The position numbers and the translations under genes were made by a program. A stretch of DNA of 42,328 bases. Origin: Sphingobacteriales bacterium (lineage in GTDB: Bacteria > Bacteroidota > Bacteroidia > Chitinophagales > JADJOU01). Numbering within the stretch: position 1 is the stretch's first letter; each line of letters opens with the position of its first letter. Positions 1-42,328 of the stretch are shown here, piece by piece. Below the pieces are notes generated by a model that did no database searches, had not been told where the DNA came from, and saw only the letters and a list, made by a program, of their open reading frames with translations. The DNA lies in the NCBI GenBank assembly GCA_021297855.1, contig JAJTHM010000056.1, forward strand, positions 1 to 42,328, written 5' to 3'.

Positions 1-116
1 CGTATTAGTAATAGTCCAATGTCGCATGGCTCATTGCACTAAACAAATACAGCTACGGCATTTACCATAGCAAGGTTTTAAAATGGGTTGGACCATTTTA
101 AAACCGCTATTGGTAT
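1..116. repeat. MITE-like repeat, copy 1 (cut by window edge)
   Basis: Bases 1-116 are identical to 325-440. The unit contains a perfect 13-base inverted repeat, GGTTTTAAAATGG (73-85) and CCATTTTAAAACC (92-104), with a 6-base loop. It ends in CGCTATTGGTATA, which is close to the reverse complement of TATACCGTAAGCG found at the outer edge of copy 2. Short terminal inverted repeats, an internal hairpin and no coding capacity fit a miniature inverted-repeat element. The left end of this copy lies outside the window. The family is not one I recognise. Confidence 0.6.
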
Positions 117-313
117 AATTTTGAGAATGAGTTTATCGGTATCTTGAGCTAGAGAGATGTGCACATATTTATTTTCATCATATTGATTTCCGTGCACCAC
201 CGCATTGGTTACAGCCTCTTGAAAACAGAGTCTCACCTTGTGCCTCAAGTCTGGAGGTAAGGGCACATCTTCCATCAAGTAACAAAAAAAATGTTCTAAA
301 TGATAGAGGGAAT
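116..313 (-). pseudogene. Internal fragment of the RsbW-like ATPase gene
   Basis: This stretch aligns without gaps to 1521-1718 inside the intact ATPase gene downstream; I count five mismatches in 198 bases. It covers roughly residues 22-87 of that protein, including the N-box region. It lacks the G1 and G2 boxes needed to hold ATP, as well as the gene's start and end. Its reading frame runs straight into repeat copy 1. It is a dead duplicate rather than a small gene. Both edges coincide with the edges of the flanking repeats, so the element probably took part in making the duplication. Confidence 0.8.
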
Positions 314-440
314 TATACCGTAAGCGTATTAGTAATAGTCCAATGTCGCATGGCTCATTGCACTAAACAAATACAGCTACGGCATTTACCATAGCAAGGT
401 TTTAAAATGGGTTGGACCATTTTAAAACCGCTATTGGTAT
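314..440. repeat. MITE-like repeat, copy 2 (apparently complete)
   Basis: 325-440 is identical to 1-116. The 11 bases in front (314-324, TATACCGTAAG) complete an approximate terminal inverted repeat with CGCTATTGGTAT at 429-440, giving an element of about 127 bases. The internal hairpin stem is at 397-409 and 416-428. No reading frame of note. A target-site duplication is not obvious. Confidence 0.55.
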
Positions 441-620
441 TAGTCCCATTTTCGCTAGTATAATACCAAAAAACGTTGACTTATGGCTTAAATTACCGAT
501 CTATTTATAATGTATCGTCGGCACTAGACGGCTGTTCTGCCTTAATATAGGGCGCGAACATTTGTAGATATTATTTCAAATAATGAGTGAACAAAAATAC
601 TTTTCAATTAACTTTGTAAA
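441..620. other. Intergenic stretch before the HEPN/MNT pair
   Basis: No gene is visible in these 180 bases. A Bacteroidota-type -7 element, TAACTTTG, sits at 609-616 directly before the ATG at 621. No TTG lies at the matching distance upstream. If the -7 element is used, transcription would start at or within a base or two of the ATG, meaning a leaderless or almost leaderless message. Confidence 0.35.
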
Positions 621-920
621 ATGAAAAATATAGCTTACAACATAGACAATTTAAACAAGCTTTGTATAAATTACAATGTTGAAAAAATGTATTTATTCGG
701 GTCTGTTTTAAATTCAAAATTTAATGATAAAAGCGATATAGATTTATTAGTGAAGTTTCGAGAAATTGATTTAGCAGAATATTTTGACAACTACATTAAT
801 TTTAAAGAAAAATTAGCGGAATTATTCGGAAGAAAAGTGGACTTAATCGAAGAACAAACACTGAGGAATCCAATTTTAATTAAATCAATTAATAATTCTA
901 AAGAATTGGTTTATGGATGA
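621..920 (+). CDS. MNT-domain nucleotidyltransferase antitoxin (MntA-like)
   Basis: This is a 99-residue minimal nucleotidyltransferase. The active-site signature GS-x10-DxD is complete: G27 S28, then D39 and D41, as GSVLNSKFNDKSDIDLLV. Members paired with a HEPN protein act as antitoxins; in the studied MntA/HepT pair the MNT protein attaches AMP groups to a tyrosine of the HEPN toxin. The stop overlaps the start of the HEPN gene by 8 bases, so the two are translationally coupled. The base composition is very AT-rich compared with genes from 1816 onward, which fits an acquired module. The family call is firm; the AMP-transfer role is inferred from relatives. Confidence 0.88.
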   Translation: MKNIAYNIDNLNKLCINYNVEKMYLFGSVLNSKFNDKSDIDLLVKFREIDLAEYFDNYINFKEKLAELFGRKVDLIEEQTLRNPILIKSINNSKELVYG

Positions 921-1263
921 AAGGATTTTGAAGTGGCTTTTTGATGTAAAAATGTCTATTGATGAAATAGATGCATTTTTTGAAAATAAAGAGAAAAACT
1001 TTTTTGAATATCGAACAAATGTAATGCTCAAAAGAGCAGTTGAACGTAATCTTGAAATCATTGGAGAAGCTGTGAATAGAATTATAACGCGTGATTATTT
1101 ATTTAATAAAAAAATAACCAATGCAAAAGCAATTATTGGATTAAGAAATCAAGTAATTCACGCTTATGATAATGTATCAGACGAAAATATTTGGTCAATT
1201 TTAATAAATCATCTACCAAAATTAAAAATTGAAATCGAGAGTTTAATTAAACCTGAACTGTGA
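913..1263 (+). CDS. HEPN-domain toxin, HepT-like (DUF86)
   Basis: This 116-residue, mostly helical protein has the HEPN RNase signature R78-x4-H83 followed by Y85 (RNQVIHAY). That matches the RX4HXY motif of HepT toxins, where Arg and His cut RNA and the Tyr is the site modified by the partner nucleotidyltransferase. It has the family's usual length. The ATG at 913 lies inside the end of the MNT gene. Together they form a type VII-style HEPN/MNT toxin-antitoxin pair. It is likely to cleave tRNA or mRNA when freed from control; the target cannot be told from sequence. No terminator is evident behind it. Confidence 0.88.
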   Translation: MDERILKWLFDVKMSIDEIDAFFENKEKNFFEYRTNVMLKRAVERNLEIIGEAVNRIITRDYLFNKKITNAKAIIGLRNQVIHAYDNVSDENIWSILINHLPKLKIEIESLIKPEL

Positions 1264-1351
1264 CTTAGCCTAACATTCGGAAGGATAGCCCATAAAAAAT
1301 TACAATACTACATAGGCTTCTTCTTTTCTAGTCTATTATGGCATATTACTT

Positions 1352-1360
1352 CCCCCCCCC
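1352..1360. repeat. C9 homopolymer tract
   Basis: Nine consecutive C on the plus strand, whose last base is the final base of the ATPase stop codon read on the minus strand. Long C/G runs stand out in this AT-rich DNA and are prone to slippage. This one lies just past the stop, so slippage would not change the protein. Confidence 0.9.
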
Positions 1361-1782
1361 TACATCTCAAACTCCATTACCAGCGTATTTCCCTCTGTAT
1401 AATCTAAGAAATTTGCATACTCTTTGATGAGGAATATGCCTCTGCCGCCTGGTAAGTTTAAATTCGTTTGTTCAAGTGGGTTGCGGGTTTGGCCTATATC
1501 GAACCCATTGCCTTCATCTCTAATTTTGAGAATGAGTTTATCGGTATCTTGAGCGAGAGAGATATGCACATATTTATTTTCATCATATTGATTTCCGTGC
1601 ACCACCGCATTGGTTACGGCCTCTTGAAAACAGAGTCTCACCTTGTGCCTCAAGTCTGGAGGTAAGGACACATCTTCCATCAAGTAACAAAAAAAATGTT
1701 CTAAATGGTAGAGGGAATATCGACTCGAAAGAAACTCTAAATCCAATTTGACTGTTGTAATTTTACATTGGGAATAACGCAA
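1360..1782 (-). CDS. RsbW/SpoIIAB-like anti-sigma ATPase
   Basis: A 140-residue GHKL-fold ATP-binding protein of the serine-kinase anti-sigma type (HATPase_c_2). The N box is QEAVTNAVVHGN (E54, N58, H62, N64), the G1 box DEGNGFD (89-95) and the G2 box PGGRGI (111-116), so the nucleotide pocket is complete. Relatives bind a sigma factor or phosphorylate a STAS-domain antagonist; no sigma, STAS or PP2C gene is nearby, so the partner is unknown. Translation starts at TTG (1780-1782); the next ATG at residue 35 would remove the first strand and helix. A 198-base piece of this gene is duplicated at 116-313. It is divergent from the hydrolase gene. Confidence 0.85.
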   Translation of the reverse strand: MRYSQCKITTVKLDLEFLSSRYSLYHLEHFFCYLMEDVSLPPDLRHKVRLCFQEAVTNAVVHGNQYDENKYVHISLAQDTDKLILKIRDEGNGFDIGQTRNPLEQTNLNLPGGRGIFLIKEYANFLDYTEGNTLVMEFEM

Positions 1783-1797
1783 ATTCTTCTACATTTG
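1768..1797 (+). promoter_or_regulatory. Bacteroidota-type promoter of the hydrolase gene
   Basis: TTG at 1768-1770 and TACATTTG at 1790-1797, 19 bases apart, match the TTG-N17/23-TANNTTTG pattern. The ATG of the hydrolase is at 1816. Confidence 0.55.
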
Positions 1798-1815
1798 TTT
1801 CAATAGCCAATAGAA

Positions 1816-2640
1816 ATGACGCAACAATTTTTTGAATACGAAGAGCAGAAAGTTTTTTATCAGTATTTTGCTGGAAATATAAGCAATGCCATCATACTAT
1901 TAGTCCATGGACTAGGAGAACACTCTGGGAGGTATGAAACATGGGCCAGAAAATTCAATCAATATAACTATACTGTATGCGCACTAGATCTGCCAGGTCA
2001 TGGGAAAAGTGAGGGTAAGCGAGGAGATATTATGAAGTTTTCGCACTTCTATAAGGTTCTAGACCTATTTCTCGAGCAGATTCGAAGAGATTTTCCTGAA
2101 AAGCCAATCATCCTTTATGGCCATAGTATGGGTGGCAATATTCTAGCCAACTATGTACTCAAAAGGAAACCTCAGGTGAAGGCCCTCATTCTATCCTCAC
2201 CATGGCTAAAACTGACTGTAAAACCAAGCGCCTTTAAATATTTTGTAGGCAAACTGATGCACAAAGTCTATCCACAATTTCACGATAAAACCAATCTCAA
2301 TGCTAATTTTATCAGCAGAATTCCTGATGAGGTAGAAAAGTATAAAATGGACACTTTAGTGCATGGCAGAATTACCCCGGCTTTGTTTTTTCCCCTTTAT
2401 TTAAAAGGAATTAAAATGGTGGAGCGGGCCAGCGAGTTTTATCTTCCTACGTTAGTATTTCATGGCAGCGGTGATAATCTAACAAGCCATGCGGCCTCTC
2501 AAAAATTTGCGAGCGGAAATGATAAAATAGATTTCATATCGATGGAAGGAGGGTTTCATGAATTACATCATGACTTATGTAGGGAGGAATTATTCGAAAA
2601 AGTTATTGATTGGTTGTCAGTACATGTGGTAATGAGATAG
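1816..2640 (+). CDS. Monoacylglycerol-lipase-like alpha/beta hydrolase
   Basis: 274 residues with an alpha/beta-hydrolase fold of the serine aminopeptidase S33/Hydrolase_4 type, as in monoacylglycerol lipases and lysophospholipases. The oxyanion segment HGLGEHSGRY is at 31-40, the nucleophile elbow GHSMGG has Ser104, and the acid and base are probably Asp220 (HGSGDN) and His248 (GGFHEL). There is no signal peptide, so it should be cytoplasmic or peripheral. Expected reaction: release of a fatty acid from a monoacylglycerol or lysolipid; the exact substrate is not readable. The stop codon's last G is the first base of a 15-base repeat array that runs up to rsgA. Confidence 0.87.
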   Translation: MTQQFFEYEEQKVFYQYFAGNISNAIILLVHGLGEHSGRYETWARKFNQYNYTVCALDLPGHGKSEGKRGDIMKFSHFYKVLDLFLEQIRRDFPEKPIILYGHSMGGNILANYVLKRKPQVKALILSSPWLKLTVKPSAFKYFVGKLMHKVYPQFHDKTNLNANFISRIPDEVEKYKMDTLVHGRITPALFFPLYLKGIKMVERASEFYLPTLVFHGSGDNLTSHAASQKFASGNDKIDFISMEGGFHELHHDLCREELFEKVIDWLSVHVVMR

Positions 2641-2714
2641 TAGGAATGCGCCTCGTAGGAACGCGCATGATGGGAACACGCCTCGTAGGAACGCGCCTCG
2701 AGGCGCGTTCTTAC
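2640..2714. repeat. Array of 15-base palindromic units, array A
   Basis: Five units follow one another at exactly 15 bases: 2640-2654, 2655-2669, 2670-2684, 2685-2699 and 2700-2714. The first four are variants of GTAGGAACGCGCCTC; the fifth is the inverse, GAGGCGCGTTCTTAC. Units 4 and 5 therefore form a 30-base near-perfect palindrome (core ACGCGCCTCGAGGCGCGT) with one mismatched pair. The same unit appears at 38521-38621. The array lies between the hydrolase stop and the rsgA start and is much more GC-rich than its surroundings. It has no coding sense. It may act as a hairpin terminator or be a REP-like element. Confidence 0.85.
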
Positions 2715-2736
2715 AAAAGATAAAAAAATAAATATT

Positions 2737-3696
2737 TTGAAAGGAGTCATCACAAAATCTACTGGTACGTGGTATCAGGTTTATATTCAAGATAAAGACG
2801 TTGAGATTTCAGCTCGATTGAAGGGAGCATTCCGAATGGAGGGAAATCGCGATACGAATCCGATAGCAGTAGGAGACCAAGTGACCATTGAAACAGAATT
2901 GGGCGACTATGTCATCTCTGAAATAGATGAACGCAAAAACTACGTCATACGTCAAAGTCCAAAACGAAAAGCGTTAAGGCATATAATAGCTTCCAACATA
3001 GATCTAGCAGTGGTCGTAGCCGCCATCAAACGCCCTCGAACCTCCACTGGATTTATTGATCGTTTTTTAGTTTCTACAGAAGCTTATAGAATACCCACCC
3101 TGATTGTGGTCAATAAAGTAGATGATCTTTCCGAAAAAGAGCAGTTAACGCTGAATGATTGGGTAGAAACCTATTCGAAAATCGGCTATCACATAATTTG
3201 TTCATCTACGATTACAGGTCAAGGCATCGACGAACTTAGAGCAATCATTAATGATAAAAGATGCCTATTCTCTGGCCATTCTGGCGTAGGTAAATCAAGC
3301 ATCCTAAATCAGTTGGATCCGAGTCTGGACCTCAAGACGGGTTTAATATCTAAAGTACATGAAAAGGGCATGCATACCACTACCTTTTCAGAATTATTTC
3401 GTTTAGAAAAATACAATGCAGAAATTATTGACACCCCTGGTATCAAAGAATTCGGAGTACTGCACATGGAAGACTATGAAGTGAAGGATTTTTTTAGAGA
3501 ATTCATTCCCTACCTCAATCAATGCAAATTCAATAACTGCCTTCACATTAATGAACCAGATTGTAAAGTAATAGAAGCTATTCATGAGGGACATGTTTGT
3601 CCATGGAGATATGGAAATTATTTAGGAATTATCGAAGATATTCGAGAGCAAGCGAAGAGTTGGGAATTGAAAAAACGTGATTGGATTAAAAGATAA
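2737..3696 (+). CDS. rsgA: Ribosome small-subunit GTPase A (RsgA)
   Basis: A 319-residue circularly permuted GTPase that helps late 30S maturation and leaves the subunit on GTP hydrolysis. An N-terminal OB fold (about 1-70) is followed by motifs in permuted order: G4 NKVD (126-129), G1 GHSGVGKS (180-187), G3 DTPG (232-235). The C-terminal zinc knuckle has C263, C268, H270 and C276. The length is normal. The start is a TTG at 2737; no ATG in frame would keep the OB fold whole. It sits 23 bases after repeat array A and 2 bases before dtd, so rsgA-dtd is probably one transcript. Confidence 0.96.
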   Translation: MKGVITKSTGTWYQVYIQDKDVEISARLKGAFRMEGNRDTNPIAVGDQVTIETELGDYVISEIDERKNYVIRQSPKRKALRHIIASNIDLAVVVAAIKRPRTSTGFIDRFLVSTEAYRIPTLIVVNKVDDLSEKEQLTLNDWVETYSKIGYHIICSSTITGQGIDELRAIINDKRCLFSGHSGVGKSSILNQLDPSLDLKTGLISKVHEKGMHTTTFSELFRLEKYNAEIIDTPGIKEFGVLHMEDYEVKDFFREFIPYLNQCKFNNCLHINEPDCKVIEAIHEGHVCPWRYGNYLGIIEDIREQAKSWELKKRDWIKR

Positions 3697-3698
3697 AT

Positions 3699-4151
3699 AT
3701 GCGTGCAGTAGTCCAGAGAGTGAGTCAAGCCTCAGTGGTAGTGGATGGGAAAACAGAAGGGACTATTGATTTAGGCTTCATGATACTTCTAGGTATAGGA
3801 ACGGATGATACCAGGGAAGACATTGACTATCTGGTGAGCAAAATATCCCAGTTGAGAGTCTTTGGTGATGTAGAAGGCAAAATGAATTTAGATATAAAAT
3901 CCGTTAATGGAAATTGCTTAGTCATCAGCCAATTTACCCTATACGCCAATACAAAAAAAGGAAATCGACCCTCTTTTATAGAAGCTGCCGCACCAGAGCA
4001 GGCAAATCATTTGTACGAAATATTTTGCGCTCAGCTTTCTTCTCAAATTGGGAAGTCCGTAGAGAAAGGAATCTTCGGTGCGGATATGAAAGTGAGCCTT
4101 ATTAATGATGGGCCTGTGACTATCCTTTATGATACTAAAAATAAAAATTAG
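3699..4151 (+). CDS. dtd: D-aminoacyl-tRNA deacylase
   Basis: 150 residues, full length for Dtd. It hydrolyses D-amino acids (and glycine mischarged on tRNA-Ala) from tRNA, a cytosolic proofreading step. The two family signatures are present: SQFT at 77-80 and the Gly-cisPro motif GPVT at 138-141. The start MRAVVQRVSQA is the typical N-terminus. It lies 2 bases after rsgA, so the two are probably cotranscribed. Confidence 0.96.
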   Translation: MRAVVQRVSQASVVVDGKTEGTIDLGFMILLGIGTDDTREDIDYLVSKISQLRVFGDVEGKMNLDIKSVNGNCLVISQFTLYANTKKGNRPSFIEAAAPEQANHLYEIFCAQLSSQIGKSVEKGIFGADMKVSLINDGPVTILYDTKNKN

Positions 4152-4188
4152 TCGGAATTTGTTTAAATTTGTATAGAAATCTATTTTA

Positions 4189-4791
4189 ATGATTACGAGT
4201 TTATCGCAGTTAGATTTAAATAAAACATACAGCTATGCGGACTATGTGCTCTGGCAGTTTAAAGAGCGCGTGGAACTTCTACGAGGTAAAATAATGGCGA
4301 TGTCGCCTGCCCCCAATAATCTGCATCAACAAGTACTCAGTGAGCTACATGGTCTTTTATATTTATTTTTCAAAAACCATTCTTGCCAAGTGCGTTTTGC
4401 ACCCTATGATGTTCGATTACTAGATAGTAAAAAATCAAATAAAGACAAGGATATATTCTCTGTAGTTCAGCCCGACCTCTGCGTAATCTGTGATGAGTCA
4501 AAGATAGAAGAAAGAGGTTGCCTAGGTGCTCCAGATTTAATTGTAGAGATACTATCTCCAGGAAATTCCGATAAGGAGATGAAATTCAAATACGACTTGT
4601 ATGAAGAAAATGGCGTCAGAGAATACTGGATTATTCATCCTACTGAAAAACAATTACTCATTTTTGTTTTAGAGGATGGCATTTTTACCGGGAAGCATCC
4701 AATCATTTCCTCTGACATAGCTCGTTCATATATTTTTCCCGATTTGAATTTCCCTCTCGGCGATTTATTTCCTGTTTCCAACAAAGAATGA
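4189..4791 (+). CDS. Uma2-family (DUF820) putative restriction endonuclease
   Basis: 200 residues of the Uma2 family, which has a PD-(D/E)XK nuclease fold. Recognisable parts are VELLRGKI (28-35), QPDL (94-97, acidic D96) and APDLIVEILSP (114-124, D116 and E120), followed by the KFKYDLYEENGVREYWIIHP stretch that contributes the lysine region. The physiological role of this family is not established; multiple copies are common in some bacteria. A TAAATTTG -7 element lies at 4164-4171. The end overlaps the kinase start by 4 bases (ATGA). Confidence 0.85.
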   Translation: MITSLSQLDLNKTYSYADYVLWQFKERVELLRGKIMAMSPAPNNLHQQVLSELHGLLYLFFKNHSCQVRFAPYDVRLLDSKKSNKDKDIFSVVQPDLCVICDESKIEERGCLGAPDLIVEILSPGNSDKEMKFKYDLYEENGVREYWIIHPTEKQLLIFVLEDGIFTGKHPIISSDIARSYIFPDLNFPLGDLFPVSNKE

Positions 4792-5129
4792 GATTAATAA
4801 AGTCTTTCCAATATGCGATACAAGGCATTCTATACTGTTTTCGCACGCAACAAAATTTTAAAATTCACATTCTTGGATTTATTTTTTTAGTTGTGTCTGC
4901 CTATTATTTTCAGTTCGAAAAATGGGAATTCATCGTTTGTTTGATTCTATCTGCCCTCGTTTTTTTTGCCGAATTAGTCAACACGGCTATTGAATCCTTA
5001 GTCGATTTGACTACAAAGGAATTCTCGGAATTAGCTAAGGTAGCGAAAGATTGCGCTGCAGGTGCGGTGCTTGTTCTTGCTTTCACTTCAGTTTGTGTTT
5101 GGTCTATCATTGTTTACGGAAAAATTTAA
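4788..5129 (+). CDS. dgkA: DgkA-family diacylglycerol/undecaprenol kinase
   Basis: 113 residues with three predicted membrane helices (about 29-41, 46-64 and 92-110). The catalytic pattern E62-xx-N65-T66-A-I-E69 and the AKDxxAGAVL segment (86-95) are intact. It phosphorylates diacylglycerol or undecaprenol at the inner membrane, recycling lipid carriers; which substrate is used cannot be told, though Gram-positive-type members prefer undecaprenol. It is translationally coupled to the upstream Uma2 gene through a 4-base overlap. Confidence 0.9.
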   Translation: MRLIKSFQYAIQGILYCFRTQQNFKIHILGFIFLVVSAYYFQFEKWEFIVCLILSALVFFAELVNTAIESLVDLTTKEFSELAKVAKDCAAGAVLVLAFTSVCVWSIIVYGKI

Positions 5130-5136
5130 GTATTGT

Positions 5137-5727
5137 ATGCAGATATCAAACGAGCTCATTCAGCAATTTGAATTTATCAAAGAAATAGATAAGGTCAAAT
5201 CTATCTATCGAAAATCAAAAACATTTTCAGGTGAGAAATATGAAAATGACGCAGAACATTCATGGCATATTTGTTTGATGGCTATGGTGCTATCCAGACA
5301 CAGCAATGATTCGATGGACGTATTCAAAGTTATTAAAATGCTCCTCATTCACGATATTGTAGAAATCGATGTAGGAGATACTTTTCTCTATTCAGAAAAT
5401 AGAAATGCGGTTTTTGAAAAAGAAAAACAAGCGGCTAAACGAATATTCGGACTCTTGCCTGAAACTCAAAAAGAAGAATTTTTCTCATTGTGGCTAGAAT
5501 TTGAAGAAAAGAAAACCGCTGAAGCTAAATTTGCAGGGAGCATAGACCGTCTGCAACCTATTTTAGCTAATTTTCTCAATGACGGAATCACTTGGAAAGA
5601 AAATGGAGTAAAATATGATCAAGTGATTGAGAAAAATAAGGTCATAGATGAGGGCACTCATGCGCTATGGGATTATGCGCAAAACATTTTAAATCAAGCA
5701 AATAACTCAAAAATGTTTTCTGAATAA
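5137..5727 (+). CDS. HD-domain phosphohydrolase, YfbR/HDDC2-like
   Basis: 196 residues from the ATG at 5137. A longer frame from 5062 is open, but its first 25 residues overlap the kinase gene and look like a shadow. Metal and phosphate residues of the YfbR/HDDC2 group are seen: NDAEHSWH (H41, H44), HD pair H72-D73 and E76 in IHDIVEIDVGD, and a later Asp in SIDRLQP. Relatives are 5'-deoxynucleotidases acting on dNMPs in the cytosol. It starts 7 bases after the dgkA stop and probably ends that transcript. Confidence 0.85.
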   Translation: MQISNELIQQFEFIKEIDKVKSIYRKSKTFSGEKYENDAEHSWHICLMAMVLSRHSNDSMDVFKVIKMLLIHDIVEIDVGDTFLYSENRNAVFEKEKQAAKRIFGLLPETQKEEFFSLWLEFEEKKTAEAKFAGSIDRLQPILANFLNDGITWKENGVKYDQVIEKNKVIDEGTHALWDYAQNILNQANNSKMFSE

Positions 5728-5765
5728 TACAATTCATTCTTTTTAAAGAATTTCTATATCATTTC

Positions 5766-5797
5766 TTGCCATTTTGGCAGTTTAATTATTATCTTTG
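5766..5797 (+). promoter_or_regulatory. Promoter of the miaB-secG operon
   Basis: TTG at 5766-5768 and TATCTTTG at 5790-5797, spaced 21 bases, form a clean Bacteroidota promoter. The miaB ATG follows at 5823, giving a leader of about 20 bases. Confidence 0.65.
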
Positions 5798-5822
5798 CTC
5801 CCCCTAATCAAGGGATAGAGAC

Positions 5823-7289
5823 ATGAGCGAACAGATATACTACACAGATTTATTAGAAAGCGATGTGATTATTTCTTCCAAAGGAAATGAAACTGACATT
5901 CCTGCATCTAATTCAAAGAAATACTATATCGAGAGTTATGGCTGTCAGATGAATGTGAGCGATAGTGAAATAGTCGCTGCTGTCCTTAATAAATCTGGCT
6001 ATCAAGGCACTGCCGATGAGAAAGAAGCTGATTTAATATTCCTAAATACTTGTTCGATCAGAGATAAAGCTGAGCAAACGGTTCGCAATCGTCTCATGCA
6101 CCTCAGTCATTTGAAAAAAACCAAGAAAGGTCTCGTAGTAGGTGTTTTAGGATGTATGGCCGAGCGCTTGAAATCAAAATTGATTGATGAAGAAAAGTTG
6201 GTGGACCTAGTAGCCGGACCAGATACGTATAGAGACCTACCAAGGATGATAAGCGATGTCGATGGAGGTCAGAAGTCAGTCAACGTGCTACTCAGCAGAG
6301 AAGAAACCTATGCAGATATAGCCCCAGTTCGTTATAGTTCGAATGGAGTGACAGGATTTATTTCCATTATGCGTGGTTGTGATAATATGTGTGCATTTTG
6401 TGTCGTGCCTTTTACGCGCGGTCGTGAGCGAAGTCGCTCCGCTGGCACCATAGTGCAGGAGGCGGAGGAAATGGTCAGACAGGGATACAAAGAAGTGACT
6501 CTTCTGGGACAGAATGTCGATAGCTACAGATGGGCAGAAGATGAAAAATTAAAAGGAAAAAATTTGATAGATGCTAAATATGAAGAAGGTGTTATTAATT
6601 TTTCTCGACTGCTAGAAATGGTAGCTCAAGTCTCTCCTTCACTGCGTGTGCGTTTTTCTACCTCTCACCCGAAAGACATGAGCGACGATGTACTCGAAGT
6701 CATGAGTCGATACGATAATATTTGCAACTATATTCATCTACCCGTGCAAAGCGGCAGCAGTGCTGTGCTAGAGCGCATGAATAGAAGCTATACGAAAGAA
6801 TGGTATTTAAATAGAATAGCTGCTATTCGAAAATATATTCCCAATTGTGCCATTTCATCGGATATAATAACGGGATTTTGCGGTGAGACCGAAGAAGAAC
6901 ATCAGGAAACCTTATCGCTTATGGATGAAGTTCAATATGACCTCAACTATATGTTTTTCTATAGTGAAAGACCTGGGACTTTAGCTGCTAAGAAATTGAT
7001 TGACGATATCCCAGAAGATGTCAAAAAAAGACGGCTCGAAGAAATCATAGCCAAACAAAATCAGCATGCCCTTCAACGTCATCGTCAGCAAATAGGAACA
7101 AAACAAATCGTATTGTTGGAATATACCGCTAGGCGCTCTGATCAGCAGCTCGTCGGAAGAACTGATGGCAATAAAAAGGTAGTTATAGCCAAGGATGGCT
7201 GGAAAATTGGCGACTATGTAGAGGTAGAGATTACAGACTGCACGCAGGTCACTTTATTTGGAAATGTATTAAAAAAATTGGACTTGTAA
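5823..7289 (+). CDS. miaB: tRNA-2-methylthio-N6-isopentenyladenosine synthase
   Basis: 488 residues. This radical-SAM methylthiotransferase adds a methylthio group to i6A37 of tRNAs reading UNN codons. The N-terminal UPF0004 domain carries cluster ligands C41, C77 and C111; the radical-SAM motif is C186-x3-C190-xx-C193 ([10 protein letters not shown]). A TRAM domain fills about 423-486. A 33-residue N-terminal extension before the conserved start of the fold is usual in this phylum. It is the first gene of a five-gene operon with lptE and secG; the next gene starts 1 base after its stop. Confidence 0.96.
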
Positions 7290-7290
7290 A

Positions 7291-8529
7291 ATGATGGAAC
7301 TACAAGCACTTAAAAATAAATTTGATATTATTGGCAACTCGCCAGCGCTAAATTATGCCTTGACCACAGCAGAAAAAGTAGCTCCAACAGATTTATCCAT
7401 ACTCATACTTGGAGAAAGTGGTGTAGGCAAAGAAGTTTTTTCTAAAATTATACATCAACTCAGCCCAAGAAAACACGGGCCATTTATAGCTATCAATTGC
7501 GGTGCCATACCCGAAGGGACAATTGACTCTGAACTTTTCGGCCATGAAAAAGGCTCCTTCACTGGTGCATCCGATAATAGAAAGGGCTATTTCGAAACGG
7601 TCAATGGAGGCACTATCTTCCTAGATGAAATAGCAGAAATGCCTTTAGGCACCCAATCACGATTGCTGAGACTCTTGCAAAATGGGGAGTATATCAAAGT
7701 AGGTGCTTCACAAGTTCTCAAAACCGATGTACGCGTGATCGCTGCCACCAATGTCAATTTGATGGACGCAGTACAAAAAGGAAAATTTAGAGAAGACCTC
7801 TACTACCGACTAAATACAGTGCCTATTATAGTACCCCCGCTCAGAGAGCGTGGCAATGATATTGCTTTATTGTTTAGAAAATTTTCTGTCGATTTCTGCG
7901 AGAAAAATAAAATAAAACCTCCTCAACTATCTGAAGAAGCCAAGGAGTTAATTTTAAATTATCGCTGGCCTGGCAATATAAGACAGCTCAAAAGTGTTGC
8001 CGAACAAGTGAGTATTTTATCCGATGCTGACCACCTATTTCCAGAAGATTTGATTCGTTTCATTCCAAATAATTCTACGGCATTAAACCTCAGTGGAGGC
8101 ACGGCAAGCGATTTTAATTCCATAGGAAATGAGCTGGCTATAAAAATGCTTATAGAGTTGAAGCAAGATATGAATGATCTTAAAAGGATGTTTTTCGAGC
8201 TATCTAAAAATACGCCTTCAAACTATGATAGCACTTCAGATTCAGGAGATGCGCGAATTCTTCCCACAGATAGATATATTTCAGCTAATCGACCACTAGG
8301 AGGCTTTGCCCCAAATGTGATTGAATTGCCAGAGAGAAGCACCACTACTTCAAAACAACATCAAGTCGATTTGCTTCCTGAAAATCTCAATCTTGTTGAT
8401 ATGGAAAAGAAATTTATTGTTTCAGCCCTAAAAAAGCATCGAGGCAAAAGAAAGTATGCTGCTGAAGAATTAGGAATAAGTGAACGCACCTTGTATAGAA
8501 AAATTATTGACTACGATATAGAAGAATGA
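7291..8529 (+). CDS. Sigma-54-type AAA+ activator with Fis HTH, no sensor domain
   Basis: 412 residues. The protein begins almost directly with the AAA+ domain: Walker A GESGVGKE (41-48), sigma-54 loop GSFTGA (88-93, Ser where Ala is commonest), Walker B TIFLDE (108-113) and the arginine-finger region FREDLYYRLN. After a variable linker (about 265-365) comes a Fis-type HTH in the last 35 residues (RKYAAEELGISERTLYRKI). Lacking a receiver or PAS domain, it must be controlled by amount or by a partner. It overlaps lptE by 4 bases. It probably activates RpoN promoters, target unknown. Confidence 0.9.
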   Translation: MMELQALKNKFDIIGNSPALNYALTTAEKVAPTDLSILILGESGVGKEVFSKIIHQLSPRKHGPFIAINCGAIPEGTIDSELFGHEKGSFTGASDNRKGYFETVNGGTIFLDEIAEMPLGTQSRLLRLLQNGEYIKVGASQVLKTDVRVIAATNVNLMDAVQKGKFREDLYYRLNTVPIIVPPLRERGNDIALLFRKFSVDFCEKNKIKPPQLSEEAKELILNYRWPGNIRQLKSVAEQVSILSDADHLFPEDLIRFIPNNSTALNLSGGTASDFNSIGNELAIKMLIELKQDMNDLKRMFFELSKNTPSNYDSTSDSGDARILPTDRYISANRPLGGFAPNVIELPERSTTTSKQHQVDLLPENLNLVDMEKKFIVSALKKHRGKRKYAAEELGISERTLYRKIIDYDIEE

Positions 8530-9029
8530 AAAAACTATTTATATTAGCCTATGTTTTTGCGCTCTGCCTTTGTTCTTCATGCCGTATATATGGCTTTTCT
8601 GGGGCATCCGTGCCAAAAGAAGTCAAATCAATTTCTATCGAATATATCCAAAATAAAGCACCGAATGCCTGGTCTACAACAGACAACATTTTCAATCAAG
8701 AGTTGAGGAATAAAATGGCGCGCGATGGTGGAATGAAGGTGATAAATGAGGCCGGGGATTATCAACTCAAAGGATATATTTCTGATTATCGCATCACAGC
8801 TCAGGCCCCGACCCCAGGAACCTTTTCGACAAAATACAGACTAGACATTATCGTTCAGATAGAATTTAAAGATATGGTAACGGATAAAAAAATTCAATGG
8901 AGAGAACCCTTTACCAATTTCGAAGTTTATGATAATAATGAAATTTCGGGAAAAGAAGATGAATTTATAAGAAGAATATCGACGAATATATCCAATGCTA
9001 TTTTTAATAAAATATTTTCGACATGGTGA
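8526..9029 (+). CDS. lptE: LPS-assembly lipoprotein LptE
   Basis: 167 residues. An N-terminal hydrophobic signal ends in LCSSC, with Cys19 as the likely lipidated residue, so it is an outer-membrane lipoprotein. The rest matches the LptE/RlpB fold pattern of this phylum (SIEYIQNKAPNAW near 37-49, then a Y-x-L-K-G strand and the TKYRLDI strand). LptE plugs the LptD barrel that inserts LPS in the outer membrane. The position between the sigma-54-type activator and secG is the customary one in Bacteroidota. It overlaps both neighbours by a few bases. Confidence 0.85.
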   Translation: MKKLFILAYVFALCLCSSCRIYGFSGASVPKEVKSISIEYIQNKAPNAWSTTDNIFNQELRNKMARDGGMKVINEAGDYQLKGYISDYRITAQAPTPGTFSTKYRLDIIVQIEFKDMVTDKKIQWREPFTNFEVYDNNEISGKEDEFIRRISTNISNAIFNKIFSTW

Positions 9030-10711
9030 GTAGTAAACTTCCTTGGCCTATTTTAAAATATTTAGAAATGGAACCCTCCATGGTAAATAGGTTAGTTGAT
9101 GACTACCCATTTTATCAATTGCCTCTAGTGGCAAAGTTGTTGAATAAAAATACTAAAGAGCAACTAGCTATCAGTGAGTTAAACTTCTTTGGATTTAATG
9201 GTAAAAAGCTAGAAAACTATGCTCATCTCTATGCTACAATAGATAACACTGAGTCAAATATAGACGAGGATTCAGATGGGCAAGAGTCTGAAGTTTCTTT
9301 TCATGATATCCGCATAGATGTGAGCGAATCATCGCATTCTGGCCATTTAACTAAGCCTGCTTTAACTGAGGAGGATTCAGCCGAAACTAGTTTGTCAAAA
9401 TTGGATCTACCTGGCATGGTGGGAAGGGATTTAGTTAAACTAGATATCGACGAAAGTCCAAACACGGAGACGAATATAGATCCCCTAGATATCGAGTCTG
9501 AAATTACCACGGGGGCTGATATAGTACCCGATGAGCAACAAGAAAATTCAAAGTCTGAAGAAACGAATGTTCACGAGGATCAAGCTCCTGTAAATGAAAA
9601 AACAGTTGAAACGTCTGAAACGCTTGAGTTGGGCAATCTAACTCAATCATCTAGCAGTGAAATTCTAGACACTATCGATATTGAATTCAGTCCAGCAGAT
9701 GAAAGCATAGAAGAGGAGTGGGCTGATAGACTTAGTATGAGTAATGAAATAGAGGAAAAAATGGAGGCCTTGGACCTAAGCCAGCCCAATTTTGATTTCT
9801 CCGCACCTTTAAATGCATCACTTGATTTAGAAATTGATTACAACAACACCGCATCGGACGAAGAATTAGCTGAAAAATTGAAATTGGACACACATGCTCA
9901 ATTAGATTTGGAAAGTAAAGACATTGAAGGCACATCATTTAACATACAAACCAAGTCCGAAGAAAATCAACCTAATCAAGAGGCCGATCACAATCCAAGT
10001 CTCGAAATTGAGTTAATTAAAATTGACCTTGAATTTGCCAAACTGGAAGCAGATGATTCCATCGTTTTTGATGATATAGCTGAAAACAATTATATACTTC
10101 CCGCTGCCTATGAAATAATAACAAATCAGAGCCAGACGGATGAAGCACTCAACGCTGACACCACCGCGGTTTCCGCATCCAATACGAATGAGTTAGCTGA
10201 GAATAGCACAGATGCAGTCTTTTCCATTCCGGATACAGAAATCAAAGATTTTAGCGCCTGGTTAGCTAGTTTTAGTCCTCAAATTGAAAATTCGCAAAAC
10301 CTAACTAGCCATCTAGGCAAGCAAGAAGCTGACTCCGCTCAAGAAGATGAACTGAATAAATCTATTCAAGCCAATGCGCTTCAATTAATGCTCCAGGAAT
10401 CCATGATTCAGGAGGATGATGAACTTACTATCAACAGAGATAACGAGTTGGAAGGAGTTTTAAAGGATAATTTCTTCAAAACACAAGTGGAAATAAAGAA
10501 GGTGAGTCGGAAAACTCCTTCAGATATGAGAGTTCAGGACGAGGCTCAACTGAGTCTCCAGCCTTTAGATCTTGTATCTGAGACCTTAGCCATATTGTAC
10601 CTTCAGCAGGGAAATACAACAAAAGCTATAGAGATTTATGAAAAATTAATTACCCTAATTCCCGAAAAAAGTGGTTTCTTTGCACTCCAAATTGAAAATC
10701 TGAGAAAATAA
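9023..10711 (+). CDS. Large acidic protein with C-terminal TPR
   Basis: 562 residues, no close family name. The first 70 residues are an ordinary globular stretch (LPWPILKYLEMEPSMVNRLV). Residues about 75-510 are very rich in Asp, Glu, Ser and Thr, repeating themes such as L-D-L-E and I-D-I-E, and are probably disordered. The last 45 residues look like one TPR hairpin (SETLAILYLQQGNTTKAIEI). No signal peptide is seen, so it is probably cytosolic. It overlaps lptE by 7 bases and precedes secG by 16. A gene of this type between lptE and secG recurs in the phylum; its role is unknown. Confidence 0.75.
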   Translation: MVSSKLPWPILKYLEMEPSMVNRLVDDYPFYQLPLVAKLLNKNTKEQLAISELNFFGFNGKKLENYAHLYATIDNTESNIDEDSDGQESEVSFHDIRIDVSESSHSGHLTKPALTEEDSAETSLSKLDLPGMVGRDLVKLDIDESPNTETNIDPLDIESEITTGADIVPDEQQENSKSEETNVHEDQAPVNEKTVETSETLELGNLTQSSSSEILDTIDIEFSPADESIEEEWADRLSMSNEIEEKMEALDLSQPNFDFSAPLNASLDLEIDYNNTASDEELAEKLKLDTHAQLDLESKDIEGTSFNIQTKSEENQPNQEADHNPSLEIELIKIDLEFAKLEADDSIVFDDIAENNYILPAAYEIITNQSQTDEALNADTTAVSASNTNELAENSTDAVFSIPDTEIKDFSAWLASFSPQIENSQNLTSHLGKQEADSAQEDELNKSIQANALQLMLQESMIQEDDELTINRDNELEGVLKDNFFKTQVEIKKVSRKTPSDMRVQDEAQLSLQPLDLVSETLAILYLQQGNTTKAIEIYEKLITLIPEKSGFFALQIENLRK

Positions 10712-10727
10712 TATAAATTAATCATAT

Positions 10728-11120
10728 ATGGAATATTTAGCTTTAAGCATCCTCATTATAGTTATTGCAGTACTACTAATCCTCATTGTAATTATTCAGA
10801 ACCCAAAAGGTGGAATGAACGCCTCTATGGGTGCCATTGGAAACCAAATCTTGGGCGCAAGTCGCAGCACAGATGCTGTCGAGAAAATTACTTGGTATTT
10901 GGCTGGCGGACTTATGGTTTTGAGTGTCGTGTCCATTTTCCTACTACCAAATCCAAATGAAGTAGCCGAAGAATCTACCTCAGAAGGAGCCAAGATTAAA
11001 GAAGTATTGGATAAGAATAAAAGTGCCGCCCCAGCATTCCCTACCGCTCCTGCTATGCCGCCGCAGCAGTCCGCACCTCAGGGTCAAGGTACTCCGAATC
11101 AAGCACCTCCGACGAAGTAA
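10728..11120 (+). CDS. secG: Preprotein translocase subunit SecG
   Basis: 130 residues with two membrane helices (about 5-24 and 56-76) flanking the family signature QNPKGGMNASMG (24-35). It assists SecYE-mediated export across the inner membrane. The C-terminal tail after residue 90 is a Pro/Ala/Gln-rich extension (PTAPAMPPQQSAPQGQG) common in Bacteroidota SecG. It is the last gene of the operon; a strong hairpin terminator follows 26 bases after the stop. Confidence 0.95.
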   Translation: MEYLALSILIIVIAVLLILIVIIQNPKGGMNASMGAIGNQILGASRSTDAVEKITWYLAGGLMVLSVVSIFLLPNPNEVAEESTSEGAKIKEVLDKNKSAAPAFPTAPAMPPQQSAPQGQGTPNQAPPTK

Positions 11121-11146
11121 ACTCAATTACTCCGTTTCATACATAA

Positions 11147-11182
11147 AAAAGTCCTAGGCAGTGCTTAGGACTTTTGTTTTTT
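11147..11182 (+). terminator. Rho-independent terminator after secG
   Basis: AAAAGTCCTAG (11147-11157) pairs with TTAGGACTTTT (11165-11175), one G-T pair, and a T-rich stretch (TTTTGTTTTTTA) follows. The longer frame that opens at GTG 11161 lies inside this hairpin, so it is not the start of the next gene. Confidence 0.85.
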
Positions 11183-11190
11183 ATGATATA

Positions 11191-12462
11191 ATGAAAAACC
11201 GCACCGCTATTTTATTGTTGTTTTTAGCGAATACTGTTTCAGGGATTTCGCAAGGCATATGTATGATAGCTATTCCTTGGTATTTTACGGCTACCCTTGG
11301 GTGGCAGAGTTCTTTTGGGATTTTCTATGGTATATTGACACTAATCTCAACTGTGTGGAGTATCTATGCAGGCACCTTAATCGATAAATACAATCGTAAA
11401 AATATTCAGATTGTCTATTCTTTTCTAGGGTTCCTTCTCATGAGTCTTGCTGCCCTAGCTGGCTATTTTGAAAATATTCCATTATGGGTAGTCAGTGGGG
11501 TAGCTTTTGCCTTTACTATTTTACTTTACAATATTCATTACATGAATATCTATAGTATTGCTCAAGAAATTTCTCCTCCTGAGTATTACAATAAAATCAT
11601 CTCCTATCTTGAAGTACAGGGACAGGCAACCACTATTTTGGGAGGAGCAGCAGCAGCTATACTCTTGGAAGGCAGTCGGAATGGGGTCTTATCGATTTTT
11701 GGTTTTCACATGGAGACATTCTTCACCTTTGTCCCATGGAGCCTATACCAAATCTATGCGCTCGATGCCTTTACTTATTTTCTAGCAATTCTTATTTTAA
11801 TTTCAATTCGAATTCAACCCAGTAAAAATCGCATTATTGAGTCAGAATCTGCTTGGATTCGTATCAAAACAGGCTGGAATTTCCTGAGAGATAAACCTGC
11901 GCTTATCATAGTGGGCTGGCTCAGTCCCGCAGTATTTGTTTGTGTCCTGTTGATAAGCTTTTTTCTTATGCCCTCGTATGTTTCCCAAGTATTAGGAGCA
12001 TCCAGTAATGTATTCGCCTCTTCGGAATTATATTTTGCACTTGGGGCGCTTCTCGCTGGTTTCCTTGCTAGACATTTTTTGCAAAGTCGTCATGAGGTTA
12101 GCCGCATTTTGATCTTATTTGCCATGACTTTAGTTGTATTTGCCGTATTCATTTTCAATCGAAGTCTTGGCATTTTTTATGCTGCCAATATTCTATTTGG
12201 CTTTTCTAATGCCTCTATTCGGTTCAATCGCGTCTCTTATTTTTGGAAACTCGTGCCGAATCACCTCATGGGTAGAGTGTCTTCTGTGCTCAATATATCG
12301 TCCTATTTACTTAGGGCTTTGTGGGGATTTGTTTTCTCCTTACCCATATTCACAGGTAGAGAGGGCATAGTAGCCGTCATGTGGATCCTATTCTTTTTTA
12401 TACTCCTCAGTGGAATCGTCATATTTAAGTACTCCAAGGATATAAAATCATTAGAAAATTAA
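11191..12462 (+). CDS. Major facilitator superfamily transporter
   Basis: 423 residues from ATG 11191. About 12 hydrophobic segments are visible. The loop after helix 2 has an MFS motif-A-like DKYNRKN (residues 65-71), and a second half begins near 215 after a charged loop. It resembles the MFS_3/enterobactin-exporter-like or macrolide-efflux group, but no substrate can be assigned. It starts just past the secG terminator with no obvious promoter of the phylum type; low-level read-through or an unseen promoter must drive it. Confidence 0.82.
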   Translation: MKNRTAILLLFLANTVSGISQGICMIAIPWYFTATLGWQSSFGIFYGILTLISTVWSIYAGTLIDKYNRKNIQIVYSFLGFLLMSLAALAGYFENIPLWVVSGVAFAFTILLYNIHYMNIYSIAQEISPPEYYNKIISYLEVQGQATTILGGAAAAILLEGSRNGVLSIFGFHMETFFTFVPWSLYQIYALDAFTYFLAILILISIRIQPSKNRIIESESAWIRIKTGWNFLRDKPALIIVGWLSPAVFVCVLLISFFLMPSYVSQVLGASSNVFASSELYFALGALLAGFLARHFLQSRHEVSRILILFAMTLVVFAVFIFNRSLGIFYAANILFGFSNASIRFNRVSYFWKLVPNHLMGRVSSVLNISSYLLRALWGFVFSLPIFTGREGIVAVMWILFFFILLSGIVIFKYSKDIKSLEN

Positions 12463-12513
12463 ACCTATTTATCTATTTTTCATCTTAAATTTGCACTACT
12501 TAAACTTAAATAT

Positions 12514-13092
12514 ATGTTGTTAACCTTTGTTAGTTTCCTAATAAGCTTTTTTGGATCTTATAAGAATATAGATGATTTAATCGGCGTAAAAGGCCCCCTA
12601 GTATTTAATAAAACAGAGTTTCAGTTGTCCTTAAGCGGTCAGCCCGAAAAAAATCTAACTCTACACGTCTATCTTCCAAAAGGAGAGGATTTAGATACCT
12701 ACAACCAGAAAGTAAGTCTCATCGTATTGGATACTAAAAAGGATGTAGACGGAGTTATAAAGGCGAAGTTAAAAGATTTAATAGCAAGACAGAAAACGGA
12801 TTTTAATTGCACCTATTCGGCCATAGATCTTGTAGAAGGTAAAGAAATGCTTGTAGAATATATTCAAACGGAAATGAATGGCAAGAAATTGAGCGAAGCT
12901 GAATTCCATATCAGTAGAGTAAAATGGCTGACTGACCATGATAATGGAAGCTATATGCTCATATACACCTATTCATGGAGAACCTATGATGAAGAGGCTA
13001 CAGATATGATTAAAAATATTCGAACCTACAAAACAGAGTTTATACAAGAATTGTCAAAGAAGGAAATGCCCGAAGTTCGTTTGCCTAAATAG
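12514..13092 (+). CDS. Hypothetical, probably exported protein
   Basis: 192 residues, family not recognised. A hydrophobic N-terminus (MLLTFVSFLISFFG) could be a signal peptide or anchor. The remainder looks like a single alpha/beta domain with alternating strands (LTLHVYLPKG, VSLIVLD, SYMLIYTYSWRTYDEEATDMIKNI). The C-terminal part resembles the stress-response-type folds found in PsbP/DcrB-like proteins, but this is a weak impression. A TAAATTTG -7 element at 12486-12493 precedes the ATG. Confidence 0.6.
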   Translation: MLLTFVSFLISFFGSYKNIDDLIGVKGPLVFNKTEFQLSLSGQPEKNLTLHVYLPKGEDLDTYNQKVSLIVLDTKKDVDGVIKAKLKDLIARQKTDFNCTYSAIDLVEGKEMLVEYIQTEMNGKKLSEAEFHISRVKWLTDHDNGSYMLIYTYSWRTYDEEATDMIKNIRTYKTEFIQELSKKEMPEVRLPK

Positions 13093-13128
13093 TGGATGGG
13101 TTGAACATGCGTAGCTAAAGAATTTTTT

Positions 13129-13157
13129 TTGACTTCGGACAAGTTTATTTATTTTTG
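13129..13157 (+). promoter_or_regulatory. Promoter of the DUF4476 gene
   Basis: TTG at 13129-13131 and TATTTTTG at 13150-13157 with 18 bases between. The start codon is about 100 bases downstream, so the message would have a long leader (about 13163-13255) without clear structure. Confidence 0.5.
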
Positions 13158-13255
13158 TGAGGAGAAAGATGGCTTACATTAAACTGCCATGTAATACTCG
13201 ATAAACAAAAGAATCCAACAAGTCTATAGTCTAAACGGCATTTAATAAAAAAATT

Positions 13256-13963
13256 ATGAAAAAAAACACCTTAGTCATTTTAGTTTTCCTTTTTATAGGC
13301 TCAATATCTGCTCAGCAGCGGCAAACCATTTATATTACAACTAAACTTCCTATAAAATTTAAAACCTACATAGACGATGAACTTCAGTTATACGTCGAAT
13401 GCGCTCAAATAAAAATTTTAAATGTACCTAAAGGTGAGAAGAAATTAAAAGTTAGAGTAATGACTCCGAGCGATCAGCAATCAAGCATTACGATAGGTAA
13501 ATCAAGTGATAAAGACGAATATTATAGAATAGAGAAGGTAGGTGAAACCTATGTAATAAAGGCCAATCCAGAAGGTGCCAAAGAGGATAAAACCTATTAT
13601 TCAAGGGCTAGCTATATCCCTAAACCGAAAACCACGATAAAAGATACGAGTTTAAAATCAAATCAAACTTGTCATCTAACAGACTCTGCCTTAAATAAGA
13701 TAATTATTGATATAAGCAGTATTAAAGACGTAAAAGCTCGTAAAAATTTAGCCCAGAATCTCTTCAAGGCAAAATGCCTCTACACCCATCAAATCAAGAG
13801 TATCGGCTATCGAATAGATGATGATGAACAACGATTTGCACTCTATCAAATTCTGTTTTTACCAGCCTTGGATAGAAATAAATTTTCTGACCTCACCAAT
13901 TCATTCCAATCGCAGCTCTATGCCAATAAATTTATGAATTGGTTTAATGATCAAAAATATTAA
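13256..13963 (+). CDS. DUF4476 domain protein, secreted
   Basis: 235 residues. A signal peptide (MKKNTLVILVFLFIGSISA, cleavage near 19) sends it to the periplasm or surface. Residues 20-100 form a small beta-rich domain, and residues about 140-232 match DUF4476, an all-helical domain recognised by the pattern of a short helix pair around ARKNLAQNLFKAKCLYTHQI and the C-terminal FMNWF. The family is confined mostly to Bacteroidota and has no known function. The next gene starts 3 bases after the stop, so they are probably cotranscribed. Confidence 0.8.
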   Translation: MKKNTLVILVFLFIGSISAQQRQTIYITTKLPIKFKTYIDDELQLYVECAQIKILNVPKGEKKLKVRVMTPSDQQSSITIGKSSDKDEYYRIEKVGETYVIKANPEGAKEDKTYYSRASYIPKPKTTIKDTSLKSNQTCHLTDSALNKIIIDISSIKDVKARKNLAQNLFKAKCLYTHQIKSIGYRIDDDEQRFALYQILFLPALDRNKFSDLTNSFQSQLYANKFMNWFNDQKY

Positions 13964-13966
13964 TAG

Positions 13967-14425
13967 ATGGCTAGCAATACTGAACAAGCAGTTGCTGAAT
14001 ATTTAAATGGGATTCCTGAAAATCAAAAGCTCCATTTTGATAAGCTGAGACAAGCTATTAAAAAAAATCTTGATAAAAAATTTGAAGAATGCGTCAACTA
14101 TGGAATGCTCGGCTATGTCATTCCCAAGGCTATCTATCCCGAAGGCTATCACTGCGACCCCAAACTTCCTCTGCCCTTTGCTGGTTTAGCTGCGCAAAAA
14201 AGCTCGATTAATCTCTATCACATGGGTATTTATGTCGATACCAACCTTTTAGATTGGTTTCAAGAAGAGTATGCTGAACAGTGCAAATTCAAACTAGACA
14301 TGGGCAAATCATGTATTCGCTTTAAAAAATATGATGATATCCCCTATAAATTAATTGAGGATTTATTTGCAAAAATAACAGTGCAAGACTGGATAACCAT
14401 ATATGAAAAAGAATTAAAAAGATAG
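13967..14425 (+). CDS. DUF1801 (YdhG-like) protein
   Basis: 152 residues, typical size. The DUF1801 fold is recognised from AVAEYLNGIPENQK (9-22), ECVNYGMLGYVIP (41-53), the short INLYHMGIY strand and the helix before KLIEDLFAKI. Relatives have an iron-chaperone frataxin-like fold (YdhG), but the function is not settled. Cytosolic. The stop TAG at 14423-14425 abuts the ATG of the glycosyltransferase. Confidence 0.8.
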   Translation: MASNTEQAVAEYLNGIPENQKLHFDKLRQAIKKNLDKKFEECVNYGMLGYVIPKAIYPEGYHCDPKLPLPFAGLAAQKSSINLYHMGIYVDTNLLDWFQEEYAEQCKFKLDMGKSCIRFKKYDDIPYKLIEDLFAKITVQDWITIYEKELKR

Positions 14426-15511
14426 ATGATGGTGTTCTATGCCATAGCTGTTGGAATCCTATTTCTATATGTCATTTTAATTTATTTCTATACCTTAGGA
14501 TTTAAAAATTATCCGAGTTATATTCCTCAAAACATGGTACCAGCCTCTATTTCTGCTACTATTCTCATACCTTGCAGAAACCCAAGCGATCAGTTAAATA
14601 AATTACTTGCACAATTATTCACACAGTTGCCTACAAATAACTCGATAGAAATATTAGTTATAAATGACTTTTCAGAGAATGAAATTGTATTAGAAGTAAA
14701 TGGAAATGCTAGGCTTCTAAATCTTAGAGATACACGAAGTGATTTATCTGTAAATAAAAACAATAAGAAAGAGGCAATAGCACTCGGGGTAGCAGAATCA
14801 AAACAAGAATATATTATTTGTCTAGACAGTGATATATTCCTATCGGACAACTGGTGGGCGATTCTTTCAAATTTCATTTATGATAAAAAACCTCTGTTTG
14901 CCGCTGGATTACATAGATATATTCCATCTAAAACTTGGCTAAATAATTTTCTAACGCTAGAACAGGACATTCTCACCGCCTCTTCCATCGGGGCTCTCCA
15001 GCTCCGAATGCCCACAATGTGCAATGGCGCTAATATGCTATTTTCTAAACAAGCCTTTTATGATGTCAAAGGCTACGACGGGCTCTATCACACGACCGGA
15101 GGCGATGACTTATTTCTCTACCATCGCATCTATGCCCAATTTCCGAATGACACGCATTATATTAAAAACCTAGATGCAGCGGTGCACTCTAAAGCACCTC
15201 AAACTATATCAGAGCTTCTCAAACAACGCAGTCGATGGATGAGCAAAACCTCACATTATGAGAATTTATGGGTCAATATACACGCGGGAATCATTCTAGT
15301 ATCAAATTTCGTATGCTTTCTCGCTCTGTTTATATGGATACTTTGGCCTATTTTCATTTTGAAATTAGTGGCAGACCTTTTCTTCATAAGTCATATCCAG
15401 AAATTTTATCCTGTCAATATAACTCTGTTTCAAAAGTTAAAATTTATACTCCTCTACCCTATTTATACCATAGCGGTAGTTTTAAAAACTTTATTTAACG
15501 AAAAAATCTAG
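14426..15511 (+). CDS. Membrane-bound family 2 glycosyltransferase
   Basis: 361 residues. One N-terminal membrane helix (about 4-24), a GT-A catalytic domain, then two C-terminal hydrophobic segments (about 283-322 and 334-352). Catalytic marks are D81 in VINDFS, the metal-binding D134-S-D136, a GGDD acidic motif (225-228) that supplies the base, and QRSRW (267-271), the Q-x-x-R-W motif of processive inverting enzymes. It transfers a sugar from a nucleotide sugar to a lipid or polymer at the inner membrane; product unknown. Two consecutive ATGs (14426 and 14429) are possible starts. Confidence 0.85.
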   Translation: MMVFYAIAVGILFLYVILIYFYTLGFKNYPSYIPQNMVPASISATILIPCRNPSDQLNKLLAQLFTQLPTNNSIEILVINDFSENEIVLEVNGNARLLNLRDTRSDLSVNKNNKKEAIALGVAESKQEYIICLDSDIFLSDNWWAILSNFIYDKKPLFAAGLHRYIPSKTWLNNFLTLEQDILTASSIGALQLRMPTMCNGANMLFSKQAFYDVKGYDGLYHTTGGDDLFLYHRIYAQFPNDTHYIKNLDAAVHSKAPQTISELLKQRSRWMSKTSHYENLWVNIHAGIILVSNFVCFLALFIWILWPIFILKLVADLFFISHIQKFYPVNITLFQKLKFILLYPIYTIAVVLKTLFNEKI

Positions 15512-15560
15512 TTGAAAATTTTAACTTTCTCCTATAAATTATAATTCTTAGATTTAACGG

Positions 15561-15648
15561 TATAGTTGAATTCCCATTAAAATTTTTATTCGTCTGTGTG
15601 AAAATGTCCGAATAAAAATTTTAATGTACATTTGTAGATAAAACTATA
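15561..15648. repeat. Inverted-repeat element before the DUF4159 gene
   Basis: A perfect 17-base inverted repeat, ATTAAAATTTTTATTCG at 15576-15592 and CGAATAAAAATTTTAAT at 15609-15625, has a 16-base loop. TATAGTT (15561-15567) and AACTATA (15642-15648) lie symmetrically outside. There is no U-run as in a terminator. A TACATTTG -7 element (15627-15634) lies just behind the right arm, so the dyad may be an operator or a small mobile repeat. Confidence 0.6.
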
Positions 15649-15650
15649 CT

Positions 15651-16301
15651 TTGATTCGTCTTCTGCTCATAGTCCTACTCCTACCTATTTCTCATCTGAA
15701 TGGCTTCGCTCAGAATAGTATAGCCCTTTTGAAATATGGCGGTGGTGGAGACTGGTATGCCAATCCTACCTCCCTACCCAATCTCGTCAAGTTTTGTAAT
15801 CAAAATCTTAAAACAAATTTAAAAACGGATATACCGACGGTGGAAGTCAGCAGTGTAGAATTATATCAATATCCGATGATCCACCTGACAGGTCATGGAA
15901 ATATTATATTCAATGACCTAGAGGCTAAAAATCTGCGGAATTATCTAGAGGCAGGAGGTTTTCTGCACGCAGACGACAACTATGGCTTGAGAGAATATTT
16001 CTTCAAGGCCATGACCAAAGTGTTTCCTGAATTAAAATGGGATAAAGTTCCTTTTTCACATCCCATTTACAATCAAAAGTATAAATTTCCACAGGGCTTA
16101 CCTAAGATTCATGCCCACGAAGGGAAAGCACCGGAAGGATGGGGCTTATTTCTAAAAGGGCGCATGGTGGCTTTATTTAGTGCGGAATGCGACCTAGGTG
16201 ATGGCTGGGAAAACCCTGAGGTTCATGGCGATAGCCCTGAAATGCACCGAAAAGCCTTAGAAATGGGCGCTAATATCGTTCAATTTGTTTTCACTCAATA
16301 A
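15651..16301 (+). CDS. DUF4159 domain protein, exported
   Basis: 216 residues, starting at TTG 15651 with a signal peptide (MIRLLLIVLLLPISHLNGFA). The mature part matches DUF4159: ALLKYGGGGDWYANP (25-39), HLTGHGNI, then LEAGGFLHADDNYG (100-113) and a C-terminal Cys/Asp-rich segment AECDLGDGWENPEVHGD. The fold is related to class I amidotransferase-like domains; no enzyme activity is known. In this phylum such genes often lie near batA-type or BatB-type clusters, but none is seen here. Confidence 0.82.
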   Translation: MIRLLLIVLLLPISHLNGFAQNSIALLKYGGGGDWYANPTSLPNLVKFCNQNLKTNLKTDIPTVEVSSVELYQYPMIHLTGHGNIIFNDLEAKNLRNYLEAGGFLHADDNYGLREYFFKAMTKVFPELKWDKVPFSHPIYNQKYKFPQGLPKIHAHEGKAPEGWGLFLKGRMVALFSAECDLGDGWENPEVHGDSPEMHRKALEMGANIVQFVFTQ

Positions 16302-16340
16302 ATTTTGCAATTTAGCGTTGAATTAATAACAATTACCTAA

Positions 16341-17969
16341 ATGAAGCAAACGCTACTTATCCTATTTTTAATTCAAACTACTATTTTATCTGCTCTAGAA
16401 GATAGAATAGATAAACAAGTGCTCATACAAGTAGCTCCTGCAAATTCTCATTTAGACTATTTGCAAAACCTATTTCCTAAGGCTTTGGTAAAACGCACCG
16501 CAGAAACATTTCATTTATGGAATGTAGAATTTCCGACTCCGCCACCGATGGATTACATTTCCCAGCTCAAACGCGAGGGAAAAATCAATCTATATATGCG
16601 CAATCGAAGACTAGAGCCACGAGCGACCACACCTAATGACACATTTTTTTCTCAGCAAACATTTCACCTCAACAATTTCAATCCAGGACAAAGTGTGCCC
16701 TATGGTATCAACTCCATCGGTGCTTGGGATTATAACAAAAGTGGGGTGACAGCTAAGGGGGATACGATAGTGGTGGCGGTGTTAGATTTTGGATTTGATC
16801 CAAACCATGAAGATTTAGATTATTTCATCAATCATAATGAAATTCCTAACGATGGCATTGACAATGATGAAAATGATGCTATTGATGACCATAAAGGATG
16901 GAACGCAGGTTTAAATAATGGTGACCTTAATGGGACAGAAAACCAACATGGTATGACAGCCTGCGGTGGCATTGCTGCTAAAGGGAATAATAAAATTGGT
17001 GTGAGCGGTGTTGCATGGAATTGCAAATTGATTCCTATAAATAATATTGCTTCCATCGACCTTTCTATAAAAGCCTATGAATATTGTCTGATTACGAAAA
17101 GACTTTACAAATTAACAAATAAAAAGAAAGGTGCCTATATTGTTGCAGTAAATTACTCCCTAGGTACTGAAGGTATGCTTCCCGAAGAAAGACCAATTTG
17201 GTGTATCATAATTGATGCTTTTGGTAAAGAGGGGATTTTAATGACCACTGCTGTAGCCAATAATCCACAAGCTGTTGAAGATTATAAAGATATGCCTATT
17301 CTTTGCAATAGTCCATTTCAAATAAATGTTACCACATATAATCTAACAAGTTTAGGGCTTGACAATTCGGGCTATAGCAAAGATTATGTTCACCTTGCTG
17401 CACCTCACGGCTATTGGAGTACACTAATGAATAACAAATATGGGCCATACAAAAGTGGGGCAAGTTTTGCAGCACCAATTGTTGCTGGAACTATCGCATT
17501 AATGTATTCTAATTTTGAAACAAAGCTACTAGATAGTCTGCATCGAGACCCAATTTTCGTCACTCAAAAAATTAAAGAAGCTATACTAAAAAATGTGGAC
17601 ATTACTAGTGGCTTAACCAATAAAGTTAAAAGTAATGGCAAATTAAACTTATACAAAACAATTAATTACTCACGATTAATGCACGATAGTATTTATAAAA
17701 AGAAAGACACTACTACTCCCAATGCTATCATCTCAAATTCAAGTATAGATATCCAAGTCTATCACGCCGAAAAATACATTTACACCAAAAAAACGAAACC
17801 ATTACCTTTGTATGTGTCGCTGTATAATATGCTGGGGCAATTGGTCATGGAGAGACGGGTAGAAAATTTAGATGAAAAAATAGATATTCATCACCTAAAT
17901 CATGGTTTTTATATTCTCAATTATTTCCATGACAATCAAATATATACTGAAAAAATAGTACTGGACTGA
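16341..17969 (+). CDS. T9SS-exported subtilisin-like (S8) protease
   Basis: 542 residues: signal peptide (about 1-19), an inhibitor-like or variable region to about 120, a peptidase S8 domain (about 140-440) and a type A T9SS sorting domain (about 470-542, ending GFYILNYFHDNQIYTEKIVLD in outline). The catalytic triad is readable: Asp149 (AVLDFGFD), His203 (NQHGMTACGG; the usual HGT is HGM) and Ser375 (SGASFAAP). The oxyanion Asn is N307 or N308. An Asp-rich loop at 170-183 resembles calcium sites. It should be secreted or bound at the cell surface. It lies 1 base before recJ. Confidence 0.9.
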   Translation: MKQTLLILFLIQTTILSALEDRIDKQVLIQVAPANSHLDYLQNLFPKALVKRTAETFHLWNVEFPTPPPMDYISQLKREGKINLYMRNRRLEPRATTPNDTFFSQQTFHLNNFNPGQSVPYGINSIGAWDYNKSGVTAKGDTIVVAVLDFGFDPNHEDLDYFINHNEIPNDGIDNDENDAIDDHKGWNAGLNNGDLNGTENQHGMTACGGIAAKGNNKIGVSGVAWNCKLIPINNIASIDLSIKAYEYCLITKRLYKLTNKKKGAYIVAVNYSLGTEGMLPEERPIWCIIIDAFGKEGILMTTAVANNPQAVEDYKDMPILCNSPFQINVTTYNLTSLGLDNSGYSKDYVHLAAPHGYWSTLMNNKYGPYKSGASFAAPIVAGTIALMYSNFETKLLDSLHRDPIFVTQKIKEAILKNVDITSGLTNKVKSNGKLNLYKTINYSRLMHDSIYKKKDTTTPNAIISNSSIDIQVYHAEKYIYTKKTKPLPLYVSLYNMLGQLVMERRVENLDEKIDIHHLNHGFYILNYFHDNQIYTEKIVLD

Positions 17970-17970
17970 T

Positions 17971-19686
17971 ATGGAGAAAAAATGGGTATATAAGCCTATA
18001 GATAAAGAAAAGTTAGTTAAACTTCAGGAGAGTCTCAAGATCAATCCCATCCTTCTAGAATTATTGATTCAACGGGGTATCTATACCTACGAAGAAGCCA
18101 AAGATTTTTTCCGTCCACAACTCGATATGTTGCACGATCCTTATCTTATGAAAGATATGGACAAAGCCGTGCCACGAATAGTTTCTGCCATAGAAAAAAA
18201 TGAGAAAATTCTCGTCTATGGCGACTACGATGTAGATGGGACGACTTCTGTGGCCTTATTCTATCAATTTCTTTTGGATATTTATCCCAATGTAGATTTT
18301 TATATACCCGACAGATATGCCGAAGGCTATGGTGTCTCCTTAAAGGGAATGGACTATGCCATAGAAAACAAAGTCAGCCTTATTGTTTCCTTAGACTGCG
18401 GTATTACGGCATTTAAAGCTGTAGATTATGCGCAAGAAAATGGAATTGACTTTGTCATATGCGACCATCACCTACCTGGAGATACCCTTCCCAATGCAGT
18501 GGCCGTTTTAGATCCCAAGCGAAAAGATTGTCCCTATCCATTCAAAGAATTGAGTGGCTGTGGTGTGGGATTCAAGCTATGCAGTGCACTGGCTAGTCAC
18601 TTAAGTATGCCTTCTGAAACCTATATGCAGTATATAGATTTAGTAGCGGTGTCTATAGCTTCGGATATCGTATCTATTGTAGGAGAGAATCGTGTTTTGG
18701 CTTTTTATGGTTTGGAAAAATTGAATAAAAATCCTGTATTAGGATTGAAGATTCTTAAAAAAATAGCGAACATTGAGCTCAAGGAAATGTCTATTTCTGA
18801 TATCGTTTTTTCCCTTGGCCCACGCATCAATGCGCCAGGTCGTATGGCACACGCGCGTGCTTCGGTTGATATTTTGACTTGCTCAAATGAAGAACAAGGA
18901 TTGAAATTTGCGGAGAGTCTTTCTTTGCATAACACCGCCAGACGAGAAACAGATGAACAAATAACAGGAGAAGCAATTTTTGAAATTAGCAATGTAGCGG
19001 ATTTTTCATCACAGAGAACGATTGTCCTTGCCAATGATTCGTGGAGTAAGGGTGTCATAGGAATCGTCGCCTCTCGTATGGTAGAGCGCTATTATAAACC
19101 CACGATTATTTTCGCTGAAAAGGATGGAATACTCACTGGTTCCGCCCGATCCATCAAAGGATTTTCTATCTATGATGGTATCAGCAAATGTGCTGAAAAT
19201 GTGATCCAATTTGGAGGACATGACTTCGCCGCTGGACTGAGTATAGAAAAGGAAAAATTCGAAGCCTTCAAAGCCAAATTTGAGGAAATAGCGGTGCAAG
19301 AAATTAGCCATGAAATGCAATCGCCAATTATAGAAATAGACCATGAGCTGGATCTCAAAGAAATTGATTTTAAGTTTTACAATATTCTGGATCAAATGGC
19401 ACCATTTGGACCGGACAATATGCAGCCTGTTTTCTCTACCAAAAATCTTCGCGATGCAGGACATTCGCGCAAAGTTGGAAAAGCCTTAAATCATATTCGA
19501 CTCGAAATGATTGATGAAAAGGGCGTACGCATGAATGGCATTGCCTTTGGGTTAGGCGATTTTGTCGATATGGACAAACTTAAGAAGTCCCCATTTGATA
19601 TCTGCTATACGATTCAAGCCAATGAATTCAATGGCAAAATAACATTGGATATGATAGTGAAGGATATTAAAATAGCCAATCAATAG
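17971..19686 (+). CDS. recJ: Single-strand DNA exonuclease RecJ
   Basis: 571 residues, 5'-3' single-strand exonuclease of recombination and mismatch repair. DHH-phosphoesterase motifs: DYDVDG (85-90), DCG (142-144), DHH (165-167), then the DHHA1 part with PRINAPGR and GGHDFAAGL, and a C-terminal OB domain. Length is normal. It starts 1 base after the protease stop, so it may be expressed with that gene. Confidence 0.96.
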   Translation: MEKKWVYKPIDKEKLVKLQESLKINPILLELLIQRGIYTYEEAKDFFRPQLDMLHDPYLMKDMDKAVPRIVSAIEKNEKILVYGDYDVDGTTSVALFYQFLLDIYPNVDFYIPDRYAEGYGVSLKGMDYAIENKVSLIVSLDCGITAFKAVDYAQENGIDFVICDHHLPGDTLPNAVAVLDPKRKDCPYPFKELSGCGVGFKLCSALASHLSMPSETYMQYIDLVAVSIASDIVSIVGENRVLAFYGLEKLNKNPVLGLKILKKIANIELKEMSISDIVFSLGPRINAPGRMAHARASVDILTCSNEEQGLKFAESLSLHNTARRETDEQITGEAIFEISNVADFSSQRTIVLANDSWSKGVIGIVASRMVERYYKPTIIFAEKDGILTGSARSIKGFSIYDGISKCAENVIQFGGHDFAAGLSIEKEKFEAFKAKFEEIAVQEISHEMQSPIIEIDHELDLKEIDFKFYNILDQMAPFGPDNMQPVFSTKNLRDAGHSRKVGKALNHIRLEMIDEKGVRMNGIAFGLGDFVDMDKLKKSPFDICYTIQANEFNGKITLDMIVKDIKIANQ

Positions 19687-19747
19687 GTCAATTTTTACCT
19701 CCAATTTTTTTCCATTTTTTTACCCCTCGATTCCAATATATTTAGCT

Positions 19748-19755
19748 TATCTTTG
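19748..19755 (+). promoter_or_regulatory. -7 element of the thiamin-receptor transcript
   Basis: TATCTTTG fits TANNTTTG and lies 9 bases in front of the riboswitch. No TTG is found at the matching -33 position. Confidence 0.45.
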
Positions 19756-19763
19756 TCGCACTA

Positions 19764-19847
19764 GCTTGCTAGGGGTGTCCGTGATACACGAGACTGAGAT
19801 AATACCCTAACACCTGATCCAGATAATACTGGCGTAGGAAAGGAAGC
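19764..19847 (+). ncRNA. TPP (THI-element) riboswitch
   Basis: The conserved core is almost canonical: AGGGGTGTCC, ACTGAGATAATACCCT, ACCTGATCCAGATAATACTGG and CGTAGGAAAG, in the right order and spacing. GCTT (19764-19767) and AAGC (19844-19847) can close P1. It binds thiamin diphosphate. Downstream, TTTTAAG (19854-19860) can pair with CTTAAAA (19873-19879) before a short T-run, a possible expression platform. It controls the receptor gene at 19932. Confidence 0.95.
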
Positions 19848-19931
19848 CGAGAGTTTTAAGGATATAGTTCTACTTAAAATTTTCAATTCTCCTCTTAGTT
19901 TGCTTTATTTAATTGATAATAATAATTAATA

Positions 19932-22133
19932 ATGAATAACTGTAAACGCACTATCTTAACTCTTTTCCTCATTCAATTTGGGTTATCCTATCATGCACAA
20001 AATGATAGCACTAAAACACTAAGTGAAGTGCATATCAAAGCTATCCGCGCCAATCGACAAATGGCGACTGCATCCACGACGATTAAAACTTCAGAGCTTC
20101 AACATTTGAATCTAGGTCAGGATATTCCGAGCTTGATTCAGCAGTTGCCTTCCTTGCAACTATCCTCTGATGCGGGCAATGGTATTGGCTATTCCTACCT
20201 TTATATCAGAGGCATGGATGCTCAGCGCATTCAAGTCAATATCAATGGAGTTCCATACAATGATGCTGAATCACAAGAAGTCTATTGGGTCAATATTCCA
20301 GACCTTCTTAGTAGTGCAGATGATATTCAAGTACAGCGTGGAGTAGGCTTCTCCACGATGGGTGGTACAGGTCTAGGTGGCTCTATTTCCATAAAAACAA
20401 CGAAACGCCACGCAAAACCATTTCTACAATTTCAAACGAGTTTAGGCAGCTTTAATACATTTCGAAATAGCGTTCAAGCCTCGACAGGTGTGATGAGTGA
20501 TGGATGGCAGATAACTTCGCGTGGTTCTTTGATTCAAAGCGATGGATATATAGATAGAGCATGGTCTAGACTAGGATCATTTTATCTAGATATTTCTAAA
20601 TACGGAGATAAGTATTCTTCCCATTTGATCGCATCACACGGTCGTGAAAAAACCTATCAATCCTGGTTTGGGCTGAGTCAAGAAGACTATAACACTGGTG
20701 AGAGAACAAAAAATATAGCGGGTACGGATTATGAATCTAAAGTTGGAGAGCCTTATACTAACCAAATAGACAACTATCATCAAACCCATGTACAATGGAT
20801 ACAAAATTTTCTTTGGAAAAATGGTCATCAATCATCGCTTACTGGTTTTTTTACACGTGGCCTTGGCTTTTATGAAGATTATAAAGTAGGACAAAACTAT
20901 TCTGACTATGGTCAAGGAATTTTGGGAAATGGAGATTTGGTAAGGCAGTTATGGTTAGACAATTATCTCTATGGTGTAAATGCTTCACATATTCTTGAAA
21001 AAACAAAATTCACCAACACATTGGCTCTTTCCTACTCAAACTATCGTGGTGATCATTTTGGTAGAGTGCCCCAATTCTTTAGCTTAGTAAATGGTAATTC
21101 TTCTGATAGATTCTACAACAATGAAGCGATGAAATCAGACCTAACTGCTTTTAATAAATTCATCTACAAAATGAAAAGCTCCAATCTAGTTTTGGACATT
21201 CAATTGCGACAAGTTAATTACTCTACTGCAGGCAGTTTGCGAAATCAAACGACGATTTCTTTCGATAAAAACTTTCTCTTTTTCAATCCAAAGATTGGAT
21301 ATATACTAGATATAAACAATAAAAATAAGCTTTACTTCTTTGCAGGTCTCAGCCATAGAGAGCCTGTGCGCAGTGATTTTCTCGACGAAGATGCCTTGAG
21401 CCAACCCAAACCAGAAAAAGTTTATAATCTAGAATTAGGTTATGAGAAAAAATGGACATCGAGCGAACTTAAAGCTAATCTATTTGGTATGTATTTTATA
21501 GATCAACTCGTTCCGACTGGAAATATCAATACTGTCGGTGCACCGATTCGTGAAAATGTAGGCAAGAGTTACAGGGCAGGAGCGGAATTTGAGTTTAGCT
21601 ATAAATTATCGAAGCAGCTAAGTTTCTACACCAATCAATACGTTGCTCTTAATAAAATCTTAGATTATACAAGTTACATTATAGCCTATAACGAAGATGA
21701 CTACAGCATTAATTCCTCAAAAACGGAAAAGAACTTTTTCTCCTCGACCCATATTGCATTCTCTCCATCCTGGATATCTTATGCAGAGATACTGTATACT
21801 CCATGGACAGGTACAGATATCCGATTTATGAATAAAACCGTGAGTCAGCAATATTTGGACAATACTTCCTCGTCCCAAAAATCAATTCCACTTTATAATG
21901 TATCCAACATTTCTCTATCTTATTTATTAAAATCAAATAAGAAATCTGGAGAATGGACATTCAATTTATTGCTCAATAATATTTTCAATGCCGACTATAT
22001 CAGCAGAGGATATACTTATCACAGTGGAAATACAATCAGCACTACGGGAACTGTAACCGAGGGTCGAGATTACAATTTTTACTTTCCACAGGCAAGATTT
22101 AATTTTCTATTTGGACTTGGATGGAAGATTTAA
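19932..22133 (+). CDS. TonB-dependent outer-membrane receptor, probably for thiamin
   Basis: 733 residues: signal peptide (about 1-22), plug domain (about 45-155; SEVHIKAIRANRQM and IRGMDAQRIQVNINGVPYND) and a beta barrel ending in LFGLGWKI with the terminal aromatic pattern. There is no N-terminal carboxypeptidase-like domain. The TPP riboswitch 85 bases upstream marks it as a thiamin or thiamin-precursor importer, as proposed for riboswitch-linked receptors in Bacteroides relatives. No thiamin synthesis or inner-membrane transporter gene is adjacent; the inner-membrane step must be elsewhere. Confidence 0.9.
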   Translation: MNNCKRTILTLFLIQFGLSYHAQNDSTKTLSEVHIKAIRANRQMATASTTIKTSELQHLNLGQDIPSLIQQLPSLQLSSDAGNGIGYSYLYIRGMDAQRIQVNINGVPYNDAESQEVYWVNIPDLLSSADDIQVQRGVGFSTMGGTGLGGSISIKTTKRHAKPFLQFQTSLGSFNTFRNSVQASTGVMSDGWQITSRGSLIQSDGYIDRAWSRLGSFYLDISKYGDKYSSHLIASHGREKTYQSWFGLSQEDYNTGERTKNIAGTDYESKVGEPYTNQIDNYHQTHVQWIQNFLWKNGHQSSLTGFFTRGLGFYEDYKVGQNYSDYGQGILGNGDLVRQLWLDNYLYGVNASHILEKTKFTNTLALSYSNYRGDHFGRVPQFFSLVNGNSSDRFYNNEAMKSDLTAFNKFIYKMKSSNLVLDIQLRQVNYSTAGSLRNQTTISFDKNFLFFNPKIGYILDINNKNKLYFFAGLSHREPVRSDFLDEDALSQPKPEKVYNLELGYEKKWTSSELKANLFGMYFIDQLVPTGNINTVGAPIRENVGKSYRAGAEFEFSYKLSKQLSFYTNQYVALNKILDYTSYIIAYNEDDYSINSSKTEKNFFSSTHIAFSPSWISYAEILYTPWTGTDIRFMNKTVSQQYLDNTSSSQKSIPLYNVSNISLSYLLKSNKKSGEWTFNLLLNNIFNADYISRGYTYHSGNTISTTGTVTEGRDYNFYFPQARFNFLFGLGWKI

Positions 22134-22148
22134 TTTGATGAAAATTTT

Positions 22149-22166
22149 CGTTAACATATATTAACG
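22149..22166. repeat. Short dyad after the receptor gene
   Basis: CGTTAA-catata-TTAACG; the core ACATATATTAAC recurs at 22188-22199. It is too AT-rich and lacks a T-run for a clear terminator. Confidence 0.4.
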
Positions 22167-22207
22167 GCTATAATAGTCTAAATATTTACATATATTAACT
22201 AAAATTT

Positions 22208-22240
22208 ACCGTTTACAAACCCAAACCGACCGTTTACAAA
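22208..22240 (+). promoter_or_regulatory. Candidate activator site: 12-base direct repeats, 21-base spacing
   Basis: ACCGTTTACAAA occurs at 22208-22219 and again at 22229-22240, exactly two helical turns apart. The second copy ends 7 bases before the TTG of the first promoter. That geometry suits a dimeric or response-regulator-type activator that touches RNA polymerase. The protein that binds is unknown. Confidence 0.55.
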
Positions 22241-22247
22241 TTCATGC

Positions 22248-22278
22248 TTGACAAATTTGAATACTCAAACTAGTTTTG
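22248..22278 (+). promoter_or_regulatory. Promoter P1 upstream of the T9SS protein pair
   Basis: TTG 22248-22250 (within TTGACA) and TAGTTTTG 22271-22278, 20 bases apart. The start of transcription would be near 22285. Confidence 0.55.
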
Positions 22279-22318
22279 TGTTAATTATTTTATTAGTTAA
22301 AAAACACCAAAATTTTTC

Positions 22319-22349
22319 TTGACAATGTCAAAACATTCATTTATATTTG
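22319..22349 (+). promoter_or_regulatory. Promoter P2 with overlapping dyad
   Basis: TTG 22319-22321 and TATATTTG 22342-22349, again 20 bases apart. The -33 box is part of the perfect dyad TTGACAATGTCAA (22319-22331), which could be a repressor site. Transcription would start near 22356. Confidence 0.6.
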
Positions 22350-22712
22350 CAAAATGAAAATAACTATACAACATGATATGCCACACTTGTCAACCTATTC
22401 ATTTACCCCCCCCCCAGTACTTATAGTATATTAAGCTGCTTAGGGTTCGGAGCGAATGATTGCCTAACCTCTTCTTTATGCAGAGGTGGTAGTCCTTTAT
22501 TAGGCCTATCACATATATCCTCTATCGTTTCATTTATAGTCTATCGAGTTGTATATCTATCTCTAAGACTAATCTATATTCAAAATAAACCGCAGGTCAT
22601 CACTTCGGAAAAAGCTAAGATGACCCACGGCGGAGCTTACACACTGCCTGTAATTAAAACAGACAAGCCTGTAGAATATCCCACAGGCTTTGTGTAAGTT
22701 TTTCTGTTTTGA
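22350..22712 (+). ncRNA. Structured leader or small RNA with terminator
   Basis: A 350-base stretch without a gene. It has a C10 tract (22406-22415), the mutually exclusive pairings TTAGG(22440-22444)/CCTAA(22463-22467) and GCCTAA(22462-22467)/TTAGGC(22499-22504), the hairpin CCTCT/AGAGG (22468-22485), the hairpin GGTCATC/GATGACC (22594-22624) extended by outer CCG/CGG pairs, and finally CTTACACA with TGTGTAAG enclosing AAGCCTGT/ACAGGCTT, followed by TTTTTCTGTTTT. This looks like a transcript that starts at P2 and stops near 22712, either an independent RNA or a leader controlling the gene at 22812. It matches no RNA family I can name, although the 6S-like class of this phylum should be tested. 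Confidence 0.5.
22636..22710 (+). terminator. Nested-hairpin terminator before the T9SS pair
   Basis: CTTACACA pairs with TGTGTAAG; inside, AAGCCTGT pairs with ACAGGCTT around the loop AGAATATCCC. A run TTTTTCTGTTTT follows. The stem is strong for such AT-rich DNA. Confidence 0.65.
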
Positions 22713-22811
22713 AAAATGTTATTTAGCTCAGAATAATGCGGCTAAATCTTTCATTTTCTGTAAAGATAAACAATTATGAAAAGAAAAAATTTAATTTTAA
22801 ATCAGAAAATA

Positions 22812-25800
22812 ATGAAAAAAATATTTTTAGCAATTAGCCTTCTACTTTCTGTGGCTGGGCTAAATTCGCAAACAAATCAGTGGTTAAACATTCTAAGTGT
22901 GGATAACCGAACCGCAAATACATGTGGACACGCAAGTATTGATATTTTTGCAAATTTGGATCAAGTGGCTCTAGGTAGCAATCCAGCAGCTGATAATCAA
23001 CCAAGTTTTGCCAGTTTTTGGGTGCATATTTTGGATTGTGAAGACAATCTAATATTTAGCTTTATTATGCATCCAATGCTCACCAATGTAGCTCCATCAT
23101 TTAACTTTACGCATTTAAAATGGGGATATAATCTCATGATACCCTTATCGCAATCTGAAACAATAAAATTGCTTCAGAATGACAATAAATATAAAGTAGT
23201 GGTAGAACTAACTGATTATGATATGCTACAAGATGACCCGAACTGGGACTGGAGTGGCGGAGCTTCTTCTCCTGCCATTAATCTATCTGCTGGAACTTTT
23301 GGATGGACACCAGGAAACAACATGGATCCCAATTCTTATTTCGGAGGTTCAATGAGATACTCAAGAGCAGAGCATTCACTATTGGGTGCTTTTAGCGGCT
23401 TATCTGGATCAGGTTCTGGAACGCTTCAAGGAATTAGTAGTTTAGGAGCTTTAATGCATCCTTCTGCCCCAGGTTCATGTGCCCTCACAATGAAATATGC
23501 TTTTAATCTTATTGCCTTTCCTACCACACCAGGAGCTTCACTTACCTATGATATTAGCTTATATGAGACGAGTTCTTCTATTCCAGTCTATACAACTACT
23601 AGATCGGTATCTATGCCTACTACTCCAGGCTCCATCAATGACAATTTATTTCCTGCCGGATTAAAGTCAAACACCAATTATGATGTCGTGATTTCAAACC
23701 TCAGGTTTATGTTAGGCCCTGCACCACTTCCAGAGGCTTATTGTTATTACTTCAGCTTGGCGGCACCTTGTAAATGTGTTAATTCGCTAGCCAATATGAA
23801 CTATGAAGCTGGACCTACTACTAGCTGCTATAAATTTACATTCTCTAGTGTCATGTCTCCATGCGATCCTAGTGCGACCCCACCTTCTATACCAGAACTG
23901 GTGAATAATGCAGGAAGTTCATTCCCATTCCCGAATGCGAATCAACTATCCTACTATGTGAAGGTAAATACCACGACAGTATTATCACCTACTACTACAG
24001 GTATGGGTAGCAGTGCTCCTCTCAAGGCTGCCATCTGCGCCAATAATACAAGTGTAGCTCAAAATATGACTATTTTCTTTCCTCAGGTGCAGAGTACGCC
24101 AGTTCCCAACCCTCCAGGTGCTACTACCTACAAGCTAGAACTTTATGAAGAAGGCTCTACCTCTCTCTTGGCTACTGAAAATGTAGGAACTGCTCCACGC
24201 ATAGCGCCTATTACCATTACTAAAAATGTTTTTAGTATCTTTGGTTCCTACTTTACCAATAATGCGAATAAGAATAAGATGTATAGAGTCAAACTAGTCG
24301 CTTATTTTCTTAACTGTCCCGTGCACTGTGACAAGGTGGTAGGAGAGTTCAAACTCGCTATACGCTATCAAGAGTCACTCGGTACTTCTCCAGACTTATT
24401 ATTTGGGTTTAGTCAGCTATGGACTCAGAATAATAATTACGCGACTAGTCCATCTAACTATACCACTCAGTTTCAAACCTTTTTCAATGAAGAGACGGGT
24501 ATATACAAGCTTATGCTTCATTCACCAGCGGTTACTAGCTTAGGGGTCAATGAATTCGGCAATATCTACGGAACGGTATTTCATCCGACCAATCCTACCC
24601 TCAATTTCAATATAGCTCCTAAATTTATAGGTGATCAGAATACTCAGGAACTCACTAGCCTGACCAGCAGTACGAGCCAGAATTTCATACAGTATTTCAT
24701 AGCCAATAACGCGGCACTGAAAAATCGAAATGTCAAATTCCAAGTCAAATACTACTCCTCCTGTCCAGAGCCTAATGGCCTCACCTATACAGGCGATATG
24801 AAAGTCAACTGGAGAGATTATGCACGTGCGAATTGTACCGTAGATCTAACTTTGAGTAGTAATACCTCTACAGGCCAAGGTGCTAGCTTGATGACGACAA
24901 GCAATTCGACGTTTAATAGAAACCTTGCTGGAACTGGACTAAACACCATAGTTCAAGCGACTAACCCAGCAACGCCTTCAGGTCTGGGTAGCCAAACGGG
25001 AAATTTCCGATTGATTCTGACGAATTTATCTACCAACCAAGAGCTCAATAGTCTTGGACTACAAATTTTTGAGGATAAATGTTTAGTACAGACCGGTGGA
25101 AACTGCACGCAGTATTCTGGGGAGCAATGCATCTACAACTGTGACCCAAATGGTATTTATTATTCGGAATTGCTCAATTTTCAGCGTCAGGGAATAGCGG
25201 GTCCTAGCCCCAATGTACTCACTACGGCGAATCAAACCCTCTACTTCCCTATCAATAACCCGAATAAGCAGTTCAAAGTGGCAGTAAATGACGATTTCTT
25301 TCCGGGTTATAAATCATTCAACTTTTTTGGAAGCAATTTCGGAAATTGCTTGTTCAAACCTACCTTGCCTTGTAATTATTTCTCAAACCTAGGCACGGGG
25401 ACTGGAAATATCAATAGACACAATAAGTATAAAGTGCGTATTCACCGAAATCCTGCCGTCACGCCTAAGCATAACTTTGCCTGGGCTACAGGGGTCAATT
25501 TTAAAGACTATTATTTTAGACTACAAGATGCCTCCGGATTCAATACTAAAATGGCTGGGGCTTCGGCGGATTTAGAACCTTTGGAGGCGAATCGACTGGA
25601 TCTATGGGCGCATGGAAAAGCCCTGAGCTATCGCATGATGCTGACGGATAAATCCCAATTCGGCCTCGTGGTCTATGACCTCATGGGCAGAGAAGTCTAT
25701 CAGCAGGCGAGTCAGGAGTATAAGGAAGGCATGCTAGAAAGTAAGCTGGAACTCCCTCACTTGAATTCTGGTTTATACATAGTGCGTGCGACCCTCAATG

Positions 25801-25835
25801 GACAGGAAATTTCCCAAACCTTGAGGCTGGAATAA
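22812..25835 (+). CDS. Large T9SS (type A) secreted protein
   Basis: 1007 residues from the ATG at 22812, which begins a good signal peptide (MKKIFLAISLLLSVAGLNS). A frame from 22776 would put 12 charged or polar residues in front. The body has no domain I recognise; it is rich in Ser, Thr, Asn and Pro, with scattered paired Cys (CKCVNSL, CYKFTF, CTQYSGEQCIYNC) suggesting disulphide-stabilised extracellular domains. The last 80 residues form a type A sorting domain (VVYDLMGREVYQQ, then SGLYIVRATLNGQ). It should be displayed on or released from the surface. It is followed after 15 bases by the second large protein. Confidence 0.85.
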   Translation: MKKIFLAISLLLSVAGLNSQTNQWLNILSVDNRTANTCGHASIDIFANLDQVALGSNPAADNQPSFASFWVHILDCEDNLIFSFIMHPMLTNVAPSFNFTHLKWGYNLMIPLSQSETIKLLQNDNKYKVVVELTDYDMLQDDPNWDWSGGASSPAINLSAGTFGWTPGNNMDPNSYFGGSMRYSRAEHSLLGAFSGLSGSGSGTLQGISSLGALMHPSAPGSCALTMKYAFNLIAFPTTPGASLTYDISLYETSSSIPVYTTTRSVSMPTTPGSINDNLFPAGLKSNTNYDVVISNLRFMLGPAPLPEAYCYYFSLAAPCKCVNSLANMNYEAGPTTSCYKFTFSSVMSPCDPSATPPSIPELVNNAGSSFPFPNANQLSYYVKVNTTTVLSPTTTGMGSSAPLKAAICANNTSVAQNMTIFFPQVQSTPVPNPPGATTYKLELYEEGSTSLLATENVGTAPRIAPITITKNVFSIFGSYFTNNANKNKMYRVKLVAYFLNCPVHCDKVVGEFKLAIRYQESLGTSPDLLFGFSQLWTQNNNYATSPSNYTTQFQTFFNEETGIYKLMLHSPAVTSLGVNEFGNIYGTVFHPTNPTLNFNIAPKFIGDQNTQELTSLTSSTSQNFIQYFIANNAALKNRNVKFQVKYYSSCPEPNGLTYTGDMKVNWRDYARANCTVDLTLSSNTSTGQGASLMTTSNSTFNRNLAGTGLNTIVQATNPATPSGLGSQTGNFRLILTNLSTNQELNSLGLQIFEDKCLVQTGGNCTQYSGEQCIYNCDPNGIYYSELLNFQRQGIAGPSPNVLTTANQTLYFPINNPNKQFKVAVNDDFFPGYKSFNFFGSNFGNCLFKPTLPCNYFSNLGTGTGNINRHNKYKVRIHRNPAVTPKHNFAWATGVNFKDYYFRLQDASGFNTKMAGASADLEPLEANRLDLWAHGKALSYRMMLTDKSQFGLVVYDLMGREVYQQASQEYKEGMLESKLELPHLNSGLYIVRATLNGQEISQTLRLE

Positions 25836-25850
25836 GAATCAAATTAAACT

Positions 25851-28800
25851 ATGCAAAAAAAAATAGCTAATTTTTATCCTTTCCCTATCCGCCTCGGCAG
25901 ATGGGGAAAGGTTTTTTTAATTTTAGTGTGGATTCTTCTTTATCAAGAAGTTGATTCACAATCTATCTCCCATGCTTATAAAAATCAATTAGACACTAGT
26001 CAGAAATTATACTATGGAGCTAATTTTAATCTACTTTTGAATTCTAAAAAAAATAAGACCAATAATGAATTGATGAATTTTTACTCTCCTTTTCATAACT
26101 CTAGACCTAAAATTGTTAACTATACTATTCAATCCAATTTTAGTTTATCTACAAAAACAACCAGTCTAAAATTCACTCAATTTAGGCCCATGTTTTATCT
26201 GCCAGAGGATAGTTCATTTTTCGCTAACTATGCTAATGATAATCTAATAGCAGTGGATAAAAATGGCAATTATTATCAATTCAAATACCTATATTATACG
26301 AATGATAAATTTAAACGAGACTATACTGTGGTCAAATACAATGCTCAATTGGAAAAACTATGGTCGAGAAAGTTCTCAATAAATGGAATTGTGGGCTTAT
26401 CATCATATTCTAGCCCTGAGACTAGTTTTACCTTTCTAAATAAAGAAGATGCCATTCAGGAATTTAATGATGGTAGTTTTATTCATGTCAATCATAATGC
26501 AAATACAAATCAAAAGTTGATTTATAAAATTAGTGCCAATGGTACTTTAGTTAAAACAAGAAAAATTAAAAATCTAAAATTGACTACCCCTCCTTATACA
26601 GAGTTTAGACCAACTATTGATGTTTTGGTCAGAGACAATTATTGCTATATACTTTACAATAATTACCTCATCAAGCTAGATAGTCAGCTCAATCTATTAA
26701 ATTCCGTATTATTACCTATTCAATATAAGATAGGTCAGAATTATAATTATGATATTTTTTTCGATAGGAAATCAAACTATAATAGCGATAAACTTGGTAT
26801 TGTAAAGATTTCTAATCAAGGCGCACCTTCTGCTGGCTATTTGCCAGATAGTATAAATTTCCTAGACACCTTTTATATTATAGATACTAGTCTTCAAAAT
26901 ATAAATCGATTCCGCCATAATTACCTAGGGGAAGAAAATTATAATGATTGGGGTTATGGCATAGTGAATTGGCAGTATGCAGATAAAATTAATTCCCCTG
27001 AGTTTGACTACTATTTTCATACTCGTGCTATACAGATGACGAATGACTCTACCTGGGATATCGTCTGCTATAACAAGGCTATCGATGACCAAGTGCTGGG
27101 CATCCGCCATATTCAGTTCGACCCTCGCAAGCGAGAGGTTAGAAAAAATAATTTCACCCCTATCCCCAAACTCTATCCCCGAGGGTCTTTTGTAGATTCA
27201 TTCAATCGACATATTAGACTCACCGGTCGCGATTTTTTTAATATTAATTTCGTGGATCATAATGAGTTTGTGGTCAATCAGGTCTCGGATTCAATGCATT
27301 GGTACGATAAATACGCCATTATCCATGTCAAGAATTTTGATTTTAGTCCGCTGAATACCTATCCCACCACCTGTGATCGAGGCTTTTTCCTCGATACACT
27401 GGCACTGAGCTATAGCTACCCTGCTGGCACCCTCACGGATACTACCCTCAGTCTGATAGCAGTCAATGATTCCAGTATCTTTCGAGATAGTATCATTCCA
27501 TCCTATAACCTACCAGCTCAGACCTATTATGGGGATCTAGGCCTACTCAATGCGAAATTTAAACTAGATAAGGACTCTAGCTGTGCTGCTGCGTTGGCTC
27601 TGCGTTCGGACTCTAGCCTCAAGTCTGGTGAAAGCCTATGGATAGTTCGCTATCTAGATTATAGTCATACGGATAGTCTGCGAGGCATAAATTACCTAGA
27701 CTATATGGCCGTCTATGGAGGTCGTATTCAGGTTACCCATATCCATAGTCTCAATTTTTGTACGGATATATATATAGATACCACGTATAAAAAAGGTGTC
27801 AGAAAAAATTATGCAAAGATGGACAGCTTTCTCTGTTCTCCCATATCCCATACGGTGACGCTTCCTCTGTATAAGAGCTTCAAATATCTCTGGTACCATG
27901 ATTTAGATACTATGCGCTTCAGCACCCTGACGGATACAGGGCTGTATAAATTTTCTATCTGGAATAGCTGTGGAGGCTTGACCGATAGTTTCCGAATCCG
28001 TTCGCAGATAGTCGGAGGTTTTTCTACTAGTAATATGGTGGTCTGCAAGCAGAAGCTTCCTGTGGTTTTGCACAGTCCGCACAAGAGTCCCTTGGCGAGC
28101 TATAGGTGGAATATCAGTACTACAGATACACTCGATAGTCTGAAAGTCTCGAGCTATGGCTGGCAGCGTATCGTCATCACGACTCCATGCAGTAGTTTGA
28201 CAGATAGTATATATATCGACTCTCCGCTTATAGTGATACCTTCCCACCCCGACTCTATCTCCCTCTGCGCCACCACCTACAAAATCACTCGCCCACAAAA
28301 TCTAAGACTAGAGGAAAAATTCGTGAATTCGTGGCTAAATAGAGACAGTCTCATTCTCACAAAAAACCAAAAACTCGTCTTCCGCTGGACAGACAGCTGC
28401 GGCACGGTGACTTACGACTCTATCTATGACTATCAGCGAGGAAGTTTCCCTTCCCTCCCTAAGTCTCAAAAACTCTGCGAAACCTTTGCGAGCTTAATTA
28501 CAAATACCCAGACCACTATCACCCAATTTGAATTCGTGAATTCGTGGCAACCTAACAATACTGTCAATTTACAACTCGGCCCGAACTATATCCGCCGAGA
28601 CGATAACTGTGGCAATACGCAGTTCGATACTATCCTCGGCTTCTCCACTAAGCAGCCTAAAAACATTATCACAGAAGACAGCCTCGTGCTCTGTCCGCAG
28701 GAGTTTCCCTATACGCTCACGGTATCGGATACCTTCAAAACTTATCTCTGGTCAAACGGCGACAACTTGCATTATTCAAAATTAAAAATTAAGAATTCAA

Positions 28801-29594
28801 AATTCTACACAACAGTGACGGATGATTGTTACATGTACACCGATTCTATTGAGGTCAAAGAAATCACGACGCCGAATGAAATCGCCCTCGAAGACATCTA
28901 TCGTGAACTATGCAAAGCACTCGAAAAAACAAGAGTAGAGACCAAGCTCACCTATCCGCAATATATCTGGAATCAAGCCGCCTCGAATAAATTCTTCTAT
29001 ATAGCCGATACGAGTCAGAATCTCGTGACCCTCTATATCCCTCGCCGCTGCGATACATTGAAAGACTCTATAGCCCTCTATTGGCTTGACCCTCGTCTGA
29101 CACCACCGCTTTATACGGTAGATAGTAGCTATTGTAAGCAAGCCGAAGGTGCTGTGAAACTCACGCTCACGAACCGAAACGACTATCTATCCTATCTTTG
29201 GAAAGGGGATAGTCTACCCTATATCTTCGTGAACACTTTGGGTACGACCAAGTTCTTTGCAAAGAATCTCTGCTATGAAAAATACTTCGATATTCCACCT
29301 TATTCTTGTCCTTTAGATCCTATAGGTTTGCCATCAGCATTTAGTCCGAACGGCGACAAACTGAATGATAGCTGGGGCTTACAGGGAGCGAAGAATATCA
29401 TCCTCCACAGTCTGAGTATCTATAACCGATGGGGAGAGAAAGTATTCGAAACCACCAACCCAAATCACGTCTGGGACGGTAGCTACAAGGGCGAACCTAC
29501 ACCTCTAGGCAGCTATCAGTACTATATCGACTATGAATACACTCCACAGGGCATTAGAAAAAACCATAGAGGGGAAGTGAGTGTGGTGAGGTAG
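25851..29594 (+). CDS. Giant Ig-repeat adhesin-like protein, T9SS type B (CHU_C)
   Basis: 1247 residues. An N-terminal membrane-type signal with a positive start is followed by an unrecognised region to about 660 that has the look of a beta-propeller reporter (YNAQLEKLW, KISANGTLV). Then come seven repeats of about 72 residues. Each opens with a Cys (VVCKQ, SLCAT, KLCET, LVLCP, ELCKA, SYCKQ), has Y-x-W or similar, and closes with a second Cys before a D-S-I-like end, so each is likely an Ig-like module with a disulphide. The last 85 residues are the gliding-motility CHU_C domain (PSAFSPNGDKLNDSW, NRWGEKVFET, WDGSYKGEPTPLGSY). It is probably a cell-surface adhesin cotranscribed with the preceding gene. 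Confidence 0.87.
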   Translation: MQKKIANFYPFPIRLGRWGKVFLILVWILLYQEVDSQSISHAYKNQLDTSQKLYYGANFNLLLNSKKNKTNNELMNFYSPFHNSRPKIVNYTIQSNFSLSTKTTSLKFTQFRPMFYLPEDSSFFANYANDNLIAVDKNGNYYQFKYLYYTNDKFKRDYTVVKYNAQLEKLWSRKFSINGIVGLSSYSSPETSFTFLNKEDAIQEFNDGSFIHVNHNANTNQKLIYKISANGTLVKTRKIKNLKLTTPPYTEFRPTIDVLVRDNYCYILYNNYLIKLDSQLNLLNSVLLPIQYKIGQNYNYDIFFDRKSNYNSDKLGIVKISNQGAPSAGYLPDSINFLDTFYIIDTSLQNINRFRHNYLGEENYNDWGYGIVNWQYADKINSPEFDYYFHTRAIQMTNDSTWDIVCYNKAIDDQVLGIRHIQFDPRKREVRKNNFTPIPKLYPRGSFVDSFNRHIRLTGRDFFNINFVDHNEFVVNQVSDSMHWYDKYAIIHVKNFDFSPLNTYPTTCDRGFFLDTLALSYSYPAGTLTDTTLSLIAVNDSSIFRDSIIPSYNLPAQTYYGDLGLLNAKFKLDKDSSCAAALALRSDSSLKSGESLWIVRYLDYSHTDSLRGINYLDYMAVYGGRIQVTHIHSLNFCTDIYIDTTYKKGVRKNYAKMDSFLCSPISHTVTLPLYKSFKYLWYHDLDTMRFSTLTDTGLYKFSIWNSCGGLTDSFRIRSQIVGGFSTSNMVVCKQKLPVVLHSPHKSPLASYRWNISTTDTLDSLKVSSYGWQRIVITTPCSSLTDSIYIDSPLIVIPSHPDSISLCATTYKITRPQNLRLEEKFVNSWLNRDSLILTKNQKLVFRWTDSCGTVTYDSIYDYQRGSFPSLPKSQKLCETFASLITNTQTTITQFEFVNSWQPNNTVNLQLGPNYIRRDDNCGNTQFDTILGFSTKQPKNIITEDSLVLCPQEFPYTLTVSDTFKTYLWSNGDNLHYSKLKIKNSKFYTTVTDDCYMYTDSIEVKEITTPNEIALEDIYRELCKALEKTRVETKLTYPQYIWNQAASNKFFYIADTSQNLVTLYIPRRCDTLKDSIALYWLDPRLTPPLYTVDSSYCKQAEGAVKLTLTNRNDYLSYLWKGDSLPYIFVNTLGTTKFFAKNLCYEKYFDIPPYSCPLDPIGLPSAFSPNGDKLNDSWGLQGAKNIILHSLSIYNRWGEKVFETTNPNHVWDGSYKGEPTPLGSYQYYIDYEYTPQGIRKNHRGEVSVVR
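27830..29293 (+). repeat. Seven Ig-like repeats in the adhesin
   Basis: Unit ends with the Cys...D-S-I pattern fall near 28000, 28220, 28425, 28637, 28858, 29080 and 29293, a spacing of about 205-222 bases. Two neighbouring units share the exact stretch TTCGTGAATTCGTGG (28320 and 28532 region, encoding FVNSW), a sign of recent unit duplication or conversion. Confidence 0.7.
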
Positions 29595-29612
29595 AAAATA
29601 ATAATAGCTATT

Positions 29613-29635
29613 TGAAAGAGCCTAGACCTCTTTCA
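29613..29635. terminator. Possible bidirectional terminator
   Basis: TGAAAGAG and CTCTTTCA with a 7-base loop lie between the convergent adhesin and DUF4197 genes. No T-run is present on either side, so it is weak. Confidence 0.35.
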
Positions 29636-29729
29636 TAATTAAGTCTACAACAATTTGGTGTGAATAAAAAAGGGTAAACTTATTAGTTCCGAATTCGATT
29701 ATCTATAAAAAGCATTCGAATTTTTAATC

Positions 29730-30497
29730 CTACTTTCTATTCTTATCTGCCCATCCAAATACATCTTGTAGAATGGAGCCTATACGTTGTGAGGGATTCT
29801 CTCTTATTTTCGCTTCCTCAGCTGCTACCATGAGGAATATACCATCAGAGGCTTTTTGAGTCACGTATTGGGATAGATTTGGATTTAATTTTTGGACAAA
29901 AGGAACAGCATTGTATGTATTCACCGCATCCGTCCAATATTTTGTAGCGTTTGTTTTTTGCAAATTAGACTGAATGATGGGTTCAAATTTGGCCATCAGC
30001 GCTTGACCACTCGTACGCTGTAAATATTGTGTCGCAGCATCTTTATTTCCAGTCAATATATTAATAGCATCTGTTATAGTCATTTGTTTAATAGCTTCAA
30101 CAAAAATAGGCTTTGCCTCGATGACAGCAGCCTCAGCAGCTCTATTCACTGAAGTAATCACCTGATCACAGACCGAGCCCATACCAACCGATCGCAATGT
30201 ACTCTCTATCTTTCTCGCTTCAGGTGGAAATAAAATCTTGACAGCTGCATTCGCCAGAAAACCATCCACCTGACCCAAATTACTAGAAGCTATATCCGTC
30301 CCTTGACTCAAGGCCTCTTTCAAGCCATTGGCAGCTAATTCATTTGTCATGGAGTTGGAACCTGAACTGCTTTTGCCAAGAATCTTTTCCATTTTACCCT
30401 TGGAGGGCAGTTTTTTTGTAAACTTATCAAACTGTGCATTCAGGTCACTAACAAGCACTAAACAGCAAAACGCCCATACTATTCCAGATAGATTCAT
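29730..30497 (-). CDS. DUF4197 domain protein, exported
   Basis: 255 residues with an N-terminal signal (MNLSGIVWAFCCLVLVSDLNA) and a DUF4197 body: GLKEALSQGTDIAS (58-71), VKILFPPEARKIE, then ITDAINILTGNKDAATQYLQ and a C-terminal VTQKASDGIFLMVAAEEAKIR. The family occurs widely in Gram-negative bacteria as a periplasmic or outer-membrane-associated protein of unknown function. It lies 45 bases after the TlpA-like gene on the same strand and is probably cotranscribed with it. Confidence 0.85.
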   Translation of the reverse strand: MNLSGIVWAFCCLVLVSDLNAQFDKFTKKLPSKGKMEKILGKSSSGSNSMTNELAANGLKEALSQGTDIASSNLGQVDGFLANAAVKILFPPEARKIESTLRSVGMGSVCDQVITSVNRAAEAAVIEAKPIFVEAIKQMTITDAINILTGNKDAATQYLQRTSGQALMAKFEPIIQSNLQKTNATKYWTDAVNTYNAVPFVQKLNPNLSQYVTQKASDGIFLMVAAEEAKIRENPSQRIGSILQDVFGWADKNRK

Positions 30498-30542
30498 TAT
30501 CGATATTTTTAAGACTATATTATTTATTAATGCAAAACCCGA

Positions 30543-31049
30543 CTATTTGACCATCGTGCTCAACTTATTTTCTATTTCAAACTCATCTCCTTCGACATAA
30601 GAGTTGTGTGTATAAACAATTTTGCCTTCTCCATTGACTATTAAAGTAAAAGGAATTTGCTGAATACCTAGGGAGCGCATCAAGTCTTGATTCATATCTA
30701 AAAGGACTGTAAATGGCCAATCCTCTCCTGTTACATAGGTTTTAACTTTTGATTTGGCTCTACTATCGTCTGTCGATACGGCTATAATTTCTGTATTCAG
30801 TTTATCTTTCCACTTTGGCGCCAAGTCTACCATATTGCTTAATTCTTTCTTACATGGCACACACCAAGTAGCCCAGAAGGTAATTACATAAAATTTGCCC
30901 GGCTTTAACATAGATTTAAAATCTACTTTTTGTCCGGTCAAGTCTTCTACCATGGCCGTTGGAAGATCCTTGCCTTCTTCACCACCAGCTAAAAGACCAG
31001 AGGTAAAAGCCAAATTAAACAGGAGGATAGTCGCTACTAATTTTTTCAT
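30543..31049 (-). CDS. TlpA/ResA-like periplasmic thioredoxin
   Basis: 168 residues. Signal peptide (about 1-21), then a thioredoxin fold with the active site FWATWCVPCKKEL, C63 and C66. The cis-Pro is in QIPFTLIV near 137. Such proteins reduce periplasmic disulphides for cytochrome c maturation or stress defence; the particular role is open. A TAAATTTG -7 element reads on the minus strand at 31069-31076, and the DUF6029 gene diverges from the same 90-base gap. Confidence 0.88.
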   Translation of the reverse strand: MKKLVATILLFNLAFTSGLLAGGEEGKDLPTAMVEDLTGQKVDFKSMLKPGKFYVITFWATWCVPCKKELSNMVDLAPKWKDKLNTEIIAVSTDDSRAKSKVKTYVTGEDWPFTVLLDMNQDLMRSLGIQQIPFTLIVNGEGKIVYTHNSYVEGDEFEIENKLSTMVK

Positions 31050-31106
31050 TTTTTGTTCTTTGTTTTTACAAATTTAAATTAATCCGTTTAATTTTCTGAT
31101 TAAATT

Positions 31107-31114
31107 TAACTTTG
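31107..31114 (+). promoter_or_regulatory. -7 element of the DUF6029 gene
   Basis: TAACTTTG, 25 bases before the ATG at 31139. No TTG at the -33 position. Confidence 0.4.
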
Positions 31115-31138
31115 TGCTTTTAATTCAAGATTAAGATA

Positions 31139-32800
31139 ATGCAAAAGTTAATTTGGTTTACCGCAGCACTTCTATTTAACAATTTTTTATTTTCGCAAGG
31201 TACACTGACGGGGAATTTTCGCTTGAATGTAGACATGTATGACAGAGACAGTGCTATAGCCGCAGTTGGTCCAAACTACGAAGTAAATAAAAACTCCGCG
31301 AACGCTTGGCTTCAAATGATTTACAGTGATATCAATAAGGGATTTGAAGCTGGAGTGCGATTTGATGGAAACTATAACTCTATACTTCAAAATCCACCTA
31401 TACCTGTATCATTTTATGGCATAGGCAACTGGTATCTCAAGAAAAAAATTGAGAATTTAGAACTCACTGGTGGTTTTATCTATGAGCAATATGGAAGTGG
31501 GGTGGCACTAAGAACGTTTGAGGAAAGAAATTTGGGTATAGATAACGCTATATTTGGCGTGAGAGCCAAGTACTATATCAGTGATAAATTTATGGTGCGA
31601 GGGATAGCGGGAACTCAAAAATATAGAATGGATTATTTTGGGGCTTTTATCAAGGGACTAAATTTTGAAGGAAGCACAGAACTCGGCAAAAACCGAAAAA
31701 CGAATCTTAGCTTTGGTGCAGCAGTTGTATCTAGAACGCTCATCGTAAAAGATAGAGAAATAATCAATAACGCTATATCCGGCTATCAACTGGTCGATAC
31801 CAACCGATCTAGAGGAGCAGATTATTTTCAGGCACCTTACAACACTTACGTATTCAACTACTACCATACATTACAAATTGGTCGAGTCTCATGGGGAACA
31901 GATTTTGCTTATAAAACAAAAGATGCTATCTTCAATCAATTTATAAACACCTACCAGTATAGATCAGGCTACTCTATCATGAACTCTCTTTCCTATAGTC
32001 AAAAAGGACTTGGTCTTACATTACAAAATAGGATAGTTAATAACTTTCAATTTCAATCTACAGCTCAAGGCGCCGTGGCAGATTTCAACTTGAATAATAA
32101 TAGAAGATTATCATTTTTAGCGCCTATTAATAGACAAAATTCTTTGCGATTACCAGCCAGATTCCAAATAGCACCAATCGAAATCAGCGAGGTTGCGACT
32201 TCGTTGGATATCACCTATTCACCTTCTAAGAAAACGCATATTAATTTAAACATAAGTGTTATAGATTCAGCCTTATTATTTAAAACACCTTATTACAAGG
32301 AAGTCTATTTTGATATAGAGCGAAAGAAATTATTGAATGGTAAAATGGACCTACATGGAGGAATCCAGTATGTTTTTTACAATCAAAGAAAATATCTTGT
32401 GGGTAATGAACCAACCGATATTCAGTCCTACACTTTCTTTATAGAACCTACTTATAGAATCAATCGAAAACATTCCCTTCGATTTGAATTCCAGTATCAG
32501 CATGCTGCCAAGGAACTTGGTCAGTCCTTGTTCGCTCTAATTGAATATAATGCTGCTCCAAACTGGTCTTTCTCTATATCAGACTTGTACAATTTCTCCC
32601 CGAATAAACAATATGAAGTAGTCAAAGAGTATCAACAACCACATCATTTTTATTCTATTTTCACTTCTTACACAAAAGGTGCTACGCGATTTACTCTAGC
32701 CTATGCCAAGCAGCTGGCGGGAATTATTTGTACAGGTGGTGTATGTCGATTTGAACCTGCATTTAGTGGTATGAGATTGCAAGTGACCTCTAGCTTCTAA
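31139..32800 (+). CDS. DUF6029 outer-membrane-barrel-like protein
   Basis: 553 residues: signal peptide (about 1-20), then strands alternating in the style of a beta barrel from NFRLNVDMYDRDSA to the final RLQVTSSF, which ends in the outer-membrane Phe. DUF6029-type features are the opening NFRLN...DSA, FEAGVRFDGNYN and the GIGNWYLKKKIENLELTGGF strand pair. Its function is unknown; related genes are often next to a TlpA-like protein, as here. It overlaps the convergent TPR gene by 4 bases. Confidence 0.8.
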   Translation: MQKLIWFTAALLFNNFLFSQGTLTGNFRLNVDMYDRDSAIAAVGPNYEVNKNSANAWLQMIYSDINKGFEAGVRFDGNYNSILQNPPIPVSFYGIGNWYLKKKIENLELTGGFIYEQYGSGVALRTFEERNLGIDNAIFGVRAKYYISDKFMVRGIAGTQKYRMDYFGAFIKGLNFEGSTELGKNRKTNLSFGAAVVSRTLIVKDREIINNAISGYQLVDTNRSRGADYFQAPYNTYVFNYYHTLQIGRVSWGTDFAYKTKDAIFNQFINTYQYRSGYSIMNSLSYSQKGLGLTLQNRIVNNFQFQSTAQGAVADFNLNNNRRLSFLAPINRQNSLRLPARFQIAPIEISEVATSLDITYSPSKKTHINLNISVIDSALLFKTPYYKEVYFDIERKKLLNGKMDLHGGIQYVFYNQRKYLVGNEPTDIQSYTFFIEPTYRINRKHSLRFEFQYQHAAKELGQSLFALIEYNAAPNWSFSISDLYNFSPNKQYEVVKEYQQPHHFYSIFTSYTKGATRFTLAYAKQLAGIICTGGVCRFEPAFSGMRLQVTSSF

Positions 32801-35013
32801 AGTTGACTTTTCTGCCTTGCTAATTCCAAATAATAACTCGCCTTTTTCTTATCTCCAAGAATATTATAAGAAGTGGCAAGGTTTTGATAGCCTGCCGGTT
32901 CAGTAGGTCTTAATGCGATGACTTTTTCTAGAATAGGTATGGTCTTGAGAGTCTGACCTGTCATACCATAAGCCACTGCTAAATCCTCCAACCAATAACC
33001 GTTTTCCGGATTGAGTTGTGCAGCCTTTTCCAAATATGGAATTCCTTCTTGCAGTCGATTCATATATCTTCCGTAGCATATGCCCATAACAAAATTGGCA
33101 TTCGCATCCTTAGGATTTTGAGCTAATGCCTGCTGCGCCAGTAAAACGGCTTCTTGACAATTGCCTCCGTCTTTAGCCTCTAAAGCCAGTTCCCCTAGGC
33201 TGCTACCTTGACCCCCCGTTAGCTGCAATGCCTCTTGAGTTCTGCCTGCTTTAGCATAAATTTTTCCTAAAGTACCTCGAACTTCTTTATGATTGGGATT
33301 CACATTCAAAGCAGCTCTGAGGTAAACCTCTGCAGAATCTTCTTTCTTCATATTGAGGTGAAGGACGCCAATATTATAGAGGGCATCAAAATAATTCTGT
33401 CTCAGTCCCAAACAAGTTCTGTAGATAGGTAAAGCCTGCTGTGGGTCGCGGGATTTGGCATAGATCGCATTGCCGTACAATAGCCATGCCTGACTATTCT
33501 CTGGATAGATTTTTATGGAGTGTTCCAATATCTTGATACTCGAATCGATATAGATTTTCGATAGGATACTATCAGTTTTAATAAAGTCATTTGATTTTTC
33601 TAATAAAGAACCCCCAAAAGCAGTAGCCACTTTGGCACTATTATTGCTGTTGTAAAAATCAGTACTAAACAAGGTATAGTTGTCTTTCCATGCAAAATTT
33701 CTTGAATAGGTTTTGAAAGCATAAAAACCAAGTATAGTAATCAGTACAACAGTCAGAATATTTTTATTTATTACAAATCTCAATAAAATCCAAGCGAGGA
33801 TAATGGAAAACCCAAGTGATGGCACAAAAATAAAACGCTCATTCATGATGATGCCAACCGTAAATAAAACATTGGAGACGATGGAGAAGGTAATGATAAA
33901 AAACAAAAGCGCAAATACGACTTCATTCCTTTTTTTATAATTTTTAATTACCCACAGGATGATAGCCATAATGAAGAGCATCGAAACTAAAGCAAGAGGA
34001 TCGGAAAGCTTTCTATATGGAATCTGGTTAAAGTAATAATCGTGTGTGAGTTTGTATGGGAATATGAGTAATTTAAGATAGTCTATATATGAAAACAAAA
34101 TTGTCCCCCATTTTTCTGACCCACTGGCGCGAACAAAGGGATTATTTAAAATTTCTTCCGTATGTGCGGTTAGAGAAGCTTTCGTGCTAATAGAGCGCAG
34201 TCCGAGATATACAAAGGTAGAAATTAGAATGGCCACATAAGGTTTCAAGAATTGGGTTGAAAAAATACTTCTTCCTTTAATAAAGGCCACCAAAGGAAAA
34301 ACTGCTAAAAATGTTATTGTATTTTCTTTGCTCAATAGGGCCAATAAGAAAAATATGAACACCGCAATATAATCATGCCATTTTCCTTTAAAGATTTGAA
34401 AGAAGTAGCTGAGTGCTGCTATACCAAATAGGAAACCAAAGAGTTCGTCTCTACCTTTGATATTTGCTACCACTTCTGTATGAATGGGATGTAAAGTATA
34501 TAATAAACTCGCTATGAATGGCATACTCAATAGCAGGGATCGTTTATCCTTAAGCTCATCTTCTTTGGTCGGAAAAAGCCAAATAAGAAAAAGATATATG
34601 AGCATACAAAGAAGAGCGTATGAGAAAATATTTATACAATGACTCACCATAGGATTGCGACCAAAAAGCTCCCATTCCAATGCAAACGTTAAAAAAGTGA
34701 GCGGTCTATATCGCCCTCCAGAGATTAATTGACTACCGCGCTCTCCAAAAAAACCCTCGAAGGCGTCGCTAGTTAGTACCCTATATAGGCTGTCTATACC
34801 AGAGGTAACGAACTTGTTGTCATAAATCACCATTTGGTCGTCTAGGGTGTAGTCATGCCTTATGGTATTAGAATAAGTTAGAATAGCTAATACAAATAGC
34901 ACGAGCATAGGAATTAAATGAGCTTTTAATTTCTCATAGTAACTCAACTCTATCAAAGGAATAGAAGGCACAGAGACTTCTTTCCCTTTTAAATCCATTT
35001 TCATTTTAACCAT
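32797..35013 (-). CDS. TMTC-like multi-pass membrane protein with TPR tail
   Basis: 738 residues. About 10-12 membrane helices fill 30-450, in the style of GT-C glycosyltransferases: the first loop has the acidic DYTLDDQ (54-60), a signature of this fold, and RYRPLTFLTF resembles the TMTC O-mannosyltransferase loop. Residues about 490-735 are at least six TPR units (AWLLYGNAIYAKS, ALYNIGVLHLNMKKED, NPNHKEVRGTLGKIYAKAGR). It may transfer a lipid-linked sugar to exported proteins; this is inferred. Possible starts are M1, M4 or M6. It is convergent with DUF6029. Confidence 0.82.
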   Translation of the reverse strand: MVKMKMDLKGKEVSVPSIPLIELSYYEKLKAHLIPMLVLFVLAILTYSNTIRHDYTLDDQMVIYDNKFVTSGIDSLYRVLTSDAFEGFFGERGSQLISGGRYRPLTFLTFALEWELFGRNPMVSHCINIFSYALLCMLIYLFLIWLFPTKEDELKDKRSLLLSMPFIASLLYTLHPIHTEVVANIKGRDELFGFLFGIAALSYFFQIFKGKWHDYIAVFIFFLLALLSKENTITFLAVFPLVAFIKGRSIFSTQFLKPYVAILISTFVYLGLRSISTKASLTAHTEEILNNPFVRASGSEKWGTILFSYIDYLKLLIFPYKLTHDYYFNQIPYRKLSDPLALVSMLFIMAIILWVIKNYKKRNEVVFALLFFIITFSIVSNVLFTVGIIMNERFIFVPSLGFSIILAWILLRFVINKNILTVVLITILGFYAFKTYSRNFAWKDNYTLFSTDFYNSNNSAKVATAFGGSLLEKSNDFIKTDSILSKIYIDSSIKILEHSIKIYPENSQAWLLYGNAIYAKSRDPQQALPIYRTCLGLRQNYFDALYNIGVLHLNMKKEDSAEVYLRAALNVNPNHKEVRGTLGKIYAKAGRTQEALQLTGGQGSSLGELALEAKDGGNCQEAVLLAQQALAQNPKDANANFVMGICYGRYMNRLQEGIPYLEKAAQLNPENGYWLEDLAVAYGMTGQTLKTIPILEKVIALRPTEPAGYQNLATSYNILGDKKKASYYLELARQKSQL

Positions 35014-35111
35014 AAAAAACTCAATTAAAAATTTTAATTTTAGCTAATCTTTATTGTTTGACAAATTTAAAGATTAATTTAATTGCGATAGTCTGTTTCT
35101 TTACACTAATT

Positions 35112-35271
35112 TTATTCAAAGTGCCTACTAATACTAGATTCTGGGTTGCCATCGGCGGACGGTAAAGCGGTTGTAAAGGCATAGAGAGCGACCCTCGACA
35201 TGCGGTCTTGCATTTGCGGGATGAGCATTTCTTGGATCTTCGTATAAAAAGGCGAACTAGCGTATAGATTA
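35112..35271 (-). pseudogene. C-terminal remnant of an unknown gene
   Basis: On the minus strand a reading frame without a start codon runs for about 50 residues to a TAA at 35112-35114. It reads SPFYTKIQEMLIPQMQDRMS and further on ALPSADGNPESS. The composition is protein-like and more GC-rich than its flanks, so it is probably the tail of a once complete gene. I do not recognise the family. The 5' part is missing, and the frame ends at a stop codon near 35275. Confidence 0.5.
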
Positions 35272-35346
35272 AAACGAACTGATTAATTCTATGTTCGTTC
35301 CTCTCTTAGAATTATCCAGGATAGTATATTTTTAATATATTTAGAA

Positions 35347-35489
35347 TTTGAGACATATAATCCAATGTCGTTTGGATAAGAAATACGAATGCTTTGTGAG
35401 ACACGCAGCACGGCTAACTGCAATGGTTCATGTCTCCACGAACCAAACACTAGCTAAACGACATTGACATAGTAATTGTGAGTCTCAAA
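35347..35489. repeat. 143-base palindromic element
   Basis: Outer arms TTTGAGAC (35347-35354) and GTCTCAAA (35482-35489); inner arms AATGTCGTTT (35364-35373) and AAACGACATT (35456-35465). A hairpin GGTTC/GAACC lies inside (35425-35443). CCAATGTCG and a GCAATGNNNCATG-like stretch are also found in the repeat at 1-116, which hints at a shared ancestry. No reading frame. Confidence 0.55.
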
Positions 35490-35628
35490 AACAATTTGGA
35501 AAATGGTTAAACCTTAGACAAACGTTTTAATATTTGAAGAGTAAATTGTACAAGTTGATAAAAAAGTGGAATACTCAATTTATATGTTAATTTTTGCGAA
35601 TTTTTGAACTTTATTTAATTTTCTAATC

Positions 35629-35658
35629 TTGAATTCAACTTTAAAATGATTATCTTTG
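35629..35658 (+). promoter_or_regulatory. Promoter of the SPOR-like gene
   Basis: TTG 35629-35631 and TATCTTTG 35651-35658, 19 bases apart. The leader to the ATG at 35742 is about 80 bases. Confidence 0.6.
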
Positions 35659-35741
35659 TATTAAGGTATAAATGTATAAATTCTAATGAAAGTAGAATAT
35701 ATATTGATTGGAGCGGTATATTCTGCCTCCTATAAAATAAA

Positions 35742-36851
35742 ATGAAAGTTATGTTAAAAACAACAAATCTGTTCTTGGCTTTAGTATTATTTGTTAGTGG
35801 TTCTTTATATAGTCAAAGTAAGGAATACGATGAAGAGGAAGTGCGAAAAATTTTGGATAAATATATTGAAAATCCAAAGTTGTATTTCGAAAAGATAAAA
35901 AACCTAAATGAAAGAGCTGACAAGGCCAATGAAAATACAATGAAAGTTTCTGAGGAGTATTTATCCCTTTTGGATAAGAAAGACAGTCTACTCAAAATTT
36001 ATAAAAACAAAGCGGCAGTGGCTAGCAGAATGGCTAGTACGACATCTCCTGCTGCATCCACTCAACAAGTTATTGCCGCAGGTTCTCCTGCCAAACCTGC
36101 TCAACAAACAACTGTAATAACCAAAGTGCAAGGCAAGACAGAGCATACACCTTATAGAGTGCAGCTAGCAGCCTACTTTAAAGAGGATTTTGAAAAATTT
36201 TTTGGCAGTTTTAATAAAACCCTCGGTATTCAGAAGCTAAACAATAGAAACGTTATAGAAGTCCAAGGCTTTAAAGACGAAGCCGAAGCATTAGAGTTTT
36301 CACAAAAAATACAGAAACTAGGTTTCCCAGGAGCATTCGTAACCAAATACGATGAGAATGGAGAAAGGCAAGAAGGGTTCAAGACCGACAATAAATTTTT
36401 TACAGCCGAATCAACTCCGGCTAGAAGTACTCCTCCCCAAGCGACTAAGACCAGCAAGAATATTCAATATCCTGACTATATTCCTATTGGTTACAAAGAA
36501 CATTTAAAAAAGAACTCTGATCCAGCCTTGGTAAAAGCTCCAACTGCAACAAATGCTGCAGCCCCGAATACGCCGAGTGCTGCTCCTAAAGCGAAGAGTT
36601 CTGATCCTGTGCAGTTGAAGGCTCCAAGTCTTCAAAGAGATGCGGTCATTTCTTCGACGTCACCTGTGAATACTCCAGTGCCTCAAGCCCAAAAGCCGAA
36701 GGCATTAGCAAGCGCTGCAACTGTGCCTAGCCCTACAGAAAGTGCTCCCAAGTCCGTTCCACCTGCTCCAAAACCAAATACCCCTCCTCCAGTAAATAAA
36801 AATTCTAGAGACCAATTGGATGCTGCTTTTGATCAGCTATTCAAAAGGTAG
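35742..36851 (+). CDS. SPOR-like exported protein with Ala/Pro/Lys-rich tail
   Basis: 369 residues: signal peptide (about 1-24), a helical, possibly coiled-coil stretch (30-90), a SPOR-like domain at about 135-205 (YRVQLAAYFKEDFEKF, then EAEALEFSQKIQKLGF), and a low-complexity tail of Pro, Ala, Lys and Ser. SPOR domains bind denuded peptidoglycan glycan strands, so this may sit in the periplasm at growth or division sites. A start at the second Met (35751) is equally possible. Its last 19 bases overlap the end of the convergent gltX. Confidence 0.75.
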   Translation: MKVMLKTTNLFLALVLFVSGSLYSQSKEYDEEEVRKILDKYIENPKLYFEKIKNLNERADKANENTMKVSEEYLSLLDKKDSLLKIYKNKAAVASRMASTTSPAASTQQVIAAGSPAKPAQQTTVITKVQGKTEHTPYRVQLAAYFKEDFEKFFGSFNKTLGIQKLNNRNVIEVQGFKDEAEALEFSQKIQKLGFPGAFVTKYDENGERQEGFKTDNKFFTAESTPARSTPPQATKTSKNIQYPDYIPIGYKEHLKKNSDPALVKAPTATNAAAPNTPSAAPKAKSSDPVQLKAPSLQRDAVISSTSPVNTPVPQAQKPKALASAATVPSPTESAPKSVPPAPKPNTPPPVNKNSRDQLDAAFDQLFKR

Positions 36852-38356
36852 TCTGCTCGACACATTCTTTCCACTGATTTCTCTTTTCCCAATAAAAGAA
36901 TGGTTTCATAAAGAGAGGGACCTTTTGTAGTTCCAGTCAATAAAATTCTCAATACAGGGAGTATATTCCCCATACTCATTTGATTTTGTTCTATCCTTTT
37001 CTTGGTTTCAATCTCCAATTCCTCCGCTGAATCCAGAGTTGTATTGTTTAATAAATCGATGTAATCAGAAATAAATTTTTTCGCTTCTGGGGTCCATTTT
37101 TTCTTGAAGGTATCCGTATCAAATTCTTTAATGTCGCTGTAAATATACTTTCCAGCAGAAGCTAATCGATAGCGAAAGTCTACCCTATCTCTGTAGAGCT
37201 CTACATAGTGTTGAAGAAAATCTTCACTTACACTCGCATTTACTTTTCTTATCTCATCTGAACAGGAGTTCACTAGTTCCTTCGTAGGTAGATTTCTCAA
37301 ATACTGTTGATTAAACCATATAGCCTTTTCAAAATTGAACTTGGCACCAGCCTTGTGCACGCGCTCCAAACTAAAATTTTCAATAAGTGCGTCCATGTCG
37401 AACAACTCTCTTTCAGTTCCATCATTCCAGCCCAGCATCGCTATAAAATTGACAAAAGCATCGCGCTCGAAGCCTTTTTCCCTGAATCCTTCGGTCACAT
37501 CTCCCGTATCTGGATTAACAAATTGGGTGCAGAAGACTGGGAAACCCAATCGATCCCCATCGCGCTTACTCAATTTTCCTTTACCATCTGGTTTTAGGAA
37601 TAAGGGGAGGTGAGCGAACTGTGGTTGATTCCAACCAAATGCTTTATACAATAAAATATGATGTGGGGTGGAGGCTAACCACTCCTCCCCTCTTATGACA
37701 TGCGATATCTCCATCAAATGATCATCCACAACATTCGCGAGATGATATGTAGGCATTCCGTCAGACTTCAACAAAACCCGATCATCTAATTGACTACTTT
37801 TAAACTTAACCTCGTCGCGAATAATATCTTGAAAACTCACATGGTCTTGGCTGTCCACTTTTAGTCTTACTACATAAGCTACCTTATCTGCCAAAAGTTT
37901 AGATACTTCCTCAGCAGATAGGGTCAAAGAATTACGCATCTGACTGCGAGTAGTATAATTATATGCGTCTGAAATACCCTTGTTTTCACTCGCCGATTTT
38001 TCTCTCCATACTTTGATATCATCTTCTGAATCAAAGGCTAAATATGCTTTACCAAGCTGCACAAGCTGCTCGGCATATTGTCGATACATTTCTTTTCTCT
38101 CTGACTGTCTGTAAGGTGCGTGTGGGCCACCTTGGAGAATGCCCTCATCAGGAATAATGCCACACCAGTTCAGGGATTCATTGATCACATCTTCTGACCC
38201 AGCTACTGTTCTAGCCGTATCCGTATCTTCAATTCTCAATAAAAAATCGCCTCCATGTTTTTTGGCAAATAAATAAGAATACAATGCTGTGCGAACTCCT
38301 CCAATATGAAGAGGTCCTGTAGGAGATGGGGCGAATCTAGTTCTAACGCGTGTCAT
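36833..38356 (-). CDS. gltX: Glutamyl-tRNA synthetase
   Basis: 507 residues, class I synthetase. HIGH motif HIGG at 17-20 within FAPSPTGPLHIGG, the signature RIEDTDTAR (41-49) and KMSKS-type KLSKR (261-265); the C-terminal anticodon-binding helices follow. It charges tRNA-Glu in the cytosol; whether it also charges tRNA-Gln depends on the presence of glnS, not visible here. It overlaps the SPOR-like gene tail to tail by 19 bases. Confidence 0.97.
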   Translation of the reverse strand: MTRVRTRFAPSPTGPLHIGGVRTALYSYLFAKKHGGDFLLRIEDTDTARTVAGSEDVINESLNWCGIIPDEGILQGGPHAPYRQSERKEMYRQYAEQLVQLGKAYLAFDSEDDIKVWREKSASENKGISDAYNYTTRSQMRNSLTLSAEEVSKLLADKVAYVVRLKVDSQDHVSFQDIIRDEVKFKSSQLDDRVLLKSDGMPTYHLANVVDDHLMEISHVIRGEEWLASTPHHILLYKAFGWNQPQFAHLPLFLKPDGKGKLSKRDGDRLGFPVFCTQFVNPDTGDVTEGFREKGFERDAFVNFIAMLGWNDGTERELFDMDALIENFSLERVHKAGAKFNFEKAIWFNQQYLRNLPTKELVNSCSDEIRKVNASVSEDFLQHYVELYRDRVDFRYRLASAGKYIYSDIKEFDTDTFKKKWTPEAKKFISDYIDLLNNTTLDSAEELEIETKKRIEQNQMSMGNILPVLRILLTGTTKGPSLYETILLLGKEKSVERMCRADYLLNS

Positions 38357-38468
38357 ATGTTATTCAGTAAAAAATTCAAATTTACAAATTCGAAATTTAG
38401 TGTGACATTTGATTTTATCATTAAATGTATTATGATACACCCCCCTTTGCGAATAATTATAAACCAAA

Positions 38469-38497
38469 AGAGGCTGCTCATATATTGAGCAGCCTCT
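38469..38497. terminator. 12-bp hairpin upstream of gltX
   Basis: AGAGGCTGCTCA and TGAGCAGCCTCT are perfectly complementary around TATAT. Read on the minus strand it is followed by TTTTGGTTT, so it could be a terminator or attenuator about 110 bases ahead of gltX. No gene obviously ends here on either strand. Confidence 0.5.
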
Positions 38498-38520
38498 AGG
38501 AAAATTTTGTTGTTGGTTAT

Positions 38521-38621
38521 GTAAGAACACGCCTGGAGGCGTGTTCCTAAGAGGCGTGTTCCTAAGAGGCGTGTTCCTACAGGCGCATTCCTACAGGCGT
38601 GCCTACGAGGCGCGTTCTTAC
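38521..38621. repeat. Array of 15-base palindromic units, array B
   Basis: The first unit, GTAAGAACACGCCTG (38521-38535), is followed by inverted units GAGGCGTGTTCCTAA (twice), GAGGCGTGTTCCTAC, two shortened units and a final GAGGCGCGTTCTTAC (38607-38621). The last unit is identical to the last unit of array A, and both arrays are followed by AAATAAATATTTT and a plus-strand gene with a TTG start. Confidence 0.85.
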
Positions 38622-38663
38622 AGAAATAAATATTTTCTATTAGATTTGCGTTTAGAATAAAAA

Positions 38664-39044
38664 TTGCCCTTGAAAAAAGACATTTATATCCCTACGCCCA
38701 CAGGATTTCAGCTTGCTATCATCTCCCAGCCAGACTTGGTTTGGGATTTATACCTTATCAATAAAAATGAACACTCCCTTCAGAATATTTTAGTAGTTAC
38801 CGAAGCGAGCAACGAGGAAAAAACTTCGTCCAAGCTTCGTTATTTTCTGGAATCTATTCCGCCTACCTCCTTTATCAAATTTGAGTCTGTGTTTGGCGAA
38901 GTAGCTGAGCTCCAAAATCTGATTTCCGTGACTTACTATGTGGGCATGGATATTTTTGAAAAGGAATTTTGTTTTAAGGCTACTGAGTTAAATCAACCTA
39001 GTGTGATTCCTATTTTGGATATGGAAGGTCACATTTTAGAATAA
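38664..39044 (+). CDS. Hypothetical protein, linked to the TIGR02757 gene
   Basis: 126 residues, no family recognised. The start is TTG at 38664 or TTG at 38670; no ATG is available near the N-terminus. The sequence alternates strands and has no signal peptide, so it should be cytosolic. It precedes the TIGR02757 gene by 2 bases, so they are likely cotranscribed. Confidence 0.65.
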   Translation: MPLKKDIYIPTPTGFQLAIISQPDLVWDLYLINKNEHSLQNILVVTEASNEEKTSSKLRYFLESIPPTSFIKFESVFGEVAELQNLISVTYYVGMDIFEKEFCFKATELNQPSVIPILDMEGHILE

Positions 39045-39046
39045 TC

Positions 39047-39817
39047 ATGCCCAAATCCTTAAAACTCCAGTTAGATAAGGCCTATGAAAACTATGCTCAG
39101 TCGAGTTTTATAGCCAATGATCCCATTTCCATTCCGCATAGTTTTTCTTTACTCCAAGACATCGAAATCGCGGGATTTTTTGCAGCAATATTCTCTTGGG
39201 GACGCAGAGATACTATTATATCCAAGTCGCAAGAACTAATGCGACTTATGAATAAGGAGCCTTTCTATTTTGTGCAAAACTATTCACCTAAAGAATTCAA
39301 GAAAATATCCCATTTCAAACACCGCACCTTCAATGCCTCTGATTTAGATTTTTATATTCGCGCTTTTCAAAAACATTATGCGAAACACCATTCATTAGAA
39401 AAAGCTTTTGTTTCCCCAAAATTTACATCTCATAAAACCATAGAATCTCACCTCACTCATTTCCATCTATATTTGACCTCCTTAGTTCTTTATGAAAAGC
39501 GCAATTTAAAACATATATCAACTCCCCAAAGCGGAGCCGCTTGTAAGCGCCTATGTATGTATCTGCGATGGATGGTGAGAAAGGGCGAAGTGGATTTAGG
39601 GCTTTGGGAAAATATAAAACCTTCACAGTTAATTATGCCGCTTGATGTGCATGTGATCAGACTAGCCAATGAGTTAAAGCTGATCGATGAGACTGACAAA
39701 CCCTGCTGGAAAACAGCGCTCAAACTAACCGAAAAGCTAGGTAAACTAGACAAGACCGATCCTGTGAAATATGATTTAGCTTTGTTTAGTTTGGGAGTCA
39801 GTAATTCTGAATTATGA
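39047..39817 (+). CDS. TIGR02757 (DUF2400) family protein
   Basis: 256 residues of the TIGR02757 family, known from many Bacteroidota and other phyla. Conserved pieces seen are EIAGFFAAIFSWGRRDTI (36-53), FKHRTFN, KRLCMYLRWMVRK (about 166-178) and LIMPLDVHVIRLANEL (about 196-211). The pattern of a helix-hairpin-helix with DVH is reminiscent of DNA-glycosylase-like folds, but no activity is proven. Cytosolic. Confidence 0.88.
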   Translation: MPKSLKLQLDKAYENYAQSSFIANDPISIPHSFSLLQDIEIAGFFAAIFSWGRRDTIISKSQELMRLMNKEPFYFVQNYSPKEFKKISHFKHRTFNASDLDFYIRAFQKHYAKHHSLEKAFVSPKFTSHKTIESHLTHFHLYLTSLVLYEKRNLKHISTPQSGAACKRLCMYLRWMVRKGEVDLGLWENIKPSQLIMPLDVHVIRLANELKLIDETDKPCWKTALKLTEKLGKLDKTDPVKYDLALFSLGVSNSEL

Positions 39818-39840
39818 TGCCGATGGCTATCGGCATAATT
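39817..39840. terminator. Bidirectional hairpin between convergent genes
   Basis: ATGCCGAT-ggct-ATCGGCAT, 8 perfect pairs, begins at the last base of the TIGR02757 stop codon and is followed by AATTTT. It probably stops transcription from both sides. Confidence 0.6.
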
Positions 39841-39847
39841 TTGAATC

Positions 39848-40243
39848 TTATTTCATAATATGGTTCAACTTCTCCTCTAATAATTGAATTTTATCTTCAA
39901 GAGCTTTAATCGTTTTCTCATAACTCTGAATTAACTTTTGATAAACACTTGCATCAGTTGAAAAATTTAGGTCAATCCCAGCAATATTTTGTCCATTATC
40001 ATTAATTTCTTTTACATCTTGATGGATAAAATTTTTTCCCTCAATATCTTTAAAAAATTCGCTAGGCGGTATTTTATAAAAATCTAATAAAGGCAATAAA
40101 TACTTACCCCACGTATTATTTACTCCGTTTTCCATCCTGTTGTATGCAGATTCATCTATATCAAGGTGAACCGCTAACTCCATAGGTCTAACTCCCTTTT
40201 CTTCTCTTAGTTTTTTTAGTTTAGCTAGAATTTCCTTTTCCAT
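39848..40243 (-). CDS. XRE-family HTH regulator with C-terminal coiled coil
   Basis: 131 residues. An HTH_3 domain covers about 5-62 (KLKKLREEKGVRPMELAVHL, then DESAYNRMENGVNN) and is followed by a variable stretch and a Leu/Glu/Lys coiled coil (about 100-130) that probably drives dimerisation. It is divergent from the exported protein at 40483, so it may regulate that unit and itself. Such small XRE proteins in this phylum are often accessory. Confidence 0.85.
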   Translation of the reverse strand: MEKEILAKLKKLREEKGVRPMELAVHLDIDESAYNRMENGVNNTWGKYLLPLLDFYKIPPSEFFKDIEGKNFIHQDVKEINDNGQNIAGIDLNFSTDASVYQKLIQSYEKTIKALEDKIQLLEEKLNHIMK

Positions 40244-40342
40244 ATTTCTGTCGATGTTTTATGCGAATTTAGACAATAAATACGACCCTTTAATGCATTA
40301 TTTGCAACACGAATGATATTTACTTGGTTTTCTGATTTTTAC

Positions 40343-40373
40343 AACTGCGTAAATCGCAATATTTTTTGCAGTT
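40343..40373. promoter_or_regulatory. Candidate operator in the divergent gap
   Basis: Inverted arms AACTGC (40343-40348) and GCAGTT (40368-40373), with a small dyad TGCG-taaat-CGCA at 40346-40358 sharing the left arm. It is a candidate binding site for the XRE regulator; the rest of the 239-base gap shows nothing clear. Confidence 0.25.
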
Positions 40374-40482
40374 ATCGCCTTTTAAATGTGAAAAAAAATC
40401 TCAACTTTGTAAAAGTTACTTCTAGCTAGAGAAACAAACTTTAAATAACTAACAAAATTCACTTATTTTTAAACTCAATTTT

Positions 40483-41088
40483 ATGAAAAAATTAGCATTA
40501 TTATTTTTACTTGCAGGATTACAACTAAGTACCTCCGCACAAACGTGGCCTATAGGCGGATGGCCGGGCTGGCCAGTAAGCGTAGCAACTGGCTCACAAT
40601 GGAACAACCCTGAACTCATCAATGGCATCGTTAATATGAATTATTATGGGAATAACATCAACCTTATGATTTATGACTTATTAAATTCAACTAATAACTT
40701 TATCAATAATCCCCCAATCAATAATGATTTTGGTGGTTTAAACCAAAGACAATACTATTTTTCCTTAGCTATGCCAATGTGCATGAAAAAAATTACTGAA
40801 ACCAAACAGTTTACGGTTAATTTAGGCGCCACTATGTATCCAGAGTTAGAAAATTCAATATTTGTTGCCCAAACTGGCATTCAAAGACAGAAAGCTATTA
40901 TAGAAATTATGGAAGCAATTAGAAATGACCTACTTGCACAAGGCATTGGAATGGATTTAATTGACAAAATCTTTCTAGATGGTGTCAAAACTAAAGCTAA
41001 ATCAGCAATTTCAGCTGAAGTTTGGATAACCTATGTTTATTGGAAACATCTTCCTTGCGATCCAACTGAAAATGGCCAGAGTAATTAA
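40483..41088 (+). CDS. Unknown exported protein
   Basis: 201 residues with a signal peptide (MKKLALLFLLAGLQLSTSA). The mature start is rich in Trp, Pro and Gly (WPIGGWPGWPVS), then Asn-rich; the second half is helical (FVAQTGIQRQKAIIEIMEAI). No family recognised. It overlaps the lipoprotein gene by 17 bases, so the two are coupled. A gene pair with a secreted protein and a lipoprotein under a divergent XRE regulator suggests a small accessory surface unit. Confidence 0.75.
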   Translation: MKKLALLFLLAGLQLSTSAQTWPIGGWPGWPVSVATGSQWNNPELINGIVNMNYYGNNINLMIYDLLNSTNNFINNPPINNDFGGLNQRQYYFSLAMPMCMKKITETKQFTVNLGATMYPELENSIFVAQTGIQRQKAIIEIMEAIRNDLLAQGIGMDLIDKIFLDGVKTKAKSAISAEVWITYVYWKHLPCDPTENGQSN

Positions 41089-41836
41089 AGTCTTTATTGG
41101 ATTTATAAGCTTTGCCTTGCTGCTCTCCTGCGGCAAAGATATCGAGGTTTTAACACCAGTAAAGGATTGTAAGATTACAGGAACATATAGTCAGAAAAAC
41201 AATGAATGGCGATACCTTAATTATAATAATGAAGGGAAAATAGTTTCTACATCTGATCAATATTTTTCACATTTTATTCAAAGAGATAAACTAAATAGCA
41301 CTCTCAAGTTTATTTACTCAGATACAGAAACATATTCAAAAGTAGAAGATACAATAATTTGTAAAAGACATAGTGATAAAAAAATCCTTCGAAAATTTTA
41401 CTTAAGAAACAATTTACTTGACCAAATCATTGACAGTCAGAATCAGAGAATAGTAAAGTTGTTTTATTTGAATAACTCATTAACTAAAGAAGAATTCTAC
41501 GACTTGTCAAGTGCTAATAAATCTCTTTTTTTTGTAAGAGAATTTCAAATTGAAGAAGGGGATGTATTTGACTACTATAATGTAATTAGAAGTGATTACT
41601 CTAATTTAGAAAATAGAATAGTTTCAGAATTCTATGGACTCAGTGAGAAGTATGGAAGGCATAAATCAATAAAGGTTAAGCGAATTAATTCTAGTGGCAC
41701 TACATTTCAAGATAACGAATATAATTTCAGCTATGAAACGAATGAACGTGGGTTAATATCGAAAAAAATAGTAGCAGAGGTAAAGCAAGGTCTATACAAA
41801 GACACGGTAAATTATACATATACTTGTAAATTTTAA
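41072..41836 (+). CDS. Unknown lipoprotein, full-length paralog
   Basis: 254 residues from ATG 41072, which gives a good lipoprotein signal (MARVIKVFIGFISFALLLSC, lipidation at Cys20). A frame from 41033 would add 13 residues inside the upstream gene. After GKDIEVLTPVKDCKITGTYS comes a series of beta hairpins resembling YD/RHS-like or DUF4595-like strands (WRYLNYNNEGKIVS). No family assigned with certainty. A truncated paralog lies 155 bases downstream. Confidence 0.78.
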   Translation: MARVIKVFIGFISFALLLSCGKDIEVLTPVKDCKITGTYSQKNNEWRYLNYNNEGKIVSTSDQYFSHFIQRDKLNSTLKFIYSDTETYSKVEDTIICKRHSDKKILRKFYLRNNLLDQIIDSQNQRIVKLFYLNNSLTKEEFYDLSSANKSLFFVREFQIEEGDVFDYYNVIRSDYSNLENRIVSEFYGLSEKYGRHKSIKVKRINSSGTTFQDNEYNFSYETNERGLISKKIVAEVKQGLYKDTVNYTYTCKF

Positions 41837-41841
41837 TGAGA

Positions 41842-41867
41842 GGAGGCTAGAAATAGTCTCCTTTTTT
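41842..41867 (+). terminator. Terminator after the lipoprotein gene
   Basis: GGAGGCTA-gaaa-TAGTCTCC with one G-T pair and a GAAA loop, followed by six T. Confidence 0.85.
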
Positions 41868-41990
41868 ATTTCATCATATTTCATTAAATGACTACTTTTA
41901 GCTATAAATGTTGAATTCTGATTCAATTTTGTAGCATTACGCTTCCATCTTAATTATTCATTTAAATTTGAATAAATTAAAATTAATGGT

Positions 41991-42191
41991 ATGAGAAACT
42001 TTCAATTTTTAATGTTCTTGGCGACGGTAATGCTATTATTTTCCTGCGGAAAAGATATTGAGGTGTTAACACCAGTAAGAGATTGCAAAATAATTGGAAA
42101 TTATAGCCAATACGAAAAAAAATGGCGGTACATAAACTATAATCACAATGGGGAGATTGTTTCATATTCTCTCAACGAGTATATAATTTAG
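41991..42191 (+). pseudogene. Truncated paralog of the lipoprotein
   Basis: 66 codons. After a lipoprotein signal (lipidation at Cys19 in LLFSCGKD) the sequence repeats GKDIEVLTPV-x-DCKI and WRY-x-NYN-x-x-G of the gene at 41072, then stops at TAG 42189-42191, about a quarter of the way through. The stop appears where an IS-like end (GGGCTTGCTGAATAA) begins, so the gene was probably cut by insertion. It could still yield a short lipoprotein. Confidence 0.6.
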
Positions 42192-42328
42192 GGCTTGCTG
42201 AATAACTCAAGCCACTACAAAAATAGGTCTAAAATGACTATAGGCAATAAAATACTTAACCCTCCACTTTAAGTTCATGTATATTCTGACGATATTGGCT
42301 TCTACCTTTATGCTGAATAAAAGGGGTA
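42190..42328. mobile_element. Probable insertion-sequence end (cut by window edge)
   Basis: GGGCTTGCTGAATAACTCAAGCC-like bases start at 42191, resembling the terminal repeats of several IS5/IS1182-type elements; GGCTTG and CAAGCC also form a small stem. On the minus strand a partial frame runs from the window edge to a TAA at 42256-42258 (ending QYRQNIHELKVEG), possibly a transposase C-terminus. The other end lies outside the window, so the call is tentative. Confidence 0.4.

Follow-up and report, generated by a model that had tools for sequence, protein, structure and literature searches.

The window analyzed here is a 42,328-nt contig of a Sphingobacteriales bacterium, and it raises the question of what is encoded in the 363 nt at 22350-22712, which lie between a promoter and a pair of genes for cargo proteins of the type IX secretion system (T9SS). 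The initial annotation described this region as a structured orphan transcript and offered three readings: a new small RNA, a 6S-like RNA of the phylum, or a leader acting as a switch for the surface-protein operon. The promoter it placed at 22319-22349 (+ strand) was borne out. TTGACA (22319-22324) and a 17-nt spacer are followed by TATATTTG (22342-22349), which we take to be the Bacteroidota -7 consensus TAnnTTTG, and 11 of 12 sigma-70 positions are matched. The first downstream gene (22776-25835, or from the ATG at 22812) encodes a 1019-aa protein with a type A sorting domain and the second (25851-29594) a 1247-aa protein with a type B (CHU_C) sorting domain, both on the + strand. The C-terminal sorting domains score 24.8 bits for TIGR04183 (cut-off 23) and 57 bits for TIGR04131 (cut-off 35), and they confirm the annotated pair as a T9SS cargo operon. 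On the other side of the region, a TPP riboswitch (19761-19857, + strand; 58.7 bits, gathering score 54.3) is located directly 5' of a TonB-dependent receptor gene (19932-22133), which suggests thiamine-related uptake.

Rfam was searched with the window leader and with five related leader loci, the check that had been proposed for the 6S reading, and there was no match at the gathering score. A laxer search returned chance-level hits only, with no 6S family among them. The leader resembles 6S RNA and 6S-Flavo in being a structured stretch of Bacteroidota RNA, as first suggested, but it differs in lacking an Rfam gathering hit and in the absence of 6S from the lax list. 6S or another known RNA was therefore ruled out for the window and the five loci. 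A search of the window for tmRNA and tRNA found neither.

The claim that no reading frame explains the region proved to be wrong. A frame of 107 codons including the stop (22377-22697, + strand, stop to stop) runs across it and ends in ...KPVEYPTGFV*. The only ATGs able to reach the long part of this frame (22378 and 22354) are in a different frame and are separated from it by a C10 tract (22406-22415, + strand), and this is why the long frame escapes ORF lists. From the ATG at 22378, the sequence with C10 would be translated as MPHLSTYSFTPPPVLIVY*, ending at 22434 (22378-22434, + strand); position 22354 offers an alternative in-frame ATG. Computed products for different tract lengths are 18 aa at C10 and 15 aa at C9. 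At C8, C11, and C14 the ATG enters the frame of the long ORF, giving products of 105, 106, and 107 aa, respectively, with the PTGFV end. The C10 tract is the longest G/C run of at least 8 in the 3.1-Mb genome, a length that rests on one assembly, as for every leader copy, and that the assembly has possibly misstated.

Five further copies of the leader were found, one in the same genome (G000:C112) and two in each of the congeners G001 and G003 (L015 to L019). The 21-mer TATCCCACAGGCTTTGTGTAA (22677-22697, + strand) is identical in all six copies, and in every copy it closes one open frame ending in ...YPTGFV*. The named records carrying this 21-mer are Chitinophagales or Saprospirales MAGs. 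The frames of L015, L018, and L019 have their own ATG and encode 63-64 aa, and the long frame of the window is homologous to these ORFs, aligning through conservative changes (SGKVNLSYGSSH / SEKAKMTHGGAY). L017 repeats the window design with a C8 tract that gives 18 aa at present and 82 aa at C9, and L016 has the frame without an ATG. In the window and in L017, the C tract is the only link between an ATG and the frame, and one tract length in three makes the connection. A test for open frames upstream of the conserved core gave p values of 0.011-0.056 per copy and a Fisher combined value of 5e-5 over five copies, with the true support somewhat below this figure because the copies are partly kin. 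The codon comparison suggests purifying selection, evident in the closest pair (pS 0.193 vs pN 0.105) and with weak signs in most other pairs. A candidate third copy in the same genome, at C50, was rejected because the match sits within a gene. A covariance model (R1) built from the six copies was run against 299 genomes of the order and gave no convincing hit beyond these six; the weaker hits inspected fell in coding genes, at an rRNA end, or on ordinary terminators, and an RNA family across the order was set aside. About 165 nt from the uORF stop to the start of the secreted protein are also conserved in five copies (L015/L018; alignment A1 columns 112-190), and they contain a long-range helix with two covarying pairs (CG/UA, UA/CG). 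This noncoding part is missing or much altered in the window copy.

The homopolymer tracts are concentrated in these leaders. There are 11 G/C runs of at least 8 in the genome of the window and three in G001, and 4 of the 14 are within the four leaders of the two genomes (0.004 expected, P = 1.4e-11); the remaining runs are mostly within long ORFs. The G8 runs of L015 and L016 stop 5 and 12 nt short of the -7 box, on its upstream side, at the expected position of the promoter spacer, and L018 and L019 have shorter G runs (5 and 6) at the same position. Phase-variable genes have two classical designs, with the slippage tract either in the promoter spacer or in the early codons. Both placements are found in this one leader family, as rare long tracts able to shift the promoter spacing or the frame. 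The occurrence of C and G runs on opposite sides of the promoter had prompted the idea of an invertible promoter, which was set aside by eye only. Elsewhere in the window, a C9 tract (1352-1360) lies just past the stop of an ATPase-like gene on the minus strand (1360-1680; judged by eye to be HATPase/anti-sigma-like). G/C runs of 8-9 also occur in intergenic repeated words (GAGCTGGCTC / GGTGAGC-like) at G000:C46:50424 (L066), G002:C29:1440 (L105), and G002:C20:447 (L102); these stretches are alike in style across two species and are possibly a dispersed repeat array.

The annotated stable folding of the region exceeds chance. The 363 nt fold at -89.4 kcal/mol (z = -4.06), and none of 100 shuffles did better. 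The complementary strand folds even more strongly (z = -4.88), so folding does not fix the strand. Of the mutually exclusive pairings described around GCCTAA (22462-22467), the competition itself was recovered as a difference between the MFE and centroid structures, but the segment is not conserved in the other copies. Hairpin H1 (22590-22633, + strand; -14.3 kcal/mol) holds an internal in-frame ATG (22620) in its 3' arm. The nested terminator annotated at 22636-22710 corresponds to H2, a terminator-like hairpin (22635-22699, + strand; -23.9 kcal/mol, z = -5.3) adjoined by the T-run TTTTTCTGTTTT (22699-22710, + strand), the two together forming the putative attenuator/terminator. H2 is missing from the + strand list of a simple terminator scan because of its internal loops, and it is no textbook terminator. 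The stem plus T-run of an intrinsic terminator is predicted in the window copy only, as the other five copies have no T-run behind H2. The TAA of the long frame (22695-22697) falls in the 3' arm of H2, just ahead of the T-run, and the stop of the short frame at 22434 is about 200 nt 5' of H2.

The layout of the reading frames, the C tract between them, a stop codon that overlaps the terminator, and paralogous leaders of secreted-protein operons in which both the ORF and a tract recur point to a phase-variable, translation-coupled attenuator, and the T9SS operon probably has in this region a 5' leader acting in this way. We infer a tract of changing length in cells, termination of transcription at H2, and prevention of this termination by ribosomes. 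Transcription would start just past 22349, and ribosomes would begin at the ATG at 22378 (or 22354) and read into the C10 tract. With C10 or C9, the ribosome would stop within a few codons, some 200 nt before H2; the unprotected RNA would fold into H2 and, with the T-run next to it, RNA polymerase would terminate, leaving the operon OFF. Replication slippage to C11 or C8 would allow the 105/106-aa frame to be read to the TAA at 22695-22697, where the ribosome would cover the 3' arm of H2 and the T-run and hold the hairpin open, and transcription would continue into the two T9SS genes as the ON state. The assignment of C10 as OFF and C8/C11 as ON would follow by analogy with the pil1 locus of S. 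gallolyticus. H1 may keep the internal ATG at 22620 closed in the OFF state. Copies whose G tract separates the two promoter boxes would switch at the transcription start instead. Since only the window has a T-run behind H2, the other copies may switch at the promoter or by Rho, and attenuation in them would need another terminator or Rho.

The switched item could instead be the small protein itself, a phase-variable and partly hydrophobic product of 63-106 aa; its ORF would then be the operon's first gene and the hairpins would be incidental. The presence of the frame in six of six copies and the separate ATGs of L015, L018, and L019 are consistent with this reading, and a promoter G tract would switch the whole operon with the ORF included. 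The N-terminal halves are strongly divergent, however, L016 has no start, and Pfam gave no match for the small product. Across the last 21 nt the copies do not differ even at synonymous sites, and the window stop is placed inside the terminator arm. A protein as the sole target is unlikely, and the ORF product may have a role of its own in addition to attenuation.

A structured regulatory RNA would make the open frame coincidental, whether as a riboswitch-like leader or as a small RNA of about 350 nt released by the terminator. The z scores of the region and of H2, the 21 invariant nucleotides, and two covarying pairs that the non-window copies show 3' of the ORF stop are the features expected of such an RNA, but covariation sought among the leader copies yielded few pairs, changes are conservative codon by codon, and there is no Rfam match. 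The frames are open in five copies at the Fisher value given above, the conserved part is the end of the reading frame in every copy, and conservation tracks the reading frame and the position before secreted-protein genes. These results make a pure RNA element improbable. The absence of an ATG in L016 and the out-of-frame state of both tract-bearing copies make decay conceivable, but a pseudogene derived from an ancestral small ORF by frameshift is very improbable given that both breaks fall exactly at rare C tracts, the frame is still open behind them (stop-to-stop 107 and 73 codons), and both the promoter and the terminator are preserved. The most likely identity of the orphan transcript is a phase-variable attenuator leader that is translated. 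Of the original options, the operon-switching leader is the best supported, with a slippage tract in a reading frame as its mechanism and not an RNA switch alone, and the 6S option is unsupported.

The 1019-aa protein of the window has no relative among 60 related genomes, which limits the comparison to paralogous rather than orthologous leaders. All five other leaders precede a small secreted protein of about 130 aa, and in L016, L017, L018, and L019, which are all four copies whose contigs continue, this gene is followed by one for a giant secreted protein of about 1200-1300 aa. DUF7948 was identified in the one giant protein scanned, and the remaining ones are homologous to it; the one small secreted protein tested (L018) had no Pfam or NCBIfam match. 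The small secreted protein and the DUF7948 giant form a recurrent operon of the genus. DUF7948 operons without the leader exist, which shows that the leader is not tied to the DUF7948 protein, and together with the lack of a relative for the window protein this makes the leader a module of secreted-protein operons rather than of one gene. It is quite possible, as a more tentative extension, that this uncultured Chitinophagales lineage has duplicated a single leader module, consisting of a phase-variable ORF ending inside a hairpin, and employs it for stochastic ON/OFF switching of unrelated T9SS or secreted surface operons, with the tracts in the ORF or in the promoter.

Phase variation in Bacteroidota is known mainly as DNA inversion. 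To our knowledge, leader-peptide phase variation with attenuation is known from one streptococcal species, and we know of no other example in Bacteroidota or the type IX secretion pathway. A search of the open-licence literature on leader peptides, phase variation, and attenuation gave pil1 as the one clear case, with none in Bacteroidota among the papers listed. If correct, the present reading extends this form of control to that phylum and to type IX secretion, explains surface-protein variation in uncultured environmental Bacteroidota, and makes the simple prediction of C10 OFF and C8/C11 ON, which is checkable in existing metagenome reads.

The window leader shares a slippage-prone tract with the poly-C/poly-G and other slippage contingency loci of Campylobacter, Neisseria, and Helicobacter. 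Those loci carry it in a surface gene, either in the promoter or among the first codons, and in the window the tract among the early codons belongs to an upstream ORF and not to the surface gene. Repeat tracts in both the promoter and the coding region have been described for SabA (PMC2715451). The closest parallel is S. gallolyticus pil1, where 22 copies of a GCAGA pentanucleotide repeat change the frame of a leader peptide and translation of the longer peptides finishes within or beyond a stem-loop terminator, allowing transcription of the pilus operon, as shown experimentally (2014, PMC3894217). In both systems a repeat tract is located in a short ORF between the promoter and the first surface gene (in the window, C10 between the ATG at 22378 and the open frame), the frame determines if translation ends far ahead of a stem-loop terminator or within it (predicted in the window at 22434 vs 22695-22697), and a surface structure is encoded downstream. 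The two differ in that pil1 has a GCAGA repeat, belongs to Firmicutes, and controls pili, whereas the window has a C10 mononucleotide tract, belongs to Chitinophagales, and precedes T9SS proteins. The function of pil1 was tested experimentally and that of the window leader is predicted, and paralogous leaders have conserved the window ORF, although some of them carry a promoter G tract instead.
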